Assembly: GCA_016178015.1 (NCBI GenBank)
Contig: JACOUB010000007.1
Coordinates: 62,001-126,000, forward strand
DNA length: 64,000 bases
Source of the DNA: Methylocystis sp.
Lineage (GTDB): Bacteria; Pseudomonadota; Alphaproteobacteria; Rhizobiales; Beijerinckiaceae
Reading direction: 5' to 3'
Below are positions 1-64,000 of the stretch, one piece after another (position 1 is the first letter of the stretch; the number at the start of each line of letters is the position of its first letter). Position numbers and translations under genes: made by a program. The notes under the pieces are model-generated. The model worked only from the letters and a program-made list of their open reading frames with translations, was not told where the DNA came from and made no database searches.

Positions 1-210
1 GGCGACGAGTTCCTGCTGATGGGCTTGCGCCTGCGCGAGGGCGTCGACCCGGCGCGCTATTTGGCGCTGACCGGCAAGAAGCTCGCCCCCTCGCGCATCG
101 CCGAGCTGATCGGCGACGGCCTCATCGAATATGCGCGCGACCAACGGCTGCGGGTCAGCTCGGAGGGCTTTCCGGTGCTCGATGCGGTGGTCGCCGATCT
201 CGCGGCGTAA
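1..210 (+). CDS. hemW: HemW-like radical SAM coproporphyrinogen III oxidase-like protein, C-terminal end (truncated by window start)
   Basis: Open frame from window start to the stop at 210; ...GDEFLLMGLRLREGVDPARY...LIGDGLIEYARDQRLRVSSEGFPVLDAVVADLAA resembles HemW C-termini. Confidence 0.75.
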   Translation, partial: GDEFLLMGLRLREGVDPARYLALTGKKLAPSRIAELIGDGLIEYARDQRLRVSSEGFPVLDAVVADLAA

Positions 211-229
211 GGCGGGTTTGGCGGCGCGA

Positions 230-410
230 ACACCCCTCTCCCAGAGGGCGCGAACACCCTCTCCCAGAGGGAGAGGGTCGGTCCGAAGGACCGGGGTGAG
301 GGGTAACAATCTCTCCGGTTTCGCATGAGCGCAAAACGACCAAGGCCGCAACCCCTCACCCGGCTGCTCCGCAGCCACCCTCTCCCTCTGGGAGAGGGTT
401 GGGCGCGCCC
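230..410. repeat. Intergenic palindromic repeat cluster (CCCTCTCCCAGAGGGAGAGGG / inverted copy)
   Basis: ccctctcccagagggagagggtcggtccgaaggaccggggtgaggggt followed by acccctcacccggctgctccgcagccaccctctccctctgggagagggt in inverted orientation. Confidence 0.75.
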
Positions 411-618
411 CTAGGTGTTGCCGATATGCCACGGCGGCAAACAAAATGACCTGCGTGCGGACTGTTCGTCGCATCTTTCGTTGACGCCGCTACGCCCGTG
501 GTCGTATCTCTTGGACGATCAGCTTAAGACTATTCCCTCCCCTGCCGTATGGAGTTTTTGGCGGTTGGGGCGGGCATTCCCGGCTAGGTTCACGGTTAAC
601 TGACCAACGAGGCGCATC

Positions 619-1497
619 ATGAAGCTTGTTCCCGCCGCCGCCGCCATCGCGCTGGCTTTCTCCGCCACATCGGCGCTCGCCGCCGATCTTCCCAACCGCA
701 AGGGTCCGCCAATCTATGTTGCGCCGGTGGCGTTCAGCTGGACGAGCTGCTACGCCGGCATCAACGTCGGCGTCGGCTTCGGCAATGACGACCGGGAGAC
801 CGGCTCGCAGCTCCTTGTTGTCGCCGCTGGCAGCGGGAGCGCAGCGTGGTCGCTGCCCAACAATTTTGACGTCGGCATTGTCGGCGGCGGCCAGCTCGGC
901 TGCAATTACCAGTTCTCGCCTTGGCTCGTAGTCGGCGTGGAAGCCGACATGCAGGGGACCAATCTCGACACCAGCGCCGTCGGCGCGGCGGGTCTCGCGA
1001 CCACCCCTGGCGTCGCCCCCTTCGCCACCAACTTCAACTCGAACAACTTCGTTGACTGGTTCGGCACCGATCGCGTCCGCATCGGTATCGTCCCTCCAAT
1101 GTTTGATTCTCGCTTGATGTTGTATGGGACCGGCGGTTTCGCTTATGGCCGGGTGACGAGTCGCTTCTCCAAGGTCGACTTCAACGTGCCGACCACCGGA
1201 TCCGTTTTCGGAAACACCGTCATCAGCGACGTCGAACTTGGCTGGGCGGCCGGCGGCGGCGTCGAATGGGCGCCGGCCATGCTGCCGAACGTGTCGGTGA
1301 ACCTCGACTATCTGTTCGTCGATCTCGGCAGCAGGACGTTTGTGGTGCCAGGGGTCATCCAAACTGGCGCAGCGTTCGGGACTCCCTCGGTTTTCACGGC
1401 CTTTGATAATGTTCCGACCCGCTTCCATACGGTTCGCGCGACCGTCAACTATCACGTGAACCTGTTTGGCCCGGGTCCGATCGCCGCCAGTTTTTGA
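619..1497 (+). CDS. Outer membrane beta-barrel (Omp31/Omp25-like porin family) protein
   Basis: Signal peptide MKLVPAAAAIALAFSATSALAAD; SWTSCYAGINVGVGFG...GGQLGCNYQFSPWLVVGVEADMQ...VNLDYLFVDLG pattern. Confidence 0.85.
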   Translation: MKLVPAAAAIALAFSATSALAADLPNRKGPPIYVAPVAFSWTSCYAGINVGVGFGNDDRETGSQLLVVAAGSGSAAWSLPNNFDVGIVGGGQLGCNYQFSPWLVVGVEADMQGTNLDTSAVGAAGLATTPGVAPFATNFNSNNFVDWFGTDRVRIGIVPPMFDSRLMLYGTGGFAYGRVTSRFSKVDFNVPTTGSVFGNTVISDVELGWAAGGGVEWAPAMLPNVSVNLDYLFVDLGSRTFVVPGVIQTGAAFGTPSVFTAFDNVPTRFHTVRATVNYHVNLFGPGPIAASF

Positions 1498-1522
1498 TCG
1501 GTTTTAAGACGTGATCGAATCG

Positions 1523-1549
1523 AAGCCCGGCCCATGCGGCCGGGCTTTT
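1523..1549 (+). terminator. Intrinsic terminator downstream of the porin gene
   Basis: aagcccggcccatgcggccgggcttttc: GC-rich stem followed by a short T tract. Confidence 0.7.
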
Positions 1550-1574
1550 CAGTTGGGGATGAGGCGGCATTGAA

Positions 1575-1715
1575 CTCTTCTCCCGTGAAACGGGAGAAGG
1601 TGGCCCTCGCGTCAGCGAGGGTCGGATGAGGGCCGGCGCCGCTGCGCGAGCCCAACGGCCCTCATCCGACCCGGCTTCGCCGGGCCACCTTCTCCCGCGT
1701 CGCGGGAGAAGGGTT
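1575..1715. repeat. REP/BIME-like inverted intergenic repeat
   Basis: cttctcccgtgaaacgggagaaggtggccctcgc...gtcggatgagggcc...ggccctcatccgacccggcttcgccgggccaccttctcccgcgtcgcgggagaag. Confidence 0.75.
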
Positions 1716-1795
1716 TGCGCCCAGCCGATCCGCTTGCAATTGCGTGAAATTTCGTGTGCGACAGATATCAGGCGTTCCCCACGTGATTTGCGCTG

Positions 1796-2602
1796 ATGTC
1801 TCGATCTTCACATTTTCTCGACATGAAACGGCGCGGCGAGAAGATCGCCGTGCTCACCGCCTATGACGCTCCGACCGCCAAGGCCGAGGTCGAGGCCGGG
1901 ATCGACATCGTCCTGGTCGGCGACAGCGTCGGCACCAATATGCTGGGCTACGCGCACGAGCGCGAGGTGACGCTCGAGGATATGGTCCATCATATCGGCG
2001 CGGTGCGCCGCGGCGCGCCGCGGGCCTACATCATCGGCGATTTTCCCTATGCCAGTTACGAGACGCCCCAGCAGGCGCTCGCCAGCGCCGAACGGCTGCG
2101 CCGCGCCGGCGCCGACTGCGTGAAATTCGAGGGCGCGCGGCCGGAGCTGGTGCGCGCGCTGGTTGGCGCGGGTTTTGAGGCATGCGGTCATCTCGGGCTC
2201 GAATCGCAGCATCAGGCGGTGAAGCGCCGCCAGGGCAAAAGCAACGAGGCGGCGCGCCAATTGCTCGCCGACGCCGAGGCGCTCGACGCGGCCGGTCAGA
2301 GTTTTCTGGTGCTGGAGCTGGTGCCGGAGGAACTCGCCGCGCGCATCACCGCTAGCGTCAGAGCCCCCACCATCGGCATCGGCGCCGGCGGCGCGACCGA
2401 TGGGCAGGTTCTGGTCGTTGCCGACCTCGTCGGCCTCGGCGAGCGCGACTTCAAGCACAATCGCCGTTACGCGGAGATCGGCAAGAGCCTGCGCTCGGCC
2501 GTCGCCGCCTACGTGCAAGACGTGCGCGAACGGCGCTTCCCCGGACCGGAACATGCGTTCCATATGGCCCCCGAAGAACGGGCGGCATTCGAAAAAGGGT
2601 GA
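1796..2602 (+). CDS. panB: 3-methyl-2-oxobutanoate hydroxymethyltransferase
   Basis: MKRRGEKIAVLTAYDAPTAKAEVEAGIDIVLVGDSVGTNMLGY...APTIGIGAGGATDGQVLVVADLVGL. Confidence 0.95.
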   Translation: MSRSSHFLDMKRRGEKIAVLTAYDAPTAKAEVEAGIDIVLVGDSVGTNMLGYAHEREVTLEDMVHHIGAVRRGAPRAYIIGDFPYASYETPQQALASAERLRRAGADCVKFEGARPELVRALVGAGFEACGHLGLESQHQAVKRRQGKSNEAARQLLADAEALDAAGQSFLVLELVPEELAARITASVRAPTIGIGAGGATDGQVLVVADLVGLGERDFKHNRRYAEIGKSLRSAVAAYVQDVRERRFPGPEHAFHMAPEERAAFEKG

Positions 2603-2627
2603 AACTGTCCCCGTCTCCCTTCGCGGC

Positions 2628-3041
2628 TCAAGCTTCCGCGGGCGCGCCGTCGGTCAAGTCCGTTTGGCTGAAGTCATTGCCTTTGAACAGGATCGGAAAC
2701 CCGCCGGCTTTCGCGACGGCGTAGCCGAAGCAATCGCCCATGTTCAGCGCCGCTTTGTGGCGGCCCTTGCCGAATCGCTCCAGGGCGTCGATGGCGATCT
2801 CGCCATGTCGTTCGGTGATCGGAACGATGCCAATTTCCGCCTCGTGAAGAAGATCGCGGACGAGCGCGCGGGCGTCGGCAAAGGAGCAGGATCGCGATCG
2901 CGCCACCCCCGCGACGGCTTCGAACGCTGCGATCGGCGAGGTGACGCGCTCATCGGCCGCCGTCGCCGCGGCGACAAAACGCATCGCCTCCGGCTCGCCC
3001 AAGATCATCGCGACGAGCGCCGAGGCGTCGATATACATCAT
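2628..3041 (-). CDS. vapC: VapC-family PIN-domain toxin
   Basis: MMYIDASALVAMILGEPEA...ALNMGDCFGYAVAKAGGFPILFKGNDFSQTDL; overlaps an upstream antitoxin ORF by 4 bp. Confidence 0.9.
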   Translation of the reverse strand: MMYIDASALVAMILGEPEAMRFVAAATAADERVTSPIAAFEAVAGVARSRSCSFADARALVRDLLHEAEIGIVPITERHGEIAIDALERFGKGRHKAALNMGDCFGYAVAKAGGFPILFKGNDFSQTDLTDGAPAEA

Positions 3042-3292
3042 GGCTCCCCCGACAGCTCGTCATAGAACGCCTTGTCGGCGGCAAGACCACTCGGCGGAAA
3101 CGCGTTCGCCCGCTTCTGGATCGCCGCGATGCGTTCGGCGAGCGGGCGCTGTTCCTGCCGCAGACGTCGAAGTTCGTGTTCGGCGGCCTGCCGGACGGCC
3201 TCGGTCATGCTTGTGCCCTTCACGGCCGCAAGCTTGCGGACGATCGTGTCGGTCGCCTTGTCCCGAATGTGAAAAGGCATGATGGTCTCCAC
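3038..3292 (-). CDS. vapB: VapB-like antitoxin (Rv0623-like family)
   Basis: MPFHIRDKATDTIVRKLAAVKGTSMTEAVRQAAEHELRRLRQE; immediately upstream of and overlapping vapC. Confidence 0.85.
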   Translation of the reverse strand: METIMPFHIRDKATDTIVRKLAAVKGTSMTEAVRQAAEHELRRLRQEQRPLAERIAAIQKRANAFPPSGLAADKAFYDELSGEP

Positions 3293-3413
3293 GAGGTAGG
3301 TAGAAGGATAGATAATGTATCTCCTCGTCTAGATCAAACGGCGCGCCATCGACGACTCGAAGTCCTCCTCTTTTCAGAGTAGAGGATTTCGCCCCTCCGT
3401 CCTGACGAGACCG

Positions 3414-4451
3414 ATGATCAATCCTTCACTCTCCGCCGCCGGCCGGCCCAGCGCCGTCGGCGTGCTGCTCGTCAATCTCGGGACGCCGGACGGCGCCGAC
3501 TTCTGGTCGGTGCGCCGATACTTGCGCGAGTTTCTCGCGGACCGGCGGGTCGTCGAGGCGCCGCCTGTCGTTTGGCCGCTGTTCTTGCATCTCGTTATTC
3601 TCAATTGCCGGCCGTGGCGCTCGGCAAAAGCCTACCGCGCCATCTGGAACGCGGAGCAAGGCGAAGGGCCGCTGAAGGCAATCACCCGCGCCCAGGCGCA
3701 AAAGCTCGCGGCGCGGGCGGCTGCTGGCGCATTCGGAACGAGAATGCCGATCGTTGTCGATTTCGCCATGCGCTACGGCAATCCGTCGATCGCCTCGCGC
3801 CTCGAGGCGCTGCAAGCATCCGGCTGCGACCGCATTCTGGTCGCGCCGCTCTATCCGCAATATGCGGCGGCGACCAGTGCATCGGTCAACGATGCGGCGT
3901 TTGCGGCGTTGGACCGTTGGCGCGCGCAGCCCGCCTTGCGCATCGCCGCGCCCTATTACGACGACCCCGCCTATATCGAGGCGCTGGCCGGCTCCGTTCG
4001 CGCGGGGCTGGCGCAGCTCGATTTCGAACCGGAGGTCATTCTCGCTTCGTTTCATGGGATTCCGCAGGCGCAGATCGACAAGGGCGATCCCTATCGGCGC
4101 CAGTGCGAGATGACATCGCGATTGCTGCGCGAAGCGTTGGGCGCACCGCCGGAGCGCTGGCAGTTGACCTTTCAGTCGCGTTTCGGGCGCAGCGCGGCGT
4201 GGACGGGACCGCACACGAACGCCACGGTGCGCGATCTGGCGCGGCGCGGCGTCCGGCGACTAGCCGTCGTCACGCCGGGATTTTCCGCCGATTGCCTGGA
4301 GACGATCAGGGAAATAGGCGTCGAGCTCCGCGATCTGTTTCGGTCCGCCGGCGGCGAGAAATTTGCCCGCGTCGACTGCCTGAACGACAGCGAGCAAGGA
4401 ATGCGCGTCATCGAGACGTTGGTGGCGCGAGAGCTTTCCGGTTGGCTTTGA
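3414..4451 (+). CDS. hemH: Ferrochelatase
   Basis: VGVLLVNLGTPDGADFWSVRRYLREFLADRRVVE...ILASFHGIPQAQIDKGDPYRRQCE...LAVVTPGFSADCLETIREIG. Confidence 0.95.
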   Translation: MINPSLSAAGRPSAVGVLLVNLGTPDGADFWSVRRYLREFLADRRVVEAPPVVWPLFLHLVILNCRPWRSAKAYRAIWNAEQGEGPLKAITRAQAQKLAARAAAGAFGTRMPIVVDFAMRYGNPSIASRLEALQASGCDRILVAPLYPQYAAATSASVNDAAFAALDRWRAQPALRIAAPYYDDPAYIEALAGSVRAGLAQLDFEPEVILASFHGIPQAQIDKGDPYRRQCEMTSRLLREALGAPPERWQLTFQSRFGRSAAWTGPHTNATVRDLARRGVRRLAVVTPGFSADCLETIREIGVELRDLFRSAGGEKFARVDCLNDSEQGMRVIETLVARELSGWL

Positions 4452-4506
4452 GGCTGGCGGGCAAAGTCCGCGACAGCGGCTTTCGCGCAACGGGCCGAGG
4501 ATCAAT

Positions 4507-4902
4507 TCAAAGACATGCCCGCACGTCGGTTTCGGTGAAGTCGTCGCCCTTGAACAGCAAGGGCGCATTCATGGTCGCGGCAAGCGCGTAGGCGGCGCAG
4601 TCCGCGAGATTGAGCCGCGCCTTGGAATGAATGCCTTTGCCGTAACGATCAAAGGCGACGGCGGCGGCGCGCACTTGCGCCGCGTCGAACGGCGCGATTT
4701 CAATTTCGCTGTCCGTCAACAATCGCCACAGGCGCTCGACGGCCTGCGGGCCGTGGCGGACGCGCAAGACGCTCGCCGTCTCATGGACGTTGACCGCCGA
4801 GATGACACAAGGCTCGCCGCCGGCGATGATGTTTTGAAAGACTTGCCTTTCGGGTTCGTCGAGAAGGATGGCGATCAGGGCCGAGCTATCGACGACAATC
4901 AT
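4507..4902 (-). CDS. vapC: VapC-family PIN-domain toxin (second locus)
   Basis: MIVVDSSALIAILLDEPERQ...ARLNLADCAAYALAATMNAPLLFKGDDFTETDV. Confidence 0.9.
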   Translation of the reverse strand: MIVVDSSALIAILLDEPERQVFQNIIAGGEPCVISAVNVHETASVLRVRHGPQAVERLWRLLTDSEIEIAPFDAAQVRAAAVAFDRYGKGIHSKARLNLADCAAYALAATMNAPLLFKGDDFTETDVRACL

Positions 4903-5171
4903 AGGGCGTTAAGATCGTCCATGATTTCGCGTGGAGAGCGCGCGTCGAGGATCGGCATGGCCGCGATTTCCGCGACGATCCGGTTGACGCTCGCCTGTCG
5001 CGCCGCAACGGCTGCGGCGGATTGATCGCGCCGCCTCTGCGGCTCCGGCAAAACGCCCGCGACGCGCGCGCGCGCTTCGAGGGCCTGCTTTATCGCGTCC
5101 TCGACAGAAAGGCTTTGCGCTACCGCGAGCCGCTTGGCGAGCGTCTCGATTTCCTGAGAGAGATTGATCAT
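4899..5171 (-). CDS. vapB: VapB-like antitoxin (second locus)
   Basis: Internal ATG at 5171 of the long minus ORF gives MINLSQEIETLAKRLAVAQSLSVEDAIKQALEARAR...PREIMDDLNAL; 4-bp overlap with vapC. Confidence 0.85.
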   Translation of the reverse strand: MINLSQEIETLAKRLAVAQSLSVEDAIKQALEARARVAGVLPEPQRRRDQSAAAVAARQASVNRIVAEIAAMPILDARSPREIMDDLNAL

Positions 5172-5181
5172 GCCGGGCAAT

Positions 5182-5382
5182 CTAGCATAAATCAACGCGA
5201 AAGCTCCGAAAATCGTGAGTTTTCGGCTTGCGCGGCATGTCGGCGAAAGGCAGGCGCAACCGGTGCCGATTCGCAGATCGCTCCAATGTATTCGAGAGGT
5301 CGCGGGTCGATCGCGCCAGCCGGTCGATGTCCGCTGGAGAAGAAGGCCTTTTTTTTCCGCGAGACTTGCGGAGTTCTCCCAT
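5182..5382 (-). pseudogene. Possible serine recombinase/resolvase remnant
   Basis: DIDRLARSTRDLSNTLE (about 5281-5331) resembles the resolvase motif xRLDRLARSTRDLLNTL; the frame is broken on both sides. Confidence 0.5.
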
Positions 5383-5396
5383 GGTAAGCGCCGCAT

Positions 5397-6323
5397 ATGC
5401 TCGAAGGTCTGCCTCCCAACGGCGCCAGTCACATGTTGCGCCTGGTCGCGACTGAGACGAACGCGCGCGCCATCATCGCCATCGTCGTCGAGACGTTCGA
5501 GCCTGCCGAGACGGCGGCGTCCGCCTTCATGGCGCCGGCTGGGACGAACTGGGCCGTGGAGGTGTTTTTTGCCCATGCGCCGGATGAGGCGCGCGTTCGC
5601 GCCTTGATCGAGGCGGCGACCGACGCCGCGACGGCGGCCGCCGCGCAATTCTCGCACATCGCCCAACAGGACTGGGTCAGCGCATCTGTGGCCGCCCTGC
5701 CGCCCGTGCGCGCCGGGCGCTTTCTCATTCATGGGTCGCACGCGCGCTCGCGAGCGGCGGCAAACGACATCGGCATTGAAATTGACGCGGCGCTGGCGTT
5801 CGGCACCGGCCACCACGGCACGACGCTCGGTTGTTTGCTCGCTTTGAATGCGATCGCGCGCCGGCGCCGCCCGCGCCGTATCCTGGATGTCGGCGCGGGC
5901 ACGGGCGTCCTCGCCATCGCCGCGGCGCGGCTCTTCAAGCGAAACGTCGCCTGTGGCGATATCGATCCTGTTGCGGTAACGGTCGCGCGCGCCAATGCGC
6001 GGGCCAATCTGACCGGGCCATTGGTGCGCCCGGTCGGCGCCGCCGGCGTGCGGCATCCGAACCTTGCACGCAGGGATTATGATTTGATCCTCGCCAATAT
6101 TCTGGCGAAGCCCCTGCGCTTGCTCGCGCCGCACCTCGCGGCGGCGGCGGGGCGGGGCGCCGAGCTCGTCCTTTCGGGCCTGTTGGCGCAAGATGTCGCC
6201 GGGACGCTCGCCGTCTATCGGGCGCAGGGCTTCACGCTGGCGCAAAGGCGCGACATCGAAGGATGGGCGACGCTGTTGCTGCGCCGGGGCGGCGCGGCGG
6301 CGCGGCCGCTGTCCCGAGCTTGA
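5397..6323 (+). CDS. prmA: Ribosomal protein L11 methyltransferase
   Basis: IGIEIDAALAFGTGHHGTTLGCLLAL...ILDVGAGTGVLAIAAARLF...YDLILANILAKPLRLLAPHLA. Confidence 0.9.
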   Translation: MLEGLPPNGASHMLRLVATETNARAIIAIVVETFEPAETAASAFMAPAGTNWAVEVFFAHAPDEARVRALIEAATDAATAAAAQFSHIAQQDWVSASVAALPPVRAGRFLIHGSHARSRAAANDIGIEIDAALAFGTGHHGTTLGCLLALNAIARRRRPRRILDVGAGTGVLAIAAARLFKRNVACGDIDPVAVTVARANARANLTGPLVRPVGAAGVRHPNLARRDYDLILANILAKPLRLLAPHLAAAAGRGAELVLSGLLAQDVAGTLAVYRAQGFTLAQRRDIEGWATLLLRRGGAAARPLSRA

Positions 6324-6484
6324 ATGTCTGCCTTGGCCAACACACCACTGGCGGCGGAGCGCTCGTTCGCCGGCAAGCAACCATAGATCAGGAATCAGTT
6401 TGGCAAATTTACCCATTCGGGCGTCTAATGGCCCAGTCGGAGAGTTATTCCGTTGCAACCGACTGCCATCCTGGAGGCGGCCCC

Positions 6485-6976
6485 ATGTCGCGCAAACCTT
6501 TTCTTATTGCTCTGCTGACGGCTGCGCTGACGCTTGCGTCGTCGGCGTTGGCTGATCCTTACGGCGGCCGCCCGCATGGCGGCGGTTGGGATCATGGTTG
6601 GCGTCACGACGGCGGCTGGCGCGGATCGCATGACGGTTGGGATCGCGGTTGGTGGGGCGGCGGCGGCTGGCGCGGATCGCATGACGGTTGGGATCATGGT
6701 TGGCAGAGCGGCGGCGGCTGGCGTGGATCGCATGACGGTTGGGATCATGGTTGGCAGAGCGGCGGCGGCTGGCGTGGATCGCATGACGGTTGGGATCGCG
6801 GTCGGCGGCGCGACGGCTGGCGTGACGGCGGACGTCAATCGCAGGGCGATGGGAACGGCGGCGGATACGATGGCGGCGGGAATGGCGGCAGCTGGATTGG
6901 CGACTGGAATGGCGGCGGCCAACGTCGGCCCATTCCGCATCGCCACGGGCTCTATCACGGCCTTTGGTACTACTAG
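6485..6976 (+). CDS. Secreted Gly/Trp/His/Asp-rich tandem-repeat protein
   Basis: Signal peptide MSRKPFLIALLTAALTLASSALA, then repeats of GGGWRGSHDGWDHGWQS; DNA period 51 bp (units at 6611, 6662, 6713, 6764). Confidence 0.75.
   Translation: MSRKPFLIALLTAALTLASSALADPYGGRPHGGGWDHGWRHDGGWRGSHDGWDRGWWGGGGWRGSHDGWDHGWQSGGGWRGSHDGWDHGWQSGGGWRGSHDGWDRGRRRDGWRDGGRQSQGDGNGGGYDGGGNGGSWIGDWNGGGQRRPIPHRHGLYHGLWYY
6611..6815 (+). repeat. 51-bp in-frame tandem repeat, 4 units
   Basis: ggcggctggcg(c/t)ggatcgcatgacggttgggatc recurs at exact 51-bp spacing. Confidence 0.9.
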
Positions 6977-7114
6977 TGGCCCGCGTCACGTAAAATGAAG
7001 GGTGCGCTGGAGGGTGGGTTCGATTTGCGAGCCTGAAGGCTCGCGGTCCAGGGCCGCTCTTGGACCGCGAGCCTTCAGGCTCGCACAAATAAACCCATCA
7101 ATTTGGCTGACGCA
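6973..7114 (-). mobile_element. MITE-like repeat copy 1 (inverted, one terminus missing ~9 bp)
   Basis: ctagtggcccgcgtcacgtaaaatgaagggtgcgctggagggtgggttcgatttgcgagcctgaagg...caaataaacccatcaatttggctgacgca matches the copies at 23757 and 50547. Confidence 0.85.
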
Positions 7115-7164
7115 CTTTTGTCGACCAATCCTCGACGCGGGAGAGCGCTGCGCGTCTTGCCGCG

Positions 7165-8934
7165 TTGCGCGCTGAATTGGCGCGCGCAGGCGTCGATGGC
7201 TATCTCGTCCCGCACGCCGACGAACATCAGAATGAATATGTGCCGAAATGCGCCGAGCGTCTGGCTTGGCTCACCGGCTTTACCGGCTCGGCCGGTTTCG
7301 CCATCGTGCTCGCCGAGCAAGCCGCGCTGTTCGTCGATGGACGTTACGCCTTGCAGGCGCGCGACCAAATCGACGCCTCTCGCTTCGCTCCGCTCGACGT
7401 GGGTGCGACAGCTCCGTCAAAATGGCTCGCCGAGCATACGCAAAGCGGCGCGAAGATCGGCTATGATCCATGGCTGCATACGCCGGCGCGGATCGAGCGT
7501 TTTGCCGCCGCGCTCGAAGGCAAGAACGTGTCGCTCATCGCCCTTGCCGAAAATCCGATCGACGCCGTTTGGCTTAATCGCCCGCCGCCGCCGCGAGGCG
7601 CCGTATCGCTCTATCCGCCGCGGTTCGCCGGCCAGAGCGCCAAAGCCAAGATCGCGCGCGTGCGCAAGGCGCTCGATGGGGCCGACGCCTTGTTCGTTTC
7701 CGATCCGCACGCGCTCGCTTGGGTCTTCAACATTCGCGGCGCTGACGTCGCGCACACGCCGATCGCGCTCGGCTTCGCTCTTCTGCCGAAGGACGGCAAG
7801 CCGCGTCTTTATGTCGATGCGGTCAAACTGTCGGCAAGGACCGGAGCCGCGTTGGAGAAGTTTCTAAAGATCGAAGAGCCTGCGGCGATGCGCGTCGACC
7901 TGGAGCGCGCCGGCAACAGCGGCGAGACGATTCGTTTCGATTCGTCCACGGTTCCTTCGAGGCTCGTGCAGCTTTTCCGCGAGGCCGGCGGAACCCCGCG
8001 TCTCGGCGAGGATCCGATCGCGCTGCTGAAGGCCGTCAAGAACGACACCGAGCTCGAAGGCGCGCGCGCCGCCAACCTGCGCGACGGCGCGGCGTTGACG
8101 CGCTTTCTCGCCTGGTTCGAAGGGCAAGCGCCAAACGGCGAGCTCACCGAAATCGAGGCCGCGCGGGCGCTCGAAACTTTTAGGCGCGACGGCGGCGATT
8201 TGCGCGACGTCTCGTTTCCCACCATTTCCGCGTTCGGCCCGCATGCGGCGATTCCGCATTATCGCGTCACCGAAAAGAGCAACCTGCCGATTAAGCACGG
8301 CGTCTATCTCGTCGACTCCGGCGGGCAATATCTCGACGGCACCACCGACGTGACGCGCACCGTCTGCGTCGGCCGCGCATCGAAGCCGTTGCGCGAACAT
8401 TTTACGCGCGTGTTGAAGGGGCACATCGCCATCGCTCGCGCGGTGTTTCCGCAAGGCGTGTCGGGCGCGCAGATCGACGCCTTGGCGCGGCGCAGCCTGT
8501 GGGAAGCGGGCCTCGATTTCGACCATGGCACGGGCCATGGCGTCGGCGCCTATCTCTCGGTGCACGAGGGACCGCAGCGCATTTCGAAACTCGGCGCGAC
8601 GCCGCTTTCCGCCGGCATGATCCTCTCCAACGAGCCCGGCTATTACCGGGCCGGCGAATATGGAATACGCCTGGAGAATCTCGTCGTCGTCGAGACGCGC
8701 GAGATCGCCGGCGGCGAGCGCAACATGCTCGGCTTCGAGACGATCACCCTGGCGCCGTTCGATCTGGCGCTCGTGGAGCCGCGGCTGCTGACGCCGGAGG
8801 AGACCGCCTGGCTCGACGCCTATCACGCGCGCGTGCGCAAGGAACTATCGCCGCTGGTGGACGCCAAGACGCGGGCGTGGTTGCGAACGGCGACGCGGCG
8901 GGTAGGATATTATACCAGCGGCCCCGCGAATTGA
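7165..8934 (+). CDS. pepP: Xaa-Pro aminopeptidase family protein (M24B)
   Basis: GVDGYLVPHADEHQNEYVPKCAERLAWLTGFTGSAG...YLVDSGGQYLDGTTDVTRT...DFDHGTGHGVGAYLSVHEGPQRIS...GMILSNEPGYY; TTG start assumed, homologous-looking frame extends upstream to ~7111. Confidence 0.9.
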   Translation: MRAELARAGVDGYLVPHADEHQNEYVPKCAERLAWLTGFTGSAGFAIVLAEQAALFVDGRYALQARDQIDASRFAPLDVGATAPSKWLAEHTQSGAKIGYDPWLHTPARIERFAAALEGKNVSLIALAENPIDAVWLNRPPPPRGAVSLYPPRFAGQSAKAKIARVRKALDGADALFVSDPHALAWVFNIRGADVAHTPIALGFALLPKDGKPRLYVDAVKLSARTGAALEKFLKIEEPAAMRVDLERAGNSGETIRFDSSTVPSRLVQLFREAGGTPRLGEDPIALLKAVKNDTELEGARAANLRDGAALTRFLAWFEGQAPNGELTEIEAARALETFRRDGGDLRDVSFPTISAFGPHAAIPHYRVTEKSNLPIKHGVYLVDSGGQYLDGTTDVTRTVCVGRASKPLREHFTRVLKGHIAIARAVFPQGVSGAQIDALARRSLWEAGLDFDHGTGHGVGAYLSVHEGPQRISKLGATPLSAGMILSNEPGYYRAGEYGIRLENLVVVETREIAGGERNMLGFETITLAPFDLALVEPRLLTPEETAWLDAYHARVRKELSPLVDAKTRAWLRTATRRVGYYTSGPAN

Positions 8935-9125
8935 CCCATCATTGCGAGGAGCGTGAGCTCCGAAGCAATCCAGAATTGCCTCACGGCCTCTGGAATCTTC
9001 GCCTCCGGCTCCAATGACGGCATTACGCATTAGGGCGAGACGTACACCCGATTGCCCGCCGTTAGCCCTTTGTTTGCCTTGATCGCGTTCTATGGGCTAT
9101 TGTTGCGAAACGAGCCGGGGAACCG

Positions 9126-10313
9126 ATGGCGACGCAATCCTCTCATTTCATCGCGCTGTCGGGCCTGGCGCTGATCTTTATCGGCGCCGGCGCGTTCGCG
9201 GCGTCGGAGCGCAACGCACTGCCAGAAAACGTGCGGATTGCCGCGCCAGCGCCGGTTTCCGGCGAGCCGTGGCATGACGGCCGCATCGCGCTGGCCGACC
9301 GCGTTTCCTCGCAGCCTTCCGCAGCGCTCGGCCCCGCGAGCACGCAACCAGAAACGCCGCGGCGCGCCGACCAACTGGCGCGCGCAATTGTGGCGGAAAA
9401 TGGCGCCCTGCTGCAGAATTTGCGCCGCCACGCCATCAAGGAGGCGCTCGAGCCGCCCAAGGCCGCAACGCCCGATTTCGAAACGGCCACGCTCGCGCCT
9501 GGCGATTTCGCCGCGCCGGCGCCGTCGTTCCGACCGCCGGAGCGCCAGGCGCTTGCGCCCGAGAGCGCGGTCGTTCCCTTGCCGCCTGTGCGACCCGGGG
9601 ACCTCGTCGCGCTTCCGTCAGCCGCGCCGACGCCCGCGCCGGGCGACGCATCGCCAACCGGCCGCGACGACGCTCCATTTCAAATGGGCAGCCGCGCCTT
9701 CGTGCGCATCTTCAAGCAAGAGGGACAATTGGAGCTGTGGCTCGAGCGCAATGGACGCTACGCGCTCTATCACACCTATCCTGTTTGCAAATGGTCGGGC
9801 CAGCTGGGGCCGAAGCTGAAGCAAGGCGATTATCAGTCGCCCGAAGGTTTTTACAGCGTCTCGGCGCGGCAGCTCAATCCAAATTCGCACTACCATCTTG
9901 CCTTCGATGTCGGCTTTCCCAACGCTTTCGATCGCCAGAACGGCCGCACCGGCGGCGCCGTGATGGTGCACGGCGACTGCAAGTCGGTCGGCTGCTTCGC
10001 CATGACCGACAAAGGCATCGATGAAATCTACGGTTTCGTCGAAGCCGCGATCAACGGCGGCCAGCGCGAGGTGCCGGTCCATATCTTCCCGTTCCGGATG
10101 ACCGACGAGGCGATCGCCAAGGAAACCGGGCACGGCTGGGCGTCGCTGTTGGGCGGCGGATCGTCCCCGCAGTGGAGCGCGTTCTGGCGCAATTTGAAAG
10201 ACGGCTACGACTTGTTCGAGCAGACGGGCGAGCCGCCGACCGCCTATGCCTGCGGCGACCATTACGCCTTCGGCCCGGCTGGCGCGGCTTGCACGCGCAT
10301 CGCGGGCTGGTGA
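9126..10313 (+). CDS. L,D-transpeptidase (YkuD/YafK-like) with N-terminal signal/anchor
   Basis: FVRIFKQEGQLELWLERNGRYALYHTYPVCKWSGQLGPKLKQGDYQSPEGFYSV...MVHGDCKSVGCFAMTDKGIDEIY. Confidence 0.85.
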   Translation: MATQSSHFIALSGLALIFIGAGAFAASERNALPENVRIAAPAPVSGEPWHDGRIALADRVSSQPSAALGPASTQPETPRRADQLARAIVAENGALLQNLRRHAIKEALEPPKAATPDFETATLAPGDFAAPAPSFRPPERQALAPESAVVPLPPVRPGDLVALPSAAPTPAPGDASPTGRDDAPFQMGSRAFVRIFKQEGQLELWLERNGRYALYHTYPVCKWSGQLGPKLKQGDYQSPEGFYSVSARQLNPNSHYHLAFDVGFPNAFDRQNGRTGGAVMVHGDCKSVGCFAMTDKGIDEIYGFVEAAINGGQREVPVHIFPFRMTDEAIAKETGHGWASLLGGGSSPQWSAFWRNLKDGYDLFEQTGEPPTAYACGDHYAFGPAGAACTRIAGW

Positions 10314-10323
10314 GCGAAAGCCC

Positions 10324-10386
10324 GAGCGCGCCTGAAGGCGCGCGGTCCAACCATTGGACTTGCGGACCGCGAGCCTTCAGTCTCGC
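10324..10386. repeat. REP-like palindrome (CCTGAAGGC-GCGGTCC core)
   Basis: gagcgcgcctgaaggcgcgcggtcc...ggaccgcgagccttcagtctcgc; same core as the MITE-like copies but lacks their ends. Confidence 0.75.
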
Positions 10387-10469
10387 TTCGTACGGTTTTC
10401 TTTGGATTTCCGATTGCTCGGCGCACGTGAGCGTTGGAAATACGCACAGGCGATCAACCGGAATTCACA

Positions 10470-10796
10470 TTACTTGTAGTCTTCCTTGCACTTGCCTTCT
10501 GATTTCTTCGCGACTTTCGCCCTCTGACGCTCGCAGTCGTTGCCATAGGTCTTGTTATCGCAACCGCAGACAGGCTTATAGATCTCGGTGCAGACCTCGG
10601 GAACGTTGACGCATTTCCCGGCGATGTCGGCGCCGCCGCATTGGCCTGGATCTGGATCGCACCAGAGCTTTCCATCGCACTGAAGGCCGGCGATCCCTCC
10701 GCAGGTCGCCCCGACGCCGGCCGCCAACGCAACGCCGCCCTTCCCGACCGCAACCGCTCCCACCAACGCCACAACGATGAGTAATGTGCGCAGCAT
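10470..10796 (-). CDS. Small secreted Cys-rich protein with Kazal-like domain
   Basis: Signal peptide MLRTLLIVVALVGAVAV...; CTEIYKPVCGCDNKTYGNDCERQRAKV matches the Kazal core. Confidence 0.8.
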   Translation of the reverse strand: MLRTLLIVVALVGAVAVGKGGVALAAGVGATCGGIAGLQCDGKLWCDPDPGQCGGADIAGKCVNVPEVCTEIYKPVCGCDNKTYGNDCERQRAKVAKKSEGKCKEDYK

Positions 10797-10931
10797 GTCC
10801 TTATCCTCCCTATTCTCAAACAACGGCAGGATAACGCTGCGCCAACACTTCGGTTCCACCGGCACGAGACACGACACGACAACGCCGAACAATCTGGATT
10901 TCGAGCCTGAGGCAATCAACCGCAATTCATA

Positions 10932-11246
10932 TTATTTGTAATCTTCCTTGCATGCGCCCTCTGATTTCTTCGCGACTTTCGCCTTCTCGCGTTCGCAGCC
11001 GTTGGTATACGTCTTATTGTCGCAGCCGCATTCCTGCGAGACAATCCGCGGACAAACAAATGGAAGCTCGATACATTTGCCGATAGTGGCCCCGCACGCA
11101 TCGGGCATACACCATAACTTTCCATCGCATTGTATCCCCGCGATTCCTCCACAGGCCGCTCCTACCCCGGCCGCCCATGCGGCTCCCGAGTTCGCCCCCG
11201 CCATCGCTCCAGCGAGCGCCAAAAAAATTACGTTCTTGCGCGACAT
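10932..11246 (-). CDS. Small secreted Cys-rich protein with Kazal-like domain (paralog)
   Basis: CPRIVSQECGCDNKTYTNGCEREKAKVAKKSEGACKEDYK; near-identical C-terminus to the 10470-10796 product. Confidence 0.8.
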   Translation of the reverse strand: MSRKNVIFLALAGAMAGANSGAAWAAGVGAACGGIAGIQCDGKLWCMPDACGATIGKCIELPFVCPRIVSQECGCDNKTYTNGCEREKAKVAKKSEGACKEDYK

Positions 11247-11351
11247 ATCCTTATCCTCCGTAATTGAATTGCAACGATAGGATAACGCCGCGACACAGCG
11301 CGCGTTCCGGCCGAGGGCAACCGATTTGAACGATGGCGGCTTTATTATCGT

Positions 11352-12449
11352 CTATGTATTGAATCTGAAATGCATCACGTCGCCGTCGGCGACGATGTAA
11401 TCCTTGCCCTCTAAACGCAGTTTGCCGCTCTCGCGCGCGCCGGCCTCGCCGCGCAGCGCCACGTAATCGTCGTAGCAAATGGTCTCGGCGCGGATAAAGC
11501 CCTTCTCGAAATCGGTGTGGATGGCGCCGGCGGCCTGCGGGGCGCGCGCCCCCTGTTCGATCGTCCAGGCGCGCGTCTCTTTCGGCCCGGCGGTGAAAAA
11601 AGTAACAAGATGCAAAAGATCATAGCCGGCGCGGATGACGCGATTGAGGCCCGGCTCATCCAGCCCCGCCGCCTCGAGATAATCCTTCTGCTCCTCGACG
11701 GGCAGAACGGCGATCTCGCTCTCGATCTTGGCCGAGACGACGACCGCCGCCGCGCCCTCCTGTCTCGCCCGCGCGGCGACTGTTCGTGCGAAAGCATTGC
11801 CGGCCGCGGCGGCGCTCTCCTCGACATTGCAGACGTAGAGCACGGGTTTCGACGACAGCAGGCCAAGCGCCACGAAAGCTGTGCGTTCGTCGGGCTTTCT
11901 CTCGACGAGCCGCGCCGGCTCGCCCCTCTGCAACAGTTCAAGACAGCGACGCATGAGGTCGAGCGCTTCCTTCGCCTCCTTGTCGCCGCCCTTGGCTTTC
12001 TTCTCCATCGGGACGATGCGCTTCTCCAAGCTTTCGAGATCGGCGAGCATGAGTTCGGTCTCGACGGTCTCGATGTCTCTGATCGGATCGACGCCGTCCT
12101 CGACATGCGTCACGTCGCCGTCCTCGAAACAGCGCACGACATGGGCGATGGCGTCGCACTCGCGAATATTGGCGAGAAACTGATTGCCGAGCCCCTCGCC
12201 CTTGGAGGCGCCGCGCACCAGGCCGGCGATGTCCACGAAGGTGAGACGCGTCGGAACGATTTGCTTGGAGAGGGCGATCTTCGCCAGTGCTTCGAGGCGC
12301 GGGTCCGGCACGGCGACATCGCCGACATTGGGCTCGATGGTGCAGAACGGATAATTCGCCGCCTGCGCCGCCGCCGTCTGCGTCAGCGCGTTGAAGAGGG
12401 TCGATTTGCCGACGTTGGGCAGACCGACGATGCCACATTTGAAGCCCAT
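11352..12449 (-). CDS. ychF: Redox-regulated ATPase/GTPase YchF
   Basis: MGFKCGIVGLPNVGKSTLFNALTQ...ANYPFCTIEPNVGDVAVPDPRL...IHTDFEKGFIRAETICYDDY. Confidence 0.95.
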   Translation of the reverse strand: MGFKCGIVGLPNVGKSTLFNALTQTAAAQAANYPFCTIEPNVGDVAVPDPRLEALAKIALSKQIVPTRLTFVDIAGLVRGASKGEGLGNQFLANIRECDAIAHVVRCFEDGDVTHVEDGVDPIRDIETVETELMLADLESLEKRIVPMEKKAKGGDKEAKEALDLMRRCLELLQRGEPARLVERKPDERTAFVALGLLSSKPVLYVCNVEESAAAAGNAFARTVAARARQEGAAAVVVSAKIESEIAVLPVEEQKDYLEAAGLDEPGLNRVIRAGYDLLHLVTFFTAGPKETRAWTIEQGARAPQAAGAIHTDFEKGFIRAETICYDDYVALRGEAGARESGKLRLEGKDYIVADGDVMHFRFNT

Positions 12450-12564
12450 GCGCGTCCCACGCCTCTCGCAAATTTTGGTTGCGCTGCGGTATGGGGGGGA
12501 CAACGCGAAAAGGCAAGGGGCGCGAGCGCTGCCTCTTCCGGAAGCCTGCAAGAAGACCGCGCCC

Positions 12565-14478
12565 TCAATAATTCAGGGTCGTTCCGGCGATGTGAAAGGT
12601 CACGAAGAACCACGCGACCATGACCGCGCTGGCGGCGATCAAGGAATGATGCGCGCGCGTCCATCTGCCGCCCACGCCCTTTCGCCAAAACTGCACGGCG
12701 ATCCACACAGTGGGAATGGCGCCGAGAACTCCCAGCCACGCAAGCGCGTAAAGTGTCACGAGCAATGGATCGAGAGCGTCGTTGAGGATCGTAAAATCCT
12801 TGCTCGAGAAGAAGAAGACGATCGATGCCGCGATCACGGCGACGTTGACGAGCGCCACCAATCTTGCGGTCACATACATGCGGCGATCGTCGGCGTCTTC
12901 GCTCCACGTCTTCTTGCGCCATCGCCGCCAAAGCGCTGCGGTCGGCCAGGCCAATAACGTGAGGAGTAAAACGACTGCGCTCGCGGCCATCGCTGGAACG
13001 ATGAAACGCGCATCAGAATGCCAGGGCACGCGCTGAAATTGCGTTGCAGGGCTTATGAATTGCCCACCGAACTCATTGGCGTCGTCGAAAACAAAGCGCC
13101 AATTTCTTGGCCCTTCGTACAAATTCGGTCCCAAGCGTTTCACCGCGATGTGTTCGCCGAAGGGCCAGATCGCAGAAGAGATGCTCGCGCGTCCCTCCTT
13201 GTCGATGCGGACGTAAAGCTGCGAGACGAGATCAGCGACCTTCACGAAAGTCGACTCAGCTCGCCGGCTCGAATGATAGACGCCGGCAATCTTCGAATTA
13301 TCCGCGAAGGCCGCGTTGCCTGGATTGTCCGCTTCGCCAGTCTTGGGTAGGAATCGTTCGGCGATTGCATTTGCGATCTGGGGCGTGTCCATTGTGGTTT
13401 GCATTCCGTCAAAAGAAACGAACACTCCAAACCCTTGCGCGGGGAGCAGTTCGAGATCGCTAAGGAAGGCCAATGTCCCGCCGCCATGACCAATGGCGTC
13501 GTAACCGTTGTGTTTGGTTCCGAAAAACGCCAGACCCAGATATCCAGCGGCTGTCGAATCCTGCGGCGCCGTCATTTCTTCCAGCCGCTCCTTCGAAAGA
13601 ATGCGGACGCCGTCGAGCGCGCCGCCATTCAGCAACGCGCGGATAAAACGCGCCATATCTGTTCCAGTCGCCGACAACGCGCCGGCTGGCGCGCCGGCGA
13701 TGGTTTCGAAAAACGGCAGCGGCTTGTCCGCAGCGCGATAGCCCTTGGCCATCATCGCCGCCAGCGTCTCTGGAAGAGGCTGCCGGAAGGTGGAACGGCT
13801 CATTCCAAGCGGTTCGAGAATGTGGCGCGCCACATAAGCGGCGAAGGGCTCTCCAGAAACGCGCTCAACGATGTAGCCCGCGAGCGCAAAACCGTAATTC
13901 GAATAGGCCGGAACATCGCCGCGAGGAAAGAGTCGCAGTGGTAGCGAGCGCGCTAGCCAGCGCCCCAGCAGCTCGGGTTCCCGATCCCTCGAAAAAAGGC
14001 TCTTCGCATGTTCCTCAAAGCCCGCGCGATGCGTCAACAGACGACGCAGCGTGACGGGAACGCCGCCTTCCGGCGTCGGAATAGGGAAGTCGAGATACTC
14101 CTCGACGTTTCGATCCAGGTCGAGCTTGCCCTGATCGACGAGTTGCATCACGGCGACGCCAGTGAAAAGCTTCGAGATGGACCCAGGACGCACCAATGTC
14201 GCATCGGCGGTAAATGGCCTTTTGGCTTCGATATCGGCAAGTCCATAGCCCTTGGCGAAAACCAAGCCCTCGCGCGTCGCCACGACCACAACGGCACCGG
14301 GGCCTTTGTGCTTGTTGATCCAATCCGACAGCAGCGGATCGATGACGTTCGCGAGATTGGCGGCGTCGAGTTCGGGCGGGGCTCGCGGCGTCGGCGTGTC
14401 TGCGACGGCGCAAGAGGCCAAGATGGCGAAAACCACAGACAAGGCGAAACGCGCCAGACCGGCGCAAAGAGGCTTCAT
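12565..14478 (-). CDS. Serine hydrolase, beta-lactamase family (class C-like) with C-terminal transmembrane segments
   Basis: GSISKLFTGVAVMQLVDQGKLDLDRNVEEYLDFPIP...RRLLTHRAGFEE...AYSNYGFALAGYIVERVSG. Confidence 0.88.
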   Translation of the reverse strand: MKPLCAGLARFALSVVFAILASCAVADTPTPRAPPELDAANLANVIDPLLSDWINKHKGPGAVVVVATREGLVFAKGYGLADIEAKRPFTADATLVRPGSISKLFTGVAVMQLVDQGKLDLDRNVEEYLDFPIPTPEGGVPVTLRRLLTHRAGFEEHAKSLFSRDREPELLGRWLARSLPLRLFPRGDVPAYSNYGFALAGYIVERVSGEPFAAYVARHILEPLGMSRSTFRQPLPETLAAMMAKGYRAADKPLPFFETIAGAPAGALSATGTDMARFIRALLNGGALDGVRILSKERLEEMTAPQDSTAAGYLGLAFFGTKHNGYDAIGHGGGTLAFLSDLELLPAQGFGVFVSFDGMQTTMDTPQIANAIAERFLPKTGEADNPGNAAFADNSKIAGVYHSSRRAESTFVKVADLVSQLYVRIDKEGRASISSAIWPFGEHIAVKRLGPNLYEGPRNWRFVFDDANEFGGQFISPATQFQRVPWHSDARFIVPAMAASAVVLLLTLLAWPTAALWRRWRKKTWSEDADDRRMYVTARLVALVNVAVIAASIVFFFSSKDFTILNDALDPLLVTLYALAWLGVLGAIPTVWIAVQFWRKGVGGRWTRAHHSLIAASAVMVAWFFVTFHIAGTTLNY

Positions 14479-14625
14479 GGAAATTCCTTTGCTGGACTTG
14501 CTCGCTTCATTACATAATCTTGCTCGCTTCTTAGATAATTATTCGCTCGGCGCAAGCTGAAAGCGCAATGAGCCGTGCAGTCGATATGGGTTGATCGCGG
14601 GCGCGGCGCAGACACGAAAGAGAAC

Positions 14626-16059
14626 ATGGGAATGAAACGCGCGACGCGATCGCCGAACGCCAGCGCCAAGGCGCTCGCCATACTTGCCATAATTGCCGCT
14701 ATGGTCCTCTACCTGCCTTTGTCGACCCCGGCTCACGCGCAGGATGACAGCGTCCCTCGCGCCGCTCCAGCTGCGCCGGCGGCTCCGCCGCTCGAGTCCC
14801 CTCCCGTGGACGCAGCGCCCAGCCGCCAGCAGCCGCCGCCACAAGAGGCCGCGCCGAATGGCGCCGCCGCAGAGCCAGGAGCGGAAGCGCCGGCCGCCGC
14901 GCCCACGGCCAAACCGAAGAAAAAGCGCCAGGCCAAACCGGCGCCGCCGCCGCGCGAGACGGCGTTGTCCGACGATCCGACGCCGATGTTGCAGCCCGAC
15001 ACCTTTTACGCCACCTCACAAGCCTCCGAGCGCTATGCCGCCATCGCCGACGCCGGCGGCTGGCCGAAGGTGGCGACGCCGCTGAAGCCGGGCGCGAAAG
15101 GCGCGGCGGTGAAGGCGCTGCGGCGAAGGCTCGCCGCCGAAGGCGACTTGCCGCCAAACGACGCCAACCGGGCTGCGTGGGATAGCGCGCTCACCGTGGC
15201 GGTGAAACATTTCCAATCCAGGATGGGGCTGCGCCAAACCGGCGTCGTCGCCGGCGCGACATTGCGACAACTAGACCTGCCCGCGGCGGCGCGCTTCCGG
15301 CAGCTGGCCTCCAGCGCGCAACGCCTCGCCGGCGTCGAGTTCCCATTCGGCCAGCGTTATGTTGTGGTCAATATCCCGGCGGCGGCCGTTGACGCGGTCG
15401 AGGACGACAGAGTGGCGCGCCGCTACACGGCGATCGTCGGCGACGTCGAACACCCGTCGCCCGAGGTCAACGTCAAGATCAGCGCGATCAATTTCAATCC
15501 GACTTGGACATTGCCGGCCTCGATCATCAAGAACGAGGTCATACCGAGAATGCGGCGTGATCCTTCGTATCTCACGCGCGCCCGCATCCGCGTGCTGGAT
15601 GCGCGCGGCCACGAGATCAATCCGCGGCGGGTGAATTGGTAGGGCGAACATGCCGCCCAGTTCACCTTGCGCCAAGATTCGGGCGCCCAGAATTCGCTGG
15701 GCTCGATCCGCATCTCCATGCCGAACAAAGATGCGGTCTACATGCATGACACGCCCGCGAAAGGGCTGTTTGCCAGCGACTACCGCTTCCTCTCGCATGG
15801 CTGCGTGCGCGTCGAAGGCGTCTATGACCTCGCCGCCTGGCTTTTGGAGGGCGCGCCCGGTTCGCCGACGGGAAATTGGGACAAAGAAGCAATCCTCGCG
15901 AAAATCGGCGAAGGCGAGCGCGAAGACGTTCGCCTGGCGCGTCCCGTGCCGGTGATCTGGGTCTACATGACCGGCTGGGCGTCGGCGGACGGCGCCGTGC
16001 ATTTCCGCGACGACATCTATGGCGCCGACGCTGTGGGCGACGCGCAGGGCGAGAGATGA
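14626..16059 (+). pseudogene. L,D-transpeptidase with peptidoglycan-binding domain, interrupted by an in-frame TAG at 15640-15642
   Basis: PG-binding-like and L,D-transpeptidase N-terminal sequence ends ...HEINPRRVNW*; the same frame continues GEHAAQFTLRQDSGAQNSLGSIRISMPNKDAVYMHDTPAKGLFASDYRFLSHGCVRVEGVYDLAAWLL. Confidence 0.88.
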
Positions 16060-16075
16060 GCGAGAGGCGATCGAC

Positions 16076-16312
16076 ATGAGAACGCGACTGACAGCGATTG
16101 TCGCGATCGTGGGATTGTCGCTGGCCGCGACGCTCCCGGCGATGGCGCAAGCGGGCCACCGGCATCGCTACTATCGCCACTACGTCCAGCCTCACGCTTA
16201 CGCGGTTCCCGCACTTGCCTGCCGGGCCATGTGTCCGCAAGACCTCTCGCCTTGCGATCCGATCTACTTCAAGACCGCGGACGGCAGATGCGCAGGGATC
16301 AGGACGCGGTAA
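16076..16312 (+). CDS. Small secreted His/Tyr-rich protein
   Basis: MRTRLTAIVAIVGLSLAATLPAMAQAGHRHRYYRHYVQPHAY...CRAMCPQDLSPCDPIYFKTADGRCAG. Confidence 0.6.
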   Translation: MRTRLTAIVAIVGLSLAATLPAMAQAGHRHRYYRHYVQPHAYAVPALACRAMCPQDLSPCDPIYFKTADGRCAGIRTR

Positions 16313-16504
16313 TACCATCGGCTTGCACGATGGTTCCCCGCATCGTCATGGCCGGGCTTGTCCCGGCCATCCACGCCAAGCCGCCACGCGGCGATAAACA
16401 GTCGAAGCGCTGCGCTTTTTCTTGCAACGAACATGCAGCGTCCCAGCGTGGATGCCCGCGACAAGCGCGGGCATGACGGCGATCAATGTTTTCGGCTGCT
16501 GGTC

Positions 16505-17323
16505 TCACTCCCCTCGCTCGCGCGCGCTCTCATGCCAGCGGCGCAAGCAGAGATGCGAGAGCAGCGCCAACGCGGCGTAAATGAGGACGCCGGTCAGCGA
16601 GATGAGCGCCAGCGCCGCGAACATGCGGGGGATGTCGAGACGATAGCCGGCTTCGGTGATGCGGAATGCGAGGCCCGCGCCCTGCCCCGCCGCGCCCGCC
16701 GCCAGCTCCGCCACGATGGCGCCGATCAGCGCCAAGCCGCCGCCGATGCGCAAGCCCGTGAAAAACTGCGGCAAAGCGGCCGGCGCCCGCAGATAGGCGA
16801 GCCTCTGCCAAGGCGAGGCCCGATAGAGATCGAAAAGATCGAGCAGCGCATGATCGACCGAGGCGAGCCCCAGCGACGTATTCGACAGGATCGGAAAAAA
16901 GGCGACGAGAAAGGCGCACACCAACACCGCCTCTTGCGGAGCGAGATAAACGAGCAGCAACGGCGCGATCGCGATGATCGGCGTGACTTGCAGCACGATG
17001 GCGAACGGCATGAGCGCACGCTCCAGCCATTTCGACTGGGCGATCGCCAGCGCCAGGGCAATGGCGCACAGGGTCGCCCAAAACAAAGCTTGAAACGTGA
17101 TGGTGAGCGTCACGACGAGCGATGGGAAAAGAATGTCGCGGTCTTTGACGAGGGTTTGCGCGATGAGGCTGGGCGCCGGCAGGACATAGGCCGGAATGGC
17201 GCCGATCCGCACCACTGCCTCCCAGGCGATCAGCCCGCCGCCCAAGACGACGGCCGGCAGAATAATATCGCGCCCGCTCGACGAACGCGTCGGCAGATAT
17301 TCGCCGGGCTCCGTAGCGCTCAT
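16505..17323 (-). CDS. ABC transporter permease (SsuC/ThiX-like)
   Basis: Hydrophobic BPD_transp-like protein; IALALAIAQSKWLERALMPFAIVLQVTPIIAIAPLLLVYL; 4-bp overlap with the ATPase gene. Confidence 0.85.
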   Translation of the reverse strand: MSATEPGEYLPTRSSSGRDIILPAVVLGGGLIAWEAVVRIGAIPAYVLPAPSLIAQTLVKDRDILFPSLVVTLTITFQALFWATLCAIALALAIAQSKWLERALMPFAIVLQVTPIIAIAPLLLVYLAPQEAVLVCAFLVAFFPILSNTSLGLASVDHALLDLFDLYRASPWQRLAYLRAPAALPQFFTGLRIGGGLALIGAIVAELAAGAAGQGAGLAFRITEAGYRLDIPRMFAALALISLTGVLIYAALALLSHLCLRRWHESARERGE

Positions 17324-18096
17324 AAAACCTGTTCTCCCATCGCGCCCTGCAGGGCTCGCGAGGCGCGCCGGCACAGGCAGGAAAATTGCATGCCCAATCG
17401 GAATTCCTCATCGCGAGGGACCTCGGGATCGACATCAATCTCGTCGACCACTCGCCCGCCGCGCGCCGCCAGGACGAGAATGCGCGTCGAAAGATAGACG
17501 CTCTCGTATACGGAATGCGTAACGAAGACGATCGTCGTCTCGAGCTCGCGCTTTAACGCAATGAGATCGTCTTCGAGCTTGAACCGCGTCACTTCGTCGA
17601 GCGCGGCGAAGGGCTCGTCCATCAACAACACGGCGGGGCGCGTGACCAGGGCGCGCGCGATGGCCGCGCGCATCTTCATGCCGCCAGAGAGTTCGCGCGG
17701 CAAGGCGCCCCGAAAGGCGGACAGACCAACGAGTTCCAGCGCCTCATCGACGCGCGGCGCGGCCGCGGCCCTCGAAACGCCGGCAAGACGCAAGGGAAGA
17801 TAGACATTGGCAAAGACGTCGGCCCAGGGCAGGAGCGTCGGCTCCTGAAAGACAAAGCCGACCCCGGGCAATGCGTTCGCATCTCTCCACGCAATGGCGC
17901 CGGATGTCGGCGCTAACAGCCCCGCGATGAGGCGCAGCACCGTTGATTTGCCGCAGCCCGAGGGTCCAAGCAGCGTCAATGTCTCGCCCTCGCGCACCTC
18001 CAGATCGACATCGCGCAACGCCATGACGCCATTGGCGAAGACCTTGCCGATCCCGCGCAAGGAGACGAAGGGCTTGGCCGCTGCGTTCATCAACAA
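17320..18096 (-). CDS. ABC transporter ATP-binding protein (nitrate/sulfonate/thiamine-precursor type)
   Basis: Walker A LLGPSGCGKSTVLRL, signature ELSGGMKMRAAIARAL, Walker B VLLMDEPFAALD. Confidence 0.95.
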   Translation of the reverse strand: MLMNAAAKPFVSLRGIGKVFANGVMALRDVDLEVREGETLTLLGPSGCGKSTVLRLIAGLLAPTSGAIAWRDANALPGVGFVFQEPTLLPWADVFANVYLPLRLAGVSRAAAAPRVDEALELVGLSAFRGALPRELSGGMKMRAAIARALVTRPAVLLMDEPFAALDEVTRFKLEDDLIALKRELETTIVFVTHSVYESVYLSTRILVLAARGGRVVDEIDVDPEVPRDEEFRLGMQFSCLCRRASRALQGAMGEQVL

Positions 18097-18100
18097 TTCC

Positions 18101-19111
18101 TCATCGCTGCGGTCGCAAGTCCAGCCCGACTTTCTTGTTGACGAAGCGCAGCGTGTAACCCTGGCGATAATCGAGACCCTCTGGAAACACTCCGGCGCGC
18201 CTCATCTTATCGAAAAAGTTGCGCATGCGCGCGTCGGTCATGGCGCCGACGCCGAGTTCGAGAGAATCGCCGGAATCGACGACGCCATGCTCTTTCATCT
18301 TGGCGATGGAAAAAGCAATCTGGCCATCGGACATTTCGGGATTGTCGCGTTTGATCGCGGCGTTCGCCGCGGCGTTGTCGCCATAAAGATAATGATACCA
18401 GCCGATAATCGAGGCGTCGACGAAGCGTTGCACGAGATCGGGGTTCTTGTCGATCGTCTCCTGGCGCGTCTCGATCAGCGTCGAATAGCTGTCGTAGCCG
18501 TAATCGGCGAGCAGGAAGACATTGGGCGCAAAGCCGCCCTGCCGCTCGATCTCATAAGGCTCGGAGGTGAGAAAGCCTTGCTGGATGGAATCCTGGTCGG
18601 CGATGAACGGCGCGGAGTTGAAGGCATAGGGTTTGACTTTTTCTTCCCTAAAGCCATACGCCTGCTTCAGCCACTGAAACACCGAGACAAGCATGTCGGC
18701 GCCCACGAACGCCGTCGCCTTGGGCAGGTCCTGGAAACGATCGAGGCCGCGGCCGGGGTGCGACATGAACACGACCGGATCGATCTGAAACAGGCTGGCG
18801 ACGGCGACGATCGGAACCTTCTGCGCGACGGCGGCGAAAGTCTGGATGAGATTGGCGCCCATGGCGAAATCGACGCGGCCCGTCGCCAACAGCAGCCGCG
18901 CGTTCGCCTGCGGACCGCCTGGCGCGATGGTCACGTCCAGCCCACAGCGCGCGTAAGTCCCATCGACGAGCGCCTGGTAGAAGCCGCCGTGCTCGGCCTG
19001 GGCGCGCCAGTTGGTGGCGAAGGTCACCTTGTCGAGCGCCCGCGCCGGCCGAGCGGCCAGCGGGGAAGACGCGAATACGAGCGCGGCGAGAATGGCGACG
19101 CGGCGGAGCAT
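18101..19111 (-). CDS. ABC transporter substrate-binding protein, NMT1/THI5-like
   Basis: DKVTFATNWRAQAEHGGFYQALVDGTYARCGLDVTIAPGGPQANARLLLATGRVDFAMGANL. Confidence 0.85.
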   Translation of the reverse strand: MLRRVAILAALVFASSPLAARPARALDKVTFATNWRAQAEHGGFYQALVDGTYARCGLDVTIAPGGPQANARLLLATGRVDFAMGANLIQTFAAVAQKVPIVAVASLFQIDPVVFMSHPGRGLDRFQDLPKATAFVGADMLVSVFQWLKQAYGFREEKVKPYAFNSAPFIADQDSIQQGFLTSEPYEIERQGGFAPNVFLLADYGYDSYSTLIETRQETIDKNPDLVQRFVDASIIGWYHYLYGDNAAANAAIKRDNPEMSDGQIAFSIAKMKEHGVVDSGDSLELGVGAMTDARMRNFFDKMRRAGVFPEGLDYRQGYTLRFVNKKVGLDLRPQR

Positions 19112-19218
19112 GGACGTTTCTCCAAGATCGCTCTGTTGTCGCGAGTTGGCCGCACAGAGGCAAGAGCGTTCTATTTTCGCTATGGCGATACGCGCGCCAG
19201 GGGGTTAGCTTGCGTCCC

Positions 19219-20025
19219 ATGGCGCCCTCCCGCTATTGGACCGACCTTACGACGCGAGACTTCCGCGACCTCGACATGGCCAGCGTCATCGCGGTGCTGC
19301 CGGTGGCGGCGGTGGAGCAGCACGGCCCGCATCTGCCCGTCGGGGTCGACGCGCAGATCATGCAGGGCTGTCTCGAGCGCGTCGTCGAGCGCCTGCCCGA
19401 CGATCTCGGCGCGCTGTTCCTGCCGATCCAGACCATCGGCGTCTCGTTGGAGCACCGTGACTTTCCGGGCACGCTGACGCTTTCCCATCAAACCGCGCGG
19501 CGCGTTCTTATCGAGATCGGCGAGTGCGTGGCGCGCGCCGGCTGCCGCAAGCTCGTGCTGTTGAATTCGCATGGCGGCAATGCGCCGTTGCTTGCGCAAG
19601 TCGCGCTCGACTTGCGCGCGCGCTGCGAGATGCTGGCGGTGACCTGCTCATGGAGCAGGTTCGGCTATCCCGATGGGCTGTTCGGCGAAGACGAGCAAAA
19701 GCACGGCATTCACGGCGGCGAAATCGAGACCTCGCTGATGCTGGCCTTCCGTCCCGAGCTCGTCGACATGGCGCGCGCCGAGCATTTTAGGCCCGCGAGC
19801 CACACGTTCGAGCGCGATTTCACTTGGCTGCGCGCCGACCGCCCGATCGGCTTCGGTTGGATGGCGCAAGACCTCTCGCCCGCCGGCGCCATGGGCGACG
19901 CTTCGAGCGCCGACGCCGGCCGCGGCGAGGCGGCGGCCGATTACTGGGCCACCGCCTTCATCGAATTGCTGCGCGACGTCGAGGCGTTCGATGTGGCGCG
20001 GTTAGCGGCTCGGCCGCAAGACTAA
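19219..20025 (+). CDS. Creatininase family protein
   Basis: VIAVLPVAAVEQHGPHLPVGVDAQI...LVLLNSHGGNAPLLAQVALDLRAR...HGIHGGEIETSLMLAF. Confidence 0.9.
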   Translation: MAPSRYWTDLTTRDFRDLDMASVIAVLPVAAVEQHGPHLPVGVDAQIMQGCLERVVERLPDDLGALFLPIQTIGVSLEHRDFPGTLTLSHQTARRVLIEIGECVARAGCRKLVLLNSHGGNAPLLAQVALDLRARCEMLAVTCSWSRFGYPDGLFGEDEQKHGIHGGEIETSLMLAFRPELVDMARAEHFRPASHTFERDFTWLRADRPIGFGWMAQDLSPAGAMGDASSADAGRGEAAADYWATAFIELLRDVEAFDVARLAARPQD

Positions 20026-20031
20026 GCTGTA

Positions 20032-20087
20032 GAGCGGGCCTGAAGGCCCGCGGTCCGGACCCCAGGACCGCGAGGCTTCAGCCTCGC
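20032..20087. repeat. REP-like palindrome (CCTGAAGGC-GCGGTCC core)
   Basis: gagcgggcctgaaggcccgcggtccggaccccaggaccgcgaggcttcagcctcgc. Confidence 0.75.
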
Positions 20088-20094
20088 ATAAAAC

Positions 20095-21660
20095 TCACGG
20101 CGCGGTCCAAGGATAAGTCCAGGTTTCCGTCAAGGTGCGCGCGCCGGCGCGCAGAAAGGCGCGCAGATCGGCGGTCTGCCCGGGTTTGGCCGCCACGTCG
20201 AACATGGCGCGCAAGCCGCCGACATGCGGATTGGCGACGACGCCGGAGCGCAAAATCTCGCCGTTCGTCGCGGTGGCGACCAGTTCGACCCGAGCCGGAT
20301 CGGCGACATAAGAAGCGAGATCGCCGCCCGCAAAATCGATGAGGAAGCGTTGCGTGTTAGGGGCTGCCGGCTCCATGGAGCCGAGCGCGTGGGCCGGCGT
20401 CTCGAATGTGTTCACCGCGCGTCCGTTGGGGGAAAGACGCGCCAGCTCGAGGCCTGAGGCGATGCGATAAGCATAGACGAAAGGCTTGCCGGGCTCGAGA
20501 GGCGTCGCTCCGATCCAACTCACGACGACATTGTCATTGGCCTCGTCGGCGGTCGGAAACTCCACCAGCTCGACCTTGCCCTCGCCCCAATTGCCCTGCG
20601 GTTCGACGAAATAGCTCGGACGCAGTTCATAGGAGAGATCGAGGTCCTGATAAGACTCGAAATTGCGGTCGCGCTGCAGCAGTCCGAATCCCTGAGTGTC
20701 TTTGCCCAGAAAATCGGAGATCCGCATCTCGCCCGGATTGCTCAACGGACGCCAGATCCATTCGCCCGCGCCGGAGCGAATCAGCAGACCGTCCGAATCG
20801 TGAAGCTCGGTGCGAAAGCCATCGTGAACGCGATGGTCGTTTTCGCCGGTCAGATACATGGAGGTGAGCGGCGCCAGGCCGAATTTGGCGTTGGCGCGGC
20901 GGGGAAACAGCGTCGCTTCGACGTCGAGAACGCTCTCCTCGCCCACGGCAAGATCGAACCGCAGGGCGCCGGTCGCCGCCTCGCCGTCGAGCAGCGCATA
21001 GATGGTGGCGCGATTGCCGCCCGCCTGCGGCGTTTCGATCCAGAATTCGCGGAAGAACGGGAACGTCTCGTTCCCGGTCCCCGCCTCCACGCACAGCGCG
21101 CGTGCGGAAAGTCCATATTTCTGGCCGCGTCCCAGGAAGCGGAAATAGCTCGCGCCGAGGAAGGAGACGACCTCGTCGTAAACATGCGGATCGTTGACCG
21201 GATAATGCAAGCGAAAGCCGCTAAAGCCAGTGTTGACGGGCAAAGGCGCGTCGAGCTTGGTGCGTCCATAGTCGAACAGCGCCACGGAATAAGGAACGGG
21301 CGTCGCGATGCCGTCGCGGATCGTGTTCACCGTCACCGGGCGCTGGTAGAGAAAACCAAGGTGGAAGGTCTGGAGACGGAACGATCCTTCGGGGCCCGCC
21401 GGCAGCGCGCGGTCGGGCCTGAACCTGATGTCGCGCCACGCGTCATAATCGAGTTTGCCGAGCCCGTCGGGCAGGCGCGGCGGCGCGGCCTCGAACGGGG
21501 CGCCGGCGAGATCGCGGGCGCGGCGCAGCACGTCTTCGAAGCCAAAGCGTGGAAAAGAATTGCTCATGGACGTCTCCGCCAAGGCGCGGCCGAGACCGGC
21601 TCGAGAAGCGCCTGTGGCGACCATCGCGCCGAGCAGATTGCGGCGTGTGAGATAGGGCAT
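20095..21660 (-). CDS. Glucan biosynthesis protein (MdoG/OpgG-OpgD family)
   Basis: Tat-like MPYLTRRNLLGAMVATGAS; FGFEDVLRRARDLAGAPFE...LGKLDYDAWRDIRFRPDRALPAG...FHLGFLYQRPVTVN. Confidence 0.9.
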   Translation of the reverse strand: MPYLTRRNLLGAMVATGASRAGLGRALAETSMSNSFPRFGFEDVLRRARDLAGAPFEAAPPRLPDGLGKLDYDAWRDIRFRPDRALPAGPEGSFRLQTFHLGFLYQRPVTVNTIRDGIATPVPYSVALFDYGRTKLDAPLPVNTGFSGFRLHYPVNDPHVYDEVVSFLGASYFRFLGRGQKYGLSARALCVEAGTGNETFPFFREFWIETPQAGGNRATIYALLDGEAATGALRFDLAVGEESVLDVEATLFPRRANAKFGLAPLTSMYLTGENDHRVHDGFRTELHDSDGLLIRSGAGEWIWRPLSNPGEMRISDFLGKDTQGFGLLQRDRNFESYQDLDLSYELRPSYFVEPQGNWGEGKVELVEFPTADEANDNVVVSWIGATPLEPGKPFVYAYRIASGLELARLSPNGRAVNTFETPAHALGSMEPAAPNTQRFLIDFAGGDLASYVADPARVELVATATNGEILRSGVVANPHVGGLRAMFDVAAKPGQTADLRAFLRAGARTLTETWTYPWTAP

Positions 21661-21969
21661 GGATGCCGGTTCCGAAAGCGCTGATCCTCGGCGCCGCGGC
21701 TACGGCCTTCGACGGATCAGGATGTTGAGACGCCGCCCGAACGCTGAGGCGCGCGCCTCGCCATGGATACGACAATCCTGCCTAGCTCGCTTCGCTTGCT
21801 CCCGCAAGACGCCAGCCCACGTCATTGCGCAAGGGCGATGGGCGACCCTTCGCAAACCGGTAACCATAAATTCGGGGCAAGTCTGTGGCGGGGCCAAAAA
21901 ACCTCTTGTCATTCCTGCAAACGCGCGTATTTAGTGAGTTGCCCAAATCGCACGTGCCTGTGGTCGTGT

Positions 21970-22115
21970 GTCGGTCGGCGGAGTTCCGGACAAGAGGCCG
22001 GTCAACCGCCGGAACGTAACCGGCAGCCGGAGGCGAACCGGCGAACTCCGCCTGAGCGGAGGATCGCGACTTAAAGCAACGACGGACCGGGCTTTTTTGG
22101 TCTCTGTCGGCCCTC
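21970..22115 (+). ncRNA. Structured leader upstream of the decarboxylase gene; candidate alphaproteobacterial speF leader RNA
   Basis: Closing pairing ggcggagtt (21977-21985) with aactccgcc (22044-22052); internal gttccgg (21983-21989)/ccggaac (22009-22015) and CCGG-rich arms; located ~310 bp upstream of an ODC-type gene. Confidence 0.55.
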
Positions 22116-22426
22116 CAAAGGTCGACTTACCGAAGAGGCTTGTCTTTCTTGCCGGGCGTGCGGAAAGGGATCATCCCCTTCCAATCGATGGCTACCCCAG
22201 TCGAATCACATGTCCGCAGCGGCGTGTGCCATTCGGCGTCCGGCTAGCCTACGGCGCATCACCCGATCGCCAAGACGCCGCGATGCGAGCGGCGTGGCGG
22301 CGATCATGGATGACAGTCGTTTGCCGCTCGTCGCGTCTCCATCGCGCGCGTGCGGCGCTGCGTCCATCGAAGCTGTTGGCCAATTCGGCGCAGGCTACGC
22401 CTGCGCCCTTCGTTGGGGATGCCGCG

Positions 22427-23569
22427 ATGACCGATCGTATCCTGGAATTTCTCGACGCTCGCCGACGCGAGGGCCGCGACTGTGGCCCCTGCCTCGTCCT
22501 CGACCTCGACGTGGTGCGCGACAACTACCTCGGCTTCGCCAAGGCGTTGCCCGACACGCGCGTTTTTTACGCCGTGAAGGCCAATCCCGCGCCGGAAGTG
22601 CTGTCTCTGTTGGTGCGTCTCGGTTCATGCTTCGACACGGCGTCCATCGTCGAGATCGAGCAAGCGCTGGCCGCCGGCGCCACCCCCGACCGCATCAGCT
22701 ACGGCAACACGATCAAGAAGGAGCGCGACATCGCGCGAGCCTTCGCGCTGGGCGTGCGCCTGTTCGCCGTCGATTGCGTCGCGGAAGTCGAGAAGATCGC
22801 CCGCGCCGCGCCCGGCGCCAAGGTCTTCTGCCGCATCTTGTGCGATGGAACGGGAGCGGAATGGCCGCTGTCGCGCAAGTTCGGCTGCGCGCCCGAGATG
22901 GCGGCGAGCGTGCTCGAATGCGCGCACCGGCTCGGACTCGCAGCGCATGGGGTGTCGTTCCATGTCGGATCGCAGCAGCGCAATCCGCGCCGGTGGGACG
23001 GCGCGCTGAAGGCGGCCGCGAACATCTTCCGCGATCTGGCGGAGCGCGGGATCAACCTGCAGATGGTCAATCTCGGCGGCGGCTTCCCGACGAGATACTT
23101 AAAGAACGTGCCGGCGATCAGGACTTACGGTCAGGCGATCCTGCGCGGACTCGCCAAGCATTTCGGCAACCGCATCCCCGAGACCATCATCGAGCCGGGC
23201 CGCGGCATGGTTGGCAACGCCGGCGTGATCGAAGCGGAAGTGGTGCTGGTCTCGCGAAAGTCCGAAGACGATCCGCTGCGCTGGGTCTATCTCGACATCG
23301 GCAAGTTCAATGGTCTCGCCGAGACCGCCGACGAGATGATCCGCTATCCCATTCGCACCGAGGCGGACGGCGCCGCGACCGCCCCGTGCGTCGTCGCCGG
23401 GCCGAGCTGCGATTCGATCGACGTGCTCTACGAGAAGGAGCCTTATTTCCTTCCCGTGAGCTTGGAGATCGGCGCAAAAGTGCTGATCGAGGGAACAGGC
23501 GCCTATACGACGACCTACTCGTCGGTGGGGTTCAATGGGTTCCCGCCGCTCGAATCCTTCGTGATCTGA
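22427..23569 (+). CDS. Ornithine/lysine/diaminopimelate-type PLP (fold III) decarboxylase, probably ornithine decarboxylase
   Basis: PCLVLDLDVVRDNYLGFAKALPDTRVFYAVKANPAPEVLSLLVRLGSCFDTASIVEIE...LGGGFPTRY...EPGRGMVGNAGV...GPSCDSIDVLYEK. Confidence 0.9.
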   Translation: MTDRILEFLDARRREGRDCGPCLVLDLDVVRDNYLGFAKALPDTRVFYAVKANPAPEVLSLLVRLGSCFDTASIVEIEQALAAGATPDRISYGNTIKKERDIARAFALGVRLFAVDCVAEVEKIARAAPGAKVFCRILCDGTGAEWPLSRKFGCAPEMAASVLECAHRLGLAAHGVSFHVGSQQRNPRRWDGALKAAANIFRDLAERGINLQMVNLGGGFPTRYLKNVPAIRTYGQAILRGLAKHFGNRIPETIIEPGRGMVGNAGVIEAEVVLVSRKSEDDPLRWVYLDIGKFNGLAETADEMIRYPIRTEADGAATAPCVVAGPSCDSIDVLYEKEPYFLPVSLEIGAKVLIEGTGAYTTTYSSVGFNGFPPLESFVI

Positions 23570-23576
23570 CATGGCG

Positions 23577-23665
23577 GGTTTCCTTCTCCCGCGAAGCGGG
23601 AGAGGGTGGCTCGACGAAGTCGAGACGGGTGAAGGCGGGACGATCGACCCTCATCCCTCATGCTT
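23577..23665. repeat. REP-like intergenic repeat
   Basis: ccttctcccgcgaagcgggagagggtggctcgacgaagtcgagacgggtgaagg; same family as the 1575-1715 repeat. Confidence 0.6.
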
Positions 23666-23756
23666 GGACGAGCGTTCCGGCCCGCGCTGCGAGCGCGATT
23701 TGGTCGAACCGTTCGGGCGATGTCGCAAGGAGTCGCTCCGCGCACGCCGCCCAAGG

Positions 23757-23905
23757 CTAGTGGCCTGCGTCAGCCAAATTGATGGGTATTTGTGCGAGCC
23801 TGAAGGCTCGCGGTCCAAGAGCGGCCCTGGACCGCGAGCCTTCAGGCTCGCAAATCGAACCCACCCTCCAGCGCACCCTTCATTTTACGTGACGCGGGCC
23901 ACTAG
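23757..23905 (+). mobile_element. MITE-like repeat copy 2 (149 bp, both ends intact)
   Basis: ctagtggcctgcgtcagcc...gtgacgcgggccactag terminal inverted repeats around a gcgagcctgaaggctcgcggtcc palindrome. Confidence 0.88.
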
Positions 23906-24126
23906 CCGCCCCACAACGTGGGCGCCGGTGTACAGCAAAACAGCGCCTGGCGACCCTTAATCGGATTTGAGGCATGAACGGTCGGAAATTCGAGTTTCTC
24001 CGACGTGGGGGCAGTTCTCTCAATCAGCGGCGCTCGTCGAGACACGCCAACCAAATCAATTCCATCGTCCGGTCACCATATGGTCGCCAAAACCAGATCG
24101 ACCTCAAGCGTCACGATGTTAAACCT

Positions 24127-24182
24127 TTGATTTCCTTGGTGGGCGCACAAGGGCTCGAACCTTGGACCCGCTGATTAAGAGT
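24127..24182. repeat. attL-like 56-bp direct repeat (tRNA-Lys 3' fragment)
   Basis: ttgatttccttggtgggcgcacaagggctcgaaccttggacccgctgattaagagt is identical to 32616-32671. Confidence 0.95.
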
Positions 24183-24346
24183 TTGATGGTTGACGTTTTC
24201 TCACGATTTCCACAAATTTCATAACCTATCGTATTACATGATTTCATTGCCTATCATGTTTACCATTGATTTCTGGTAAGCGATGGCGTTATCTTTTTCC
24301 TGCTTACCGGCTGCTTACCGGAGCCGAAAAAACAGCGGGGCGGGAC

Positions 24347-25636
24347 ATGCCACGGGGCCGGATCACGAAACGAGCGGTTGACGCACTGAAATGCCCAACG
24401 GGCCGGGACCGCGATTTTCTGTGGGACGATGCGCTCGCCGGCTTTGGCGTCGCCGCCTTCCCCACGGGGCGCAAGGTCTATGTCGCGCAGTTTCGCAAGG
24501 ATGGTCGCTCCCGCCGCGTCGCCATCGGCGAGCACGGGCGCTTGACGCCGGACGAAGCCCGCTCGCAGGCGAAGACCATCCTCGGCGCCGTTGAGACGGG
24601 CGCGGACCCCATCGCCGAACGGCGGGCCGCGCGCGAGGTGCGGACCTTCAAGGCTGTCGCCGACGATTTCCTGACCCTTCACGTCGCGACCAAGCGCAAG
24701 AACCGCACGGGCGAAGAATATAGCAATCTCTTGCAAGCCCATGTTCTGCCCGCCATTGGATCGAAGCGCATTCTGGACGTGCGGCGCGCCGACGTGGCGC
24801 GGCTGCATGGCAAGATGCGGGAAACGCCCTATCAAGCCAATCGCGCGCTTGCGCTTGTTTCCGCCATTTGGAATTGGGCGGCTCGCCGGGACGAAGTGGC
24901 GCTAGCCGACAATCCGGCGCGAGCAACTGAACGCTATCCCGAACAAGGGCGCGAGCGCTTCTTGACCAGCGAAGAGCTCGCCCGGCTCGGCGATGCGCTA
25001 CGGGACGCCGAGACGATCGGGCTCGCTTGGGACATTGACGAGACGAAGCCGGGGGCGAAGCATCTGCCACGGGAATCGAACCGCCGCCGCGTTCTGGACC
25101 CGTTCGCGGTCGGGGCGCTTCGGCTTTTGATCCTTACCGGCGCACGGCTTCGCGAGATTTTGGACGCGCGATGGTCGCAAGTCGATTTGGAGCGCGGCGT
25201 CATCTTCCTCGCGGACTCCAAGACAGGCCGGAAACCAATCTATCTCTCAGCCGCCGCGCAAGCCGTTCTGGCAAGCCTCCCGCGTATCGAGGGCAACCCG
25301 CACATTGTCGCCGGCGCGAAGGACGGCGCGCCGCGCGCGGACCTCAAGAAGCCGTGGCGCGCCGTGACCCGCGCCGCTGGCCTTGATGGCGTCCGGCTGC
25401 ACGATCTTCGCCATTCCTTCGCGAGCTTCGGCGCTGGCGCGTCGTTGGGCCTCCCGATCATCGGCAAGCTCTTGGGCCATTCCCAGGCCGCGACAACGCA
25501 TCGCTATGCGCATCTCGACGCGGACCCGTTGCGCCGCGCGGTCGATACGATCGGCGCGACGATCGCGGCGGCGATGGACGGCGGCAAGGGCGGGGACATT
25601 GTGCCATTAAAGAAAACGGGCGGGCGTTCCGCCTGA
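24347..25636 (+). CDS. int: Tyrosine recombinase/integrase (DUF4102 arm-binding domain, P4-like)
   Basis: MPRGRITKRAVDALKCPTGRDRDFLWDDALAGFGVAAFPTGRKVYVAQFRKDGRSRRVAIGEHG...LRLLILTGARLREILDARWSQVDLERG...RLHDLRHSFASFGAG...LLGHSQAATTHRYAHL. Confidence 0.95.
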   Translation: MPRGRITKRAVDALKCPTGRDRDFLWDDALAGFGVAAFPTGRKVYVAQFRKDGRSRRVAIGEHGRLTPDEARSQAKTILGAVETGADPIAERRAAREVRTFKAVADDFLTLHVATKRKNRTGEEYSNLLQAHVLPAIGSKRILDVRRADVARLHGKMRETPYQANRALALVSAIWNWAARRDEVALADNPARATERYPEQGRERFLTSEELARLGDALRDAETIGLAWDIDETKPGAKHLPRESNRRRVLDPFAVGALRLLILTGARLREILDARWSQVDLERGVIFLADSKTGRKPIYLSAAAQAVLASLPRIEGNPHIVAGAKDGAPRADLKKPWRAVTRAAGLDGVRLHDLRHSFASFGAGASLGLPIIGKLLGHSQAATTHRYAHLDADPLRRAVDTIGATIAAAMDGGKGGDIVPLKKTGGRSA

Positions 25637-25703
25637 TGCGACGCGCGGGGATAGGCCGGCCAGCCGACAAGCGAGCAAGCTCACTCGTTTCCGCGCGCTC
25701 CAT

Positions 25704-26567
25704 GTGAGCAATCACGGGACGCGCGCGAGAATGGGAAAAAAGAAGGACAGCCACCCGTATCAACAATTGATAGAAGGTCCCGTTTTTGAGCGGTGCGTTG
25801 ATCCGACGACCGGCGGCGTGAGGCTTCAACATCGGGGGTATTGTCGAGCGATCAACGGGCGACCTTATGGGAGCCTTGCGGCTGATTGGCTTTCGCGAAT
25901 TGAGTCCCATGCGCGTACGCCGATCAGCCACGATTTGCGGAAGGTCCTAGAATTGGTTCTGACCAATTACATCAGAGACAGGGCGGGCGAGCTTGCCGCT
26001 ATTCCTTGGCGCGATAAAGACCGAGGGCTTTTCGATGGATTGGAGGCTATAGATAGGGCTGCGAGGGCTTTGCTGGCAGCCGCCGACAAGGCCGGCCCGG
26101 CGACGGGATATATTTGGCAACGCTTGGAGCAAATCGAGGACCCTCATTTTTCCCGCGAGGAACAACCGAAGTTTTTCCGCGATGAATTTTATCCGCAACT
26201 GACGCAACTGATTAGGCGCACTCACCTCTTGCTTCCGGAACTGATGGCCGAGAAAAAGCGCGGCGACGCGTTGCAAATTGGGAACGCGTGGGGGAATTTC
26301 GTGTATGGGATTGCAAATCTCTACCAAGACATGGGCGGGGAAATCAAAGTCACGAAGCTGTCCAGCGCGAATCGAGATACGCAACAGCCGTCAGCCTTCA
26401 CGGGATTTGCTCATGCCGCGATGCTCGAAGTCCCTCGTGATTTGCGAGAGCACGCGCCGGGTGGCGAAACAAGTGTTGAAACATTTTCCGACGCATTGTC
26501 GGACGAAATCTCGGCGCAGAAGAAACAAGGGGTTTTGCGCGCGCGCCGTCGCGACAAATCCCCTTAG
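25704..26567 (+). CDS. Hypothetical protein of the integrative element
   Basis: Long ORF, 287 aa, in the integrase orientation; no family recognised. Confidence 0.6.
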   Translation: MSNHGTRARMGKKKDSHPYQQLIEGPVFERCVDPTTGGVRLQHRGYCRAINGRPYGSLAADWLSRIESHARTPISHDLRKVLELVLTNYIRDRAGELAAIPWRDKDRGLFDGLEAIDRAARALLAAADKAGPATGYIWQRLEQIEDPHFSREEQPKFFRDEFYPQLTQLIRRTHLLLPELMAEKKRGDALQIGNAWGNFVYGIANLYQDMGGEIKVTKLSSANRDTQQPSAFTGFAHAAMLEVPRDLREHAPGGETSVETFSDALSDEISAQKKQGVLRARRRDKSP

Positions 26568-26623
26568 CGCTGCGGGGGCACCAAGTATACCTAAGCAGCT
26601 ACCCCGTTCACTGGAGGTAGCCA

Positions 26624-26845
26624 ATGGATACACGATTTTTGCGGCCTTGCGACGCGGCCGAATATCTTCGCGGGCGATACGGACACGGCTCGGCACGGAC
26701 CCTTGCGAAGTTGCGTAGCGTCGGCGGCGGGCCAGAGTTCCGCCGCATCGGGCGAATCGTCGTCTACGATCCGGCCGCGCTCGACCGCTGGGCGCAATCT
26801 CGCATGAGCCGACCGATGCGCAGCACGTCGGACAAGGCCGCGTGA
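26624..26845 (+). CDS. AlpA/excisionase-like helix-turn-helix protein
   Basis: MDTRFLRPCDAAEYLRGRYGHGSARTLAKLRSVGGGPEFRRIGRIVVYDPAALDRWAQSRM. Confidence 0.8.
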   Translation: MDTRFLRPCDAAEYLRGRYGHGSARTLAKLRSVGGGPEFRRIGRIVVYDPAALDRWAQSRMSRPMRSTSDKAA

Positions 26846-26848
26846 CGG

Positions 26849-27169
26849 ATGCTCGCCCCGAATGCGGAGAGGGCCGCGACCGCGCGATGCGGGAACGACC
26901 CTCAGGATTCCTTGCCTGCCAGCAATGAAGAATCCGTTATCGCAACTTCCCCCAAAAGCCAAGCGGCCAGTGCATTACGCGAAGCCCTGTGCCGCGACGC
27001 CATCGGCGAATACGCGGCGATGTTGTCGGCGATTTCCCTTGCGCTGGTGGAAAGATGCTGGCGGGGGAGCGGGCTCGAAATCGAGGTTGCGCTTCGCCAA
27101 GCGCGCGCCGTGTTGCTCGCGGCCATTGCGACTTACAAAGACCTCGCGGCGTTGGGAGGCGCGCAATGA
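26849..27169 (+). CDS. Hypothetical protein, ATGA overlap with the following gene
   Basis: 106-aa ORF; its TGA overlaps the ATG at 27166. Confidence 0.55.
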   Translation: MLAPNAERAATARCGNDPQDSLPASNEESVIATSPKSQAASALREALCRDAIGEYAAMLSAISLALVERCWRGSGLEIEVALRQARAVLLAAIATYKDLAALGGAQ

Positions 27170-28806
27170 AGACGCCACCTTTTCGCCCGCGCTCGTCCTT
27201 ATCAACGGAAGCGGCTATCGAGTATCGGCGTGAAAGTGAGAGACGGCCTGTGCCGCCCTTGCCGCCGCGCTGGCGCGAGACGACGACCAAGGAGGCGCCT
27301 GGCGCGTTGATCCGCGTCGCGGTGCCGAACCGCGAATCTGCGGCGGCTTGGCCCGCTCCAAAGCCATTGCCGAGCGGCCTTTTGCCCGTCGCGACATTTG
27401 ACGCGGCGTTCCTGCCCGATTGCCTTCGTCCCTGGGTAATGGACATTTCGGACCGGATGCAATGCCCGCCCGATTTTGTCGCCACTCCGGCGATGGTGGC
27501 GCTCGCCGCGACACTTGGCCGAAAGATCGCCATTCGCCCGCAACGGCGCACGGATTGGATAGAGGTTCCGAATCTCTGGGGCTTAATTGTGGGCCGTCCT
27601 GGCGCGATGAAAAGCCCCGCGATGACGGAAGCTCTGAAGCCCCTGCATCGTCTGGAAGCCGACGCCCGCAAGGAAAACGACGACGCGCTTAAGGCGCATG
27701 TGCTTGCGCTCGAATTCCACAAGCTGCGCAAAGACGCGGCCAAGGACGCGGCGCGCAAGACCCTGAAGTCCGGGGGCGAGGCGCAGCTTGATGGGATCGA
27801 ATGCCCGCGCGCGCCAATTGCTCGCCGCCATATCGTCAATGATACGTCTTACGAAGCATTGGGCGAAATTCTCGCAGATAATCCCAATGGGGTTCTGGCG
27901 TTTCGCGACGAATTAGTTTCGCTCTTGAAGACCTTGGACCGGGAGGAATACGCCGCAGCGCGCGGGTTCTTCCTGACCGCTTGGAATGGGACCAGCGGCT
28001 ACACCTTCGACCGGATCATTCGCGGTAAGACCCACATTGAGGCGGCTTGTCTCTCGCTTCTTGGCTCGACGCAACCGGGCCGCATCGCTGAATACATGCG
28101 GCGCGCCGTCGCTGGCGGCACCGGCGACGATGGTCTGATACAGCGGTTTGGATTGCTCGTATGGCCCGATCAATCCCCGGAATGGAAAGAGGTTGACCGC
28201 TACCCTGACACCGCCGCACGTCAAACCGCCTGGGCGACTTTTGAACGTTTTGAGGGTCTCGACCCTAACGCCATCGGCGCGCAGCGCGACGATTATGAGG
28301 CCCTCCCGTTCCTTCGACTCGACGACGCTGCGCAAGGCGTCTTTGGCGATTGGCGCGGCAAATTTGAGAAGCGTCTTCGCGGCGGCGATCTCTCGCCCGC
28401 CCTCGAAAGCCATCTGGCGAAATACCGGAAGCTTGTTCCGGCGCTGGCGCTTATCAATCACCTTGCGGACGGCGGGACAGGCGCGGTTGCGGAAGAGGCG
28501 ATACTGCGGGCCTTGGCGTTTTCCGAATATCTCGAAACCCACGCCAGGCGAGCTTACGCGGCGGGCGGCGAAGCCGAAACGGCGGCGGCGAAGGCGATCC
28601 TGTCGCATATTCGCAACGGCGACCTCGCCGACGGCTTCACGGCTCGGGACGTGCACCAACGCGATTGGGCGAATCTGACCGATCGCGACCAAGTGAAGGC
28701 GGGCCTCGAATTGCTCGCGGACCTTGATTGGCTCGCGCCCCAAACGCACGCCACGGGCGGACGCCCGCGAACGACTTACGCCATCAATCCAAGGGCGATG
28801 GCATGA
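27166..28806 (+). CDS. DUF3987/YfjI-like protein of mobile elements (putative replication/primase-associated)
   Basis: PPDFVATPAMVALAATLGRKIAIRPQRRTDWIEVPNLWGLIVGRPGAMKSPAMTEALKPL...NPNGVLAFRDELVSLLKTLDREEYAAARGFFLTAWNGTSGYTFDRIIRG. Confidence 0.8.
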   Translation: MKTPPFRPRSSLSTEAAIEYRRESERRPVPPLPPRWRETTTKEAPGALIRVAVPNRESAAAWPAPKPLPSGLLPVATFDAAFLPDCLRPWVMDISDRMQCPPDFVATPAMVALAATLGRKIAIRPQRRTDWIEVPNLWGLIVGRPGAMKSPAMTEALKPLHRLEADARKENDDALKAHVLALEFHKLRKDAAKDAARKTLKSGGEAQLDGIECPRAPIARRHIVNDTSYEALGEILADNPNGVLAFRDELVSLLKTLDREEYAAARGFFLTAWNGTSGYTFDRIIRGKTHIEAACLSLLGSTQPGRIAEYMRRAVAGGTGDDGLIQRFGLLVWPDQSPEWKEVDRYPDTAARQTAWATFERFEGLDPNAIGAQRDDYEALPFLRLDDAAQGVFGDWRGKFEKRLRGGDLSPALESHLAKYRKLVPALALINHLADGGTGAVAEEAILRALAFSEYLETHARRAYAAGGEAETAAAKAILSHIRNGDLADGFTARDVHQRDWANLTDRDQVKAGLELLADLDWLAPQTHATGGRPRTTYAINPRAMA

Positions 28807-29162
28807 GCAAGTATCTGGACCGCTTACGCACCCTCGAATGCGAAAAGCGCCTTCCTTGGCAACCTTCAAAACCCTCAAAAGCTCCTTTTGAAGGTTTTGA
28901 GGGTGGCGCGGGTAAGGGGTTTTCAAAATCGTCGCCGCCTTTCGAGGGTTTTGAAGGGGGCCGAGAGAGGGCTATTTCAAAAATAGCGCCGGCCCTCGCG
29001 CCTCGGCGTTCGATGGTCTTTCCGGTCCCCCGCCCGAAGGTCACGGGGCCAACCGATCGGTTCTGTAGTTGCGGCCGCATGGCGACGCTGGCCTATCCGC
29101 GCGGCGATGGGCGCGAGGTTTGGTATTGCCTCGAATGCCTCAATGCGGACGGGCAGGCGTGA
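28803..29162 (+). CDS. Small protein with KPSKPSK/FEGFEGG repeats and a C-terminal CxC...CxxC putative zinc motif
   Basis: WQPSKPSKAPFEGFEGGAGKGFSKSSPPFEGFEGG...CSCGRMATLAYPRGDGREVWYCLECL; ATGA overlap with the DUF3987-like gene. Confidence 0.7.
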   Translation: MSKYLDRLRTLECEKRLPWQPSKPSKAPFEGFEGGAGKGFSKSSPPFEGFEGGRERAISKIAPALAPRRSMVFPVPRPKVTGPTDRFCSCGRMATLAYPRGDGREVWYCLECLNADGQA

Positions 29163-29387
29163 CGATGGCGCGAAACGCCGGCGCTCGAAAGGCCGCCGTC
29201 GCAAATGAATTTTGTCACCAATACGCGCGTACGCGCGCGCGAGGGGCAGCGACGCCGGCGGCAATCCCGCTACGCCTATGGCTTGGCGTTTAGTGGGGCG
29301 TGACGATGGCGCGAGAGGGTTAGTCTCGACTCGGGGTTAAAGCTCGATATCAACCGGATACGCGACGGCACGGCGCGACCCGGAGGC

Positions 29388-29900
29388 GTGACGCGCGCGG
29401 AAACTGTGTGGAGTCGCATTCCTTCCGGGGAAACCATCGCGATAGCGACAATCGAGACGGATATGCGTCCTGACAAACTCGCTAGCATGGTTATCCGGCC
29501 ATACGGGGGAAGCGAGCAACGCATCAGCCTTTGCGCATCGGCGCGCCATTTCGGCGGCTTGCAATGGTATTTTAGCTGCCCGGTAACATTCGAGCGCAGT
29601 AGCGTTCTTTGGAAGCCTCCCGGCGCGCGTCATTTCGCGTGTCGGCGGGCCTTTGGACGGCGAGTCGCATATGGTTCGCAATTCGAGTGTCCCCGCGACC
29701 GGGCGCTATCGGCGGCGCAAATGATCCGCCATCGGCTTGGTGGCAATGAATGGGTTTCCGGCTTGGACGGATTTCCGCCCAAGCCGAAGGGCATGCGTTG
29801 GGCAACATATGAACGCCTGCAACGGAAATGCGAGGCGTACGAAAGCTTCTCGTTTGCGAGAATTTGGGCTTTTTTGCAGCGCCTCAAAACTGGAAAATAG
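29388..29900 (+). CDS. Hypothetical protein of the integrative element
   Basis: GGLQWYFSCPVTFERSSVLWKPPGARHFACRRAFGRRVAYGSQFECPRDRA resembles small mobile-element proteins with a W-Y-F-x-CP motif. Confidence 0.55.
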   Translation: MTRAETVWSRIPSGETIAIATIETDMRPDKLASMVIRPYGGSEQRISLCASARHFGGLQWYFSCPVTFERSSVLWKPPGARHFACRRAFGRRVAYGSQFECPRDRALSAAQMIRHRLGGNEWVSGLDGFPPKPKGMRWATYERLQRKCEAYESFSFARIWAFLQRLKTGK

Positions 29901-29984
29901 CAACAGATTTCGATTTCTAAAAAGGTCGAAAATCGACAGCGCGGCTAAAATGAAAAAGCGGCCCGAAAGTAACTCCCCTAATCC

Positions 29985-30488
29985 TTATGGGTAGAGCTTC
30001 GCCTTTTCGGGGTTAGCAGCGCGCCAAAGCATATCCGCTGCGGTCAGATCATTTGCCTTTGCGGCTAAAAGAGCCTCCGCCGCCTCCTTTAAGTCACTAT
30101 TGAATTTGTCGATTAACGATTTGCGGTAGTTATCGAACAAATCACGCACACCAATTTTTTCCGCCGTAGCCAACCAATTTCTGAAAGAAAGCGCGATTTC
30201 AGATTCCATTCCAGCTTTTAGATTGTCAATCTGGTCGAGGAAGTCCTTATAGGCCCTGCCCGCTGCCCCGATGTGAGGCATCTCGTTTTGCTGTAAAGCC
30301 GATTCTATATTGCGCTTCAACACGCAGTAGTGGGCTTGAAAAACGCTGTCGTATTTCGCGTGAACATGCTCGTTTAAGGCTTTAATGTAGTCATTTACAT
30401 AAGCGTCGAGCTTGCTCTTTAGGTCCCTCACCTCCCCTTCCGTAAACGCGCTTTCCGGAGATTGCTTCTTCTTGAACCAACCAAACAT
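29985..30488 (-). CDS. Hypothetical alpha-helical protein, element cargo
   Basis: MFGWFKKKQSPESAFTEGEVRDLKSKLDAYVNDYIKALNEHVHAKYDSVFQ...; ATG at 30488. Confidence 0.6.
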   Translation of the reverse strand: MFGWFKKKQSPESAFTEGEVRDLKSKLDAYVNDYIKALNEHVHAKYDSVFQAHYCVLKRNIESALQQNEMPHIGAAGRAYKDFLDQIDNLKAGMESEIALSFRNWLATAEKIGVRDLFDNYRKSLIDKFNSDLKEAAEALLAAKANDLTAADMLWRAANPEKAKLYP

Positions 30489-30534
30489 CCTCACCCTCCC
30501 GCGAGCGCGCCTTGTTGGAGACGCCAAGTATTGC

Positions 30535-30762
30535 TCAGGCCAGAACCGAAGTCGAGCGGCGGGGCGCGGTGATCCTGGCCTCGATCCATTCGTCGAGGTC
30601 CGCCCGCGTGTAGACGGGAAATCGACCGATCTTGCGGAACTGAGGTCCGCCGCCGACCACGGCGAGCTTGGCGAGCCATTTGGCGCTACAGGGCGCGCCC
30701 CAACGCTCGCGGACATATCGAGCCGCCTCGGCGCGGCGCATGTAGAGCGGGGAGGCTTCCAT
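30535..30762 (-). CDS. AlpA/excisionase-like helix-turn-helix protein (second, opposite strand)
   Basis: MEASPLYMRRAEAARYVRERWGAPCSAKWLAKLAVVGGGPQFRKIGRFPVYTRADLDEWIEARI; similar to 26624-26845. Confidence 0.8.
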   Translation of the reverse strand: MEASPLYMRRAEAARYVRERWGAPCSAKWLAKLAVVGGGPQFRKIGRFPVYTRADLDEWIEARITAPRRSTSVLA

Positions 30763-31748
30763 CGATTCTTTTCCGTCCGCGACACGCTGGCCGTGACGAG
30801 AATATGCCCGCGATGTTGCGCTCTCGGAACAGGCCGAATCTGCGACGCGCTACGCGGCGCACGCGCGGCGGCGAAAAGAAATCATCGGTCGGAACGGCGC
30901 GTGCCTGGCGCCGATTGGCGATCTTGTCGAAGGATGAGCAATCCCGCTCGCTCCAAGCCATGCACGCTTGACGGCGAATAGGCCGCGCCGGCGGCGGCGG
31001 CCGGTCAAGGCCGCAGCCGCAAAGCGGGCGCGCGGAGCGCGAGCCTTGACGGGTCGCCGACGGGCGGGCAGGCGCTCCCCAAGCGCACACGGCTCGGACC
31101 ATCTCCCCTTTCGGGACGACTGACGGCGGACGGGTCAGCGGGAGTTGGGCTCCACCTGGTCGTGCGCCGCTCGCGGCCTAATCTGCCCGTGCTTGCCTCG
31201 CTCGAACCGGAACGAGCGCACAGCACGCCCTGAGCCGACGATTTGAGGCCAGTGCCATGCGATTGAGTGAAATCGTTGGAAAGAGAAGCGAAGGCAGCAC
31301 CAGCGGATTTTGCGCGGTGCGCGACAAACGACCGTCAGTAAAGGCGAAACTGCCAAAGCAGGGCCGCCTCTTTTATCTTGCCCTCCAAAACGGTCGTGGG
31401 CGAGCCTTCGACTGAATGCGCCGAACAGAGAACGCGGGAGTTTGCCAATACGCTCCATGGCGCGCCTCACTACGATCGGTCCGCGTTCGCAGCCGAATTG
31501 CTGTGCGATTGCAATTCTCGCGACATTCGGACCGCGATCGGAATGCGGAATTCATGCGCCGGTCCTGCAAAACTCTTGCACGTGAGCCGCGAAAGAAAGG
31601 ACACGTCGACGATGCGACGCGAGCGGTTCAGGTCGATTTCGCTTGACAGTCTTCATGCCATAATTCTGCAAACGTCGCGCGGCGCCCGCCGGCGGCAGTG
31701 CCGAGTCTTCCGCATGAGCGATGGCGCCGAGCAACTGCGGGGCTTGCG

Positions 31749-32390
31749 ATGATCGCCCGTCGGCGCCATTCCGATCGAATGCTTGTCTTGATCGACGAAT
31801 CGGGAGACCCCGGCTTCAAACTCACCAAGGGCTCGGCGAGCGTCTTCGTCGCCGTGCTTGTGGCCTTTCATGACAGGGAAGCCGCGCGGCAAACGCAAGC
31901 GGCAATCGACGAACTGGCGCGCCGGCTACGGCTTTCAGGCGAATTGAAATTCAGCAAATCGCGGGCTGAGGTGAGGGATTCGTTCTTCGCCGCCGTGCGT
32001 CCCTTCGACTTTCGCGTTCGGGCGATAGTTGTGAAAAAGGAGCTTATCTACAGTCGCACGCTGCGAATGGACAAAGAGAGCTTCTATTCATTTTTTGTGA
32101 AATCGATGCTCAAATTCGATGGCGGACTACTTCGTGGCGCGAGAGTCGTCATCGACGGTTCGGGAGATCGCGAATTTCGGCAGGAACTCGGCGCCTATCT
32201 GCGGCGGCATTGCGGGGCGGGCGCCATCAAGCACGTTCGGTTCGCTGATTCCGCAAACGACCGGCTCATACAGCTTGCCGATATGTGTGCTGGCGCAATT
32301 GCGCGTTCTTACAAGCGTGACCGTTCGGACGCGGATCGTTGGCGCGATATGCTGGCGCCAAAAATAGATGACGTGTGGGAATTTAGATAA
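31749..32390 (+). CDS. DUF3800-like protein (putative RNase H-fold)
   Basis: MLVLIDESGDPGFKLTKGSASVFVAVLVAF...LARRLRLSGELKFSKSRAEVRDSFFAAVRPFDFRVRAIVVKK...RLIQLADMCAGAIARSYKRD. Confidence 0.82.
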   Translation: MIARRRHSDRMLVLIDESGDPGFKLTKGSASVFVAVLVAFHDREAARQTQAAIDELARRLRLSGELKFSKSRAEVRDSFFAAVRPFDFRVRAIVVKKELIYSRTLRMDKESFYSFFVKSMLKFDGGLLRGARVVIDGSGDREFRQELGAYLRRHCGAGAIKHVRFADSANDRLIQLADMCAGAIARSYKRDRSDADRWRDMLAPKIDDVWEFR

Positions 32391-32615
32391 GATTGCGTCC
32401 CGCCCCCCTAGCTCGACGATTGCCGAGCACGCGCGCCATCCGGCGACAGTTCGGTAGGGCAGGACGACTTTACAACGTGAATATGTTGCGCGAGGCGCAC
32501 AAAGTCAACGCGAGGGCGGGTAGGGAGCCGGCGCGAATTTCCGATTTCTGCTTACCGAGCGCTTACCGAAAGCACAAGCCGATCGGATCGATGGCCGCTG
32601 ATATGCAATAAGCAC

Positions 32616-32701
<86 letters not shown>

Positions 32702-32873
32702 GTCCGGCGAGTTTGGCGCGTTCTTGCGCCAAATCCGAGGACGACGCGACATAACAAATCGCTTTCCCGATGTCCAGGTTCTGTCCGGGCTCAGCAGGCT
32801 CAGGACGGGTCAGACGTTGGCGGAGACGGCGGATCGCGGCGCCGAGAAGTTTGGAGATGCGCGGACGGCGCTC

Positions 32874-33938
32874 TCATGGCCGCCACTCCGCCGCCGGCTC
32901 CAGCCGGCGCTCTTCCTGTTGCGCGGCGTCGATGACGGCAAGCAGCGCGCGCAACGCCTCGGTCACGCCTTCGCCGCTTGCGGACGAGAGCCTGAGCGGC
33001 GGCGCCCGCTCGCCGGCAACCGGCGGCCCGGCCGCGGCCATCGCGCGCTTCAGGCGTTGCGCTTGCTGTTGCAAATGCTCGCCATCCACGGCGTCGATCT
33101 TCGACAGCGCGACAATCTCGCGTTTCGCGCCGAGCCCGCCGCCGTAGGCGTCGAGTTCGCGGCGCACGGTCTTATAATCGCGTCCGGCATGGTCGCCGGT
33201 CGCGTCGATGAGATGCAGCAGCGCGCGGCAGCGTTCGACATGGCCGAGAAAGCGATCGCCGAGGCCGTGTCCCTGGTGCGCGCCGGCGATGAGGCCGGGA
33301 ATGTCGGCGAGCACGAATTCGCGTTGGTCGCGCCGCACGACGCCGAGGCCAGGGTAAAGCGTCGTGAAGGGATAATCGGCGATCTTCGGCTTGGCCGCAC
33401 TGACGGCGGCGAGAAAAGTGGATTTGCCCGCATTGGGCAGGCCGATGAGGCCGGCGTCGGCGATCAGCTTCAGGCGCAGCACGATAGCTAGCTCGACGCC
33501 TGCTTGGCCTGGATTGGCGCGGCGCGGCGCGCGATTGGTCGCGGTCGTGAAATGGGCGTTGCCAAAGCCGCCGTTGCCGCCCTTGGCGATGACCAGGCTT
33601 TCGCCTGCCTTCGTCAGATCGCCGATCAGCGTCGCTTCGTCGGCTTCGAAAATCTGCGTGCCGACCGGGACTTTCAAAACGGCGTCGGCGCCCTTGCCGC
33701 CGGCGCGGTTCTTGCCCATGCCGTGCATGCCGGTCTTGGCCTTGAAATGGCGTTGATAGCGGTAATCGATGAGCGTGTTCAGCCCATCGACGCACAGCGC
33801 CACGACATCGCCGCCGCGCCCGCCGTCGCCGCCGTCCGGTCCGCCGAATTCGATGAACTTCTCGCGTCGGAAGGAGACGCAGCCGGCCCCGCCGGCGCCC
33901 GAGCGAACGTCAATTCTCGCTTGGTCGAGGAATTTCAT
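32874..33938 (-). CDS. obgE: GTPase ObgE/CgtA
   Basis: [45 protein letters not shown]...[34 protein letters not shown]. Confidence 0.95.
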
Positions 33939-33959
33939 GCGCTCCTCATGTGGGCTGGC

Positions 33960-34562
33960 TCACGCCGAGGTCACCCGGGGCCGGCGCGCGCCAAAGGGCG
34001 TAGGCGCGGCGGCGCGCCTCAGCTCGAACCGCTCGACCGCAACGTCGCCGCCACGCGCCGGCGCCGAAACAACGCTGCGCCCGAGCGGGAGGAAGCCCAG
34101 CTTCTCATGCACGCGCCAGGACGCCGCATTCGTCGGCAACGCCGCCGAGGCGATCCGCCCGAGCGACGTCACGCCAAAAACCAGATCGGTGAAGGCGGCG
34201 GCGGCTTCGGTCATCAGGCCTTGCCCCCAAAAAGGCTTGCCGAGCCAGAATCCAAACATCGCCTCGCCGCGATCGGGCGCGCCGTGCAGGCCGACCATGC
34301 CGATCGGCTCTTTTGGCTGCCGCTTGAACGTCAGCGCCAGAACGAGGCCGGCGCCGGCGGCGTTTTCGGCGCGCGCCGAGACAATGAACGCATCGGCGTG
34401 GTGAATTTCATAAGGATGAGGAATATGGGTGCTGTTGAGCGCAATGTCGGGATCGCCGGCGAGCCGGGCGATCGCCGCCGCGTCGGCGGCGCGCGGCCAG
34501 CGCAGCCAAAGCCGCTGGGTTTCCAATCGAAAAACATCGTCGCGCGTAACTTCGGGAAACAT
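33960..34562 (-). CDS. GNAT family N-acetyltransferase (RimJ/RimL-like)
   Basis: LETQRLWLRWPRAADAAAIARLAGDPDIA...MFGFWLGKPFWGQGLMTEAAAAFTDLVF...NAASWRVHEKLGFLPLGRS; ATG at 34562. Confidence 0.88.
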   Translation of the reverse strand: MFPEVTRDDVFRLETQRLWLRWPRAADAAAIARLAGDPDIALNSTHIPHPYEIHHADAFIVSARAENAAGAGLVLALTFKRQPKEPIGMVGLHGAPDRGEAMFGFWLGKPFWGQGLMTEAAAAFTDLVFGVTSLGRIASAALPTNAASWRVHEKLGFLPLGRSVVSAPARGGDVAVERFELRRAAAPTPFGARRPRVTSA

Positions 34563-34761
34563 GAGGCGCTCCAGTCGCACGGTTGGAACCGCGCGACGCC
34601 CAAACGACGAAGGACAGCGGACGTCCCGCTCCCCCGACCATATCAGCCTTTTCCGGGCTTCTTGTTTTGGAGCCTTGCGGCTTGCCGAGCGGCGTTCGCA
34701 ATGCGAAGGCCAAAGTCCGCTGGGGTGAAGACGCCGGCGGAGGCCTTCGTCGATCTTCAGC

Positions 34762-35034
34762 CTATTCTGCGGCCGCAGCTGGCGCGGCCGGCGCGACCGA
34801 TACGGTGGAGCGGCCCCTGCTGGACTTGAACGACACCGTCCCGTCGACGAGGGCGAACAGCGTGTGATCCTTGCCTGTCCCGACATTGCGGCCGGCATGC
34901 CATTTGGTTCCGCGCTGCCGCGCGATAATATTGCCGCCGACGACGAACTCGCCGCCGAATTTCTTCACGCCGAGACGCCGGCCGTCCGAGTCGCGGCCGT
35001 TGCGTGACGAACCGCCTGCCTTCTTATGAGCCAT
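34762..35034 (-). CDS. rpmA: 50S ribosomal protein L27
   Basis: [62 protein letters not shown]. Confidence 0.97.
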
Positions 35035-35182
35035 GTTCCTTGCTCCGAATGCGTTTTTTGGAAACGCTCGGCGCTTCCTTAAAATCTGCTTAGCGCTCGC
35101 ACAGCGCGCCTACAGAGACCATACCGCAAACCCGCGCGCTTTTCCAAAGCTTGCGACCGCGCCGCTCCTCAAGCTTAAGGCG

Positions 35183-35494
35183 CTAAGCTTCGATCGAGGT
35201 GATCCGAATCACCGTCAAATCCTGGCGGTGGCCGCGTTTGCGCTTGGAGTTCTGGCGGCGACGCTTCTTGAACGAGAGTGTTTTGGCGCTGCGCTGCTGC
35301 GCGGCGATTTCGCCGGTGACGCTCGCGCCAGCGATGAGCGGCGCGCCCACCTTCGGCGCGTCATCGCCAGAGAGCAACAGCACCTCGTCGAAAGTGACCT
35401 TGTCGCCCGGCGCGCCTTGCAGCGCCATGACGTTGATCGTATCTCCGGCGGCGACGCTATATTGCTTCCCGCCGGTCCTGATGACGGCGAACAT
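35183..35494 (-). CDS. rplU: 50S ribosomal protein L21
   Basis: MFAVIRTGGKQYSVAAGDTINVMALQGAPGDKVTFDEVLLLSG...KKRRRQNSKRKRGHRQDLTVIRITSIEA. Confidence 0.96.
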   Translation of the reverse strand: MFAVIRTGGKQYSVAAGDTINVMALQGAPGDKVTFDEVLLLSGDDAPKVGAPLIAGASVTGEIAAQQRSAKTLSFKKRRRQNSKRKRGHRQDLTVIRITSIEA

Positions 35495-35610
35495 TTGCGT
35501 TTTCCTATGTTCGGCCCAAACTCTGGCGGGGTCCCGCCGCCCGGCTTCGTTACAGTTGGCCGGTTGTCCGCTTCATTTCCCGTCCCGCGCCGGGAAGGCG
35601 GCTGGACAAA

Positions 35611-35634
35611 AGAAAAGGCGGCCAAACCGCCGCC
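35611..35634 (-). terminator. Intrinsic terminator-like hairpin between the lipoprotein gene and rplU
   Basis: Minus strand GGCGGC-GGTTTG-GCCGCC followed by TTTTCT; ~75 bp after the upstream stop codon. Confidence 0.6.
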
Positions 35635-35708
35635 GCGAAGCGGTTAAGCCCTATATCGGCGAGGCTCTGCTTGTCAATGGCGGAAATTAGATGACCAGGG
35701 CGATGGCG

Positions 35709-36056
35709 TCACCTGTAAATAGGACCACAATTTGTTGCGAGCAGTGCGTCAAGCGCCCGCAACTCGCCTTTGAGGCGCGCGATTTCGAAGTCATTGCGCC
35801 AGTGGAACAGCGTTCCCATCAGCATCGGCGCGCCAAGGACGCCCACCTTATCTTCCAGCCGCGTGTGATCTTGCTCAAGACCCGCAAAAATAAGAGCTTC
35901 CGATCGCTTGGCGCGCGCCGAGACAAGTTGGGCGCAGGTCGCGCCCGCGAAAACGGCGGGGTCGACGATGTCTGGCTCAATGTCGCGCGTCCGCGTGGCG
36001 CAAGCGGCGAGAACGAGGATGAGCGCCAGGCAAGCGCCGCATATGAAACGAGACAT
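35709..36056 (-). CDS. Small putative lipoprotein
   Basis: MSRFICGACLALILVLAACATRTRDIEPDIVDP: lipobox LAAC. Confidence 0.7.
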   Translation of the reverse strand: MSRFICGACLALILVLAACATRTRDIEPDIVDPAVFAGATCAQLVSARAKRSEALIFAGLEQDHTRLEDKVGVLGAPMLMGTLFHWRNDFEIARLKGELRALDALLATNCGPIYR

Positions 36057-36419
36057 CGAAACATTCCGGCGACGTCATCAGTCGGCGAACCGACCTCATG
36101 CGTCGGCGCGTCCAACGCGTCTTTGAACGCTGAGGCTTGCGCGAAGCCGTCGCAGCCGCATTCGCAAGGGTTGAGGAAGGGTTGAGGCGAGCTCGCGGCC
36201 CGCGATCATTGGTATAGATCAGGACTTGAATCGCCGTTCATCTCATGGCGGCGAATGCGGCGAAGGGATTGATCCTGGACCGGTCCCGCCTCGCCGATAA
36301 CGCCGCCAGCGGATGAACGGCTGGTCGCGATCCCGGCCACGCCGCAAGAAGAATCGCATTGGCGTCGTGGCCGATCGAACGGATTTTGCGAGCTTTCGAG
36401 CTCGAGCCCGTTACCATCC

Positions 36420-36725
36420 TCAGTCGCAAGGGTTACGGTAACCCCCTCCGTAACCGTAATGTGGGTACCACCCGCCGTAACCGTATTGAGAACCATAGCC
36501 GTAGCGATAATGGGGATAGTAGCCATAATGCCGGTAATGCCGGTAATGCCGGTAATGCCGATGGCGATAGCGCCGGTACTGGACCTGTTCGGCCGGCGAG
36601 GATAGGCCGACGATGGATTTGTCCGTGACGCTCATCACGCCGGCTTGAGACTCTCTCGGCATGACGGTGACGGCCATGGCCGCGCACATTGCGAGCGCGA
36701 TGCTGGATTTGGATAGATTGCTCAT
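36420..36725 (-). CDS. Small secreted His/Tyr/Gly-rich repeat protein
   Basis: Signal-like N-terminus, then YRRYRHRHYRHYRHYRHYGYYPHYRYGYGSQYGYGGWYPHYGYGGGY. Confidence 0.65.
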   Translation of the reverse strand: MSNLSKSSIALAMCAAMAVTVMPRESQAGVMSVTDKSIVGLSSPAEQVQYRRYRHRHYRHYRHYRHYGYYPHYRYGYGSQYGYGGWYPHYGYGGGYRNPCD

Positions 36726-37089
36726 TTCTGTCTCCTTCGGCTCACGAGAAGCAGCGTCTGCGCGCTGAAACTCGTTCCATGCTTCGACTCAGGGCTAAAA
36801 ATGTAGGCGTTTGCGCCGGTTCGGCCAGCGCGGCCGAGCAGAAATTTTCGGTCGCCTATGTGAAAACCTCGGAGGAGGCGATTGCCAATTGAATTGCTCC
36901 CGAGTTCGGTCTGTTTGCCAACGCCAGCGGTTAACGGGGCGGAGCAAGGGTCGGCCATTTGGCGCTGTTGTCGGGTGAGTTGTGTTGGTTTTCATCGAGT
37001 CGCCACCAGCTTGACAGCAAGCATCAATATGCTATTATTCAACCTTAGGTTGAAATTATTCATTTTGTCCGCCACACGAGGGGGTCGCC

Positions 37090-37467
37090 ATGAGACGTCC
37101 TGAACAGCTGTCCTCGCCTGGCGAAACGGCGGCGCCAGACTGTTCGGGATTGGTCGGAATTCCCACGATCGAGGAATGCCAACGTTTCGATGCGCCGCTG
37201 CGCGACGATCTCGAGCTTCTCGATTACGAAATTCGCCGCCGCTTCAACCGGATTTTGGCCGGAGTCGATCAATCCGGCCAAGACAGCGTGTTGTTTCTCA
37301 AGGCGTCGACGACTGTGCTTCTTTCCATTGCGGCCGGCGTGATGGAAAGCACGGCCGAACGCACGCGCCAACCATTCGATGTGGCGTCTTTTAAGGCGGT
37401 TGCCGAGAATGCGGCGAAATGGGCGAAAAATCGCAAAGTTAAATATTTTGTCGCTGGCGAAGGCTGA
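37090..37467 (+). CDS. Hypothetical protein
   Basis: 125-aa ORF, soluble, plausible codon usage; no family recognised. Confidence 0.5.
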   Translation: MRRPEQLSSPGETAAPDCSGLVGIPTIEECQRFDAPLRDDLELLDYEIRRRFNRILAGVDQSGQDSVLFLKASTTVLLSIAAGVMESTAERTRQPFDVASFKAVAENAAKWAKNRKVKYFVAGEG

Positions 37468-37581
37468 CGGTCCAATAAGACGCGGCGCCGCGCAACACTC
37501 CGGCTTGTGTGCATGCCGTAGGCCATCACGGGAAAGGTGATCCCCTTGCCCTTATGAGCCTCCGTCGAGCCAGATCGCCGG

Positions 37582-38076
37582 TCAAAAAAATTCCAAGTCC
37601 CCAGGAATGTGTTGGTTGATTGTCGATGGCGAAGAAGGTTGATTGGCGAGCCGAACCGCCAGCGCCGTGAGTTTGACTTTTCGCGAGGCGACATGTCCTT
37701 CCACCTCCCACTGCGACGGCATCAGATCGGCAAGCGCGAAGATGAAATCGGAAAGGCCGGAAAGTCTCTGTTCAAATACATCGAGGGCCTGCGCCGATTG
37801 CATGAGGGCATGCTTTTCGACGATGCTTTCCCATTTGATGTTGTCGACGAGACAATGCAGACCATCGGTTGACGCCGCGAGATCGCGCAATTCATGTGCG
37901 ACACGCGACAATATTTCGATCATCGGCTGTGGTGGCTGGTTGGTCGACTGCATATCCGGCGCCGCCTTGTTACGTGAACCTAATGAATTTCCACTGTTAC
38001 GGAAATCGATCGATTGCCTTTCGATACTTGTCGCCCCTTCGCGCCTGAGTGCGGTCGGTCTGTCCCCCGCTTGCAT
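37582..38076 (-). CDS. Hypothetical protein next to the che cluster
   Basis: ORF downstream of cheD on the same strand; helical sequence MIEILSRVAHELRDLAASTDGLHCLVD. Confidence 0.55.
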   Translation of the reverse strand: MQAGDRPTALRREGATSIERQSIDFRNSGNSLGSRNKAAPDMQSTNQPPQPMIEILSRVAHELRDLAASTDGLHCLVDNIKWESIVEKHALMQSAQALDVFEQRLSGLSDFIFALADLMPSQWEVEGHVASRKVKLTALAVRLANQPSSPSTINQHIPGDLEFF

Positions 38077-38097
38077 CGAAAACGCGCCGGTTTGATT

Positions 38098-38643
38098 TCA
38101 GAACAATTCCACGGTTCCGGCGGCCGGCAGTTTGGGAACGGACGCCGGTTGCGGCAGCGTCACGGTCATTTGTCCCGAGAGCAAACTTTGACGCGCTCGT
38201 CCTGAAACAGGACAATATTCCACGCGTCGCCCATGGGTGCCGCCGAGATGCTCGGCGACGATGCGAATGCCCTCGTTGTTCAGGAAATGTTTGGCGAAGG
38301 CTGCATTTTTGGCGCCGATGTCGGAAAGACCTTCCATCATTTTCGCGCCGCCGAACAATTTTCCCTCGAGGCGCTCGCGTCGGGCGCCAGATTTCAGCAA
38401 TCCGTTTACGAGAAGCTCCATGAGATGCACGCCATATCTCTCAGCTTCGCCATTGTGTGAGGCGCCGTGATCACCCGGCAGAAGAAAGTGATTCATGCCT
38501 CCGACGCCGGCTTCCGAGTCTCTCAGACACGCAGCCACACATGACCCCAAGACCGTTGCGAGAACGGCATCCGGGTCGTCGCTGACCTTGTATTGCCCCT
38601 GGATGACGTGAATTCGCCTGGGACGGTCCGACTTGGGGGTCAT
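38098..38643 (-). CDS. cheD: Chemotaxis protein CheD (receptor glutamine deamidase)
   Basis: [31 protein letters not shown]...[57 protein letters not shown]. Confidence 0.93.
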
Positions 38644-39029
38644 GACAATCTTCCGATGATAGCTTCGAGAGCCTTCTTGAGCGCCGCAACGGTGAAGGGC
38701 TTCGTCAAATAGTTGTTGACGCCGAGTTTGATGGCGTTTTCCAAGAGCGCTCGATCATCACGACCGGTCAGCATGATGAAAGGAACTCTCTTCGTCGGCG
38801 CATAGCCGCGAATGGCCCTGAGCAAGCCAAGGCCATCGAGCTTCGGCATGTTGAAATCCGAGATGACCAGATGAGCGGGGGTCTTCATCATGAACTGCAC
38901 GGCCTGTTCGCCGTCGCTCGCAAAGAAGATGTTGCGAACTCCCAACGCCTCGAGACCATCACGAAGGAGCATGCGGCTCGTACTCGTGTCATCGACGATG
39001 AGCACTCTCATTTGCGCCACAACAGACAT
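38640..39029 (-). CDS. cheY: CheY-like response regulator
   Basis: [22 protein letters not shown]...[22 protein letters not shown]...[11 protein letters not shown]...[18 protein letters not shown]. Confidence 0.92.
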
Positions 39030-39040
39030 TTCGCACTCCT

Positions 39041-40066
39041 TCAGTTGTTCGTCGAATTCAGGATCTGCGCGCCGATCCGATGCAACGGAAATTGCTTGGC
39101 TACGCCGCCAAGCTCGAACGCCGCCCTCGGCATGCCATAGACCAGCGACGAAGCCTGGTCCTGCCCGATCGTTTCGGCGCCGGAATTGCGCATGGCGAGC
39201 AATCCTTCGGCCCCATCCCTGCCCATGCCGGTGAGAATGACGCCGAGCGATCTTCGTCCGGCGACTTGCGCGACTGATCTGAACAGAACGTCGATCGACG
39301 GCCTATGGCCATTGACCGGCGGAGCCTCGAGGAGAACGCATCGAAGCCCGCCGCCTTTCGAAATTTTGAGATGCGCGCGTCCCCCAGGCGCTACATAGAC
39401 ATGTCCAGGCGCAAGCGGCGCTCCATCGACGGCCTCGCTCACGCAGGGTTTGCACACTCGGTTGAGCCGCGCGGCGAAACTGGCGGTAAACAGCGGCGGC
39501 ATGTGCTGCGTAATAACTGTCGGCGGACAGTTCTCAGGAAAATTGGCAAGAATTGTCAGAAGGGCTTCAACGCCGCCCGTCGAGGAGCCGATTGCGACTA
39601 TTCTGCCGTCCGACTTAAAGCTGGCCGCTTCAGTCTTGGACGTCTCACCCAATCTGCGTTCTGCGATGTGAGCTATCGGCGCAGCTGCGGCGGCCTTGAT
39701 CTTGACGGCGAGATCCTGAAACGAATTCGGATCCTTCGAGGACGGCTTTGCGACACAGTCGAACGCGCCGATTTCGAGAGCCTTGATGGTCGCAGAAGCG
39801 GCGCTTTCTGTGAGACTCGAGACCATGATGACTCTGGTCGGACGCAGCCGCATGATTTTCTCGAGAAACTCGAGACCATTCATGTTCGGCATTTCGATGT
39901 CGAGCGTGACGACGTCCGGGTCGAGAGACTTGATCGCTTGACGCGCCTCAAACGGGTCGGCGGCCTCGCCGACTACGCTGATGGCGGGATCACGCTGCAA
40001 GGTTACGGAAATCAAGCCTCGCATGGTGGCCGAATCATCGACGACAAGAACGCGAACCTGGTTCAT
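39041..40066 (-). CDS. cheB: Protein-glutamate methylesterase CheB
   Basis: Receiver domain plus [47 protein letters not shown]...[41 protein letters not shown]. Confidence 0.96.
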
Positions 40067-40956
40067 CCACGGCCCCCCGCTCGTAAGCGATATGTCGTGA
40101 TGCCCTCGCTCTCGAACAAGGCGGTCGCGGGGCCAGTGACCCTTTCAGAGTGTCCGATGTACAGGCGCCCGTCTGGATTGAGCACAGGCGCGAAGCGGCT
40201 CCAGACCATATTCTGAGTTTTCTCCTCAAAATAAATCACGACGTTTCTGCAAAAAATAGCGTCAAAACGCCCGGTCATCGGCCAACTGCCGATGAGACTC
40301 AGTTCGCGGAAGGCGACCAAGGAAGCCAATTCTTCACAAACGCCCCAGGCCTTTTCGCCCCCCGCGGCCACACGGACAAACCAACGGGTCTTCAGACCTT
40401 GCGGAACGGCGCCCATTACCTCGTCGCCGTACACGCCCTCGCGGCCTGCGGCTACCATATTCGGGTCGATATCAGTAGCGAGCACTTTCACGTCAAGACG
40501 CGCCGCCTCGGGGATAACCGAGAGAATGGACATTGCGATGGAATAAGGCTCCTGGCCATTCGAGCAGGCGGCGGACCATATCCGCAACCGACCGCCTTTA
40601 CGCACCATGTTCGCGCACCCGGGAAGAACGACTTTTTCCAAATGCTGGAAATGATGCGGCTCGCGGAAAAATCGAGTGACATTGGTGGTAAGCGCCGCAA
40701 GCATCATCTGACGCTCATCAACGCCACTCTCGTCGACGACGAGCGCGCAATAGTCCCGGAAATTTTCCAGGCCCAAAGCGCGCAGCCTCTTCGCCAGTCG
40801 CGAATAGACGAGCGTCGCCTTCGTCTCAGGTAGGTGGATGCCCGCGTCCTCGTGCAACATCGCCGCGATATGTTGGAAGTCTTCTTTTGTCAGGAGAAAC
40901 TCTCCGGGCACGATGGCTCGTGTGACCGACGCTCCCTGCGAACGAGCTTGAATCAT
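40063..40956 (-). CDS. cheR: Chemotaxis methyltransferase CheR
   Basis: [22 protein letters not shown]...[18 protein letters not shown]...[18 protein letters not shown]...LYIGHSERV; start ATG at 40956. Confidence 0.95.
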
Positions 40957-41092
40957 GCGCCGTCTCCGCAACAAACGACAACCATGGAGGCTGCGAGCGC
41001 GCGGACGCGGACGCCGGCGCACAATCGCTGCGCCGCAGCGCGGGAGGTCGAGCGCACAGCGGTAAGGAAAGCGATGAGCGGCCTCATTTGTC

Positions 41093-43261
41093 TCACTCCG
41101 CTGCAACCAAGGTTTGATCCGCACGATCCATGCGCGGCCGGTCGACGATCGCATCGACATCCAAAATCAACGCCACGCGTCCGTCGCCCAATATCGTCGC
41201 CGCGGCTATGCCGCAAACACGACCATAATTGGTTTCGAGGCTCTTGATCACGACTTGTCGCTGTCCTTGGATAGCGTCGACGAGCAGCGCACATCTGGCG
41301 CCGCTTTCCGATTCCACCAATAATGCGACCTGCATCGTAGGATCCGTTTCCTCTGTTCGGTAGAAGAGCACCGATCCCACATCGATAAGCGGGATGAAGG
41401 AGCTGCGGGTTGCGATAACGCGGGCGCCATCGCCAAGCACGTGAACATTCGCGTTTTTCGGCTGCAATGTCTCGATGACCGCCGTCAAGGGAACGACCAA
41501 TGTTTGGTCGGCGACGGTCACGACCATGCCGTCTAGAACCGCCAAGGTGAGCGGGAGGCTCATCGAGAATGTCGAACCGCGGCCGGGATTGGATGCAATG
41601 GAAATTCGTCCGCCAAGCGCTTGGATCGCGCGTTTGACGACATCCATTCCAACGCCTCGTCCCGAGATGTTGGAAACCGTCGAGGCTGTCGAGAACCCAG
41701 GCAAAAAAATCAAGTTGTCGATTTCGTCGTCGGTGAGGTCGGCCTCCGCGGGGATGAGTCCTCTCGAAACAGCGATCTCGCGGATGCGCCCTCGATTGAG
41801 GCCGGCGCCATCGTCGGCGACTTCGATCACCACTCTGCCGGAGCGATGCGTCGCGGAAAGGCGAAGAGAACCCTCTTCGGCCTTGCCGGCAGCGGCTCGC
41901 GCCTCCGGCGTTTCAATACCATGATCGACTGCGTTTCGGATCATATGCGTGAGAGGATCAGTCAACCGCTCTACGACGGTCTTATCGACTTCGGTTCCTT
42001 CGCCTTCCGTAACGAGGCGTACGGATTTTCCGGTCATGGCGGCGATTTCGCGAACCGTGCGCGACATCCGCTGAAAGACCGCCTTCACTGGTTGGGCTCT
42101 GATCGCCATCACGCTGTCTTGAATATCACGCGTCAATTGTTCGAGCTCGTCGAGCCCGATGACGACTGAAGAGGCCCTCGGCAGTCCGGCTTCCGCCACC
42201 CGCTGAGAAAGCATGGCCTGATTGATGACGAGTTCGCCGACGAGATTGATGAGGCGGTCAACTCGGTTGAGGTCGACGCGAATCGTCGTTTGAGCGGGGT
42301 ACGCGCCATTTTCATTGCTTGGATGCGCCACTTTTACGGGACCTGCGTTGTCGTCGTGCTCATCGCTCGGCGCAAGCGTCGCACTCGCCATGTGTTGATT
42401 GTTGTTTTTTTGTTGTTCAGCCAGCGAGACCAACTTGGCGCACGGCTCGAGCGCCGCCTGAAACTCCTCGAGCAGTCTTCCCACATCGGCGGCGGCGATA
42501 TCCAGGTCGCAGTCCCATTCGACAAATTCGAAGATCTCGCGGACGCGAGCTTCATCTGCGCTCGTTCTCAAATGGACGGACCAAGAAAGATAAGCCCCTT
42601 CTGGATCCAGCTCTGAGAGTAGCGGTATCTCGTCGACGCAGCATTCGACGCTCATCTCTCCAAGTCCGCCGAGCTCCCGCAAAAGGCATAGCGCTTCGTT
42701 CGCCTTGGCGTAAAGCGCCGGTTTTGGCATAAACCGAATGAGAAAGTCTTGGGTGAATGGCGGCGGCTCCTCAGGCGTCGACTCGAAGATAGAATCGAGC
42801 GACACCGCAACCGGCTGGAAGTCGAGGTCGTCGATGTTTTGTTGTTTGGGAGGCGAAGTCCCGTCCTTCTTAGCCGCTCCACTGCATAAGGCGTTGAGTT
42901 CGTCGGTGATCGACTTTACGTGGGCTCCCGCGACGCAACCATTCTCACGAGCGGCGCGAACGAAATCCGCAAGACTATCGGACGCTCTCAGGAACGTCTT
43001 GGTAACCGAAGGGTTCGGAGCGAGCTTTGCAGATCGCAACAGATCCAGCGCTGTCTCGAAGATGTGGGCGAATTCCACAAGTTCATCGAAGCCGAATGCT
43101 CCAGCGCCGCCTTTGATCGAGTGGACGGCGCGAAAAACCGCGTTGACCGTTTCGGGATCGTCGTTCCCGTCCTCGATTTTCAGAAGCCCGCTTTCGAGCT
43201 CGGTGAGCAGTTCTTCACATTCCTGAAAGAACGTTTGTTTTATCGCAGCCATTGGATCCAC
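41093..43261 (-). CDS. cheA: Chemotaxis histidine kinase CheA
   Basis: HPt VFRAVHSIKGGAGAFGF; DPLTHMIRNAVDHGIE; GRGVGMDVVKRAIQALGG; C-terminal CheW-like domain. Confidence 0.96.
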   Translation of the reverse strand: MDPMAAIKQTFFQECEELLTELESGLLKIEDGNDDPETVNAVFRAVHSIKGGAGAFGFDELVEFAHIFETALDLLRSAKLAPNPSVTKTFLRASDSLADFVRAARENGCVAGAHVKSITDELNALCSGAAKKDGTSPPKQQNIDDLDFQPVAVSLDSIFESTPEEPPPFTQDFLIRFMPKPALYAKANEALCLLRELGGLGEMSVECCVDEIPLLSELDPEGAYLSWSVHLRTSADEARVREIFEFVEWDCDLDIAAADVGRLLEEFQAALEPCAKLVSLAEQQKNNNQHMASATLAPSDEHDDNAGPVKVAHPSNENGAYPAQTTIRVDLNRVDRLINLVGELVINQAMLSQRVAEAGLPRASSVVIGLDELEQLTRDIQDSVMAIRAQPVKAVFQRMSRTVREIAAMTGKSVRLVTEGEGTEVDKTVVERLTDPLTHMIRNAVDHGIETPEARAAAGKAEEGSLRLSATHRSGRVVIEVADDGAGLNRGRIREIAVSRGLIPAEADLTDDEIDNLIFLPGFSTASTVSNISGRGVGMDVVKRAIQALGGRISIASNPGRGSTFSMSLPLTLAVLDGMVVTVADQTLVVPLTAVIETLQPKNANVHVLGDGARVIATRSSFIPLIDVGSVLFYRTEETDPTMQVALLVESESGARCALLVDAIQGQRQVVIKSLETNYGRVCGIAAATILGDGRVALILDVDAIVDRPRMDRADQTLVAAE

Positions 43262-43279
43262 GGTCGTCTCCTGCGCGAA

Positions 43280-43645
43280 TCACGCTGCTACGCGACGAAT
43301 GGCGTCGACCAGTTTGATAGGATTGAAGGGCTTGACGATCCAACCGGTCGCTCCAGCGCGGCGCGCGCGATCCTTTTTTTGGACATCGCTTTCCGTCGTC
43401 AGAACGAGAATGGGAACCGCGCGGTGTTTGTGATGGCGACGAATTCCCTCGATGAAGCCGAATCCATCTAAGCGCGGCATGTTGATGTCGGTAACGATGA
43501 CATCTGGCAATGCAGTTTCTAAGACTTCGAGGCCGTGCACTCCATCCTCGGCTTGGAGGACCGAAAAACCAGCTTCCGATAAGGCGAGAAGGAGCATCTC
43601 GCGCATCGTTCGTGAATCATCGACGGTCAGAATGGTCTTGCTCAT
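43280..43645 (-). CDS. cheY: CheY-like response regulator
   Basis: MSKTILTVDDSRTMREMLLLALSEAGFSVLQAEDGVHGLEVLETALPDVIVTDINMPRLDGF. Confidence 0.95.
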   Translation of the reverse strand: MSKTILTVDDSRTMREMLLLALSEAGFSVLQAEDGVHGLEVLETALPDVIVTDINMPRLDGFGFIEGIRRHHKHRAVPILVLTTESDVQKKDRARRAGATGWIVKPFNPIKLVDAIRRVAA

Positions 43646-43950
43646 CTCGACAGCTCCTGTTCTGAAAATTTAGCGATCGGAATTCCCAGCGTCCCTACGC
43701 CTTCGAGAAAGGCTTCGGAAGGGTTAGAGAGGACGAACGAAACGCTATCGGCGGCCCACGTCACGCGAGCAGAGAGCAGGACCTGAACGCATTGCGCGCC
43801 GACCCGTTGAACATGAGATGCGTCGATTGTCGCCTGGTGACCGCGGATCGCCAGAAGGTTCGCAGCCAAAGGAGACGCCGCTCGAAGATCGAGAATGTCC
43901 GGCAGCCGCAGTGTTCGCATGTAGCGATCCGATTTCGACTCATCGATCAT
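43642..43950 (-). CDS. STAS-domain protein (chemotaxis-associated)
   Basis: LRLPDILDLRAASPLAANLLAIRGHQATIDASHVQRVGAQCVQVLLSARVTW; 4-bp overlap with cheY. Confidence 0.8.
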   Translation of the reverse strand: MIDESKSDRYMRTLRLPDILDLRAASPLAANLLAIRGHQATIDASHVQRVGAQCVQVLLSARVTWAADSVSFVLSNPSEAFLEGVGTLGIPIAKFSEQELSR

Positions 43951-44059
43951 GGGGCGGTTTCCTTGTTAAGCTCCTTAGTCCTTGAGCCGCGATCCCCGCC
44001 GCTTACCAGGACTGCGCAAAGCGATACATTCCTCTGATTGTCCACAAGGCGACTGACAT

Positions 44060-44530
44060 TTATGCGGCGCTCGCAGCGGCCTCTGGCAACAGGTTCTTTA
44101 CCGTGAGAACGCCAATCATTTGCTTGTCCGCCGCGACCACGCCTCTGATGAAGGTTCGCGCAACCTCTGACGCCACATCAGGGGTTGGTTGGATAGCGTC
44201 AGGCGTTAACGTGAGTATGTTGGAAACGGCGTCGACGAGAAGGCCGACCACCTGACCGGAGAACTGCACGACAATCACCGCGTGTCGCGCCGTGGGCTCG
44301 CTTTGCGGCAAGCCGAGGCGCGCGGCGAGATCGATAACCGGCAAGACAGCTCCACGCAGATTTATGACGCCGCGAACGAACTCCGGCGCATGCGGCAGGG
44401 GCGTCGCTGGAGTCCAACCTCGAATCTCCCGCACCGCCATTATATCGATGCAATAGGTTTGACCGCCGATATGGAAGGCTATGAACTCTTGTGGTCCCTG
44501 CTTCGGGTTGAGAGTGTGCGTCTCGGCCAT
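44060..44530 (-). CDS. cheW: Chemotaxis coupling protein CheW
   Basis: EFIAFHIGGQTYCIDIMAVREIRGWTPATPLPHAPEFVRGVINLRGAVLPVIDLAARLGL. Confidence 0.95.
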   Translation of the reverse strand: MAETHTLNPKQGPQEFIAFHIGGQTYCIDIMAVREIRGWTPATPLPHAPEFVRGVINLRGAVLPVIDLAARLGLPQSEPTARHAVIVVQFSGQVVGLLVDAVSNILTLTPDAIQPTPDVASEVARTFIRGVVAADKQMIGVLTVKNLLPEAAASAA

Positions 44531-44532
44531 TG

Positions 44533-46032
44533 TCAAAACTCCGCCCAGGTTTGTTCGGAGGTCTCGAATTGCTCTTTTGGAGCCGCCGCTGAATTCCATG
44601 ACCTCGAGAGAGTCTTGCGCGCAGTTTGGGGCGGCGCCGATTTGAGCGATGCGTGGCCTCGGTGAGAAACGGGATTGGCTGCAGGGGGATCGACTGCGTT
44701 ACGGTGACCTACGTTGAAGGTCGAGATCAACTCGGCAAGTTGGCCTATGGCATGTTTGAGACCATGGCCCGCCGCCGTCGTTTCTTCGACCATGGCGGCA
44801 TTCTGCTGAGTGAACTGATCCATCTGTCCGACCGCCGTATTGACCTCCTGCAGGCCGGTAGACTGTTCACGCGCGCCGCTGGCGATCTCCGCCACGACTT
44901 TGTTCGCCTCTGCGACTTGACCGACGATGCGGCTGAGGGCGGTTCCGGTCTGGGCGACGAGCGTGACGCCCTCATCGACTTGCGACGTCGACGCCGAAAT
45001 GAGATTCTTGATTTCCCTCGCCGCTTCGGCGGAGCGTTGCGCCAGAGCGCGCACCTCGGAGGCCACAACCGCAAAGCCCCTCCCCGCGTCGCCGGCGCGC
45101 GCGGCTTCGACGCCGGCGTTTAACGCCAACAGATTCGTCTGGAACGCGATTTCATCGATCACCGTGATAATCTGCTCGATTTCTTGCGAGGATTTTTCGA
45201 TTCTCCCCATCGCTTCGATCGCCTGGCGAACAATTTCGCTGCTCTTCTCTGCGTCGTTTCTTGCGTCGGATACGACGCTGCAGGCGTGTTGCGCGCCGTC
45301 AGCCGTCTTCTTCACCGTCGCGGTGATCTCTTCCAGCGCCGCCGAGGTTTCTTCGAGGCTGGCTGCTTGTTGCTCCGTTCGATGGGAAAGCGCGTCCGCA
45401 GCGCTCGAGATCTCTTGGGTTCTTGAATTCAAGCCGTCGATATGGTCGATCATGTCGAGGAACGTCGCTCGGAGCTTGTCAATGGAAGTATTGTAATAGT
45501 GTCTGATATTTTCGTAATCGCGCGAAAACGCCTCGTTCAGCCGATGTTTTAAATTTCCCGTCGACAGCTCGTCGAGAGCCGCTGTGAAGGACGTCATGAA
45601 TGTGGTGTGCGCTTCGACATAACCTCGCGCCTCTTCATCGCTGGCCGCCTTTCGCTCGGCGGAAGCTTTTTGTTCGGCCGCCTGTGCGGCGAGGACGCGC
45701 TGCGTCGTCGCCTTGAGCTGGCTGCGCAGTTGTTCTACGGCGCCAGACAATATGCTGATTTCATCCTTCCCGGCGGCCCCGGCGACAGGCGTCTCATAGT
45801 CGCCTTCAGCTATCTTGCCGATGGCGCCTTGTAGGGCCTTGGCGGGCCGCGTTACGCTGGCGCGCAAGATATAGATGACGGCCGCCAGCGATATGATGGA
45901 CGCCAGCCCCCCAATCTCCATCCATTGTGGGTGGGCGGCGAATTCGTCGTTCCAGAGCGCCGACCCCACCAATAGCCATGGAGCGGCGGCGAGGCCAAAC
46001 AATGGCGTAAGAAGTTTTACGACGAGTTTCAT
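44533..46032 (-). CDS. Methyl-accepting chemotaxis protein (HAMP + MA)
   Basis: IDEIAFQTNLLALNAGVEAARAGDAGRGFAVVASEVRALAQRSAEAAREIKNLI. Confidence 0.95.
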   Translation of the reverse strand: MKLVVKLLTPLFGLAAAPWLLVGSALWNDEFAAHPQWMEIGGLASIISLAAVIYILRASVTRPAKALQGAIGKIAEGDYETPVAGAAGKDEISILSGAVEQLRSQLKATTQRVLAAQAAEQKASAERKAASDEEARGYVEAHTTFMTSFTAALDELSTGNLKHRLNEAFSRDYENIRHYYNTSIDKLRATFLDMIDHIDGLNSRTQEISSAADALSHRTEQQAASLEETSAALEEITATVKKTADGAQHACSVVSDARNDAEKSSEIVRQAIEAMGRIEKSSQEIEQIITVIDEIAFQTNLLALNAGVEAARAGDAGRGFAVVASEVRALAQRSAEAAREIKNLISASTSQVDEGVTLVAQTGTALSRIVGQVAEANKVVAEIASGAREQSTGLQEVNTAVGQMDQFTQQNAAMVEETTAAGHGLKHAIGQLAELISTFNVGHRNAVDPPAANPVSHRGHASLKSAPPQTARKTLSRSWNSAAAPKEQFETSEQTWAEF

Positions 46033-46610
46033 CGTGTCCCTCAGTGCTGGGGGGTACGAGCGCATTCTTCATCGCAGCGCAAGCTCGCCTTACGCGAGCT
46101 CGACCGACGTGAATTTAAGAGAGGCATCCCGAGGGGGACATTCCGGATTTTCCGGCATATCGGGACAGCGTCATGCTTTTGACCAGTGAATCATGAAGAT
46201 TGGGGTCAACCCGATATGAAAAGAACCTAATTTTCGCCGGTTAATTCTTCATTAGCGTAAGTTGAATATCCCCGTCCCTCCAGGCGTGGATCGAGTGGCG
46301 GAAGGCGTTTTGCGCCGTGCGCCGCATCAACTGTACAAATCTGGACTTGGCGCCGAATCAACTCGATCGATGTCTTCTTACCTGACCGGAGTCGGCGCGC
46401 CGCCGGTTGGGGGCGCAGCTAACAACACACGTTGCGATAGCGCGCCGAAACCCCGCGCCCTGCGGCGGCTCGTCTCGTTTTTTTCAGCAGAATCCGCCAT
46501 TTCCTTTCCCAAATTATGGTTGAAATTTCCTTTCCCAAAGATTAAGGCTTTGGCGCATCGCAGATTGGAACGGTTCGCCCCGCATCGCTCCAAAGGCATG
46601 AAGGCGGGCT

Positions 46611-46673
46611 GCGATACCGGTTGAAATCCGGTATGTCCCCCGTAACGACCGTGTGCCCAAGGGACATACGAAC
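46611..46673 (+). promoter_or_regulatory. Flagellin 5' UTR with two overlapping hairpins; the second covers the Shine-Dalgarno
   Basis: ataccgg(46614-46620)/ccggtat(46628-46634) and gtatgtccc(46631-46639)/gggacatac(46661-46669); arms share gtat; SD aaggga 46659-46664, ATG 46674. Confidence 0.7.
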
Positions 46674-47606
46674 ATGACCTATCTCTTAACGAACGCCAAC
46701 GCTCTGACAGCGCTGCGCTCGCTCGCCCTGACGCAGCAAGAGCTGCAGGCGACGCAAAAACAGATTTCGACTGGCCTACGCGTTGGCGAGGCTTCCGACG
46801 ATCCGGCCTACTTTGCGGCGGCGACCACCCTGCAAACCGACAATGGCGCGCTGGCCTCGGTCAAGGACGCTCTAAATCTCGGCGCCTCGACGCTCAACGT
46901 CGCGTCGTCGGCTCTTACCGCTTCGATTTCGGCGCTCAATCGGATCAAGACGAATCTCGTATCGGCCCGGCAATCCGGCGCCAATCAGGCGGCGCTGCAG
47001 ACCGAGATCAGTTCTTTGCAGGCGCAGCTGAAGAGCATCGCGACATCGGCTTCCTTCAGTGGCCTGAACTACCTTAACGCGGATCCGGCGGCGACCCGCA
47101 GCATCGTTGCTTCGTTCTCGCGCGACGCCTCGGGCAATGTCACAATAGGTCAAATTACCATCGACCCCGCCGCCTCCGGCGCCATCGCACTTTTTGATTC
47201 GACCGGCGGCAATGCAGGAATACTGGACGCGGTTTCGACCTTTGTCGCCGGTCCGCCGTCGAGCGGCACTGGTTTTAGCGTCAGCAACATCGATTTGACC
47301 CAAGTTGGAACTGCCGGGCATACGGCTAGCATCGACGATTTGGTCCAACAGGTCGATGCCGCCCTTCAAAAGGTCACCAATGCGGCGAGCGTCTTCGGCG
47401 CCGCCGAGGCGCGAATTGGTTTGCAACAGACGTTCATCTCAAATCTCTCGGACGCCATCACGAACGGCGTTTCGTCACTCGTCGACGCCGACATGAATCA
47501 GGCTTCCACGCGACTGGCGGCGCTCCAGACGCGGCAGCAACTGAATGTGCAATCCTTGAGCATGGCCAATTCCAACAGCCAGCTCATTTTGCAGCTCTTC
47601 AAGTAA
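46674..47606 (+). CDS. fliC: Flagellin
   Basis: MTYLLTNANALTALRSLALTQQELQATQKQISTGLRVGEASDDPAYFAAATTLQTDN...NSNSQLILQLFK. Confidence 0.95.
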   Translation: MTYLLTNANALTALRSLALTQQELQATQKQISTGLRVGEASDDPAYFAAATTLQTDNGALASVKDALNLGASTLNVASSALTASISALNRIKTNLVSARQSGANQAALQTEISSLQAQLKSIATSASFSGLNYLNADPAATRSIVASFSRDASGNVTIGQITIDPAASGAIALFDSTGGNAGILDAVSTFVAGPPSSGTGFSVSNIDLTQVGTAGHTASIDDLVQQVDAALQKVTNAASVFGAAEARIGLQQTFISNLSDAITNGVSSLVDADMNQASTRLAALQTRQQLNVQSLSMANSNSQLILQLFK

Positions 47607-47830
47607 GGCTCTCCGCCTCATTTCCGCAATTCCTGACGCATCGACTGGCGCTCGTTCGGCGACGGGCCGCGGTCAACGTTTGCGCGCCGATCAGACGATC
47701 GACCGGCGGCGCCAGGTTGGAGAGGAGGATCAGATTCTACTGAAACGAGTATTCAGCTTCAGGCAAGCTCAAGCGAGTTGGAAGGTGATCTAAGCAGACT
47801 TGTTTTTTCTCCGCTGAATGGATGGCGCCG

Positions 47831-49444
47831 ATGTCGAAAGACCCTGCCTTGGCCGAACGCAAGCAGTTTCTTCAGATCGATGAGCAGACCGCAAATACCA
47901 TTCGTCAACTCAGGCCTTTGATTCAGAGAGAGTTGCCGAAAGCCCTCGACGGCTTCTACCAGCATGTCCAGAAGTTTCCGCAGTTGGTGGCGCTTTTCCA
48001 GGACGCTAGTCGGATCGAGTGGGCGAAATCCAGACAGCTCGCCCACTGGGACAGAATTTCTTCCGCCGAATTCGAAGACGATTACGTTCGCGGCGTTCGC
48101 GCCACCGGCGAGGCGCATGCGCGATCCGGGTTGGAGCCGCGTTGGTACATCGCCGGCTATGCTTTCATCGCCGGTCAGTTAATCCATGCGGCAATTGCGG
48201 CTCTATGGCCGAAAACAGGTATTTTCAAAAGATCGAACAAAGACGACGCGAAAGGCGTCGCCGAAGCGCTCGTCGCTTTGCTCAAAGCCGTGATGCTCGA
48301 CATGGATTTGGCTATCTCGGTCTATATCGATGCGACCGAAGACGCCCGCAAGGCCATTGAGGCGAAGGCGTTAGGCGAAACTCGCAAGGTCATCGATTCG
48401 TTTGGAACAGCGATCGCCCGGCTGGCGAACCATGACCTCACCTACCGAATAAACGACGAGCTTCCGCCCGCCTATATCGCGCTGCGCGACGATTTGAATA
48501 GGACGATGGACGAATTACAAGGGCAAATGAAAACGATCTTGGAGAGCGCCGAGGCGACTCGTTCGACAGCGCGCGAGATGGGCCAAGCGTCGGACGATCT
48601 CTCGCATCGAACGGCGCAGCAAGCCGCCAGCTTAGAAGAGACGGCTGCGGCGCTCAATCAGATGACGAGCGCGCTGACGGCGTCCGCCAAGGGAGCGAGC
48701 GAAGCGCAAGCCGCGGTCGCGGCGGCGAAGGCGGATGCGGAGGAAGGCGGCAGAATCGTCGGCGAAGCCATGGCGGCGATGAAGGAGATCGCCAAGTCTT
48801 CGGAACAAATCAGCCAAATCAACGGCATCATCGAGGAGATCGCCTTCCAAACCAATCTTTTGGCTCTCAATGCGGGCGTCGAAGCCGCCCGCGCGGGCGA
48901 GGCGGGCAAGGGATTTGCGGTCGTAGCGACAGAGGTGAGGGCTCTCGCACAGCGAGCATCTGACGCGGCAAAGGAGATCAAGGCGCTGATCTTAAGGAGT
49001 TCGCAGCAGGTCGATGACGGCGTGATACTCGTCAACCAAACGGGCGAGGCTTTGACGAGAGTCGTCGCCAAGGCGCACGATATCGACGAGTTGGTTGGCC
49101 AAATCGCCACCTCTTCCAAGGAGCAATCGACGGGACTGAGTGAAACCAATGTGGCGGTTCATCGGATGGATCAGATGACCCAACAGAACGCCGCGATGGT
49201 GGAGCAAGCCACGGCGGCAAGTCGTTCGCTCGTTCAGGAAAGCGATGGATTGACGTCGCTGATCGCGCAATTTCAGATCGCCGAGACGCCCCGCTTATCG
49301 AACAGCCAGCGTCAACCGAACTTGGATCGAACGAGGCCTGCTTCGCCCGCGAATTCTCGCCTTCGCGCCGGGGGGACGCCTGGAATGTCGGCGCAACGCA
49401 AGCCTGAGGCGACTGACCCCGAGCAAGATTGGCGTGAGTTTTGA
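47831..49444 (+). CDS. Globin-coupled sensor methyl-accepting chemotaxis protein (protoglobin + MA)
   Basis: N-terminal IRQLRPLIQRELPKALDGFYQHVQKFPQLVALF...AKSRQLAHWDRISSAEFEDDYVRGVRATGEAHARSGLEPRWYIAGYAFI; MCP signalling core IEEIAFQTNLLALNAGVEAARAGEAGKGFAVVATEVRALAQRASDAAKEIKALI. Confidence 0.92.
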   Translation: MSKDPALAERKQFLQIDEQTANTIRQLRPLIQRELPKALDGFYQHVQKFPQLVALFQDASRIEWAKSRQLAHWDRISSAEFEDDYVRGVRATGEAHARSGLEPRWYIAGYAFIAGQLIHAAIAALWPKTGIFKRSNKDDAKGVAEALVALLKAVMLDMDLAISVYIDATEDARKAIEAKALGETRKVIDSFGTAIARLANHDLTYRINDELPPAYIALRDDLNRTMDELQGQMKTILESAEATRSTAREMGQASDDLSHRTAQQAASLEETAAALNQMTSALTASAKGASEAQAAVAAAKADAEEGGRIVGEAMAAMKEIAKSSEQISQINGIIEEIAFQTNLLALNAGVEAARAGEAGKGFAVVATEVRALAQRASDAAKEIKALILRSSQQVDDGVILVNQTGEALTRVVAKAHDIDELVGQIATSSKEQSTGLSETNVAVHRMDQMTQQNAAMVEQATAASRSLVQESDGLTSLIAQFQIAETPRLSNSQRQPNLDRTRPASPANSRLRAGGTPGMSAQRKPEATDPEQDWREF

Positions 49445-49486
49445 TCTTATGTCCGCTGGACGCTGCAGTCGGCGCCGACGACGCTC

Positions 49487-49750
49487 TCAGAAGCGCCGGG
49501 CGTCGCCGTCGTTTCCTCCGAGCGCTTTTTCCTTGGCGATGATGTCAACCAGCGAAACGCAGGGACGTTCGGCAATCAGCCGCCGCAGTTCGGCGACGGC
49601 AAACCGCGCCTGATCACGAATTTCATTTGGAAGATTCTGTTTTTGAAGAACATGGGCGACCTCCAACAGCTTCAATCGCAACACCGCGGGGCCGGCAACC
49701 GACATCAAATTGGCGTCTTCGAAGTTCATCATGTTCATTGCTGCCTTCAC
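49487..49750 (-). CDS. Hypothetical small protein
   Basis: 87-aa ORF MMNFEDANLMSVAGPAVLRLKLLEVAHVLQKQNLPNEIRDQARFAVAELRRLIAE. Confidence 0.55.
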   Translation of the reverse strand: MKAAMNMMNFEDANLMSVAGPAVLRLKLLEVAHVLQKQNLPNEIRDQARFAVAELRRLIAERPCVSLVDIIAKEKALGGNDGDARRF

Positions 49751-50090
49751 TTGCGTCTCGTCACTCTCTTCATGAGAGGCCTGAACATCTCAAACATGAC
49801 GCACGAATCAATTTCGGCGAAAATCCTGTCGTGAAGCTGATGTAAATCTCTCCACGCGCGCATTTGCTGAATTCTTGTTCGCGTGGATCGTCCGGGCGTC
49901 TCGCCCAAACGGCCTTCGACGATGCGTTGGCGTTATTGCTTCGGCAAGAAGGTCCATCGCCAGACGATAGACCTCCCAGCGGCGTCGCACCCAAAGATTC
50001 TCGGGTCCATTTGGCCGCGCGGGAAGCGCATCTCTCGACGCACCTCAAGAATTCTCAAATGCGACGACCGCGATTTTGCATCACGAAGGT

Positions 50091-50357
50091 TTATGCCACG
50101 CGGTGCGCTGGGATGTACGGCGTCACCTTCGGCGACGGAATCGGAACGGCCTCGCTCTCGCGCCGATGCTCGATTGACGGAGATACGCGCTGTTGAACGC
50201 TGGGTTCTTGCGGTTTCGCAAGGGAGGAAGAATCATATATGTTCGATATTTCCCCAATGAATCGTTCCATTGCTTTCAAGGCTCGATATTCTGGGTTTTG
50301 CGTTAGCTGCTCGACCATATGCTCGCGCAGTTGCTTCAGTTGGGAGACCGTGTACAT
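50091..50357 (-). CDS. Hypothetical small protein
   Basis: 88-aa ORF MYTVSQLKQLREHMVEQLTQNPEYRALKAMERFIGEISNIYD. Confidence 0.5.
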   Translation of the reverse strand: MYTVSQLKQLREHMVEQLTQNPEYRALKAMERFIGEISNIYDSSSLAKPQEPSVQQRVSPSIEHRRESEAVPIPSPKVTPYIPAHRVA

Positions 50358-50546
50358 GGAACAGCTCCTATGATCGTGTCACGGGCCATGCTTTAAGAAG
50401 CGAATCTGGTGCGAGCCTTACCGCCGGCGTTGCGGCTCGTATCCGGGATTATTGATCCCCGATTCGTCGTTTGCTTCGCCGTATCCGCTCATCATCGTTT
50501 CCAACGCGCGTCACTCTGTGACTCGCGATTTAAACAATGGCGGATA

Positions 50547-50697
50547 CTAGTGGCCTGCGTCAGCCAAATTGATGGATTTATTTGTGCGAGCCTGAAGGCT
50601 CGCGGTCCAAGAGCGGCCCTGGACCACGAGCCTTCAGGCTCGCAAATCGAACCCACCCTCCAGCGCACCCTTCATTTTACGTGACGCGGGCCACTAG
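50547..50697 (+). mobile_element. MITE-like repeat copy 3 (151 bp, both ends intact)
   Basis: ctagtggcctgcgtcagccaaattgatgg...cattttacgtgacgcgggccactag. Confidence 0.9.
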
Positions 50698-50823
50698 CCC
50701 ATTCATCGGGGACAGGCATTGCGAGCAAGCAAATTCGACCGATCGGCCACCGTGAGGCTCTGCAAGAATCTTAAGGTGTCGACATCGAGATTTGGCGCGA
50801 CGAACGCCGTTCGTGCGAGTTTT

Positions 50824-51282
50824 TCATCGAACTGCATAATAGCGTCCTCGTAATCTGGTAATTAACTTGCCATTGGAGGCGAGCGGCGCGGAAATCACTC
50901 GGCAACCGGCGTGTTTACCCCGTTGCCACATCACACGCGCAGCAGTCAGGGTGCTTTGGCGATCGTCGTAGAGTTGAACCAGTTTGGGAAGAACAACGCC
51001 GCCGGCCAACTTCAAATGAATTCCGCCTCGCGTGCGATTCTTGAATAAGCACTCGGTAAGAAACTGATCCTTATGATTGAGCACCTTCCCAGATTGCAGA
51101 TACACCTGACGCCTCGTCTCTGCTCGACGCTCCGTAAATTTCGATATCTGCTCGGAAAGCGCCGTATACGTCACCACTCCGCGCTTGGCGAGCAGCGGCC
51201 CAGCAATTGAAGAAAACCAAGTCGCGGCGCGTCCGATCCTCAATCCTTGCAGCGGCATGTTTTTTCGGTTGACGTTCGCCAA
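50824..51282 (-). CDS. PilZ-like domain protein (putative)
   Basis: VYLQSGKVLNHKDQFLTECLFKNRTRGGIHLKLAGGVVLPKLVQLYDDRQSTLTAARVMWQRGKHAGCRV resembles alphaproteobacterial PilZ-like proteins. Confidence 0.6.
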   Translation of the reverse strand: MANVNRKNMPLQGLRIGRAATWFSSIAGPLLAKRGVVTYTALSEQISKFTERRAETRRQVYLQSGKVLNHKDQFLTECLFKNRTRGGIHLKLAGGVVLPKLVQLYDDRQSTLTAARVMWQRGKHAGCRVISAPLASNGKLITRLRGRYYAVR

Positions 51283-51577
51283 AATTTTGCCCCTCCCTGC
51301 GCGCCATCTTTATCGAAGCAAGACGACGTGTATCTCCACGCCGCTCGGATTGCCGCTACGCCGCCCGACAACGCGAGTGTGCAGCGGCAACTGTTATTTC
51401 CAGGTTAATTTCGTCTTTCGAGTCCCCGCATGGACCGTCGCGATGAGCGTGTCGCGGCAAATGACGCCGGCGCCCGTCGCGCCAAATCTCGATTTCTGCA
51501 CCTGATGTTTGGCGACAGCCTCACACAAGCTTTCCCTTGTGTAATTGCCAAGGTGGATTGACTCTGGAGGCCAGCAA

Positions 51578-52825
51578 ATGACAGCGAACGCGTTATTCAA
51601 CACGTCCATGATGGGCATGTCGGCGCAAACCGCCGCTCTTGGTTCGATCGCCGAAAACATATCCAATTCGAACACCATTGGCTACAAAGAGGTGACAACG
51701 GAATTCTCGTCCTTGTTGCAGAGCTTCGAGGGCGGCGAAGCGATCGGCGGCGTATCCACCAAGACTCGTTTTGAAATTGCGGCGCAAGGCGATTTGCAAA
51801 GCACGTCGTCCTCGACGGACCTCGGCATCCAGGGTTCCGGCTTCTTCGTCGTCAGCGATTCGGCTGACCAAGTCTTTCTCACGCGCGCGGGCTCATTCGT
51901 TCCCGACGCTGAGGGAAGACTGGTCAATGCGGCTGGTTTCTACTTGATGGGATTCGTCGCTGGAAACGGCGGTTCACCGCCGGCATCGAATAGTTTGAGC
52001 GACATGCAGATCATTCGCGTCAATCCAGGCAAACTGATCGCCAATCCGTCGACGTCCGGCGAGCTCTCGGCAAATTTGCAAGCCAGCGCTCCGATCATTG
52101 CCCCCGCCGATCTTCCGTCGACAAATACTGCAGGAGCATTGTTTACGTCCAAGACGTCTTTGACCGCGTACGATAATTTCGGCAATTCCATCACTCTCGA
52201 TGTCTACTTCGCCAACGAGGGTGGGAATAACTGGGAGATGGATGTCTACAATGCAGCAGACGCCGCTTCGGGAGGCGGATTTCCGTACTCATCGTCGGCG
52301 CTCGTGACGCAGACTCTCGCATTCAATCCAGCAAACGGCAATCTCCTCTCCGGCAGCCCCGCCACCGTTCCGATTCCCGGCGGCGCGAACATGACTTTCG
52401 ATGTCAGCGATCTGACGCAACTCGGAGCGCCATTTACAATCACCAGCGCCACCATCAATGGCAATGCGGCGGCAGCCGTGTCGCGGATCCAGATCGGCAG
52501 CGACGGAACGCTCAATTATCTTCTCAGCAACGGTCAGTCGGTTCCCGCTTACAAAATTGGGCTCGCGAACGTCAATAGCCCAGACAACCTGGACATCCTT
52601 CCAGGCGGCGTATTCTCGCCGAGCGTCGACTCCGGACAGGCGTTCGTTGGGATCGCAGGAACCGCCGGCTTCGGAAAGATCGTTTCTTCAGAGTTAGAAA
52701 GCTCCACTGTCGATTTGGCGACGCAGTTGTCGAACATGATCGTGGCGCAAAGAGCCTACACGGCAAACACCCAAGTGTTTCAGGTGGCCTCAGATGTGCT
52801 GCAGATCTTGAATAATCTCAAGTGA
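51578..52825 (+). CDS. flgE: Flagellar hook protein FlgE
   Basis: TALFNTSMMGMSAQTAALGSIAENISNSNTIGYK-type N-terminus; C-terminal VDLATQLSNMIVAQRAYTANTQVFQVASDVLQILNNLK. Confidence 0.94.
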   Translation: MTANALFNTSMMGMSAQTAALGSIAENISNSNTIGYKEVTTEFSSLLQSFEGGEAIGGVSTKTRFEIAAQGDLQSTSSSTDLGIQGSGFFVVSDSADQVFLTRAGSFVPDAEGRLVNAAGFYLMGFVAGNGGSPPASNSLSDMQIIRVNPGKLIANPSTSGELSANLQASAPIIAPADLPSTNTAGALFTSKTSLTAYDNFGNSITLDVYFANEGGNNWEMDVYNAADAASGGGFPYSSSALVTQTLAFNPANGNLLSGSPATVPIPGGANMTFDVSDLTQLGAPFTITSATINGNAAAAVSRIQIGSDGTLNYLLSNGQSVPAYKIGLANVNSPDNLDILPGGVFSPSVDSGQAFVGIAGTAGFGKIVSSELESSTVDLATQLSNMIVAQRAYTANTQVFQVASDVLQILNNLK

Positions 52826-52849
52826 CCCAATCTTTGGCGGAGTTTGGCC

Positions 52850-54349
52850 GTGAATCTTTCTAGCGCAGGGGGAATAGCCAACCAATCGCTGGGGACGGTC
52901 GCCAGCCAAATCAACGTCGTTTCTCGCAACATCGCCGGGATCAATGTTCCTGGTTATGCGGCGAAAACGGCCCTTCTTTCCACAAGCAGCAATGGCGCGG
53001 CGCAGATCGAGGGGGTCATTCGAGCCACCAATCTGACCCTGTTCCAGAACTCTCTCCAAGCGACCTCGGCGCAAGCAGCGTCTTCGGCTTTGTCGGACGG
53101 CCTGGACCAAATCAACCAGTCGATGAACGTCGCAGCCGGTTCTGCTTCGGATACGACCGCCAGTCAGTCGCCCGCATCGCTCATTTCCGCTTTGTCTAAT
53201 GCGCTACAACAATACAGCGCATCGCCATCCGATACGACGCTCGCTCAATCAGCGCTCGCAAGCGCCAAGGCGCTTGCTCAATCCCTCAACAACACGACTG
53301 GCGCTGTTCAAGAGGTGCGGCGGCAGGCGGATTCGGACATCGCGTCATCGGTCGCCAACATCAACTCCATTCTCGATCAATTCCAACAGATCAACGCGGA
53401 CATTATCGCCGGCTCACAAGCGGGCCGAGACATTACCGACAGTCTCGACAAACGGGACGCTCTACTCTCGAAACTGTCCCAAGAAATTGGCATAACGACG
53501 GTAACCAGAGCAAACAACGACATGGTCATCTATGCAGACGGCGGCGCCACGCTGTTCGAAACGACGCCACGCAACGTCAGCTTCAAGCCGACGAATACAT
53601 TTACGGCGGCGACGATCGGAAATGCGGTCTATGTCGATGGCGTTCAGATCACGGGTTCGTTCAACGCCTCGATGACGATCAGGTCGGGAAAGCTGCAAGG
53701 GCTGACCCAATTGCGCGACGTGCTGGCGCCCCAGTACCAAAGCCAACTGGACGAAACCGCGCGAGGATTGGTCGCAGACTTTGCCGAGACGGATCAGACC
53801 AATCCCTCGAGCAGCCCGCAGCCGGGCCTGTTCACCTATCCGGGAGCGACTTCGGCGCCGGGAGCGAGCGTCATTGCGGGATTGGCCGGCGAAATCACGG
53901 TCAACGCCAATGTCGACCCGAGCCAGGGCGGCAATATCAATCTGTTGCGCGATGGCGGAATATCCAATCCGGGCAATCCCGCCTATACTTACAACACGAC
54001 CGGCGCGGCCGGCTATTCGACGCGCATACGACAACTCATCGCCGCTCTGACGACGGCTCAAACGTTCGACGCGAGCGCCGGCCTTGCTCCGCAGCAATCG
54101 ATGACCAGCTACGCCACATCCTCCATCGGCTGGCTCGAGGCCCAACGCCAACAGGCCCATCATTCGGCGACCTATCAGACCGCTCTGCTCAGCCAGACGT
54201 CGCAAGCTCTCTCGAACGCCACCGGCGTCAACCTGGACGAACAGATGTCCAAGATGCTCGACCTGGAAAATTCCTATCAGGCGTCGGCAAGACTGATTTC
54301 CGCAATCAACGCCATGTACGACGTCTTCTTTCAAGCGCTATCGATCTGA
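52850..54349 (+). CDS. flgK: Flagellar hook-associated protein FlgK
   Basis: GTG start; NVVSRNIAGINVPGYAAKTALL; C-terminal NLDEQMSKMLDLENSYQASARLISAINAMYDVFFQAL. Confidence 0.92.
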   Translation: MNLSSAGGIANQSLGTVASQINVVSRNIAGINVPGYAAKTALLSTSSNGAAQIEGVIRATNLTLFQNSLQATSAQAASSALSDGLDQINQSMNVAAGSASDTTASQSPASLISALSNALQQYSASPSDTTLAQSALASAKALAQSLNNTTGAVQEVRRQADSDIASSVANINSILDQFQQINADIIAGSQAGRDITDSLDKRDALLSKLSQEIGITTVTRANNDMVIYADGGATLFETTPRNVSFKPTNTFTAATIGNAVYVDGVQITGSFNASMTIRSGKLQGLTQLRDVLAPQYQSQLDETARGLVADFAETDQTNPSSSPQPGLFTYPGATSAPGASVIAGLAGEITVNANVDPSQGGNINLLRDGGISNPGNPAYTYNTTGAAGYSTRIRQLIAALTTAQTFDASAGLAPQQSMTSYATSSIGWLEAQRQQAHHSATYQTALLSQTSQALSNATGVNLDEQMSKMLDLENSYQASARLISAINAMYDVFFQALSI

Positions 54350-54360
54350 GGCGTCGCATA

Positions 54361-55407
54361 ATGATCGACATCATCTCCACCCCGTCGCTGACCAGCGTTC
54401 TGCGCCGGTCTGTCCTCGAGATGCAAACGCAACTTTCGCAAGCGCAAATCGAAGTTTCGACAGGGCGCGTCGCCGATATTGGCCTGAGCCTGGGGGTCGG
54501 CGCCGGCCGCGATTATGCGCTTGGCGTCCGCGAAGCGGATCTACAATCGATAACGCAAACCAATGGCGTCGTCGCCGCGCAACTCGACGCGACGCAAGCG
54601 GCGCTGTCCGACATCCTCAAAAGCGCGCAAGGCTTTCTGGCGACGCTGACGACCGCGCAGGCCGGCGGAAGCGATGCGACGACGATTCAAGCCCAAGCCG
54701 CCGCCAGTCTGCAATCCCTCATATCCGACCTCAACACGACCGAGAATGGCAATTATATTTTTGGCGGCGTCAACACGGGAAGCGCGCCGATCGCCGACTA
54801 CTTCGCCACTCCGCCCGCCGCCAATAAACAAGCCGTCGACGCGGCATTTTTGAGCGCATTCGGCGTTTCCCAATCCAGCGCGGGCGTCAGCTCGATCACC
54901 GCTTCCCAAATGCAGACTTTCTTGTCTGGTTCTTTCTCGACTCTGTTTTCGCCGGCAAACTGGAGCAGCAATTGGTCCAGCGCCTCTAGCCAGACGACGC
55001 AGAGCCGCATTTCTCTTACTCAAACCATCAACACGTCGGTAAGCGCCAACGATCCAGCTTTGCAAAAGCTGGCAATGGCATACACGATGGTGGCTGATCT
55101 CGGCGCAAAAGACCTGAGTAGCTCTGCGTACCAAACCATCGTGCAGGCCGCCACTCAATCAATTGGACAAGCGCTGTCTGGTCTAACCCACGTTCAGGCC
55201 TCTGTCGGGATTATGCAGCAGAGCGTCACCAATGCAAACAAGACGATGTCCACCCAACAAAACGCCATCGCCGCGCAGATCGGATCGCTCGAAAACGTCG
55301 ATCCCTACCTGGCGTCGACACGAATAAACAATCTCCTGACGCAAATCGAAACTTCATACGCTCTCACAGCCAAAATTCAGCAATTGAGCCTGTCCAAATA
55401 CATTTGA
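54361..55407 (+). CDS. flgL: Flagellar hook-associated protein FlgL
   Basis: RRSVLEMQTQLSQAQIEVSTGRVADIGLSLG...YIFGGVNTGSAPIADY. Confidence 0.9.
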   Translation: MIDIISTPSLTSVLRRSVLEMQTQLSQAQIEVSTGRVADIGLSLGVGAGRDYALGVREADLQSITQTNGVVAAQLDATQAALSDILKSAQGFLATLTTAQAGGSDATTIQAQAAASLQSLISDLNTTENGNYIFGGVNTGSAPIADYFATPPAANKQAVDAAFLSAFGVSQSSAGVSSITASQMQTFLSGSFSTLFSPANWSSNWSSASSQTTQSRISLTQTINTSVSANDPALQKLAMAYTMVADLGAKDLSSSAYQTIVQAATQSIGQALSGLTHVQASVGIMQQSVTNANKTMSTQQNAIAAQIGSLENVDPYLASTRINNLLTQIETSYALTAKIQQLSLSKYI

Positions 55408-55429
55408 GCCAGGATAAAGAGAGAACCGT

Positions 55430-55777
55430 ATGTATCAACAATCCTACGCCGAAATTGTCGAAGGCTCGGCTAGCGCGGCGCGCGGGCGAGAGCGCGCGCT
55501 GTTGGAGCGGACAATCAGGATGCTTGCCATCGCAAAGGTCAAGGGCCTACGCAGTCAAGAAGCGTTCGAGGCCACCTCGTACCTGCGAAGGTTATGGACA
55601 ATCCTCATCGAAGACCTCGGCAGCGCGGGGAACGCTCTGCCTGAACCCTTACGCGCTTCTCTCATCTCGATCGGCCTATGGATTCTCAAGGAAGCCGAGC
55701 TGATCGACTGTGGACAATCGAGCAATTTCGATGGTCTGATAGAGATAAATCAAATGATCGCAGACGGATTGACCTGA
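55430..55777 (+). CDS. flaF: Flagellar biosynthesis regulator FlaF
   Basis: YQQSYAEIVEGSASAARGRERALLERTIRMLAIAKVKG...YLRRLWTILIEDLGSAGNALPEPLRASLISIGLWILKEAE. Confidence 0.93.
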   Translation: MYQQSYAEIVEGSASAARGRERALLERTIRMLAIAKVKGLRSQEAFEATSYLRRLWTILIEDLGSAGNALPEPLRASLISIGLWILKEAELIDCGQSSNFDGLIEINQMIADGLT

Positions 55778-55785
55778 GGCCGCCA

Positions 55786-56196
55786 ATGAACATCTGCCTG
55801 CGTCGAGGAGAAAAGTTGTACCTCAATGGAGCGGTGCTCCGCGTCGACCGTAAAGTATGCGTCGAGCTCATGAATGACGTCACCTTCCTTTTGGAAAATC
55901 ACGTGATGCAGCCGCAAGACGCAACGACGCCTTTAAGGCAGCTCTACTTTGTCATTCAGCTCATGCTCATCTCGCCCAACGACACCGCCGCCGCGCGCGA
56001 TATGTGCCATGGCATGCTCGCCTCACTGAACCAGGCATTCACCGATTCGCGCGTTATCGAAGGGCTGGCGATGGTCGCCAAGCATATCGAAGACAAACGA
56101 ACTTTCGACGCCCTCAAAGCAGTTCGCGCACTATTTCCATACGAAAGCGAAATCATGAGCGCCAGCCAAACGCTCAGCAGCGATAGAGCGGCATAA
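55786..56196 (+). CDS. flbT: Flagellar biosynthesis repressor FlbT
   Basis: MNICLRRGEKLYLNGAVLRVDRKVCVELMNDVTFLLENHVMQPQDATTPLRQLYFVIQLMLI. Confidence 0.95.
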   Translation: MNICLRRGEKLYLNGAVLRVDRKVCVELMNDVTFLLENHVMQPQDATTPLRQLYFVIQLMLISPNDTAAARDMCHGMLASLNQAFTDSRVIEGLAMVAKHIEDKRTFDALKAVRALFPYESEIMSASQTLSSDRAA

Positions 56197-56210
56197 AGAG
56201 GACTGAAATC

Positions 56211-56627
56211 GTGCAAATCGCCCCCGCGAATTCCATCACGGCACCCACCCCGTCGGCGAGCGCCGCGGCGAGCCAGTCACACACGGCCGCCGCAACAGTC
56301 GGTTACAATGAGTTCCTGCAGCTCTTGGTGACCGAAATGCAGCACCAGGATCCGACGAATCCGATGGATCCTACTCAAACAGTGTCACAGCTCGCGTCAT
56401 TTTCGTCGGTTGAACAAGCGTTGCGAACGAATTCCATACTCGCGTCCCTCCTCGACTCCTCGGCTTTGTCGCAAGCAAGCTCTGTTGTCGGGAAGACGAT
56501 CGCCTCAGCGGACGGCTCGATTAGCGGGGTCGTGGTCTCGGTCGCTACTTCGGACCAGGGCGCAACCGCGACCTTGGCAAACGGCAAGACCGTTCAACTG
56601 ACGACCGGGATTTCGATCAGCACATGA
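56211..56627 (+). CDS. flgD: Flagellar hook assembly protein FlgD
   Basis: YNEFLQLLVTEMQHQDPTNPMDPTQTVSQLASFSSVEQAL. Confidence 0.93.
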   Translation: MQIAPANSITAPTPSASAAASQSHTAAATVGYNEFLQLLVTEMQHQDPTNPMDPTQTVSQLASFSSVEQALRTNSILASLLDSSALSQASSVVGKTIASADGSISGVVVSVATSDQGATATLANGKTVQLTTGISIST

Positions 56628-56890
56628 ACGAAGCTGACGCACTCGAAATCATTCAACGGGCAATTATGACTGTGCTCGTTGTTTCTGGTCCGATCGTTGG
56701 GGCTGCGATGATCGTTGGGCTGGCGATTGCGCTCATCCAGGCGCTGACTCAAGTCCAAGAGATGACGCTTACCTTCGTTCCGAAGATTGTCGCCATTCTT
56801 GTCGCCTTGAGTCTCGCAGCGCCGTTCATCGGGGCTCGAATTAACGCGTTCGCCGAACAAGTGTATTCGCGGATCGAAACAGGGCTTTGA
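56624..56890 (+). CDS. fliQ: Flagellar export protein FliQ
   Basis: [52 protein letters not shown]. Confidence 0.95.
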
Positions 56891-56948
56891 CCCCGATGAT
56901 GCGCTCGCGACGCCGTCCTCTCGGGCATCTTCGCCCCGGAGCGCGCAG

Positions 56949-59033
56949 ATGACCGATTCCGTCGTGACGGGGACGCCCATCGAAAGGAATTCGAGGGACA
57001 TCGGCTTTGCGATGGCCATCGTTTCCATTTTGTGTATTTTCTTTCTTCCTATTCCTCCCTTCTTGATCGACATCGGTCTTGCTTTTTCGATTGCGCTTTC
57101 CGTGCTGATCCTCATGGTCGGCTTATGGATCCAAAAGCCGCTCGAATTTTCGTCGTTTCCCACCATTCTGCTGGTCGCGACGATTCTTCGCTTGGCGCTC
57201 AATATCGCCACGACGCGGCTTATTCTCGCCAATGGCGCAGAGGGAACGGCGGCGGCCGGCTATATCATCGCCGGCTTCTCCAAATTGGTCATGAGCGGCG
57301 ACTTTGTCATCGGACTGACCGTTTTTTCAATTTTGGTCACTGTCAACTTCCTCGTGATAACGAAGGGCGCCACCCGCATTGCCGAAGTCGGCGCGCGGTT
57401 CACGTTGGATGCTATCCCCGGCAAGCAGATGGCCATCGACGCCGATCTTTCCGCCGGCCTTATAGATGACAAACAAGCGCAACAACGCCGCCGAGAACTC
57501 GAGGAAGAAAGCTCTTTCTTTGGGTCAATGGACGGCGCTTCGAAATTCGTTCGAGGCGACGCCATCGCCGGACTGATCATCCTCGCGGTGAATATATTCG
57601 GGGGCATCGTCATCGGCGTGACTCGGCACGGCATGCCACTGTCGAACGCAGCGGACATCTACACGAAATTGTCGGTCGGCGATGGCTTGGTTTCACAGAT
57701 CCCGGCGCTGATCGTGTCGCTCGCCGCCGGCCTGTTGGTTTCAAAGGGCGGGACGCGTGGCTCAGCAGAACAGAACATTTTAAGACAACTCGGCAATTAT
57801 CCGAAGGCTCTCCTTGTCGCGTCATCGCTCATGTTCGTAATGGCGCTCATGCCTGGGCTGCCGTTGGCGCCTTTCGCCCTGCTCGGCGGACTAATGGCGT
57901 TCGTCGCGTACGTCATCCCTCAGCAAGCCGCCAAGCAACGCGCCGGCGTTGAGGCAAAACGCGCGTCGGAAGAAAGGCAGGCCAAACATGAAGCGAAAAA
58001 CTCCGTAAAGGAATATTTGAAAACGCCTGGCGTCGAACTCTGCCTCGGCAAGCAGCTTTCGGCGCGCATCCTGATGTCCCACGACGAACTCATTCATCGC
58101 GTTGGAAAAATGCGGCGCAATTTCGCCAGGCAGTATGGGTTCGTCATCCCCGAAATCAAGCTTTCCGATGATCTCGGCGTCAAACCGAAAAGTTATCAAA
58201 TCAAAATTCACGGCACTGTCGTCGTGACGCAGGAGCTGCGTCTCGGGCAACACCTCATCATCGTCGGTCACGGACGACAGCCCGACCTCCCGGGAGAGGA
58301 GACGACCGACCCAGCTTTTGGGATGAAGGCCATTTGGATACCGGACGCGCTCGTCACCGAAGCAAGACGCGACGGTTTCGAACCGGTCGATCCCATCTCG
58401 GTGCTGCTGACCCACCTGGCGGAGGTCTTGCGCAACCACCTGGCGCAGCTGTTGTCTTACAAGGACGCGCGCATGCTCATTGAAAGGCTCGAGCCCGAAT
58501 ATCGGCGTTTGATAGACGAAATGGTTCCCAGTCACATTTCAAATTCCGGCCTGCAATCTGTGTTGAAATTGCTGCTCGCGGAGCGCGTTTCCATTCGCAA
58601 TCTCGAGCTCATACTGGAGGCGATCAGCGAAATCGCGCCTCATGTTCGCAGGGCGGAAGCGATCGTCGAGCACGTGCGCGTGCGTCTTGCCCCGCAAATC
58701 TGCGGCGAACTCGCGATCGACGGCGTACTCAACGTGCTGCGTTTGGGAAGCAGATGGGATCTGTTCTTTCATCAGAGTCTCAAGCGCGACGCCAAGGGCG
58801 ATCTCGTCGAATTCGACGCCGATCCGAGCGTAATCGAACAATTCGGGCGCGATGCTTCGGCCGCCATTCATGAACGCGTTGACCGCGGCGAAGTCTTCGT
58901 TCTGGTGACGACGCCCGAAGCTCGACCATTTGTAAAAATGATCATCGGGAGGTTGTTTGCTTCTCTGCCGATTCTGTCTCATCTCGAAATCGCCCGCGGC
59001 GTCGAAATCAAATCCCTAGGGACCATCTCGTGA
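56949..59033 (+). CDS. flhA: Flagellar export protein FlhA
   Basis: [35 protein letters not shown]...[24 protein letters not shown]...[22 protein letters not shown]. Confidence 0.97.
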
Positions 59034-59785
59034 CATCGAGTTTGGACGGCCTTACATCGGCGGTGTTTATCTTATTTTGCCGAATTGGCGCATGCATCAT
59101 GACCATGCCGGGCTTGTCCAGTCAGCGCATTCCCGCTCGGGTGAGGCTTTACATCGCCATCGGCGTCACTTTGGCCTTGGCGCCGCCGCTGATGGACACG
59201 GTGAAACCGATCGTCGTCGGCGCCTCCGTTTCGGTGTTGAGCTTTATGTTGGTCACCGAACTCATAGTCGGATTGCTGATAGGATTTATGGCCCGGTTGT
59301 TCTTTTTTGCGCTGGAGACCTTGGGATCCGCGGTCGCCACGGCGATTGGGCTAAGCAACATACTGGGCGCGCCAATCGACGAAGCCGAGCCCTTGCCCGC
59401 CATGACGTCATTCATCGTCCTTGCCGCAACGACCTTGTTCTTCATAATGGATCAACACTGGGAAATCCTGCGCGGCTTGTTTTCCTCCTATAGCGCCATT
59501 CCTATCTCACGGACGCCCAGTTCGCAGATCATTTTGCTCGAATACACGAAGGTGTTGGAACAAGCGTTTCTCCTGGCGTTGCGCATCAGTAGCCCGCTCT
59601 TGCTTTTCAGCCTGATCGCCAATCTGGCGTCCGGCTTTTTGAATAGGCTGGCGCCTCAAATTCCAGTTTATTTTATTGTCGGCCCGCTGTTGATCGCTCT
59701 CGGAACATATTCGTTCTATCTCATGAGCGACGACTTCTTCGCTGCTTTTTCGACGGAATTCCGCTCTTGGCTCCGATCAGGGTGA
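59030..59785 (+). CDS. fliR: Flagellar export protein FliR
   Basis: Membrane protein [29 protein letters not shown]...[40 protein letters not shown]. Confidence 0.94.
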
Positions 59786-59790
59786 TTGCA

Positions 59791-60189
59791 ATGAAATGGA
59801 ACCATCGTCAAGCTCGCAGAATCTTGTCATTGCATGAGCACTTGCATCAACTCGAGGCGGGCCGGCTGGCGCGGTTGGAAGCGCTCGCATGGAACTTGCG
59901 CGAAGAGGAGGCTCGGCTTGTTCGCTATCTCGATAGCAACCGGGGTTTGGTCGCAATTTTTCCCGATCTCGTTTTGAATAGGTTGCGAACAACCATACAG
60001 CGGCAAAAAGGCGCGGCTCACGCCGTGGAAATGCAGGCCAGGCGAACGCTCGAACAGGCGAAACGCGTCAAACAAGCCGAAAAGCTGCTCGCCAATGCAG
60101 AACGGGATCGAGATCGCGAGTTCGCCAAGGCTGCCCTAAGCGAGGTTGTCGATAGCATGTCCACCTGGCCCGACGTCAGCGCGCCGTAA
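59791..60189 (+). CDS. FliJ-like flagellar protein (putative)
   Basis: Charged coiled-coil ORF directly after fliR, KWNHRQARRILSLHEHLHQLEAGRLARLEALAW. Confidence 0.6.
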   Translation: MKWNHRQARRILSLHEHLHQLEAGRLARLEALAWNLREEEARLVRYLDSNRGLVAIFPDLVLNRLRTTIQRQKGAAHAVEMQARRTLEQAKRVKQAEKLLANAERDRDREFAKAALSEVVDSMSTWPDVSAP

Positions 60190-60233
60190 GTTTCACGCGT
60201 CATTGTAGGGCTTGAAACCCAAGTAGGCCGCTC

Positions 60234-60749
60234 ATGTCGATCCTTCCGCCTACCGACATCGTAACCGAAGTCGCTCAAGCCGCCGATCCGCACAAGCTTC
60301 ACGTCGCGATGACGCGGCTCGCCGATTTGGCTGCGACGCGCGTAGCGCCCGGAGACCATTTTTCCGCTCTGATAAATGGAGAAGGCGTTCGATCGCTTTC
60401 TGGGCGCGCCGATCAGAATTTGCGTAGCTCGACACCGAGCGCGGCGAGTTTTCCTCTCGACAGGAATCCGCTCGCGCCCACGCCGACCGAGGCCGCCCCG
60501 GCCTTAGACGCAACCCGGAAGTTTGAAGCCTATGTCATCCAATCCTTCCTACAAAACCTCCTACCGCAAGGGGAACACGGAATTTTCGGCCAAGGCACGG
60601 CAGGCAGCGTTTGGCGCTCGATGGTCGCCGAACAATTAGGAAACCAGCTTGCCAAAGCGGGGGGAATCGGTTTGCACAAAATAGTCGAACGTCATTGGGC
60701 GGAACGACATGCGGCGGATGGGCCGGCGCCGCAGCGAGCTCAAATATAA
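60234..60749 (+). CDS. FlgJ N-terminal-like rod-binding protein
   Basis: ATRKFEAYVIQSFLQNLLPQGEHGIFGQGTAGSVWRSMVAEQLGNQLAKAGGIGLHKIV. Confidence 0.8.
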   Translation: MSILPPTDIVTEVAQAADPHKLHVAMTRLADLAATRVAPGDHFSALINGEGVRSLSGRADQNLRSSTPSAASFPLDRNPLAPTPTEAAPALDATRKFEAYVIQSFLQNLLPQGEHGIFGQGTAGSVWRSMVAEQLGNQLAKAGGIGLHKIVERHWAERHAADGPAPQRAQI

Positions 60750-60828
60750 CGTGAACGAAAAGAGCGCCGATGACGCATAGTGTCGACAACCGCGATCCTG
60801 GCTTGCAGCTAATCCTTGGGGCCTCATT

Positions 60829-61281
60829 ATGAGCGCGGCGCATTCGAATCTGCCCCCCAGCGGCGAAATGTCCAGCGAAACGCAAAATTTCGCTGATCGA
60901 GGCGATATCCTCACTGGCGATTCTGATCGCGCATTCATCGGATGCATTGATCGTCTGGAGCAGCTTGTCGACCGCGAAACCCAAGCTCTCAAAAAGTGCG
61001 CCCCGATTGATTTTGAGGAGTTCAATGCGCGCAAGAGCCGTGCGCTTCTCGAATTGTCGAGGGTGTCGCGATCCTTTCCAGCGCAGGCTTCAACTGTGAT
61101 AGGAACGAAGCTGATGAGTTTGCAAGCAAGGCTCGCGGAAAATAGCCTGATGCTCGACCAACACCTGCGCGCGATGCGAGAAATTGCCGGTATCATAATC
61201 AAAACTATGGAGATGGCGGAATCTGACGGAACTTATTCCGGTAAATCCTCTAACGATCAATACATGGGATGGGCGCCATGA
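60829..61281 (+). CDS. FlgN-like putative flagellar chaperone
   Basis: FIGCIDRLEQLVDRETQALKKCAPIDFEEFNARKSRALLELSRVSRSF: FlgN-like pattern. Confidence 0.6.
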   Translation: MSAAHSNLPPSGEMSSETQNFADRGDILTGDSDRAFIGCIDRLEQLVDRETQALKKCAPIDFEEFNARKSRALLELSRVSRSFPAQASTVIGTKLMSLQARLAENSLMLDQHLRAMREIAGIIIKTMEMAESDGTYSGKSSNDQYMGWAP

Positions 61282-61730
61282 CGCGATTGCTCATGATCGG
61301 CCTTTGGGTTTGCATTGTGACGCTGGCGTCGACATACGGCGGAGCTTACTGGAAGACACCCCGCCTCACAGCGACCGCGAGCGGCGAACATTTTGAAAAG
61401 CTCGACATCAAAAAAGTCAAACCGATCACTGTGCCGATCATTTCGGACGGGTCCCTGAAGGGCTATGTTTCAGCGGAGTTCTCATATCTGATGGACGCCT
61501 CCGCCAAGCAACCCGCTTCCCTCGAAACGGAAAGCTATTTCATGGATGAGGCGTTTCGTCGCATCTATGCCGACAACAGTCTGGATTTCCATCATATCGA
61601 AAAATTCGATCTCAACGCCCTGACCAAAGAAATTACTCAACATGTCAATGAGAGGTTGGGGGTCCCCTTGCTCAAGGAGACACTGGTCAAAAACTTTACC
61701 TTTGTTCCCAAAGAAGACATGCCTCGATGA
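61278..61730 (+). CDS. Membrane-anchored hypothetical protein of the flagellar cluster
   Basis: Single TM MTRLLMIGLWVCIVTLASTYGGAYW followed by a FliL-like-length periplasmic region; 4-bp overlap with the preceding gene. Confidence 0.6.
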   Translation: MTRLLMIGLWVCIVTLASTYGGAYWKTPRLTATASGEHFEKLDIKKVKPITVPIISDGSLKGYVSAEFSYLMDASAKQPASLETESYFMDEAFRRIYADNSLDFHHIEKFDLNALTKEITQHVNERLGVPLLKETLVKNFTFVPKEDMPR

Positions 61731-61780
61731 GACGCGACAACGTCGGCGACGTTGCGGGCGGCGTGCAGAGGGGCGTGACT

Positions 61781-62449
61781 TTAGGACACGAGCAGGTAGC
61801 CCAAGAAACGTTGCGAATCGATGGGATCATAGCCCAGTCGAGCCCGCAGTTTCTTGCGAAGTTTGCTAACATGACTTTCGACGACGTTTTCTTCGACGAC
61901 CTCATCGAACAGGCCGTACACGGCGTTGAAAATATGGGATTTGGTCAACCGGCGCCCTTTGTTGATGACGAAATACTCGAGAATTCGGCGTTCTCTTCGA
62001 GGCAACGATAGCGTTTCGCCGTTGACGATTGGATCGCGCCCGTCGAAAAACACCTGCATCAGTCCAACGACAGCGTAATCACGTCGCGACGCCGCGCGCC
62101 GACGAATGGCGTAGACGCGCGCCAGAATTTCCCTCACATGGATGGGCTTGCGCACGACGTCGTCCGCGCCTGCAGTAAACAGACCGAGCGTTTGCTCGAG
62201 TGACGGCGTTTCATTCATGGCGATCACGGGAGCTTGCGAGCGCTTTCGGATCAGCTTCGGCAATTCTTCCCGTTCAGGACATTCACCGATCAGGAATGCT
62301 TCGACCGCAAGCATGTCCGCTTCGACCGCCGTGCCAACCCAATCCATGAATTGGCCCGAACAAAATCCCGCGGACGAGATGCCTTCCTTTCCGAAGCGGC
62401 AGGTATACCCACTCGTCACCAGTTCACGCTCGTCCACGATTATGAACAT
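61781..62449 (-). CDS. ftcR: OmpR-type response regulator, FtcR-like flagellar regulator
   Basis: [38 protein letters not shown]...[61 protein letters not shown]. Confidence 0.88.
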
Positions 62450-62821
62450 GGTCGCCCCCTCGACAAGCAGCCCAGTGGTCGTCTCTGCGCGAATCACTTG
62501 AGCCATTAGTTAGCCGCATCGAATCGCGGCCGTCAACGGAATAGTAGCCTGTCGAGTCAAGGAGATTCGGCGCGACGCCTCGTCTCGAATCAATGTTAAC
62601 CACTGGTTTTTTGCGCCCCCGCGGATTTTATGCGCCAATGGCGATCGTCTGTGCGGATGCGCGCCAATCGCTCGTTTAGAGGATGCAATTTCTGAGGCGG
62701 TCTCGGTCCCGGCCTAACGGGCGCAACTGACGCCGCACCGACAAGGCGGGACAGGCGCTCGGCGTTGGAAATTTTCGCGCAAGCCACACGCAAGGCCGAC
62801 TGTTCACTGTAACTTCGGTCA

Positions 62822-63397
62822 ATGACAGAAAGTGATCGATACCTCATGCGGCAGGTCCGTTGGACAACTCAAGCGAGGATCGCCACAGGTCTCGTCGTTG
62901 CCATGCTGGCGATCGGCCCATGGACACGCACGGTCCTGGCTGAGCCGAGGAAGGAGGAAACGTCAAAAGGCAAGGATTCACGCGCCATGTCCGTTTCCGA
63001 CGCACGGCAATATTGCGCCAACGTCGCCGCTGCTGCGGGAATCGCGCGGAACGCGCGTCAAGAAAATGCGCTTGTCGAAATCGAGCGGCAAATCGATCGG
63101 CGTGTGTCGGAGTTGGAAGCCAAGCGAGTCGAACTTCAGGAGTTGCTGGACCGTCACGACGCTTTTGTTCGAAAAGCCGATGAGCATATCGTCGCCATCT
63201 ATGCTCGGATGCGTCCCGAAGCAGCGGCCGCACAGCTCGCCGATATGGACGAAGACCAGGCAGCGGCGCTGCTGTTTCGGCTGCAACCGAAATATTCCAG
63301 CGCGATCTTGAACGAGATGGACGCCTCGCACGCAGTGGTCCTCACCAAAAAGATTTCCGGCATGTCGACTTTGGCTCGCGCCGGGAAAAAATCATGA
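62822..63397 (+). CDS. MotE-like protein (MgtE N-domain-like, flagellar cluster)
   Basis: YARMRPEAAAAQLADMDEDQAAALLFRLQPKYSSAILNEMDASHAVVLTKKI. Confidence 0.75.
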   Translation: MTESDRYLMRQVRWTTQARIATGLVVAMLAIGPWTRTVLAEPRKEETSKGKDSRAMSVSDARQYCANVAAAAGIARNARQENALVEIERQIDRRVSELEAKRVELQELLDRHDAFVRKADEHIVAIYARMRPEAAAAQLADMDEDQAAALLFRLQPKYSSAILNEMDASHAVVLTKKISGMSTLARAGKKS

Positions 63398-64000
63398 GGA
63401 AATCATTCGGACTCGTTTTTATTCTTCTTGCCGCCACAGGATGCGCGACCGATCTGCGCGACATTGGAAGAGAGCCGCATATGAGCCCGGTGGGAAGCGG
63501 ATTTTCCTTTTACGATCAACAGGCGCCGATCGGCCCGTCGTATGCTGCGTCCCCGAGCCCGAGGATGTGGCTCGATGATAACCGAATCAATCTTTTTCGC
63601 GACTTACGCGCGATGACCGTGGGCGACGTCGTAACCGTCAACATCGCGATGGACGACAAGGCGATTCTCGGTAATTCGACCGACAGATCGAGGGATTCGA
63701 AGGTCAAGTCGACATGGTCGTTCCTATTCGATTTCATTCCCGGAGCAACGCCGGCGCCAGGCGACGAATGGAAATCGAAGGGCGAGATGAATAACGACCT
63801 TTCCGCGAGTTCGGCGACGCTCGGACAAGGCTCCATCAATCGTTCCGAACAAATTCGGCTGTCGATCGCCGCAGTGGTCACGGCCGTGCTTCCAAATGGC
63901 AATCTCGTACTCGAGGGTTCGCAGGAGATTAGGGTGAATTATGAGCTGCGCGTTCTCAATATCGCCGGCATCGTGCGTCCTCGCGACATTTCGAAGGATA
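63394..64000 (+). CDS. flgH: Flagellar L-ring protein FlgH (truncated by window end)
   Basis: Starts MRKSFGLVFILLAATGCATDLRDIGREPHMSPVG...LFRDLRAMTVGDVVTVNIAMDDKAILGNSTDRSRDS...NLVLEGSQEIRVNYELRVLNIAGIVRPRDI. Confidence 0.94.
   Translation, partial: MRKSFGLVFILLAATGCATDLRDIGREPHMSPVGSGFSFYDQQAPIGPSYAASPSPRMWLDDNRINLFRDLRAMTVGDVVTVNIAMDDKAILGNSTDRSRDSKVKSTWSFLFDFIPGATPAPGDEWKSKGEMNNDLSASSATLGQGSINRSEQIRLSIAAVVTAVLPNGNLVLEGSQEIRVNYELRVLNIAGIVRPRDISKD

Follow-up and report, generated by a model that had tools for sequence, protein, structure and literature searches.

The flg-Rhizobiales RNA (RF01736) is described as lying before flagellar genes, and translational riboswitches and RNA thermometers are leaders that sequester the ribosome-binding site. 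In Caulobacter, FlbT reportedly acts on the 5′ UTRs of flagellins (PMC3930126); in Bradyrhizobium it is reported to induce translation of the lateral flagellins LafA1 and LafA2 (PMC8429497). The action of FlbT on these UTRs is described as opposite in sign between species and as unsettled in mechanism (PMC4347634). The flagellin leader described here lies in a 64,000-nt stretch of a Methylocystis sp. contig, and the whole stretch is referred to as the window. It resembles the FlbT-controlled leaders of Caulobacter, Brucella and Bradyrhizobium in being a flagellin 5′ UTR for which post-transcriptional control is proposed (PMC3930126; PMC4347634; PMC8429497), and in that a single gene cluster also codes for FlbT and FlaF. 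Like the sequestering leaders, it holds its Shine-Dalgarno sequence inside a conserved helix; unlike them, it has no known sensor domain, and no Rfam family corresponds to its putative receiving part (P1-P2-A). With the flg-Rhizobiales RNA it shares a Rhizobiales host and a flagellar context, but it differs from that RNA in model match and in loci. No published description of the leader was found in the openly accessible literature searched.

An earlier note on this DNA had proposed that the flagellin 5′ UTR contains a cis-acting RNA, made of a hairpin A and a helix B that encloses the ribosome site. Hairpin A, both arms of helix B, the Shine-Dalgarno sequence and the start codon are all located where that note placed them (Table 1). 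A larger conserved leader RNA extends 5′ of the two helices, which make up its 3′ half. The flagellin 5′ regions of relatives have a common block upstream of the ATG, and before flagellin genes across the order the same hairpin recurs with the same Shine-Dalgarno pairing and with compensatory changes. In folding, the 91 nt from 46600 to 46690 outperform 198 of 200 dinucleotide shuffles (z -2.6); conservation is stronger evidence for the original observation than this score. Transcription probably starts near 46557, just before P1, because weak promoter-like signals precede P1 by about 20 and 45 nt and an A at -8 is conserved. Two copies of a 15-mer (ATTTCCTTTCCCAAA) lie just before the leader, at about 46498-46539 (+).

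Table 1. Positions in the window of the flagellin leader, the second leader core and the associated genes (models R1 and R2 and alignment A3 are described in the text).
Feature	Position	Strand	Details
Helix P1	TTGGA 46565-46569 with TCCAA 46589-46593	+	Family-wide complementarity
P2 hairpin position, GGC-ATGAA-GGC	46595-46605	+	G-G mismatch breaks P2 here; intact in nearly all relatives
Hairpin A	46614-46634	+	ATACCGG 46614-46620; T-loop-like heptaloop TTGAAAT 46621-46627; CCGGTAT 46628-46634
Helix B, 5′ arm GTATGTCCC	46631-46639	+	GTAT overlap with hairpin A
Helix B, 3′ arm GGGACATAC	46661-46669	+	
Shine-Dalgarno sequence AAGGGA	46659-46664	+	Within helix B 3′ arm; position conserved in A3
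Flagellin gene, 310 aa	46674-47606	+	ATG at 46674; paralogue L027 carries Flagellin_N and Flagellin_C
Second leader core	46126-46212	-	R1 E 2.8e-7 in window; R2 E 2.1e-9
Second core, P1	TTGACC 46204-46209 with GGTCAA 46179-46184	-	
Second core, P2, AGC-ATGAC-GCT	46167-46177	-	
Second core, hairpin A, CCGG-AAAAT-CCGG	46143-46155	-	
Possible helix B of MCP leader	46035-46140	-	TGTCCC 46135-46140 with GGGACA 46035-46040; at Shine-Dalgarno sequence of ATG 46032
Methyl-accepting chemotaxis protein gene, start MKLVV	44533-46032	-	MCPsignal, HAMP; annotated-style ORF begins at 46065
flaF	55430-55777	+	Pfam FlaF, E 4.9e-30
flbT, candidate regulator	55783-56196	+	Pfam FlbT, E 2.2e-39

The leader is a real, structured RNA that occurs across the order and is absent from Rfam 15. 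Searched against Rfam 15 at an E-value of 10, positions 46450-46750 returned chance-level scores only, with neither RF01736 nor the cobalamin models among them. Membership in flg-Rhizobiales, which had been raised for this locus, was thus not borne out; elsewhere in the source genome RF01736 gave sub-threshold matches only (best 19.4 bits against a gathering threshold of 55), and in the listed genomes that have both elements (G233, G338 and G373) they occur at different places. We take hairpin A to resemble the T-loop arm of a cobalamin riboswitch. The leader differs from that class in having no Rfam match to it, whether here or in 20 relatives; the only Rfam hits of those 20 diverse leader loci were two weak ones to RNA families from animals, both sub-threshold and on the other strand. 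Every Rfam 15 family, flg-Rhizobiales included, was rejected as the identity of the flagellin leader. The window does contain Rfam matches above the cut-off, namely the ar45 sRNA (21941-22096, +), directly followed by a speF leader (22105-22236, +), and a DUF3800-IX RNA (32393-32465, -).

A covariance model built from close relatives (R1) comprises only seven pairs and leaves out helix B. With it the leader was detected in 85 of the 198 family genomes and in 110 of the 397 from the order. A second model (R2), run on genomes from within the class but outside the order, gave nothing convincing, with weak scores only (best about 28 bits), and the P2-A core was absent from the seven of these weak loci whose pattern was checked. 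The leader may differ from FlbT-controlled flagellin leaders in that no R2 match stands out beyond the order.

Conservation of structure was assessed in A3, for which 133 flagellin leaders were aligned with MAFFT from sequence alone. P2 (GGC AUNAN GCC) is paired in 99.2% of cells and the core of hairpin A in 98.7%, with C-G replaced by U-A in eight rows that represent at least three lineages by our count. Helix B is paired in 80.9% of cells and shows double changes at six of its eight pairs (e.g., GUUCC/GGAAC). The covariation check that the earlier note had called for therefore found compensatory changes in P2, hairpin A and helix B alike. None of 500 shuffles reached the covariation score of these elements, and the signal was lost when the partners were slid; since the shuffles leave relatedness in place, it matters that several independent lineages contribute. 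The members of A3 were found by a model that held the pairs of P2 and A and not those of B, which makes B and P1 the least biased tests. Helix B reaches 5 bp or more in 115 of the 133 leaders, compared with 20% when partners are shuffled, and a good helix B is absent in about 14% of leaders. P1, the helix before P2, covaries as well: with its 5′ strand placed from CRGR context alone, it forms 3.72 of 5 pairs, whereas permutations give 2.94 (highest of 1000, 3.22). The claim of a cis-acting RNA stands, in that the ribosome site lies inside a conserved, covarying helix, and we accept the predicted sequestration of the Shine-Dalgarno sequence by helix B as a family feature that the alignment supports. 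The loops of P1 and A differ widely in length (3 to 13 nt for loop A, which is often T-loop-like, as in 54 of 86 heptaloops), the linker is only moderately conserved, and the P2 loop keeps unpaired letters (AUNAN).

Some loci add variations on this arrangement. Just past the window (G000:C34:127839-127941, +) is a flagellin paralogue that also has a leader; there, a TCGACG at the Shine-Dalgarno side could pair with a 5′ CGTCGA instead of helix B. Pairing of this kind (CGTCGA/TCGACG), which would join the 5′ linker to the Shine-Dalgarno side and is hinted at by close relatives, did not exceed swapped controls over all leaders and was rejected. L188 and L189 are a tandem pair of leader cores before one flagellin gene.

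It had also been proposed that A and B are mutually exclusive and that A frees the ribosome site, and a strict two-state switch of this kind is, in our judgement, doubtful. In its favour, A and B share 3-4 nt (GTAT in the window sequence), and these nAUG columns can pair either with a 5′ YRU, extending A, or with a YRU on the Shine-Dalgarno side, extending B, both partners remaining largely complementary throughout the family. However, the UCCC/GGGA of helix B, which holds the Shine-Dalgarno sequence, is outside the overlap and can coexist with full hairpin A, so that mutual exclusivity is supported only in part and strict exclusivity is not. Nor does the formation of A release the ribosome site in the predicted fold of the window sequence, in which A is formed, B is absent and the Shine-Dalgarno sequence is paired in a third local hairpin (CGTGTGCC with GG-ACATACG). 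Forcing B in this fold costs about 5 kcal/mol; single-sequence folding is weak evidence, and the window copy also has a broken P2.

The P2-A core is also found before genes for MCPs (protoglobin-MCPs included), PAS and GGDEF proteins, a STAS protein and a few others, many of the GGDEF cases being from one genus. Over all non-flagellin sites, pairing of helix B was not above that of shuffled controls, and the helix is mostly absent. In the window, a second core precedes the methyl-accepting chemotaxis protein gene and may have a helix B of its own; a similar match of UGUCCC to the Shine-Dalgarno sequence is present in L161. The flagellin/MCP intergenic region thus holds two divergent leader copies. 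Further copies in the source genome precede a PAS protein (G000:C37:87835-87931, -) and a HAMP/4HB sensor protein (G000:C25:67493-67590, -).

The presence of flbT near the locus, as claimed earlier, was confirmed by Pfam together with flaF, the two genes being situated 9 kb downstream in the same cluster as the flagellin gene. The leader thus occupies a flagellin 5′ UTR in a genome that encodes flbT. Within the family, FlbT is encoded in 82 of the 85 genomes with the leader and in 52 of the 113 without a leader match, a co-occurrence that is confounded, as possession of flagella explains much of it. Two genomes of one genus (G103 and G194, with L146 and L147) have flagellin leaders and no FlbT match. 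In genus g78, which we take to be Bradyrhizobium, genomes of 7-8 Mb carry two flbT copies, and the leader is located before flagellins (about 320 aa) arranged in tandem at a distance of 12-13 kb from one of these copies. These leader-bearing flagellins would fit the lateral flagellins LafA1 and LafA2. FlbT is the leading candidate for the effector, and its binding to the leader is putative.

The occurrence of one core before flagellin, MCP, PAS and GGDEF genes raises the prospect of a new Rhizobiales riboswitch-like class, in which a P1-P2-A aptamer would read a motility signal by binding a motility-tied small molecule (e.g., a cyclic dinucleotide), with helix B as the translational output for flagellin and other outputs for other genes. 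The conserved unpaired letters of the P2 loop and the T-loop-like loop A agree with such a domain. The ligand is purely hypothetical, however, and the variable length of loop A and the moderate conservation of the linker would be unusual for a ligand pocket; we regard both the aptamer and the class as unlikely. Smaller still is the chance that the leader is passive, stabilising the 5′ end of the mRNA or setting a constant low level of translation without switching: its helices do lie near the inferred 5′ end and the single-sequence fold is stable in one form, but a strand kept for two alternative partners and covariation at the ribosome site exceed what stability needs. We consider it very improbable that the conserved block acts as DNA, that is, as an operator or as the region first transcribed from a class III flagellar promoter, with inverted repeats that resemble hairpins in appearance only. 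The gene set does resemble a class III motility regulon, and the place of the block relative to the promoter-like signals is constant; yet the loops of P1 and A vary widely in length, substitutions in the arms compensate one another, and the strands that B joins at the Shine-Dalgarno sequence are far apart.

Comparison of relatives demonstrates, at the level of sequence, a conserved structure that pairs the ribosome site. For the mechanism, including repression by B, the identity of the effector and the direction of regulation, we infer a conserved P1-P2-A-B leader in which B is by default closed over the Shine-Dalgarno sequence and is opened by a trans-acting factor, likely FlbT, and we think this reading probably correct. 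The flagellin 5′ UTR would form a structured leader of helices P1 and P2, hairpin A and helix B, in which the UCCC beside hairpin A pairs with the GGGA of the Shine-Dalgarno sequence and would keep translation low until B opens. P1-P2-A would serve as the receiving domain, probably for a factor that acts in trans and belongs to the flagellar system. FlbT, partnered by FlaF or flagellin, is the likeliest such factor, and a shift of the nAUG strand from B into an extended hairpin A may help to open B. Counted against this FlbT-opened leader are the fold of the window sequence without B, the broken P2 of the window copy, the two leader genomes with no FlbT hit, and the occurrence of the core before non-flagellin genes, mostly without B; we know of no control by FlbT of the non-flagellin genes that the core precedes. 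A defined four-helix RNA conserved across an order provides a concrete target for FlbT binding and reporter tests, and its distribution suggests a post-transcriptional control common to flagellin genes and to some of the chemotaxis and GGDEF genes.
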